Assembly (NCBI GenBank): GCA_030616165.1
Contig: JAUWXV010000029.1
Location: 1 to 23,914, forward strand
Length of the DNA: 23,914 nucleotides
DNA from: a bacterium
Lineage (GTDB): Bacteria; SM23-31; JAUVVT01
Direction: 5' to 3'
The position numbers were made by a program, and so were the translations under genes. This document shows, one piece after another, positions 1-23,914 of this stretch (position 1 is the first letter of the stretch; every line of letters starts with the position of its first letter). The notes under the pieces were generated by a model. That model ran no database searches. It had not been told where the DNA came from and was given only the letters and a program-made list of their open reading frames with translations.

Positions 1-95
1 CTTGTCCGCCTCTGGCGGGCTTGTCCGCCTCTGGCGGGCTTGTCCGCCTCTGGCGGGCTTGTCCGCCTCTGGCGGGCTTGTCCGCCTCTGGCGGG
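1..95. repeat. Five exact tandem copies of a 19-bp hairpin-forming unit
   Basis: Five identical 19-bp units (CTTGTCCGCCTCTGGCGGG) run head to tail from the first base of the window, so the array may continue further left. Each unit folds by itself: CCGCC and GGCGG pair around a TCT loop. The units are far more G+C-rich than the surrounding genes. There are no spacers, so it is not a CRISPR array. The core resembles the single CCCGCC/GGCGGG hairpin at 14547-14562, which suggests one dispersed repeat family. Confidence 0.95.
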
Positions 96-120
96 TTTAC
101 CCGCCCTGCCTTTTATTTTC
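90..120 (+). terminator. GGCGGG/CCCGCC hairpin followed by a T-rich run
   Basis: GGCGGG (90-95) pairs perfectly with CCCGCC (100-105) across a TTTA loop. After five bases a run TTTTATTTTC follows. On the plus strand this looks like an intrinsic terminator for a gene left of the window. The 5-bp gap before the T run and the overlap with the last tandem repeat unit weaken the call; it may be only a repeat remnant. Confidence 0.3.
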
Positions 121-132
121 ATTATTCGTGGC

Positions 133-156
133 GCTCTGAAAGAGCATGAACGTTCA
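133..156. repeat. Small hairpin plus 10-bp palindrome downstream of pgeF
   Basis: GCTCT (133-137) and AGAGC (141-145) pair across a GAA loop, and TGAACGTTCA (147-156) is a perfect palindrome. They lie 57-80 bp past the pgeF stop. Neither is followed by a T run on the minus strand, so I see no classical terminator for the five-gene run. The GA-containing loop resembles the hairpins at 23664-23750. Confidence 0.5.
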
Positions 157-212
157 GTTTTCAATTATTATCAGGTTTTTGTCAAATTTCTTTTAATATT
201 ATAAATCATTTA

Positions 213-986
213 TTATTTTTTCATTCCTATGACAGCCACCATCCTTCCGGTACAACCTTTATCCCTGCGATAAGAAAAAAACATCTCATCATTACAGGAT
301 GTGCAGCCATCGCTTCTCTCAATATTTTTATCTTTTACACCCACATCATTCAGTTGTTTGACAATCATATTCTCAATACTCAAGTTCCAGCGTTCTTTAC
401 TATTTTTTACAAGAAATTCTTGATTAAACAATCCTGCAACATCTTTTCGGACAACATAACAACATTGTTTAATATGTGGGCTAATGCCGATTAATAAATT
501 TTCAGGTCTGATATTATATACTCCGCAAATTTTTTTTATACCCTTTTCTACTATTTCAACAGATATGCTCCTCCAACCCGCATGAAACAATCCAACCACT
601 CTCTTGTTAGGTTCAAAAACCATAATTGAAGCACAATCAGCATAAGTCCCGCATAGAAATATATCACAAATATCGGTTATTAATCCATCACCAATACCTA
701 AATTACCTGACTTTTCTGCTACTATTACATTATCTCCATGAACCTGAATAATTCTGGCGGTTCTATCCTCAGAAATATTTAAAGTATTAAAAAATCTATT
801 CCTGTTTTTTATTACATTTTCCGAAACGTCCTCAGTTGAAAAACCAAGATTAAGAGAATCATATGGCTGTTTGGAAAATCCTCCGAGTCTGGTGCTGAAT
901 ACAGCAATCAGTTCATCAAATTTTTTGAAAATATTCCATTTATAAAAAACAAGCCCTTCCTTCTTCTGAAAATACATATTAGTCAA
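213..986 (-). CDS. pgeF: PgeF/YfiH-type multicopper-oxidase-fold (laccase-domain) protein
   Basis: This is a 257-residue member of the YfiH/PgeF/LACC1 family. Members act on purine nucleosides (phosphorylase/deaminase activity), and in E. coli PgeF edits mis-made muropeptide precursors. Family signatures are visible in order: QVHGD (81-85, with zinc-ligand-type H83), YADC (115-118, C118), FHAGWRS (134-140, H135) and FSYRRDKGCTGR near the C-terminus (237-248). Length is typical and the metal/catalytic His-Cys-His set is intact. The start is TTG at 986, with AAGG six bases upstream. An ATG three codons in sits too far from that site. It begins 8 bp after larE and is the last gene of the five-gene run. 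Role in purine metabolism or wall editing is inferred from the family only. Confidence 0.88.
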   Translation of the reverse strand: MTNMYFQKKEGLVFYKWNIFKKFDELIAVFSTRLGGFSKQPYDSLNLGFSTEDVSENVIKNRNRFFNTLNISEDRTARIIQVHGDNVIVAEKSGNLGIGDGLITDICDIFLCGTYADCASIMVFEPNKRVVGLFHAGWRSISVEIVEKGIKKICGVYNIRPENLLIGISPHIKQCCYVVRKDVAGLFNQEFLVKNSKERWNLSIENMIVKQLNDVGVKDKNIERSDGCTSCNDEMFFSYRRDKGCTGRMVAVIGMKK

Positions 987-994
987 TCAGAACC

Positions 995-1810
995 TTATTT
1001 ATTTCTGAAAAGGACTTCGTTCATACTTCCCTGCCGATATCCTTCAAGGTCTAAAGTAACATATATATATCCAACTTCTTTAATCTTTTTTACTACCCGT
1101 TCTCTCATCTTACGGTCTAAAAACTTATCTATCTCATCTTGAGACAGCTCAATTCTAATTGTTTCATCATAATGTCTGGCTCGGACATTCTTAAACCCCT
1201 CATCATGAAGGTAATTTTCGACTTCATCAATCATCCTTAATTTTTTCAGGTCGATTTTTTCTCCATAGGGAAAACGTGACGAAAGACAAGCAAGAGCGGG
1301 CTTATCCCAGGTAGGAAGATTCAGCATTTTAGATAACTGGCGTATTTCATTCTTTGAAAGACCTGCCTCTTTCAAAGGGCTTCTTATATTTTTTTCTTCT
1401 AAAGCCTTCATTCCAGGTCTGTAATCTCCCAAATCATCCGAATTTGACCCATCAACAATATTTTTAAAATTCTCTTTTTTTGCAATATCTTTGACCTTGG
1501 TAAAAAGTTCAGTTTTGCAGAGATAACACCTATTAACAGGATTCTCTCTAAATTTTGCGTTTTCCGTCTCTTTTGTCTGGATGACTTTTATTTTCACACC
1601 GATTTGAGATGCAGTTTTCAACGCCTCTTTATATTCTCTTGATGGGTATGTAGGAGAAGTAGCAAGTATCCCAAGAACCCTATCACCAAGAACGCCTCTG
1701 GCAACTTTTAATAAAAATGTACTGTCAACACCACCCGAAAATGCCACAACAACATCCCCCATACTTTTGAGGATATTTTTCAATTTTTCTAACTTTTCAT
1801 CTATATTCAA
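995..1810 (-). CDS. larE: LarE-type ATP-dependent sulfur transferase (three-cysteine form)
   Basis: This is a 271-residue PP-loop ATPase. LarE adenylates the carboxylates of pyridinium-3,5-biscarboxylate mononucleotide and inserts sulfur, making the nickel-pincer nucleotide of lactate racemase-type enzymes. Visible are the PP-loop SGGVDS (25-30), NRCYLCK (93-99), DYRPGMKA (129-136), ACLSSRFPYG (174-183) and a conserved C-terminal DLEGYRQGSMNE (254-265). C175 matches the sacrificial cysteine of Lactobacillus LarE. C95 and C98 are additional, as in LarE proteins that carry a [4Fe-4S] cluster and can turn over catalytically. The start is TTG at 1810 with AAAGGG about 7 bp upstream. It lies 19 bp after the LpoA-like gene. 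No larA, larB or larC is in the window. Confidence 0.87.
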   Translation of the reverse strand: MNIDEKLEKLKNILKSMGDVVVAFSGGVDSTFLLKVARGVLGDRVLGILATSPTYPSREYKEALKTASQIGVKIKVIQTKETENAKFRENPVNRCYLCKTELFTKVKDIAKKENFKNIVDGSNSDDLGDYRPGMKALEEKNIRSPLKEAGLSKNEIRQLSKMLNLPTWDKPALACLSSRFPYGEKIDLKKLRMIDEVENYLHDEGFKNVRARHYDETIRIELSQDEIDKFLDRKMRERVVKKIKEVGYIYVTLDLEGYRQGSMNEVLFRNK

Positions 1811-1829
1811 ATTTTATCCCTTTTTAATA

Positions 1830-3734
1830 TTACTGAATTTCAATTATTTCTCCATCATAATATTTCAAAATTTTTACAAATTTATTCATCCTTGAACTTC
1901 TATTGAAAGAGATTTTCCCTTTTATACCCTGAAAATTCTCAATTTGAAACAATTCATTTCTTAAATCCTCCCTTGTTGACGCTCCCCTTTCAATCGCATT
2001 TAAAAATAGACTCGCACAATCATAACCATAAACCTCCGGCAAACTGGGTGTTCTGCCGTATTTTAACCTGAATTTGCTTATGAATTCTGAAAAAAGTATA
2101 TTTGATTCCTCAATAAAATAATCAGAGGTGAATACCATATCATCTATATAATTTATATTACTTTCTAAAAGAGTTGGATTATACCATTTAGCTCCACCAA
2201 GAACCTGTGTCTTAATATTATAAAACGGAAATTGTGAAACCACGACTTTCAGGTCCTCTTTTTCAACCGGTAAAAATAATCCATCAATTGAGGTAATAGG
2301 TATATCTAATGAATCAATTTCAATTTTAGCATCCGAATCAATTTTTTCTGAAATTTCCAATTTTTTCCTTAAAAAAAATTCGTTCTGAAAAACCTGTATT
2401 CCTTCTTCATCCAATATTGAAATTATAATACTATCAGCAATAGCTTGAAGACTGTCCAGAAACATCATCTCAAATCCTTGATTCCGAATATTCTCAAATT
2501 GCATTGCAAGGTCAATAGCACCTGGGAAATATCCCTGCTCAGATACGATAGTTCCACCATTCCTATCAATAATCTCTTTAAAATATTCATCAATTTCTTG
2601 TCCATAGCGACTGATAGGTGCCAAAATGGCAAATGTCTTTAAACCAAGTTCTTTTATTGCATATTCTGCAATACTTTTAACATGAGTAAAATAATCAGCA
2701 TTAACTTGAAAAACACATTCCCCCATAGATGAGAATCCGGTGTTGCTGGTTAATGGAAAAATCACCGGAACTCTTTTATAATTGGCTTCAACTGATACTG
2801 GAACACAAATATTCTCATAAATAGGACCCAATATCCCAATCATAAATTCATTTTCCACTAACCTCTTCACAGCCATAACTCCCTCAATCGGGTCACCTTT
2901 TGAATCTTCAATAAGAAAATTTACTTTCCTTTTATGCTTTTCATTAAACTCCTCTCTTGCAAGTTCTGCACCTTCATATATCCCCTTCCCTAAATTAGTA
3001 AATTCCCCCTCAAGGGGTAAAATCAAACCTATTACAACACCCCGTTCTCTTAATTCATTTATATATCTCCATAGCATTAATGCCTGATTATAATAGAATT
3101 TCTTCTTTCCAAATTTCAATATTTTATTTAAAAGACCCTCTGCAGTATTCAATTCTCCCGATTTTATATATTTGCCGGCAATCTTTATATCAAGAATACA
3201 ATGTATATCTGGATCATCAAATTCGATTTTTATATTTTCTAAATCTCTTATTTCTAAATCCTCTGAAAATAGATTTAGAGCATTTGTTACTGCTTTCATT
3301 GATAACGCCGACTGTTTTTCAACATCAAAAATGGTTAAATATTCTCCAAGAGCCTGACCAAAAAGGTTCATCTTATAATAATTATTCCCAAGTAAATACA
3401 GGCAACCAGCCCTGAGTCCATCTGAAGGATAATTTCTTAAAAATTTCTTCAAAATAGTAATTGAATTAACATAATCCCCCATTTCATAAAGCGACTGTCC
3501 TTGCATAAATAGCGAATATTCCCTCAACACTCTGCCGGCATCTTCTAATGCAGGACTGCTGAATGATTCATATGCTTTTAGATATTTTCCATCATTATAG
3601 TAGTTTACACCCGCTATGAAAAGACTATCTGCAAAAGATTTAATATCTTTGTTTGAACCTTCAACAGCTTTATCTAAGTTAATTATAAATAATATAATTA
3701 AACAACAAAGAGCCGAAATTAACTTTCTTAACAT
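1830..3734 (-). CDS. LpoA-like envelope protein: TPR region plus periplasmic-binding fold
   Basis: The product is 634 residues. An N-terminal signal peptide (hydrophobic core about 5-20, no lipobox cysteine at the cleavage region) is followed by TPR-like helices (about 32-225; for example GVNYYNDGKYLKAYESF and GDYVNSITILKKFLRNYP). A type I periplasmic-binding fold follows (about 233-615, beginning VVIGLILPLEGEF). This order is that of LpoA, the activator of penicillin-binding protein 1A. Proteins of this design in FCB bacteria are usually named penicillin-binding protein activator or ABC substrate-binding protein. No ABC permease or ATPase is nearby, which argues against a simple uptake role. 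It sits 27 bp after trkH and 19 bp before larE. The exact partner and ligand are unknown. The ribosome-binding site is weak. Confidence 0.7.
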   Translation of the reverse strand: MLRKLISALCCLIILFIINLDKAVEGSNKDIKSFADSLFIAGVNYYNDGKYLKAYESFSSPALEDAGRVLREYSLFMQGQSLYEMGDYVNSITILKKFLRNYPSDGLRAGCLYLLGNNYYKMNLFGQALGEYLTIFDVEKQSALSMKAVTNALNLFSEDLEIRDLENIKIEFDDPDIHCILDIKIAGKYIKSGELNTAEGLLNKILKFGKKKFYYNQALMLWRYINELRERGVVIGLILPLEGEFTNLGKGIYEGAELAREEFNEKHKRKVNFLIEDSKGDPIEGVMAVKRLVENEFMIGILGPIYENICVPVSVEANYKRVPVIFPLTSNTGFSSMGECVFQVNADYFTHVKSIAEYAIKELGLKTFAILAPISRYGQEIDEYFKEIIDRNGGTIVSEQGYFPGAIDLAMQFENIRNQGFEMMFLDSLQAIADSIIISILDEEGIQVFQNEFFLRKKLEISEKIDSDAKIEIDSLDIPITSIDGLFLPVEKEDLKVVVSQFPFYNIKTQVLGGAKWYNPTLLESNINYIDDMVFTSDYFIEESNILFSEFISKFRLKYGRTPSLPEVYGYDCASLFLNAIERGASTREDLRNELFQIENFQGIKGKISFNRSSRMNKFVKILKYYDGEIIEIQ

Positions 3735-3761
3735 ATTTTTTTAATTTGATGTATTAAAATA

Positions 3762-5204
3762 TTAAACTTTCCATAATCTTTTATTAAAAAGCACCAAAAC
3801 TGTGTATAGTTCAAGTCTTCCAAGAATCATACAAAAAACAAGAACACACTTACCCAAAGAAGGTATATGAGAATAATCAAAAGCCGGACCCACCGACCCA
3901 AGTCCAGGACCAATATTACCAATACAGGCGGCGGAAGCACCTATCGACGTAACTATGTCTAATCCAAGAAATGACATTATAATCGCAGTAACTGCAAATA
4001 TCCCAATATACAATAACAAAAATGCAAGTATTTTGGAAATAATATCATTAGGAACAGATTTATCACCAAATTTTACATAAATAACAGCGTTTGGATGAAT
4101 TGACTTTTTTAATTCTACAAAACCGCTTTTAATTAAAAGTAAAATTCTAACAATCTTCATACCACCTCCTGTAGAACCTGCACACCCTCCGAAAAACATA
4201 AGTGTAAATAATATCAATTGAGAAGTATATGACCATTTAATATAATCTTCAGTAACAAATCCGGTAGTTGTTCCAATTGAAACAGATTGAAAAATCGACT
4301 TTTGAAAAGCCTCTCCAATATTGTTATAATTATTTATATATGTATCACCGGTTAAATATAACGTAGCAGCAGCAAGTATCCCAACATAAAATAAAAATTC
4401 TTTATCCTTAAAATAACATAAAAGGCTCCCCTTCAAAGCGCGAAAATGCATTGCAAAATTAATCCCTGCAAGAAACATAAAAAACGCTACCACAGCATCG
4501 ATGTAAACACTATTATAAGCACCGATACTACTGTTTTTTGTTGAGAATCCACCAGTCGCCATACATGTAAAAGTATGACATATAGAATCAAAGAAGGACA
4601 TTCCTGCTATTTTAAGCAAAACAATCTCCGCAGCAGAAATAAGAAGATAAACCCCCCATAAAATTTTCGCAATTTGTCCAACTCTGGGGGCGATTTTATC
4701 ATGAGTCGGACCTGGGACTTCAGCCTTAAAGAGCTGCATACCCCCTATACCAAGTATTGGCAGAACTGCGAGAGAGAGAACGATAATTCCCATTCCGCCT
4801 ATCCATTGAGTCTGGCTTCTCCATAATAGGATGCACTTAGGAAGAACCTCAATATCATTGAGAATCGATGCCCCAGTGGTTGTAAATCCGGAAGTAGTTT
4901 CGAAAAAAGCATTAATAAAGGAATTGGTAGAATTGGTTAATAAAAATGGGAGAGTGCCAAAAAGTGACATCATCAACCATCCAAATGAGACTATGGCAAA
5001 ACCTTCCTTCGCACGTATCTCTCCTCTCATTTTTGTGAGTATTAGAATTATCAGACCGGATGAAACAGTTATCAAAAAAGAAAGAAATATACCAAACCAA
5101 TCGCTCTCTTTGTAAACAAATGCGCATATCAAGGGGAGCAGCATAGAGATTCCGAGAAAAAATATTATTGAACCCAGTATATGGACTACTGATTGAATTC
5201 TCAT
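3762..5204 (-). CDS. trkH: Trk/Ktr-type potassium channel subunit TrkH
   Basis: This 480-residue polytopic inner-membrane protein is the pore subunit of a K+ uptake system. The four pore loops of the TrkH/KtrB superfamily are present: TTTGAS (108-113), MATGGFS (215-221), GTTTGFVT (311-318) and NIGPGLG (430-436), each with the glycine that lines the selectivity filter. The glycine-rich GGCAGSTGGGMK (339-350) corresponds to the gating intramembrane-loop region. The C-terminus, ILGRLELYTVLVLF, is typical of the family. Its ATG follows the trkA stop codon with no gap, so translation is probably coupled. Length is normal. It should work with the RCK protein encoded just upstream. Confidence 0.95.
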   Translation of the reverse strand: MRIQSVVHILGSIIFFLGISMLLPLICAFVYKESDWFGIFLSFLITVSSGLIILILTKMRGEIRAKEGFAIVSFGWLMMSLFGTLPFLLTNSTNSFINAFFETTSGFTTTGASILNDIEVLPKCILLWRSQTQWIGGMGIIVLSLAVLPILGIGGMQLFKAEVPGPTHDKIAPRVGQIAKILWGVYLLISAAEIVLLKIAGMSFFDSICHTFTCMATGGFSTKNSSIGAYNSVYIDAVVAFFMFLAGINFAMHFRALKGSLLCYFKDKEFLFYVGILAAATLYLTGDTYINNYNNIGEAFQKSIFQSVSIGTTTGFVTEDYIKWSYTSQLILFTLMFFGGCAGSTGGGMKIVRILLLIKSGFVELKKSIHPNAVIYVKFGDKSVPNDIISKILAFLLLYIGIFAVTAIIMSFLGLDIVTSIGASAACIGNIGPGLGSVGPAFDYSHIPSLGKCVLVFCMILGRLELYTVLVLFNKRLWKV

Positions 5205-6554
5205 TTAACTAAATATTTTTTCAACTTTTGGTATAGCCTCTGGTAATGCAAAAACAATAACCTTATCATTTGGTTCAATATGGCTTGTCCCAACAGGTAT
5301 GATTACCTCATTATCTCTAAATATCGCTCCTACTATTGCACTATTAGGAAATCCCGAATCTTTCAATTGTTTTTTAGTTATTTGCGAACCCTCCTGAGCA
5401 ACTATCTCCATTACTTCCGCATCAATCTCCTTTAAGGTAGAAACAGATATAACATGTCCCCTTCTGATAAATCTCAATATTGCATCAACAGTGGTGAACT
5501 TTTTGCTTATTGCCACATCAAGACCAATGGAATTCATAATAGGAATGTACTCAGACTTATTGATAAGCGCCATCACCCGTTTCACACCAAGATGCTTAGC
5601 CAGAAGGCTTGAAATAAGATTATCCTCATCATCATTAGTAAGTGCAATAAAAGCATCCATATCGGATATTCCCTCTGCTGCCAGAAGGTCTATATCTGTC
5701 CCATCACCCTGTATAACAAGGGTTTTGTTCAATTTATCAGCAATTATCTGAGATTTTTCTTTGTCCGATTCTATAAGTTTTATATCCACATCCTTCATCT
5801 TTTCAAGTTCGCCAGCGACAAGCCTGCCAATTTTACCCCCTCCAAGTATCATCAGACTATTAATCTTCTCATCTTCTTTTCCAACAAGTTTCAAAACACC
5901 AGGGATTGAATCTACTTTTGCAATTATGAATATCTGGTCTCTGAAAAATATCAAATCCTTTCCCTTAGGAATAATGGTTTTCCCATTTCTATATATAGCA
6001 ACCGTTCTGAAAATCGTTTCATGAAAATCTTTGGTTATTTGATAAAGAGGACTGCCAACAATCGGTGCAGTCCTTGAATCTATTCTGATACCGAGAATCT
6101 GTAATCCTTCTTTTTCATAATCTATAACATCTGTAGCCGAAGACCTCTTCAAAAGCCTTATTACCTCTTCTGCAGTTTCTTCTTCTGGATGAATCATCAG
6201 ATCAATTCCAAGTTGCTCTGGAGTTATTATTGCATCCTTTGAAGTATATTCTGGATTCCTGACCCTTGCAACCTTCTTTGGAACCCCCATTTTATTCGCA
6301 AGTATACAGGAGACTATGTTTACTTCATCAATATTTGTAACAGATATAAATATATCTGCTTCTTTAACACCGGCCTCTATCAAAGTCTCAATACTTGCAC
6401 CACTTCCTTGAATTGCTATTACATCCAAATTCTCTTGAACTTTGATGCACCTTGAATGGTCGCTTTCTACAACAACAACGTCATGATTCTCACTCGAGAG
6501 CATCTTCGCCAGATGAAAACCAACTACCCCTGCACCTATAACTGTTATTTTCAA
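5205..6554 (-). CDS. trkA: Trk potassium uptake regulator TrkA (two RCK domains)
   Basis: This 449-residue cytoplasmic protein is built from two RCK modules, each a Rossmann nucleotide-binding domain plus a TrkA_C domain. The first Rossmann motif is VIGAGVVGFHLA (5-16), ending at acidic E30/D32. The second is LGGGKIGRLVAGE (237-249), ending at E262/D264. TrkA rings bind NAD(H), ATP or ADP and gate TrkH. The gene begins with TTG at 6554; no in-frame ATG lies close enough to keep the first glycine motif intact. A weak AGAG lies about 8 bp upstream. It is the first gene of the five-gene minus-strand run, after a 180-bp gap that holds the terminator of the RND gene. Confidence 0.95.
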   Translation of the reverse strand: MKITVIGAGVVGFHLAKMLSSENHDVVVVESDHSRCIKVQENLDVIAIQGSGASIETLIEAGVKEADIFISVTNIDEVNIVSCILANKMGVPKKVARVRNPEYTSKDAIITPEQLGIDLMIHPEEETAEEVIRLLKRSSATDVIDYEKEGLQILGIRIDSRTAPIVGSPLYQITKDFHETIFRTVAIYRNGKTIIPKGKDLIFFRDQIFIIAKVDSIPGVLKLVGKEDEKINSLMILGGGKIGRLVAGELEKMKDVDIKLIESDKEKSQIIADKLNKTLVIQGDGTDIDLLAAEGISDMDAFIALTNDDEDNLISSLLAKHLGVKRVMALINKSEYIPIMNSIGLDVAISKKFTTVDAILRFIRRGHVISVSTLKEIDAEVMEIVAQEGSQITKKQLKDSGFPNSAIVGAIFRDNEVIIPVGTSHIEPNDKVIVFALPEAIPKVEKIFS

Positions 6555-6560
6555 TTTTTT

Positions 6561-6589
6561 TCTCTAAATAATTTATCTATAAATGTCAA
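6561..6589 (-). promoter_or_regulatory. Possible promoter for the trkA-pgeF run
   Basis: On the minus strand a perfect -35 hexamer TTGACA (6584-6589) is followed, after 17 bp, by TAGAGA (6561-6566), a poor -10. It would place the transcription start almost at the TTG start codon of trkA, giving an almost leaderless message. A start a little further upstream is equally possible in this very A+T-rich stretch. Confidence 0.3.
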
Positions 6590-6656
6590 TTTTAATCAAA
6601 TTTTTTACAAATTGCAAGTAATATTTGATTAGTTTAAGTTTTTCATTAACAATAAA

Positions 6657-6680
6657 TTAAAAACGCCCAAAAAATTGGGC
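6657..6680 (-). terminator. Intrinsic terminator after the RND pump gene
   Basis: Read on the minus strand, GCCCAA (6680-6675) pairs with TTGGGC (6670-6665) across a TTTT loop and is followed by GTTTTTAATTT. It lies about 55 bp after the RND stop codon and before the trkA promoter region. It therefore separates the two minus-strand transcription units. Confidence 0.75.
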
Positions 6681-6734
6681 ATATATAACTCTTAAAATAA
6701 CAATGTAATATGTAAAAATATTAAAAACTCAATT

Positions 6735-9700
6735 TTATCCCCTTTCTCTAATCTTTTCAAAACCAAAATATATAAGAGGAACAATAAACAAAGTAAAAAT
6801 AGTTGAAGTAATAAGACCCCCAATTGAAACAATAGCCATCGGAGACCTCATTTCAGCCCCTTCACCGAGTTCCAATGCCAAAGGCAGCATACCTAATATA
6901 GTAGCTAAATTCGCCATAATAATTGGTCTCAGCCGGGCTGAAGATGCTTCAAGAATAGCATCCTTTAATTCATGCCCCCTTCTTCTTAAAACACTTATAT
7001 AATCCAAAAGCAGTATTGCATTATTCACAACTATTCCAACAAGCATTATTACTGCCATTAAAGTGAGAATACTTACTGATTTTCCCGTAATAATCATTGA
7101 AGTAACCACTCCGATGAGCGCCAAAGGAAGCGAAAGCATAATAGTAAAGGGATGAATGAACGATCCAAGAATCCCAGCCAAAACAAGATATGTTAAAACA
7201 ATAGCCAGAATTAGTGCTTTATATAATTCTCCAAAAGATTCTTCCTGCATTTCGGTCATCCCACCATAAATAATATTATATCCTTCAGGAATTTGAAGTG
7301 CATCTGTCTCTCTTCTCATTTCTGAAACTACTGAACCTATACTTCTATTTACAACATTTCCAGTAATGGTTACAAGTCTCTTTTTATCCTTTCTTGTAAT
7401 CTGTATAGGTCCTCTTGCTTCAACAATGGATGCAACATCAGTTATAGGAATAAAGTTATCACCAGATTTTATTTTAATGTCTCTAATCTGATCGGCTTCA
7501 CTTCTATAAGGGTCTGCATATCTAACCCTTATATCATACTCTTTGTTTTGCACTCTGAATTTGGAAGCAACCTCTCCCTGAATACTTGTTCTAAGAACGC
7601 TTGCAAGTTCGAATATTGATATTCCTCTGTCTTCCATTATTTTTCTTTCAGGCACTACTCTAATCTCAGGAACACCGAGCCTCCAGCTTGACTGCACATC
7701 TATGACACCGGGTATATCCCTTTCCAGTTCCATAACCTTCATTGCAATATTGTTCAGAATATCTAAATCATCGCCGGTTATCTCAATAGTAAGACCGGAA
7801 GAGCCTCCCATTTCACTTCGTTCCTGAACGTAAATATCGGCTGCTGGAATCACCGCAAGTTTAGGTCTTAAATAATCTATGTATTCGAAAACAGACATAT
7901 CCCTCAAGTCCCTGTCAACAAGTTCAACAGTAATAGCACCCAGGTGAACACCTCGACCGCTCCCCATTCCGATACTTGTTCTCCTCGTACCAACCTCAGT
8001 ATATATTGTCTTTACTTCTTGAAACTCAGAAAGAATATTCTCTGCCGCAGTAATTGCCCGGTCGGTTTCTTCAAGACTTGAACCAGCAGGCATCTCAAAG
8101 TTTACTGTCAAAATACCCTGGTCAGATTGAGCAAAAAACTCACTTCCAATATACTTAAAAAGATAGATTGAACCAAAAAATGATATCAATATAAATGTCA
8201 ATACCACTGTGCCGTGTTCAAGTGTCCAGTTCAAATATCTTCTGTAGTCTTTTTTAATATTTTCGTAAGAGGTTTCCCAGAATAAAGTAAATTTATCAAT
8301 TATTCCAAATAATTTATTAAACAAATATATAAACAAAACAATTCCAAAAAATATAAAACTCAGTTTAAGATTAAAAAGGTAATTAAGAATAGCAATTGAA
8401 ATCCCTGCAGCGATTAAAATCAGGATTATTTTAACGCAATATTTTATAATCCTGAAAAACAGATTATTCCTGAGTAGTTTTAAATCTGTTGAGAATAATT
8501 TTCTAACAATTAACATTGTAATAAAAATACCTGCTATTAATGGAACAATCACAGTTTCGAGCCTTATTCCTCCAAAAGCATAAACACCTATTCCGCAAAG
8601 TAAAACACAAAGGATTAATAATGTAAAAACAGAAATCACAAATAAGACAAAAATATCAAATCCTTTTTTCTCTTTTTCTCTTTTTCTTAAGATAACCGAA
8701 GCAAGCATAGGTGTCAGTGTAAACGAGACTAAAAGCGAAAATAATGTTGCAAATGCAACAGTCAGACCAAATTGAAGAAAAAATCTTCCTACTATTCCCC
8801 CCATAAAAGCAATTGGTGTAAATACGACAATATTGGTAAAAGTTGATGCTACAACAGCAACAGCAATTTCAGTAGTTCCCTTTTCACTTGCTGATTTTGC
8901 ATCTTCTCCAAGCTCTTTATGCCTGAAAATATTTTCAAGAACAACTATTGAGTTGGTCACCAGTATTCCCACAGAGATTGCAAGCCCCATAAGTGTCAGA
9001 AAATTTATAGTAAATCCTGCAAATCTCAGTAATATAAACGTTGACACTATTGAGGAGGGCATCGCTATAGCTGCAATTAGAGTGCTTTGCCAGCTGTGCA
9101 AGAATAAGTAAAGAACAATTGCTGTGAGCAGTATCCCGATAATCATATTATTGAGAACTTCACTAATCGACTGCTCAATGAATATTGATTCATTTTGTGC
9201 TACGTTTATCTCAATATCAGAGGGAAGCATTCTTTTGATTCGATTTAATTCATTTTCCACTCTTTCAGCAACTTTCACCACATTAGCATCTGCCCTTTTT
9301 ATAAGACTTATTCCCACACTTGTTCTTTTATTATAACGAGCCATGTCTCTCTGTTCTGCAAATGTGTCATTTATTTCAGCAACATCTTCCAATCTTATAG
9401 GTTTAACTCCCTGAAGAATAATCTTCATTTCTCTTATTTCATCAACCGTATTAAATTCTCCTACAACTCTGATGGGATATTCTTTCCATTTTTCTGTAAT
9501 ATGACCACTCGGCAGATTAAGGTTTGCACCAGCAATTGCTCCAATTATATCGTCAATTGAAACATTATAGGCTCTCAACTTATCCCTTTTAACACCGATT
9601 AAAATTTCTCTCTCTTTTCCACCCACAATATTAACACCGGCAATACCCTCAATCTTGGAAAGTTCCGGCTTTATTATATCATCCGTCATCTCATAAATCT

Positions 9701-10151
9701 CACTTAAAGGTCTCGGACCTGATAACGCAAGGCTCATAATTGGCATCGCACCGATATCAAGTTTCATTATCGATGGCGCATATACATCTCTCGGAAGTTG
9801 AGTTCTGATAGCATCAATCTTGTCCTTTACATCCATAGCCGCAATATCAATATCGACCTCGAGTTGAAATTCTACTATCACAACCGATATCCCTTCAAGT
9901 GAACTCGAAGCGACAGTTTTAACTCCATTTATTGAACCAACAGCCTCTTCTATGGGTCTGGATACAAGTGTCTCTATTTCCGAAGGACCTGCTCCTGGAT
10001 ATATGGTTTGGACTGTAACCATGGGAAAATCAATCTCTGGGAAAAGATCAACAGAAAGGTCAAGATAAGAATATATCCCCAGAACAACAAAAAATAATAT
10101 TAATATCGAAATTAAAACAGGTTTCCCTACAGAAAGTCTTGATAAAAACAT
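6735..10151 (-). CDS. RND-family (HAE1/AcrB-like) efflux pump with an enlarged central membrane region
   Basis: This is a 1138-residue inner-membrane resistance-nodulation-division permease. TM1 (about 11-30) leads into a periplasmic porter half (to about 335), then TM2-TM6 (to about 487). A second half follows, with TM7 at about 647-667, a porter domain to about 975, and TM8-TM12. Family landmarks include FPEIDFP (37-43), YPGAGPSEIE (51-60), RLRPIIMANL (1073-1082) and GEGAEMRSP (1096-1104). Two features are odd. Residues about 498-617 add about four hydrophobic segments between TM6 and TM7, where AcrB has only a short amphipathic helix. The AcrB proton-relay pair D407/D408 is T399/N400, and K940 is N1043. 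The start is ATG with GGAGAAG upstream. It probably partners the adaptor at 11066-12121 and the TolC protein at 12215-13552; substrate unknown. Confidence 0.93.
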   Translation of the reverse strand: MFLSRLSVGKPVLISILILFFVVLGIYSYLDLSVDLFPEIDFPMVTVQTIYPGAGPSEIETLVSRPIEEAVGSINGVKTVASSSLEGISVVIVEFQLEVDIDIAAMDVKDKIDAIRTQLPRDVYAPSIMKLDIGAMPIMSLALSGPRPLSEIYEMTDDIIKPELSKIEGIAGVNIVGGKEREILIGVKRDKLRAYNVSIDDIIGAIAGANLNLPSGHITEKWKEYPIRVVGEFNTVDEIREMKIILQGVKPIRLEDVAEINDTFAEQRDMARYNKRTSVGISLIKRADANVVKVAERVENELNRIKRMLPSDIEINVAQNESIFIEQSISEVLNNMIIGILLTAIVLYLFLHSWQSTLIAAIAMPSSIVSTFILLRFAGFTINFLTLMGLAISVGILVTNSIVVLENIFRHKELGEDAKSASEKGTTEIAVAVVASTFTNIVVFTPIAFMGGIVGRFFLQFGLTVAFATLFSLLVSFTLTPMLASVILRKREKEKKGFDIFVLFVISVFTLLILCVLLCGIGVYAFGGIRLETVIVPLIAGIFITMLIVRKLFSTDLKLLRNNLFFRIIKYCVKIILILIAAGISIAILNYLFNLKLSFIFFGIVLFIYLFNKLFGIIDKFTLFWETSYENIKKDYRRYLNWTLEHGTVVLTFILISFFGSIYLFKYIGSEFFAQSDQGILTVNFEMPAGSSLEETDRAITAAENILSEFQEVKTIYTEVGTRRTSIGMGSGRGVHLGAITVELVDRDLRDMSVFEYIDYLRPKLAVIPAADIYVQERSEMGGSSGLTIEITGDDLDILNNIAMKVMELERDIPGVIDVQSSWRLGVPEIRVVPERKIMEDRGISIFELASVLRTSIQGEVASKFRVQNKEYDIRVRYADPYRSEADQIRDIKIKSGDNFIPITDVASIVEARGPIQITRKDKKRLVTITGNVVNRSIGSVVSEMRRETDALQIPEGYNIIYGGMTEMQEESFGELYKALILAIVLTYLVLAGILGSFIHPFTIMLSLPLALIGVVTSMIITGKSVSILTLMAVIMLVGIVVNNAILLLDYISVLRRRGHELKDAILEASSARLRPIIMANLATILGMLPLALELGEGAEMRSPMAIVSIGGLITSTIFTLFIVPLIYFGFEKIRERG

Positions 10152-10194
10152 CTATCTTCTCCAAAAAAATATCTTATACTCTGCAAAATGATAA

Positions 10195-10222
10195 TTTATA
10201 TAAAATTCATAGGGATTCACAA
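10195..10222 (-). promoter_or_regulatory. Candidate promoter for the RND pump
   Basis: On the minus strand TTGTGA (10217-10222) and TATAAA (10195-10200) are separated by 16 bp, about 45 bp upstream of the pump's ATG. This would let the pump be transcribed independently of the adaptor gene, from which the repeat block separates it. Confidence 0.4.
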
Positions 10223-10268
10223 AACTAATATTTTATTAACAATCAAAACATCATTATTAATCTTGTCG

Positions 10269-10286
10269 TTCCCGTGAAAACGGGAA
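10269..10286. repeat. GAAA-loop hairpin repeat, copy 1
   Basis: TTCCCGT pairs perfectly with ACGGGAA across a GAAA loop. It is the same design as the hairpin at 10801-10818, differing by one complementary base-pair change. It is followed by ATCCA, and an inverted ggattccc lies about 35 bp further on (10319-10326). Confidence 0.85.
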
Positions 10287-10425
10287 TCCATACGTTGTTT
10301 AGCCCCTTAATATTACTGGATTCCCACTTTTCAGTTCTCTGTTTGTGTTGTCACCAACATAGAAAATGCTTGTGTTGGTCAAAAAATCAACACACAGCAG
10401 AACAATAAGGTCAATTTATTTCAAT

Positions 10426-10454
10426 CTCGTTCCCAAACTTAGTTTGGTAACGAG
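10426..10454. repeat. Strong 13-pair hairpin repeat
   Basis: CTCGTT and CCAAACT pair with AGTTTGG and AACGAG, with one C/T mismatch and a single-base loop. This sequence type is a widespread intergenic repeat in many bacterial genomes. There is no T run on either side, so it is not a terminator. Confidence 0.8.
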
Positions 10455-10563
10455 AACTGGAATTTTTAAATTTACATAATTCTCAAAAATATGTTAACGG
10501 ACTGAACACTGCCTGCACACTGTGTTCTATCTCTGCATAATAATCATTTGCAATTGAATATAT

Positions 10564-10590
10564 TGTAGGGACAGGACATTGTCCTGTCCT
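10564..10590. repeat. TTGTAGGG-type dispersed repeat with a 10-bp palindrome
   Basis: After TTGTAGG, GGACAGGACA (10569-10578) pairs perfectly with TGTCCTGTCC (10580-10589) across one base. The same leading TGTAGGG is found at 14773 and at 23901, each followed by a different palindromic body. Confidence 0.75.
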
Positions 10591-10690
10591 TCTGTTCCAA
10601 AGTAAAAGTTGATCTTATTTCGTTTATTACTTCTCCATTTCAATAAATGTCAGGAAAATATATATCATTTATTATTTAATAAGGCTCTAA

Positions 10691-10945
10691 TGTAGTGTAA
10701 CGCAAATAACATTGATATAATATAGACATTTTAAATATTTGTTTAAACATAACATTATATAACTATAATCCCGGTATTGCCATTCCCGCCTCCTCTGTCA
10801 TTCCCGCGAAAGCGGGAATCCATTGATACAGAGTTCATCTCGATATGTTGAGTTTTCTGCTGGCGAAGGTGTTCCCACAAAATAGTCTATAATAATGTCT
10901 TTATATCACTGTATTATTAATAATAACTAATTGCGTTACACTACA
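10691..10945. mobile_element. 255-bp MITE-like element with 15-bp perfect terminal inverted repeats
   Basis: The left end TGTAGTGTAACGCAA (10691-10705) and right end TTGCGTTACACTACA (10931-10945) are exact inverted copies. The interior is A+T-rich, has no open frame of note, and carries a GAAA hairpin repeat (10801-10818). If the true ends are taken at TA, then TA-GTGTAACGC...GCGTTACAC-TA fits the TA target duplication of IS630/Tc1-type elements. No transposase is present, so mobility would need one in trans. Confidence 0.6.
10801..10818. repeat. GAAA-loop hairpin repeat, copy 2
   Basis: TTCCCGC pairs perfectly with GCGGGAA across a GAAA loop and is preceded by GTCA and followed by TCCAT. 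It resembles the widely dispersed intergenic repeat of the same core (Neisseria dRS3 is a similar design). It lies inside the MITE-like element. Confidence 0.85.
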
Positions 10946-11065
10946 CTAGATTTTTAATATGCGATTGCTACATCGCTATTCTCCTCGCAATGACATGTAT
11001 ATATTGTATTTGCAAAAAGCAAAAAAGTGTTTTGGTGACAACACCAACACACTAATAAAATTCAT

Positions 11066-12121
11066 TTAATTTATTATAAGAACTTTTCCCCCCCCCTTTA
11101 ATTGGTTCTGACCCCTGATTACTACTTTATCCCCTTCCCTTATTCCCTCAATAATCTCCAATTTATCCCCATCAACAATACCTGTTATTATACTTCTTTT
11201 TTCACAGACTAAATTGTCATTCACAACAAAAACAAAAGACCCTGATTCATCATTTACCCAGGCAAGTTTATCAATCACAACCACGTTTTCGTTCTCTTCG
11301 AGTATCAATTCTGCGGAAGCGAACATACCAGGTTTTAGATTCATATTTTTATTAGGAATAGTAATCCAGGCACTAAAACTGCGGTCGCTTGGGTCAGCCG
11401 ATAATGCTATTCTGTCAACTTTACCTTCATAAAAATTTCTTCCATCAAAAGAAACTCTCACAATTACCCTCTGCCCAACCGATAGAGTGTGTATATTGCT
11501 TTCACCGACTCTAATTTCGAGTTCTACCTCCTGAAACCTTGAAACCAGCACCACTTGCTGACCGGGATTAACAGTCTGACCTTCAACAACAAAAATATCT
11601 GTAACTACACCAGTAATTGGGGCACGAATATTAAGAAGTTCTTCCACAGATTCAAAGTTTGTTTCTGCCATTTTATACGCATTTTCCTGCCTGTCGAGAT
11701 CACTTGCAGAAACTGCCCCTTCTTTATATAGAGTCATGATTCTTTCCAGTTCTCTTTTTGCAAGTTCGAGGTTCAGCCGAGCCTGCTGAAATCTTGCACT
11801 TGGATTGCTCCTGCTTAATGTGGCTACAACTGAGCCATTTTGGACTCTGTCCCCTAACCTTACCCTTATATTCTCAATCCGCTCCTGTATTTTTGCTACT
11901 GCATCTGCCTGTTCTTTACCCTTTATTGTCCCAGAGTAAAATCTGCTCGTTTTAACACTGGAAATCTCGGCTGTTTTTATTTCAACTGGTATGCCCTGCT
12001 CGCTTTGAATATCTGGAATACTCAAAACCCTCTTCTTAGAATTTTCGATGTTCCTGAGAACTCCACTCGTTACAAATCCAGCAACTAATAATATCATAAT
12101 TATAAAAAATAACTTTTTCAT
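11066..12121 (-). CDS. RND efflux periplasmic adaptor (membrane fusion protein)
   Basis: This 351-residue HlyD/AcrA-type adaptor bridges an inner-membrane RND pump to a TolC channel. It has an N-terminal hydrophobic anchor/signal (4-21, no lipobox cysteine), then the first half of the biotinyl-lipoyl domain (about 74-103). A short helical hairpin (about 108-163) leads to the second lipoyl half, RAPITGVVTDIFVVEGQTV (166-184). The beta-barrel is at about 199-275, ending LKPGMFASAELIL. A membrane-proximal domain (about 280-351) ends the protein. Only one short hairpin is present, as in small FCB adaptors. The ATG is preceded by GGGAGAG at good spacing. It follows tolC by 93 bp and precedes the pump after the 914-bp repeat block. 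A run of nine G codes for Gly343-345, six residues before the end, and could slip. Confidence 0.92.
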   Translation of the reverse strand: MKKLFFIIMILLVAGFVTSGVLRNIENSKKRVLSIPDIQSEQGIPVEIKTAEISSVKTSRFYSGTIKGKEQADAVAKIQERIENIRVRLGDRVQNGSVVATLSRSNPSARFQQARLNLELAKRELERIMTLYKEGAVSASDLDRQENAYKMAETNFESVEELLNIRAPITGVVTDIFVVEGQTVNPGQQVVLVSRFQEVELEIRVGESNIHTLSVGQRVIVRVSFDGRNFYEGKVDRIALSADPSDRSFSAWITIPNKNMNLKPGMFASAELILEENENVVVIDKLAWVNDESGSFVFVVNDNLVCEKRSIITGIVDGDKLEIIEGIREGDKVVIRGQNQLKGGGKVLIIN

Positions 12122-12214
12122 AGAAAACTCTCCCGGAGAAAAAATAAAATAAATAAAACTACATAAAACAAAATTAACAAATTTTCACTCTCTTTGGAAT
12201 AAATATTTTAAAAT

Positions 12215-13552
12215 TTACAATCCAACTGCCTTTTCCCAGTCGGTTTTTGCAACCAAATAATCGTATATTCCCTGAATATGTCCCATTCGAGCTCTTTCGA
12301 GAGCTAACTGAGCGTCGAACAATTCGAGTTGTGTTCCTATTCCACTATTATATCTCACCTCTGCTATTCTCAAAGCCTTTTCTGCTTGAATAACATTTTG
12401 TGCCTGTGTATCAACCATCTGCTTAGATTCTTTCATCTTAAGAACTGCTTGTTTAATCTCCATATTTATCCCTTCAACAAGTTTCATTCTTTGGTACTCC
12501 AATATCTGATAATCAGCCTCTGCTTGCTCAACCTTTGCATAAGTTCTCAACCCATCGAATATTGAAACCTGCATCTGGATACCAGCACTAAGACTAAATG
12601 CTCTTTGATTTTTCTTTAAGTAAAATTTATCTGACTGCCCTTGAAACTGAAGTCCTCCTGTTAAATATAAACTCGGGAACCAGTTTGATCTTTCGATTTT
12701 GATATTTAGTTCCTGCATCTCTGTTTGGAATTCAAGCTGCTTTAAATCTGCTCTTTTCTGGAAAGCTTTATTATTATTCTCTTTGATTACATCATCATCA
12801 AGTGGTTCATACGCATATGAACCCTCAACTTCTATTTCTTGATTAATATCTATTCCTAAAATATTTTTCAGTGAATTATATGCCAATTCAAGATTATTTT
12901 CTGCCTGTATAAGTGCTGGTTTAAAGTTAGACGCGTTTACTTCTGCTCTAAGTAAATCAAATTCAGATGATAATCCTTGAGAATTTAGTTTTTTGACATT
13001 ATCATAATGTGCTTCTGCTTGTTTTAATGTTATTTCTGCTACCCTTTTTGCTTCATCTGTAAGTAGAATAGTATAAAAGGTTTTTTTCACCTGAGCTTTT
13101 ATGTTTTTCCAGGTATTTTCGAGACCATATTCGGAAGAATTACTGTAAGCCCTTGCAATTTTGAGAGCTGTTCCTATCTTTCCACCAAGCCACAAAGGCT
13201 GATTAAAAGATAAAATATTTTGATAAGAGTTGTTACTTCCAATTTCTATCTTTTGGGTTTCATCTTCAATCGTTAGAAAAAATGCAGGTTTCAAAATATT
13301 GCGACTATAAACAGTACTCATAGATATCTGAGGTAGTGCACCCGACCAGGCTTCACGAACTCTGGCTCCCGCTTTCTTTGTCTCCTCCTGTGCTATCAAT
13401 ATATCTCTATTCTTCTTTTTTGCAATTTCCAGTGACATTTCTAAAGTCAAAACTATCTTATCATTTTCATCGGAAAATGCAATAATATCATTGAAAGAGA
13501 ATATTAAAAAAAATATAAATAAAAAAATACGCTTACCTATTTTATGGTTCAA
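12215..13552 (-). CDS. TolC-family outer-membrane efflux protein of the RND system
   Basis: This 445-residue outer-membrane factor has a signal peptide (positive GKR at 6-8, hydrophobic to about 25). Two homologous OEP repeats of long amphipathic helices follow. The first starts at TLEMSLEIAKKKNRDILIAQ and the second at about 240, ending LVAKTDWEKAVGL. The conserved YNSGIGTQLELFDAQLAL motif is present near the C-terminus. It should form the trimeric exit duct for the adaptor and pump encoded downstream. The start is TTG at 13552, supported by an excellent AAAGGAGG site five bases upstream; no better ATG exists. It is the first gene of this efflux run. Confidence 0.92.
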   Translation of the reverse strand: MNHKIGKRIFLFIFFLIFSFNDIIAFSDENDKIVLTLEMSLEIAKKKNRDILIAQEETKKAGARVREAWSGALPQISMSTVYSRNILKPAFFLTIEDETQKIEIGSNNSYQNILSFNQPLWLGGKIGTALKIARAYSNSSEYGLENTWKNIKAQVKKTFYTILLTDEAKRVAEITLKQAEAHYDNVKKLNSQGLSSEFDLLRAEVNASNFKPALIQAENNLELAYNSLKNILGIDINQEIEVEGSYAYEPLDDDVIKENNNKAFQKRADLKQLEFQTEMQELNIKIERSNWFPSLYLTGGLQFQGQSDKFYLKKNQRAFSLSAGIQMQVSIFDGLRTYAKVEQAEADYQILEYQRMKLVEGINMEIKQAVLKMKESKQMVDTQAQNVIQAEKALRIAEVRYNSGIGTQLELFDAQLALERARMGHIQGIYDYLVAKTDWEKAVGL

Positions 13553-13595
13553 CTTACCCTCCTTTTGTCTTTAACTTTTTTTACATATCCCATAC

Positions 13596-13624
13596 TTGAA
13601 ATTTACATTTATTGTGAATAAAAA
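13596..13624 (+). promoter_or_regulatory. Possible plus-strand promoter facing a stem-loop
   Basis: TTGAAA (13596-13601) and TAAAAA (13619-13624) are 17 bp apart on the plus strand, antisense to the tolC leader. A transcript from here would run through 13651-13680, which matches the antisense of the pump gene, and into the stem-loop at 13691-13733. The -10 is imperfect and the DNA is very A+T-rich, so chance is a real alternative. Confidence 0.25.
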
Positions 13625-13650
13625 GTTCCCTCAAATACATTTAAATATAT

Positions 13651-13681
13651 CTAAATTTGTCATAATAATCGGTCTCAGCCT
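13651..13681 (-). pseudogene. Thirty-base relic or copy of an RND pump coding sequence
   Basis: Bases 13651-13680 match 6905-6934 of the RND pump gene at 27 of 30 positions, same orientation. Read on the minus strand in the pump frame it gives RLRPIIMTNL, against RLRPIIMANL in the pump. Of the three differences one is synonymous and two fall in the codon giving Ala to Thr, a residue other RND pumps carry there. Similarity stops sharply on both sides. It may be a remnant of a lost pump gene upstream of tolC, or a captured regulatory fragment. Confidence 0.55.
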
Positions 13682-13690
13682 ATACAGTCA

Positions 13691-13733
13691 TATAATAAAT
13701 AACCAGTCAAATAATAACTGGTTATTTATTATA
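13691..13733. promoter_or_regulatory. Perfect 17-bp stem-loop about 140 bp upstream of tolC
   Basis: A 17-bp arm (13691-13707, ending AACCAGT) pairs with an exact inverted copy (13717-13733, starting ACTGGTT) across a 9-base loop. On the plus strand it is followed by a weak T-rich stretch. On the minus strand no T run follows, so it is not a clear terminator for the STAS gene. It could be an operator for a dimeric repressor of the efflux genes, although no regulator gene is beside it, or an RNA stem. Confidence 0.7.
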
Positions 13734-13878
13734 CAGATTTAAATTTTTAAAATCAAAACCTTCTATCTATTTTCAGAAAATAAAAAAAAATAGATGCGGT
13801 ACTTATAATATTAATAATTTATTATAATTTACTAAAACAACAATATCTTTCCATCCTGAACTATTCGTAAACCTTTAA

Positions 13879-13910
13879 TCATCCTGTCCCGAAGCTTCAG
13901 GACAGGATGA
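13879..13910. repeat. Stem-loop repeat with GGACAGGA arms
   Basis: TCATCCTGTCC (13879-13889) pairs with GGACAGGATGA (13900-13910), and the loop contains the palindrome GAAGCTTC. It lies 44 bp past the STAS stop but lacks a following T run on the minus strand. It shares the GGACAGGA core with 10569-10589. Confidence 0.75.
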
Positions 13911-13953
13911 ATAATTTGGATACTAAAATAAATAACTCTATGAATTATCCGGG

Positions 13954-14292
13954 CTATATAAAACTTTCGATTGCTTCTTCTTCAGTATCAAATATATCAA
14001 ATACCCTGTCAAGTTGGGCAATCTTTACCATAGCCATTACGTTATCAGAAAGGCAGGTTAGCTTCAAGTCTCCATCAAGGGGAACTACCTGTCTTCTCCC
14101 AAATAGTAAAGCACCGAGCCCAGAACTATCAATGTATGAAACCTTCCCAAGATTTACAAGTATATTGATATATCCTTCGGTCACTAACCTCAATAATTCA
14201 GTCTTAAACTCAGGCGATTTTTCCGAATTTATCTCAGATTCTACTATTCTAACTATTGCCAAATTATTTTGTGTGACAATGTCCAAATTCAT
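13954..14292 (-). CDS. STAS-domain anti-sigma-factor antagonist (SpoIIAA/RsbV-like)
   Basis: This 112-residue single STAS domain matches the usual length of SpoIIAA/RsbV proteins. The phosphorylation motif IDSSGLGALLFGRR (54-67) is intact. By homology the serine just after the aspartate (S56) is the one phosphorylated by a partner-switching anti-sigma kinase. In the unphosphorylated form such proteins sequester the kinase and release a sigma factor or other target. No kinase, phosphatase or sigma gene is adjacent, so the partners are elsewhere. The ATG follows GAGG at about 5 bp. The gene appears monocistronic, flanked by repeats on both sides. A role with non-sigma targets is also possible in FCB bacteria. 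Confidence 0.9.
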   Translation of the reverse strand: MNLDIVTQNNLAIVRIVESEINSEKSPEFKTELLRLVTEGYINILVNLGKVSYIDSSGLGALLFGRRQVVPLDGDLKLTCLSDNVMAMVKIAQLDRVFDIFDTEEEAIESFI

Positions 14293-14350
14293 AAACTCCT
14301 CTTTTTAATTTTAGATTATTTTTTATTATACTTCCAAATTATTTTTACGG

Positions 14351-14392
14351 TTAAATTCTCGAGAATTTAATTTGTTATCTCTTAATTATCAA
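14351..14392 (-). promoter_or_regulatory. Candidate STAS promoter with an overlapping 20-bp palindrome
   Basis: On the minus strand TTGATA (14387-14392) and TAAATT (14364-14369) are 17 bp apart. Bases 14351-14370 form a perfect 20-bp palindrome centred on CTCGAG that covers the -10 and the presumed start of transcription about 65 bp ahead of the ATG. This is the classic place for a repressor operator. Which protein would bind is unknown. Confidence 0.45.
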
Positions 14393-14458
14393 ACTATTGA
14401 AGTGATTTCTTAACCCTTTAACTAATAATTCTTCTATATTAGTAGAAAATAGAATATT

Positions 14459-14562
14459 TAATGTCAAATGTCAAAATCCAAATATCAAAATAACTATAAA
14501 TACACAATTTTTGACATTTAGTCATTTGGATTTTATTTGGCATTTGTCCCGCCTTGGCGGGA
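14459..14562. repeat. Imperfect inverted repeat of caaatg-type words plus a CCCGCC hairpin
   Basis: Two arms rich in ATGTCAAAT and AAAATCCAAAT words face each other. The exact core AAAATCCAAAT (14473-14483) is inverted at 14524-14534. Next to it TCCCGCC (14547-14553) pairs with GGCGGGA (14556-14562) across TT. It has the look of a non-coding dispersed repeat. From 14563 to 14736 I see nothing recognisable. Confidence 0.65.
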
Positions 14563-14736
14563 TGAAATTTAAGCTTTTATTATAATATACCATAAAACTG
14601 CTTTTTTCAGGTGCGAATATTTAAAGTTAATGTATTAACAAATCGTTATACTATAACCTTAAATGACGAATATTGCATTCTCTTTCGAGAAACTTCTTTA
14701 TCCTACCATTGATTTTTTCGGTCTCTTCAAATTTTT

Positions 14737-14844
14737 CCAAATCTACACTTACACAGGCTGTTCAAACATTCCTGTAGGGACGACCCAGCGGGTCGCCCCT
14801 AAACTCCTTTTCCCAAATCTCCACTTACACCAAACTGTTCAAAT
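14737..14844. repeat. Near-direct repeats flanking a TGTAGGG-type hairpin
   Basis: About 30 bases starting CCAAATCTACACTTACAC (14737) recur with a few changes as CCAAATCTCCACTTACAC (14813), both followed by CTGTTCAAA. Between them lies TGTAGGG (14773-14779) with a stem AGGG/CGACCC paired to GGGTCG/CCCT (14776-14800, one mismatch). The arrangement resembles an element inserted within, or flanked by, a short duplication. Confidence 0.65.
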
Positions 14845-14895
14845 TAAGGGAATATAATATACTTACTTATATACAAAAAAGTCAAGAACTTTATG

Positions 14896-17800
14896 CTATT
14901 TCATTATTACAAATTTTTCCAAAAAATTAAAATTTTCATCCTCGTTTTTGGCTATAATTTTATAAAAATAAACCCCATTGGCAAGATTATCTCCATCCTC
15001 ATCTTTTCCATCCCAGTAAATCTGATTATATCCCGCTTTACCGGGAGCATTATTCAAAACCTTTATTAACCTTCCTGATATTGTAAAAAGTTTTATAGAA
15101 ACCTCTTCGGCTTCTTTTGTTAAAACATAAGTAAAATATGTGTCTCTATCAACAGGATTAGGAAAATTATAAACTTTTGTTATTTCAAGATGAGAGGATA
15201 CTTTAAATCCGACTTCATAAAAACTTGAATTCTGTCCAATATCGGTTACTACGACCTTAAATTTATGTTCTCCATCTTCAAGAGATGGTGTATATATAAC
15301 TTCTGCTGATATATCACTTCCTGTAGGCTGGGGGATAAACTTGATTATTGGATTATTATAAAAGGAAATTTTTTTATTGTCAAGATATATTTCAACATTA
15401 GAAGTATCTTTTATTCCAGATGGATTATTATCTTTTATTCTTATTAAAATTTCAGGATTTTGTGAAACATAATCGCCGTCAATTGATGTTGCTCCGTCAA
15501 ATGTAACTTCTATTGATGGCGCCTCTTTATCTTCTATAATAAAAAGACTTATTAGACCGGAATTGTTAAAATCTGAAAGTTCATTTATAATATTATCAGG
15601 ATCAACCTCAACAAGAATTTTTATATTACCTTTATATCCAGAAGTATTAAATTCCGTATTTGCCGACTTAAATTTGTTTTGTAAAATATTATTAAGGACT
15701 AAATCGTCCCTGAATTTAAATCTCCCTTTTTCGGTCACGGCAAAAAATCTCACCACAATACTGTCAGCAGGCGAAAATCCGATATTATATATATCAGCAT
15801 AGATATTAACGCTTTCTCCCTCCAGTACAGAATCTTTATCTATCGAAACCAATTTGAAATTCGTGGAAAGATCACAAGCGGGTTCATAACTTAAAGTCCA
15901 CCCTGAAAGATATGGCGTATCAAGCCCATCATCATCAGAAAATTGCGCATTCAGTTTAAGTTTTGGATAATCATACGGATTAATACCGGATAAATCAAAT
16001 TCAACATTACTCGATATATCCTTATATATAGTATCCCAGGTAAACATTTCTTTATTAAAAGCAATAACATTTAAGACTAATTCAGTCCCATTTCCCGATA
16101 CATCTGCGACAGAAGAGAGAAATTTCCACCTTTTTGCATCATCTATTATCTTTGAAGTGATACTTCCATTCAAAAAAAGAGTTGAAATGCTGTCTTCTGC
16201 CACTGCTCTTCCTGTTCCTGCCTTTTTATGCTGTTCAGGGACACTCCCCGGAACCGCTCCTTTTCTTCCAATAATTGCATAAGAATCCTGAAAGCTGAGA
16301 TTATCAATCAACATACTTCCTATAGATTTCAGTGCATCTTTCGCCGAATTTGTTAATCCGTTTGAACCATCCGATACTACTCCACACATAACAATTCTAT
16401 TCTCTTCAGCACTATTTATGAAATCAGCCATTGCATCAGAATGTTCAGTAAACTGATGTGTATTAAAATGAACCGCCTTTTGCAACTGCCCTGTCTTTTC
16501 ATCTATTACCGCAGTGTAAAAACCCTGATTATAAAATCTTATCGGTAATAATGTTGTATCATATTCTGCAACTTTTACAATATCCTTATCCACATAAAGC
16601 ATGGCATAATCACCATCACTAAATCCCGCCGATTCAGAGCGCAAAAGTATATCCCGAGGAGCAAGGACTATATCACCATCAATTTTCAAATTATCGACTA
16701 AATTCTCTTCGAACATCTTTCCATTTTGAATCCATACAAACCCGGAATCTGATTCAAAATCAGAGTAAAAAATAGATTCTCCCCATCGGCTGTAATTCAC
16801 ACCATCAAAACTCCTCACCCTCCAGTAATAAATAGTTTTATCATAGTGAAGATCTACGATAACATCAGTAATAACCAATTTTTCTGGTACTGGATCTGAT
16901 TTATAAAATGGTTCATAGAAATTTGCGGAGGTATCTACTTCAAACTCTAATGTTCTTATGGGTGAAACTTCCTGGGAATGACAAAAGGCTTCGAGTTTAA
17001 CCTTTTCTGTATTGACCCGGCTGAAATTGGGGGGCTTTAACAAAGTAACACCGGAAGAAAACACGGTAATATCTCTTTCGGCTGTATTATTCTCTTCATT
17101 AACCTCGTCTATTAAATTCTCGGGATCAATCCTTACAATTATTCTGTGTTTGCCTTCTTTCTGATAAATTTCCCAGTTAACAGAAATTGTATCTTGAGTT
17201 CCTATTGGTTCAACTTCTATATTTTCTTTAATCGGGAAAATACCCTCACCCTCATATTCATCATATATTGAGACTTTCACAATGTCTGGTGTAAAAAGTC
17301 CATAATTATCAATTTTTATATCTATTGTAATCTGAAAATCCGTTTCATTAGGGAAATCATTACCGAATATAATATTGTCTGTTTTGACAACAAGGTCAGG
17401 TCTGTCTGGAAGAGCAAGACTTACACAAGGGTCACCTAAAAGTGTATATTGATTTACGAGATTTGTCGCCTCCTGTTTATATTTTTCCCCCATTTTCCCC
17501 CAGAGATTGATTTTAGCATCCGTAGCCAAAATTCCAAACATCCTTACAGAATCTATAAAAGCCCGTGTAAAGAGCCCTCTCTGAATAACATCATCCAGTT
17601 GAATATATCCCCATCCTGTTGTCCCAAAGTATTCGATTGCTCCCTTATCCCCGACTAAAAGATAATCTTCACCGAGCGATAATACATTAGGATTTGCAAA
17701 TTTTCCCGTGTTGCAAGACATACTCACCATAAATGGATACTTCTTATAGTTATTCAAATCTGAAGGCCTTCCGAAATCAACATCGTAAGTCTGTGGTGCA

Positions 17801-20277
17801 GCATGTCCTGCTGAATTTACCCATAATACTCCTTCATCTATTATATTTATTATTTCATCGCGGTGGGTAAAATCTATTAAATCCGTTGTAGTTTTATTAA
17901 TAACTATATTTTCCATCCCTGATGGCGGTGGCGATGTAATTTCATTTACAATATAATTTGAACTCGCCTGAAAGAGATCCTGTTCATGAGAATCTATACC
18001 ACCATTTATTAACAATATCCTTTTATTCCAGAGATTAAATTCATACGATTCATAATCTAAAATTTTCTGAATATAATTTTCAGCCTGTTCTTCCGTGGCA
18101 GCAGGAATCCTCCCAAGATACATATCAGGTAAAATATCATCCTCCCCATCAAGAGAATCGAGAGATACAAACCAGTTATCACTTGCCGGAAAACCGTATG
18201 AAGGAACATAGTTTTCGTATTTGCTCGCATAGCCTTTCTTTTTATAATCCCAACTGGCATCCCCAAACATCACAAGAAATGACGGAACCACAGTCCAATT
18301 ATTGTAAGCAAATTTGAGAAAATCCTTCACAGCATAAGGTGTTTCTATCCCATAATTAAACTCATTATAAATATCTTCCACATCAACAACCATAGTTTGA
18401 AAAGAATTCTTATTTATTCTATATTCCGAAAGTGAATTCGCAAATTCTTTAAACTTTTCATGAGTAATTATTAAGTAATCTGCCGAATTTGAAGGATTCT
18501 TAAGGTCTGCAAAAGAAAATTTCTTTACATCGGCTGGCAGTAAAAATCCATCTCCACATACTGCAAAATATACTCTTTCATCAACTGCAATAGTATCTTC
18601 AAATACCACATTGAACAGATTCCCTACCTGTTCTACCTGAAAATTTATTATCCTCTTTTGATTAGTTATATCAATAATTTCAACGTCATCACTTCCAAAT
18701 CCATCAAGGAGATACCTTGTTCCGTTATTTTCTGGTGAAGAAAATTTAATCATATTATCAAAAGCAGAATATCTTCGAGGGTAATCAATTTCTATCCAGT
18801 CCATATAAACCATATCAATCTCCCCTCCTAAAATCTCATTCGTAATAGTAAAAACATTTTCCCCTTCTTTTATAATTCCCTTGTCAATATTGAATTCTGC
18901 AATATAATCCATCCTTCCATCAAATACAACATCTCCCACTTCGGCATCGTTTATTTTTATTTTAAGATGATGATTTTCTATTTCCACCATATCAGTAATT
19001 CCACGAAACTTTATTCTTGTTTTAAGACTATCACCTTGGTTAGTTAATCCATTTACATAGATATTAAAACTCCTGCTTCTCCCGGCTTCAAAACTTGTCC
19101 AATACCACCCTTCTCCCTGAACTTCGTCAGTAATTCGGATTTGTTCATCTGTATCCCCTCCACTGTATAAAATATCGAGTTCGTTATGCTGTTTTTCTAT
19201 GAAGAAATTAGCCTCATTTCCATCTTTTAAAGAACCATCATAATCTTCAAATCGTTTTCCCTCTTCTCCACCCCAGCTCAACCAATAAACATTTTTGTCT
19301 GTATAAGGGTCAAAAAATTCAGTAATCCCCCATTTTCTCGTGCCGTAAAAAATTATATAATCCAATTCAGCGAAACTACTATCCGCTTCACCGCTGACAT
19401 AAATAGGAATTTCATCTTCCCTATTGAATATTCTAATTGTCCGAGGATCAATCTCAGAAATATTTATTCCCATAGAAATAAGATAATCATAAGAAAGTTT
19501 ATATAGACCATCCTCTTCCGTTTCAATTTTATACTTAAAATCTTCTAAAGAATAAATATCGTCAGGTTTTGCTTTTTTCTCAATTACAGAAGAGCCCTTA
19601 GAATTCCATTTAATAACATCATCATAATTAATCAGGTTCTTAAAAGTATCTTTAAAATATTTTATCGAAATTTCGTTTCTTTTTGGAATCTTCTCAAGTC
19701 TCGAATCTTCCGAGAATTTTATTAATAACTTTATATATCTATAAACCTTCAATACCTTTTGGGGGGGATTGTACTGCAGGGGGTGTATCTGGATAGCACA
19801 TACCTTCTGCATTCGGATAAATCCCTCATCAGTGATTTCTGCAATTGTTCCAGGAAAATACTTATCGGACGAATATACCTGTTTGTCAAAAAAATAGTTA
19901 TATTCAAATTCCCCGATATTATCAAACCTTTCAATTTCGGGGGCAGGGGGTATATCTTCATTCTCAACCGTAAAAAAATCGGCCTCAATTATTTCAACAC
20001 TTGCTATTTTGTTATAAGGAACACCGAATTGCCATGATATAACAGGAAGTTCAGGTTCACCCGGATTTCCTATACTCAATTCACCGGGTATAATTATCTT
20101 TTTATAATTTTTATCGGCTATAGTAACATAATCAAATTTAAAATTTATTTCACTAATTGATACAATAATTTCGTTTTCAGAGGAATTTACTAATCTTATC
20201 TCTGCGGAAAATGAGGGAATTGTAAACAAAATAGAAAAAATTAAGATGTAAAATAAATAATTTTTTACAAAAGACAT
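14896..20277 (-). CDS. Secreted C25 (gingipain-type) cysteine peptidase, PorU2-like, with type IX sorting domain
   Basis: This is a 1793-residue exported multidomain protein. A signal peptide (about 1-24, ending SFSA) is followed by a long N-terminal beta-rich region (to about 590). The C25 caspase-like peptidase domain spans about 600-958, with catalytic H825 (NSAGH) and C855 (SMSCNTGKF), 30 residues apart as in gingipains. Then come a CARDB-like domain (about 958-1075), a fibronectin-III-like domain (about 1085-1175), and a FAM3/ILEI-like domain (about 1240-1340; LIDNLSFQDSYAIIGRKGA). A second CARDB (about 1468-1580) and an Ig-like domain (about 1585-1695) follow. The C-terminal FlgD-like sorting domain (1700-1793) has FPNPV and WDGKDEDG-LANGVYFYKI. 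PorU proteins cleave type IX sorting signals; whether this is a sortase or a secreted protease is not decided. Monocistronic; the ribosome-binding site is weak. Confidence 0.9.
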   Translation of the reverse strand: MSFVKNYLFYILIFSILFTIPSFSAEIRLVNSSENEIIVSISEINFKFDYVTIADKNYKKIIIPGELSIGNPGEPELPVISWQFGVPYNKIASVEIIEADFFTVENEDIPPAPEIERFDNIGEFEYNYFFDKQVYSSDKYFPGTIAEITDEGFIRMQKVCAIQIHPLQYNPPQKVLKVYRYIKLLIKFSEDSRLEKIPKRNEISIKYFKDTFKNLINYDDVIKWNSKGSSVIEKKAKPDDIYSLEDFKYKIETEEDGLYKLSYDYLISMGINISEIDPRTIRIFNREDEIPIYVSGEADSSFAELDYIIFYGTRKWGITEFFDPYTDKNVYWLSWGGEEGKRFEDYDGSLKDGNEANFFIEKQHNELDILYSGGDTDEQIRITDEVQGEGWYWTSFEAGRSRSFNIYVNGLTNQGDSLKTRIKFRGITDMVEIENHHLKIKINDAEVGDVVFDGRMDYIAEFNIDKGIIKEGENVFTITNEILGGEIDMVYMDWIEIDYPRRYSAFDNMIKFSSPENNGTRYLLDGFGSDDVEIIDITNQKRIINFQVEQVGNLFNVVFEDTIAVDERVYFAVCGDGFLLPADVKKFSFADLKNPSNSADYLIITHEKFKEFANSLSEYRINKNSFQTMVVDVEDIYNEFNYGIETPYAVKDFLKFAYNNWTVVPSFLVMFGDASWDYKKKGYASKYENYVPSYGFPASDNWFVSLDSLDGEDDILPDMYLGRIPAATEEQAENYIQKILDYESYEFNLWNKRILLINGGIDSHEQDLFQASSNYIVNEITSPPPSGMENIVINKTTTDLIDFTHRDEIINIIDEGVLWVNSAGHAAPQTYDVDFGRPSDLNNYKKYPFMVSMSCNTGKFANPNVLSLGEDYLLVGDKGAIEYFGTTGWGYIQLDDVIQRGLFTRAFIDSVRMFGILATDAKINLWGKMGEKYKQEATNLVNQYTLLGDPCVSLALPDRPDLVVKTDNIIFGNDFPNETDFQITIDIKIDNYGLFTPDIVKVSIYDEYEGEGIFPIKENIEVEPIGTQDTISVNWEIYQKEGKHRIIVRIDPENLIDEVNEENNTAERDITVFSSGVTLLKPPNFSRVNTEKVKLEAFCHSQEVSPIRTLEFEVDTSANFYEPFYKSDPVPEKLVITDVIVDLHYDKTIYYWRVRSFDGVNYSRWGESIFYSDFESDSGFVWIQNGKMFEENLVDNLKIDGDIVLAPRDILLRSESAGFSDGDYAMLYVDKDIVKVAEYDTTLLPIRFYNQGFYTAVIDEKTGQLQKAVHFNTHQFTEHSDAMADFINSAEENRIVMCGVVSDGSNGLTNSAKDALKSIGSMLIDNLSFQDSYAIIGRKGAVPGSVPEQHKKAGTGRAVAEDSISTLFLNGSITSKIIDDAKRWKFLSSVADVSGNGTELVLNVIAFNKEMFTWDTIYKDISSNVEFDLSGINPYDYPKLKLNAQFSDDDGLDTPYLSGWTLSYEPACDLSTNFKLVSIDKDSVLEGESVNIYADIYNIGFSPADSIVVRFFAVTEKGRFKFRDDLVLNNILQNKFKSANTEFNTSGYKGNIKILVEVDPDNIINELSDFNNSGLISLFIIEDKEAPSIEVTFDGATSIDGDYVSQNPEILIRIKDNNPSGIKDTSNVEIYLDNKKISFYNNPIIKFIPQPTGSDISAEVIYTPSLEDGEHKFKVVVTDIGQNSSFYEVGFKVSSHLEITKVYNFPNPVDRDTYFTYVLTKEAEEVSIKLFTISGRLIKVLNNAPGKAGYNQIYWDGKDEDGDNLANGVYFYKIIAKNEDENFNFLEKFVIMK

Positions 20278-20299
20278 TTTTGGCTAATTTTTCTCATAT

Positions 20300-20326
20300 A
20301 AAAAAAGTCACAATTGAATATGTGAC
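20300..20326 (-). terminator. Terminator-like hairpin in the leader of the C25 peptidase gene
   Basis: On the minus strand GTCACA (20326-20321) pairs with TGTGAC (20312-20307) across an 8-base loop and is followed by seven T (20306-20300). It ends 22 bp ahead of the peptidase ATG. That is where an attenuator would sit, since no gene lies between it and the peptidase. The 6-bp stem is short. Confidence 0.4.
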
Positions 20327-20363
20327 CATGCGTTAATTCAGATTATAAATATTTCATTTATTC

Positions 20364-20381
20364 TATGCTTTGTTTAGCATA
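20364..20381. promoter_or_regulatory. Small inverted repeat in the divergent intergenic region
   Basis: TATGCT and AGCATA are inverted around a TTGTTT spacer. It lies between the two divergent start codons, downstream of the presumed peptidase promoter and upstream of the plus-strand promoter. It could be an operator or a short stem followed on the plus strand by a T run. No known binding site is recognised. Confidence 0.35.
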
Positions 20382-20399
20382 ATATATATTTTTTTGGAA

Positions 20400-20428
20400 A
20401 AGTTAAAAAAATTAATGCATAATGTCAA
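20400..20428 (-). promoter_or_regulatory. Candidate promoter for the C25 peptidase
   Basis: A perfect -35 TTGACA (minus strand, 20423-20428) lies 17 bp from TAACTT (20400-20405), a weak -10. It would give a leader of about 115 bases containing both inverted repeats described here. Confidence 0.35.
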
Positions 20429-20454
20429 ATAAAAAAATGTTAATATTTTTTAAA

Positions 20455-20483
20455 TTGACTAATATTATTTTAATGATTATATT
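20455..20483 (+). promoter_or_regulatory. Promoter for the tandem TolC-like genes
   Basis: TTGACT (20455-20460) and TATATT (20478-20483) are exactly 17 bp apart, each one base from the sigma-70 consensus. Transcription would begin near 20490, about 120 bases before the first start codon. Confidence 0.6.
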
Positions 20484-20612
20484 TAGAGTTTTAAATTTTA
20501 GCATAATTAATAATCCGTTTTAAATAAAATTTTGAATATTTAAGATAAATATTTTGTATAAGAACAATTGTATTTTTAATTGCACTCATATAATAAAAAA
20601 ATGGAGGATATT

Positions 20613-22046
20613 GTGATTAGAAAATTTATGATTAATATAATAATTTTCACCTTATTTCAATTTACTTTAACTAAAGGTAGTGAACCAAGGATTCTGACAC
20701 TTGAAGAGAGTTTAAAAATTGCATTTGAAAGGAGTTACGATATAAAATATACGGAGCAGGAGTTGATTCGCGACCGGGAGAATGTAAAAGCAGCGAGGGC
20801 TGCACTCAAATCAAACGCAAATTTTAAATTTTACTCCCCATCTTTTAGAACGGAATACAGGGAGGTATATGACTGGGAGGAAGATGTCTTTATATATGAA
20901 TACACCCAGAAGAACAGAATGATGAGTCAACTTGTAATTAACCAGCCAATCCCCACTAATGGCAATTTCTCTTTAAACTATGATTTTTTTCATGAAACGC
21001 AACTTGGTGACATCAGAAATTTTTCTAATTATTTATATCTTAAATTTGAACAGCCAATCTTTACGCCGAACGTTCTAAGTATGGGAATAAGAAGAGCAGA
21101 ACTTGGGCTGGAAACAACAGAACTCGACTATAAAGATGAAAAACTGGAAATTGAATACGACATTACAAGTTCATACTTCCAGGTCTTCAGAACATCTACA
21201 CAAGTTGATATATACGAAAAAAAAGTTGAACTACTTGAAGAATCTTATGATATAGCAGAAGATTTACAAAAAAGGGGACTGATTGAAGAGATGGAAATTC
21301 TTCAACTTGAAGTAGAATTAGCAAACAGCAGAGATGAACTTCTGGATAGAGAGGGAAGTTTTGAAAGTAGGACAAACTCTTTTAAACAAACTATTGGGCT
21401 GCCTCCATCTGAAGATATCAGGATTATTACTGATTTAACATATATTCCGGTAAATATCGATGATGAAATAAGAGAAAGAACAACAGCGATAGGAATTAAA
21501 AACAGCATGAGAATCAGAGAAAATGAAATTAGAAAAGAACAGGGAGCATTGCGTGTTATCGATATGGATAGACTGAGAGAATTTAAGGGAAGTATTGTAA
21601 CTACTCTTGGATTTGACAAAAAGGATCCCTATTTTAAAGAGACATTAAGAAATCCTGACCAAACCAGGAGCATCACAATTGAACTATATTTACCTCTCTG
21701 GGACTGGGGAAGAAATAAAGCACAGGTCAGAAGCGCAGAAGCTTCACTAAGACGCTCAGAAATTTCTCTCGAAGAGAGTATATTAGATATAAAAAGAAGG
21801 TTAGAAGATGAATTAAGAGATATACAGGAAGCATCTAATCGTCTTGAAATCCTTGAAAGGAGCAAGGGTCTTGCTGAAAAAAGTTATTATCTCGGATTAG
21901 ACAAATTCAAAAACAATGAAATTAGCAGTCAGGATTTAATATTATCTCTTGAGCAATTAATCCGTTCAAATGATGCTTTTCTGGATGCATTTATTGATTT
22001 TCAACTTGCTAAAGCACAATTAAAAAGAATGGTCAATGGTGGATAA
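20613..22046 (+). CDS. TolC-family outer-membrane protein, first of a tandem pair
   Basis: This outer-membrane efflux (OEP) protein has 477 residues from the start chosen here. An upstream TTG at 20580 is in frame. However, GTG at 20613 has a perfect GGAGG five bases ahead (20603-20607), and from it a normal signal peptide begins (MIRKFMINIIIFTLFQFTL, cleavage near KGSEP). OEP helices start at LTLEESLKIAFERSYDIKY. A conserved middle block contains INQPIPTNGNFSLN and QPIFTPN. The second repeat carries LPLWDWGRNKAQV, a common TolC-family motif. It is clearly paralogous to the next gene, which overlaps it slightly or follows closely. It would form an exit channel for a pump or type I secretion system not in the window. 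Confidence 0.85.
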   Translation: MIRKFMINIIIFTLFQFTLTKGSEPRILTLEESLKIAFERSYDIKYTEQELIRDRENVKAARAALKSNANFKFYSPSFRTEYREVYDWEEDVFIYEYTQKNRMMSQLVINQPIPTNGNFSLNYDFFHETQLGDIRNFSNYLYLKFEQPIFTPNVLSMGIRRAELGLETTELDYKDEKLEIEYDITSSYFQVFRTSTQVDIYEKKVELLEESYDIAEDLQKRGLIEEMEILQLEVELANSRDELLDREGSFESRTNSFKQTIGLPPSEDIRIITDLTYIPVNIDDEIRERTTAIGIKNSMRIRENEIRKEQGALRVIDMDRLREFKGSIVTTLGFDKKDPYFKETLRNPDQTRSITIELYLPLWDWGRNKAQVRSAEASLRRSEISLEESILDIKRRLEDELRDIQEASNRLEILERSKGLAEKSYYLGLDKFKNNEISSQDLILSLEQLIRSNDAFLDAFIDFQLAKAQLKRMVNGG

Positions 22047-22077
22047 TCTACCCTGTAAAATTAGGGATATTTTCCCG

Positions 22078-23580
22078 ATGAATATTAAATTTTTTAAAAT
22101 TATATTTCAGAAAATGGATAAATTTATCAGATTAATCTCATTATTGTTTATAGTTATCCCTATTCTTTCAAATCAAAGCTTTGGATTTAATATTAGAACC
22201 CTAATCCTCGAAGAATGTATTAACATAGCATTAGAAAAAAGCCCTGAGATTATGTATTTAAAGTCTGACCTTGAAAGAGACCAACAGCGAGTAAAAGCAA
22301 CAAGAGCAGGTCTTAAGTCCAATGCTTCTGCCAACTTTTATCTCCCTTCTCTCCATGATATGATTGATGAAATTTATGATAGCAGTGAGAAAATATTTAA
22401 ATTTAAACATACAAGAAGAAATAGAATTTTATCCAATTTAAGAATAAATCAACCTATTCCAACAAATGGAAATTTCTCATTAAATCATATATTCTTTTAT
22501 GAAACCCAACTTCATGGCGTTAGAAATTTCTCAAACCATTTTTATTTGGAATATGTCCAGCCAATATTTACACCAAATTTACTCAAAATGAACATAAGGA
22601 GAGCAGAACTTTCATTAAGAAGAACACAATTACAATATGAATCGAGAAGGCTGAATCTTATACATTCTATTACTTCAAACTTTTACGAGTTATATAAATC
22701 CACAGTTGAATACGAAATTCAGGCTGCTGAAACAAAACAAAGAGAAACAGCAGTAAAATCCGCAGAAGAAAAATTAAAATCGGGTGGAATCGATGAAATG
22801 GAATTGACCCAGCTTGAGGTTGCACTTTCCAACAGTAGAGCGGAACTCTTATCGAGAAAAAAAGAACTTGAGGAAAAAACAAATTGGTTTAAACAAATAA
22901 TCGGATTATTCACAGAAGATGAAATCAGGATTAGTCCAGACCTTGACTTTACACCCGAAATAGTCGAACCGGAATCTGTGGTTAAAGAGGGTCTTAATAA
23001 CAGTATAATCTTTAAAGAATATGAAATTAATCTTGAATCTTCAAGGCTGCGTGTTATCGATGCTCAACGAAGAAACGAATTTAAAGGAGATATAATTATT
23101 TCATTAGGTTTAGATAATAAAGACCCACTATTTTCTGAAAGTTTTTCGCACTTTGATAGGACAAACAGCATCATTCTTAATTTCAGTATGCCTTTGTGGG
23201 ATTGGGGCAGAAATAAAGCACAAGTTGCATCCGCAACGGCTTCTCTAAGAAGAACAGTACTATCAGCAGAAGAAAACAGAAAAAGTGTCGAGCGGGAACT
23301 GCGCGAGGCTGTGAGAAAAATTAATGAGGCAACTAATAGACTGAATATTTTAAAAAGGAGTCAGCAAACTGCGCAAAAGAGTTACGACATGATTTTAGAA
23401 AAATTTAACATGGGCGAGATAAGTGCCCAAGACCTCGAGCGAGCACAGAGAAGACTTACAAGAACCAAATTATCACACATCGATGCTGTTGTCGATTATC
23501 AAATCGCAATGTCTGACCTTGAAAGGAGAAAAAGCGGCGGCTTTGGATTCGTGAGAATTCAAAGAGGAGGAGGAAGATAA
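22078..23580 (+). CDS. TolC-family outer-membrane protein, second of a tandem pair
   Basis: This is a paralogue of the preceding gene, 500 residues from the ATG at 22078. The frame is open to an ATG at 22036 that would overlap the first gene by 11 bp. The chosen start has AGGGA about 10 bp upstream. An ATG at 22114 gives the shortest signal peptide but no ribosome-binding site. The signal core is RLISLLFIVIPILSNQSFG. It shares with its neighbour INQPIPTNGNFSLN, ETQL, RNFSN, QPIFTPN, IRRAEL and MPLWDWGRNKAQV. The helical second half ends with a Gly/Arg-rich tail (RKSGGFGFVRIQRGGGR) absent from the first copy. A tandem duplication is evident; whether they form mixed trimers or serve different pumps cannot be seen. 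Confidence 0.85.
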   Translation: MNIKFFKIIFQKMDKFIRLISLLFIVIPILSNQSFGFNIRTLILEECINIALEKSPEIMYLKSDLERDQQRVKATRAGLKSNASANFYLPSLHDMIDEIYDSSEKIFKFKHTRRNRILSNLRINQPIPTNGNFSLNHIFFYETQLHGVRNFSNHFYLEYVQPIFTPNLLKMNIRRAELSLRRTQLQYESRRLNLIHSITSNFYELYKSTVEYEIQAAETKQRETAVKSAEEKLKSGGIDEMELTQLEVALSNSRAELLSRKKELEEKTNWFKQIIGLFTEDEIRISPDLDFTPEIVEPESVVKEGLNNSIIFKEYEINLESSRLRVIDAQRRNEFKGDIIISLGLDNKDPLFSESFSHFDRTNSIILNFSMPLWDWGRNKAQVASATASLRRTVLSAEENRKSVERELREAVRKINEATNRLNILKRSQQTAQKSYDMILEKFNMGEISAQDLERAQRRLTRTKLSHIDAVVDYQIAMSDLERRKSGGFGFVRIQRGGGR

Positions 23581-23663
23581 ACAAGCGTAGGCAGAGGAAT
23601 GTTTCCAGGGAGTATGTTTTAAAATATTAACCTATTATTTTTTAAATTTACTTTTAAATTTCA

Positions 23664-23755
23664 TTAATAAGCCTCAGGCTTATTAACCCCTAACTTCAGT
23701 TAGGGGTATATTAGATGATATTACATCATTATAAACCGTTTCAACGGTTTTTCAT
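23664..23755. repeat. Run of three perfect hairpins after the tandem TolC-like genes
   Basis: TTAATAAGCC/GGCTTATTAA (23664-23686, loop TCA), ACCCCTAACT/AGTTAGGGGT (23686-23707, loop TC) and AAACCGTT/AACGGTTT (23733-23750, loop TC) follow one another. The first two abut. The third is followed by a short T run (GGTTTTTC) and is the best terminator candidate for the TolC-like pair. From 23581 to 23663 and from 23756 to 23899 I see no gene. Confidence 0.75.
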
Positions 23756-23899
23756 AAATTAATTGCTTCTCGACTGATAACACCTATAATGCAATTAACA
23801 ATACTTTTCCAAACATCAAATTATGATTAAAATCCAGAATAACATTCGTTGCATTGGTATTGTCACAAAGACAAAAAATTAGTTATCTGAAACATTCAT

Positions 23900-23914
23900 T
23901 GTAGGGGCGAACGG
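23900..23914. repeat. Start of a TTGTAGGG-type dispersed repeat cut by the window end
   Basis: TTGTAGGGGCGAACGG begins at the window edge and matches the leading part of the repeats at 10564 and 14772. The rest of the palindrome lies outside the window. Confidence 0.6.

Follow-up and report, generated by a model that had tools for sequence, protein, structure and literature searches.

A predicted four-helix membrane insert in a tripartite-type RND permease from a clade without the TM4 aspartates

The efflux operon and its membrane insert

The window, by which we mean the whole 23,914-nucleotide stretch of bacterial contig JAUWXV010000029.1 that was analysed, carries the genes of an efflux system: a TolC-like outer-membrane factor, a periplasmic adaptor and an AcrB-like RND permease (Table 1). 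The adaptor and TolC partner genes thus stand in the operon of the pump, as they do in HAE1 systems. Nearly all inspected loci with a sequenced flank share the order TolC-MFP-RND and have one pump gene; a few contigs stop before the partner genes, and the scoring covered ORFs of 120 aa or more. TrkA/TrkH genes adjoin the pump in the window only, among the loci inspected. The source genome also encodes several other RND pumps, some of which have a TM4 Asp.

Table 1. Features of the efflux system in the window; residue numbers are those of the permease, and fractions count Asp-less versus Asp-bearing alignment rows, which are related to each other so that the counts are not independent (one of the 50 Asp-less rows, which has K-N at 399/400, is possibly a C-terminal half assigned wrongly).
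Feature	Position	Strand	Evidence
RND permease (AcrB-like), 1138 aa, insert-bearing	6735..10151	-	Pfam ACR_tran; AlphaFold core
TM10 N1043-N1044; N1043 at AcrB K940	7020..7025	-	alignments
Ialpha amphipathic helix, residues 617-645, kept after the insert	8217..8303	-	AlphaFold; conserved with other pumps
Membrane insert, residues about 491-616, TM6 to Ialpha	8304..8681	-	linker length; conserved in 4 genomes
Predicted extra helix D, residues 595-615	8307..8369	-	hydropathy; AlphaFold, low pLDDT; hairpin comparison
Predicted extra helix C, residues 564-592	8376..8462	-	hydropathy; AlphaFold, low pLDDT; hairpin comparison
Predicted extra helix B, residues 532-553	8493..8558	-	hydropathy; AlphaFold, low pLDDT
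Predicted extra helix A, residues 500-526	8574..8654	-	hydropathy; AlphaFold, low pLDDT
T469 in TM6, one turn from conserved S472 (AcrB S481)	8745..8747	-	47/50 vs 5/82
N440 in TM5	8832..8834	-	49/50 vs 3/82
TM4 T399-N400, at AcrB D407-D408	8952..8957	-	alignments; GX3DX6E defined in PMC5719797
T343 in TM2, invariant in the Asp-less clade	9123..9125	-	50/50 vs 9/82
Periplasmic adaptor (MFP), same system	11066..12121	-	TIGR01730, 188.5 bits, above cut-off 94.9
TolC-like outer-membrane factor, same system	12215..13552	-	Pfam OEP; conserved order

Some other features of the window deserve mention. The adaptor and pump genes are adjacent in most relatives, whereas here a gap of 914 bp (10152-11065) separates them. 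The gap contains dispersed palindromic repeats, and the repeat GGATTCCCGYTTTCRCGGGAAYGAC is present in 17 copies in the genome, two of them within this gap. Positions 14896-20277 encode a 1793-aa secreted protein that, judged from its sequence, is a probable peptidase of the C25 (gingipain-like) type whose C-terminal region is of the sorting type. Genes for a tandem pair of outer-membrane efflux proteins resembling TolC follow at 20580-23580, the first of them with a Pfam match; no adaptor or pump gene stands beside this pair within the window.

The permease matches Pfam ACR_tran with 866.7 bits (cut-off 28), in two stretches on either side of an unmatched insert. AlphaFold, run on the whole pump with an alignment of ten sequences, gives a mean pLDDT of 74 and a pTM of 0.67, with the core mostly at 70-90. 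The modelled core is folded like AcrB, with two porter halves and the 12 core TM helices. In Foldseek comparisons with AcrD, AcrB, MdtB and others, its TM-scores are 0.68-0.74 by query; by target they are as high as 0.82.

A preliminary description of this DNA had pointed to about four hydrophobic stretches at 8295-8660 (residues 498-619, minus strand). AlphaFold indeed predicts four helices there, and hydropathy shows four strong stretches, with maxima at residues 500-518 (3.29), 531-549 (2.43), 575-593 (2.57) and 600-618 (2.24). Ialpha still follows the insert in the model, and TM7 comes after it at residues 647-667. The insert is real and lies far outside the usual linker range: the TM6-to-TM7 linker measures 135-139 aa in this pump, against 5-29 aa in a first set of ordinary pumps, and of 102 distinct linkers from pumps that are not in the hairpin clade, nearly all are 33 aa or shorter.

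The pLDDT of the insert is only 37-55 in the whole-pump model. When the insert was folded alone, from three sequences, these helices appeared again, at pLDDT 57. Helicity and helix number are thus predicted by two models as well as by hydropathy; the packing of the helices lacks such support because the insert is modelled with low confidence (pLDDT 37-57). The flanking charges point to the topology. In all four insert-bearing sequences the Lys and Arg residues per flank number 4-6 (cytoplasmic), 0-1 (periplasmic), 4 (cytoplasmic), 0-1 (periplasmic) and 4-5 (cytoplasmic), as expected from the positive-inside rule for two hairpins. This pattern agrees with the argument, made in the preliminary description, that an even number of added segments would keep the second half of the pump correctly oriented.

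The four sequences are the pump itself and three relatives with the full insert, from genomes G001 (72% overall identity), G004 and G002 (53 and 52%); the G001 and G004 copies are also present as public records L041 and L042. The linker is 139 aa in all four. The helices of the insert contain no charged residue conserved across these sequences, and the invariant residues are a G-F-D before helix A and Leu-Phe and Leu-Gly turns. Relative to L041, identity is 55% in the insert and 74% in the core, and dN/dS is 0.27 and 0.11, respectively; these comparisons indicate that the insert is under relaxed yet purifying selection. Its phylogenetic range is narrow. The four-helix insert occurs in 4 of 6 genomes examined from its own small phylum (the two without it, G003 and G005, are 83 and 63% complete), and no full-length match was found in the other genomes of a 386-genome bacterial survey. 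Searches of Pfam, PHROGs, the PDB and a plasmid collection gave no family match. As candidates for a known domain, weak Pfam hits to SMIM5, MASE1, Yip1 and DUF4231 were rejected, each being to a single member and below cut-off where shown.

The Asp-less core and the sister pumps

In AcrB the proton relay consists of D407 and D408 in TM4, K940 in TM10, R971 and T978, and replacing a highly conserved residue abolishes transport (PMC8277102). D407 belongs to the GX3DX6E motif; conservation is lower at D408 and at the TM10 base, and this base is not absolutely essential (PMC5719797). D408 contacts S481 and the backbone of L442 (PMC4359379). Removal of the acidic membrane-core site stops both AcrB and MexB (PMC8277102, PMC5719797).

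The pump has none of this acidic site. Its GX3DX6E motif reads GILVTNSIVVLE, that is G-ILV-T-NSIVVL-E, in which the D407 aspartate is absent. T978 is replaced by Ala, and R971 is retained as R1073. Moreover, both aspartates are absent from all pumps with one or two hairpins (2-TM or 4-TM) whose TM4 could be read: D407/D408 is replaced by [TAVN]-Asn and K940 by Asn. The conserved charges left in the TM zone are E406 (of the GX3DX6E motif), D1050, R1073 and R1075, of which D1050 is near-invariant across RND pumps. The conserved polar core of the Asp-less clade comprises T343, N400, N440, T469, N1043 and N1044. By analogy with AcrB it is plausible that these polar residues line what was once the proton site, because T469 is one helical turn from the equivalent of S481.

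Loss of the aspartates reaches far beyond pumps with an insert. When a TM2-TM6 profile of the hairpin pumps was run over 385 genomes, 28 of the 30 best read-out loci were Asp-less, the exceptions being L178 (Asp-Asp) and L181 (Asp-Asn). The Asp-less loci come from many families and have short ordinary linkers, except for the known hairpin pumps. The plasmid collection was searched for named cultured hosts of Asp-less pumps, with Asp-less TM2-TM6 segments and one full pump; the matches were Asp-bearing wherever TM4 was read, including NolG (GILIDDAIVVRE). Locus L181 looks like an intermediate for the Asp-less clade, with Asp-Asn in TM4 yet N440 and T469. The pump itself is a member of the Asp-less hairpin RND clade that we define by the absence of a TM4 Asp, by N400, N440, T469 and N1043, and by a membrane hairpin before Ialpha.

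A profile of the insert also detected partial relatives. Many pumps of the phylum of genome G299 (39 genomes) match the second half of the insert, with E-values down to 1.9e-15. In the 17 sister pumps that were read out, the linker is exactly 53 aa and holds one hydrophobic hairpin before Ialpha; helix C probably corresponds to the first half of this single hairpin. The profile match to the 53-aa-linker pumps is strongest over Ialpha, and a comparison of the hairpins alone is in register but weak (hhalign probability 30%, P 5.5e-4). As far as sequence comparison goes, the second hairpin and the one found singly in the sister clade probably have a common origin. The first hairpin is specific to the four-helix lineage; the ideas that it copies the second or corresponds to the 2-TM hairpin were rejected, since it resembles neither. 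The preliminary description had set the design apart from AcrB-type pumps. This stands to the extent that the insert was seen in no ordinary pump examined, but the design is no isolated oddity, since the sister clade has a two-helix version.

We built a tree on core columns, leaving out the insert and relay columns and the fragment rows L007, L096 and L116. A branch with an SH-aLRT of 99.7 separates the Asp-less rows from the others. The 2-TM and 4-TM hairpin pumps group together with a value that is not decisive (SH-aLRT 92.8), the 2-TM clade at 96 and the 4-TM clade at 100, and the hairpin pumps are nested within the Asp-less pumps. The simplest order suggested by this tree is that the aspartates were lost first and the hairpins gained later. 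Each change is about one event on the tree, so their association is no statistical proof of a functional link.

Some sister loci have a further set of genes. At L134 and L140 a PadR-type regulator, a second adaptor and an Asp-bearing RND gene adjoin the hairpin pump operon. L137 starts the same regulator and second-adaptor set beside its hairpin pump operon, and the contig falls short of the RND gene.

Possible roles of the hairpins

We consider it moderately probable that the protein is a tripartite-efflux permease in which an AcrB-like core without the proton relay is combined with two hairpins that act as a rim brace or docking module, and with a non-canonical drive. In this explanation the pump is the inner-membrane permease of a TolC-adaptor-RND system. 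Its 12-TM core is intact in fold, but neutral residues stand at the relay positions of its clade, Thr/Ala-Asn for the two TM4 aspartates and Asn for the TM10 lysine, with a clade-specific polar network (T343, N400, N440, T469, N1043/N1044) around them. The two hairpins (four helices, from TM6 to Ialpha) are both predicted to start and end in the cytoplasm. They are likely to face the lipid from the outside, at the corner of TM6, Ialpha, TM7 and TM12, because in the AcrB trimer Ialpha is found at the cytosolic rim and TM1 and TM7 at the periphery (PMC5719797, PMC8277102). There they would brace the relative movement of the two TM repeats, or offer a docking surface for a lipid, a substrate or a small partner. 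As for the role of the helices, we infer that they most likely serve, at the periphery, to brace the TM6/Ialpha/TM7 rim or as a docking module there. The insert as an alternative ion path was rejected as unlikely, because its helices have no conserved charged residue.

The residues of the core make the canonical D407/D408 proton cycle an unlikely means of energy coupling. The pump would instead depend on a different ion site, a different titratable residue or some other drive, and a relocated titratable site (E406/D1050/R1073) may be one candidate. The preliminary description had proposed that the insert could change coupling; signs of such a possible change are present in the core, where the Asp/Asp/Lys relay is gone, rather than in the insert. 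A broader idea, possible though doubtful, is that a wide class of tripartite RND pumps without the Asp relay runs on another ion (for example Na+ at the Thr/Asn cluster) or on another drive, and that one branch added hairpins for its changed coupling.

Other explanations of the insert have to be weighed against the brace or docking module. The hydrophobic helices might be a neutral, lineage-specific elaboration with no specific role, tolerated at a permissive cytoplasmic junction. The lower identity and higher dN/dS of the insert relative to the core fit this, as do the unrelated inserts that the TM6-TM7 junction of other pumps has taken (L080-L082, L027, L074, L077). Neutrality is harder to square with exact constancy of length in four pumps of one kind and 17 of the other, with a dN/dS well below 1 or with the invariant G-F-D and turn residues, and we judge it rather unlikely. 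A specific docking role, in which the insert either binds a small membrane protein or a lipid, much as AcrB binds AcrZ, or takes the place of such a protein in cis, seems to us somewhat less likely again. It would suit both the peripheral position beside Ialpha that the literature leads one to expect and the presence of extra helices without conserved charges, but the inspected operons have no conserved small membrane gene among their scored ORFs (120 aa or more) and the insert is without any family match.

It could also be that the Asp-less pump works only in a hetero-oligomer whose energy comes through an Asp-bearing partner, an arrangement proposed for MdtBC, and that the insert serves hetero-assembly. 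Candidate partners exist, both among the other RND pumps of the source genome that have a TM4 Asp and in the Asp-bearing RND gene that adjoins the hairpin operon at L134 and L140 (L137 begins the same set). In the window and in most relatives, however, the operon has just one RND gene, and the neighbouring second pump has its own adaptor; we regard this explanation as distinctly improbable. Finally, the source assembly is fragmented (343 contigs), and an assembly or frameshift artefact could in principle fuse two genes. We reject this and give it almost no credence, because independent contigs carry the same insert: it is in one open frame and of the same length in four genomes of two families, with records L041 and L042 among them.

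The reading that we prefer, an Asp-less permease with a rim brace or docking module, bears on how RND pumps are driven. Those of described coupling depend on an acidic membrane-core site (PMC8277102, PMC5719797). A widespread Asp-less clade with full tripartite machinery makes the question of RND drive directly testable. Moreover, the nested series of none, one and two hairpins at one site provides natural constructs for the contribution of the TM6-TM7 junction.

Comparison with known RND pumps

HAE1 pumps of the AcrB/MexB type share with this pump the two-repeat 12-TM core with its large periplasmic loops and an operon with adaptor and TolC; an Ialpha helix ahead of TM7, as in those pumps, is also predicted here. 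They differ in that the pump has four added helices before Ialpha and that D407, D408, K940 and T978 are not conserved. Its NCBIfam scores are all below cut-off: 482.5 bits for TIGR00915 (HAE1; cut-off 940.35), 754.8 bits for NF033617 (cut-off 1250) and 462.3 bits for TIGR00914 (CusA/CzcA heavy-metal RND; cut-off 701.45), though the insert itself may lower the TIGR00915 and NF033617 subfamily scores. Because the highly conserved motif is broken and the HAE1 score falls below its cut-off, we do not file the pump as a typical H+-driven HAE1 pump. The preliminary description knew of no RND subclass with this design, and searches of open-access literature likewise turned up neither an insert of this kind nor an Asp-less HAE1/tripartite RND class, which is weak evidence.

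The closest solved chain by sequence is MdtB (PDB 9lyq), with an AcrB-like fold and a phmmer E-value of 1.3e-139 over both halves. Unlike the pump, MdtB has GFVVDDAIVVIE in TM4. Its linker is short: the alignment goes from residue 504 to 509 in MdtB while the pump goes from 493 to 620.

Other pumps with inserts between TM6 and TM7 or at TM7 (L080-L082, L027, L074, L077, L089) resemble this one in having extra, partly hydrophobic sequence near the junction. They differ in being Asp-bearing where TM4 was read, and in the inserts themselves, which are unrelated in sequence, 101-224 aa long and in several cases mainly amphipathic. L080, L081 and L082 (from G004, G002 and G005) are RND pumps of about 1250 aa and of one class, with unrelated TM6-TM7 inserts of 215-224 aa that contain long hydrophobic stretches; TM4 has Asp-Asn where read (L081). 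In L089/L030 (G009), which has Asp-Asp in TM4, about three additional hydrophobic segments are inserted beyond the point where TM7 starts. L027/L088, L026, L074 and L077 have linkers of about 100-120 aa that are amphipathic or partly hydrophobic and apparently independent inserts (107 aa in L027, 101 aa in L074 and 118 aa in L077).

The nearest counterparts are the Asp-less pumps with the 53-aa linker (G299 and relatives among G388-G421). They have the same insertion site, the same Asp-less signature and the same operon order, and form the sister clade; they carry one hairpin instead of two, the first being absent. Set beside all of these systems, the pump is a real RND variant, nested in a broad and apparently undescribed Asp-less clade.
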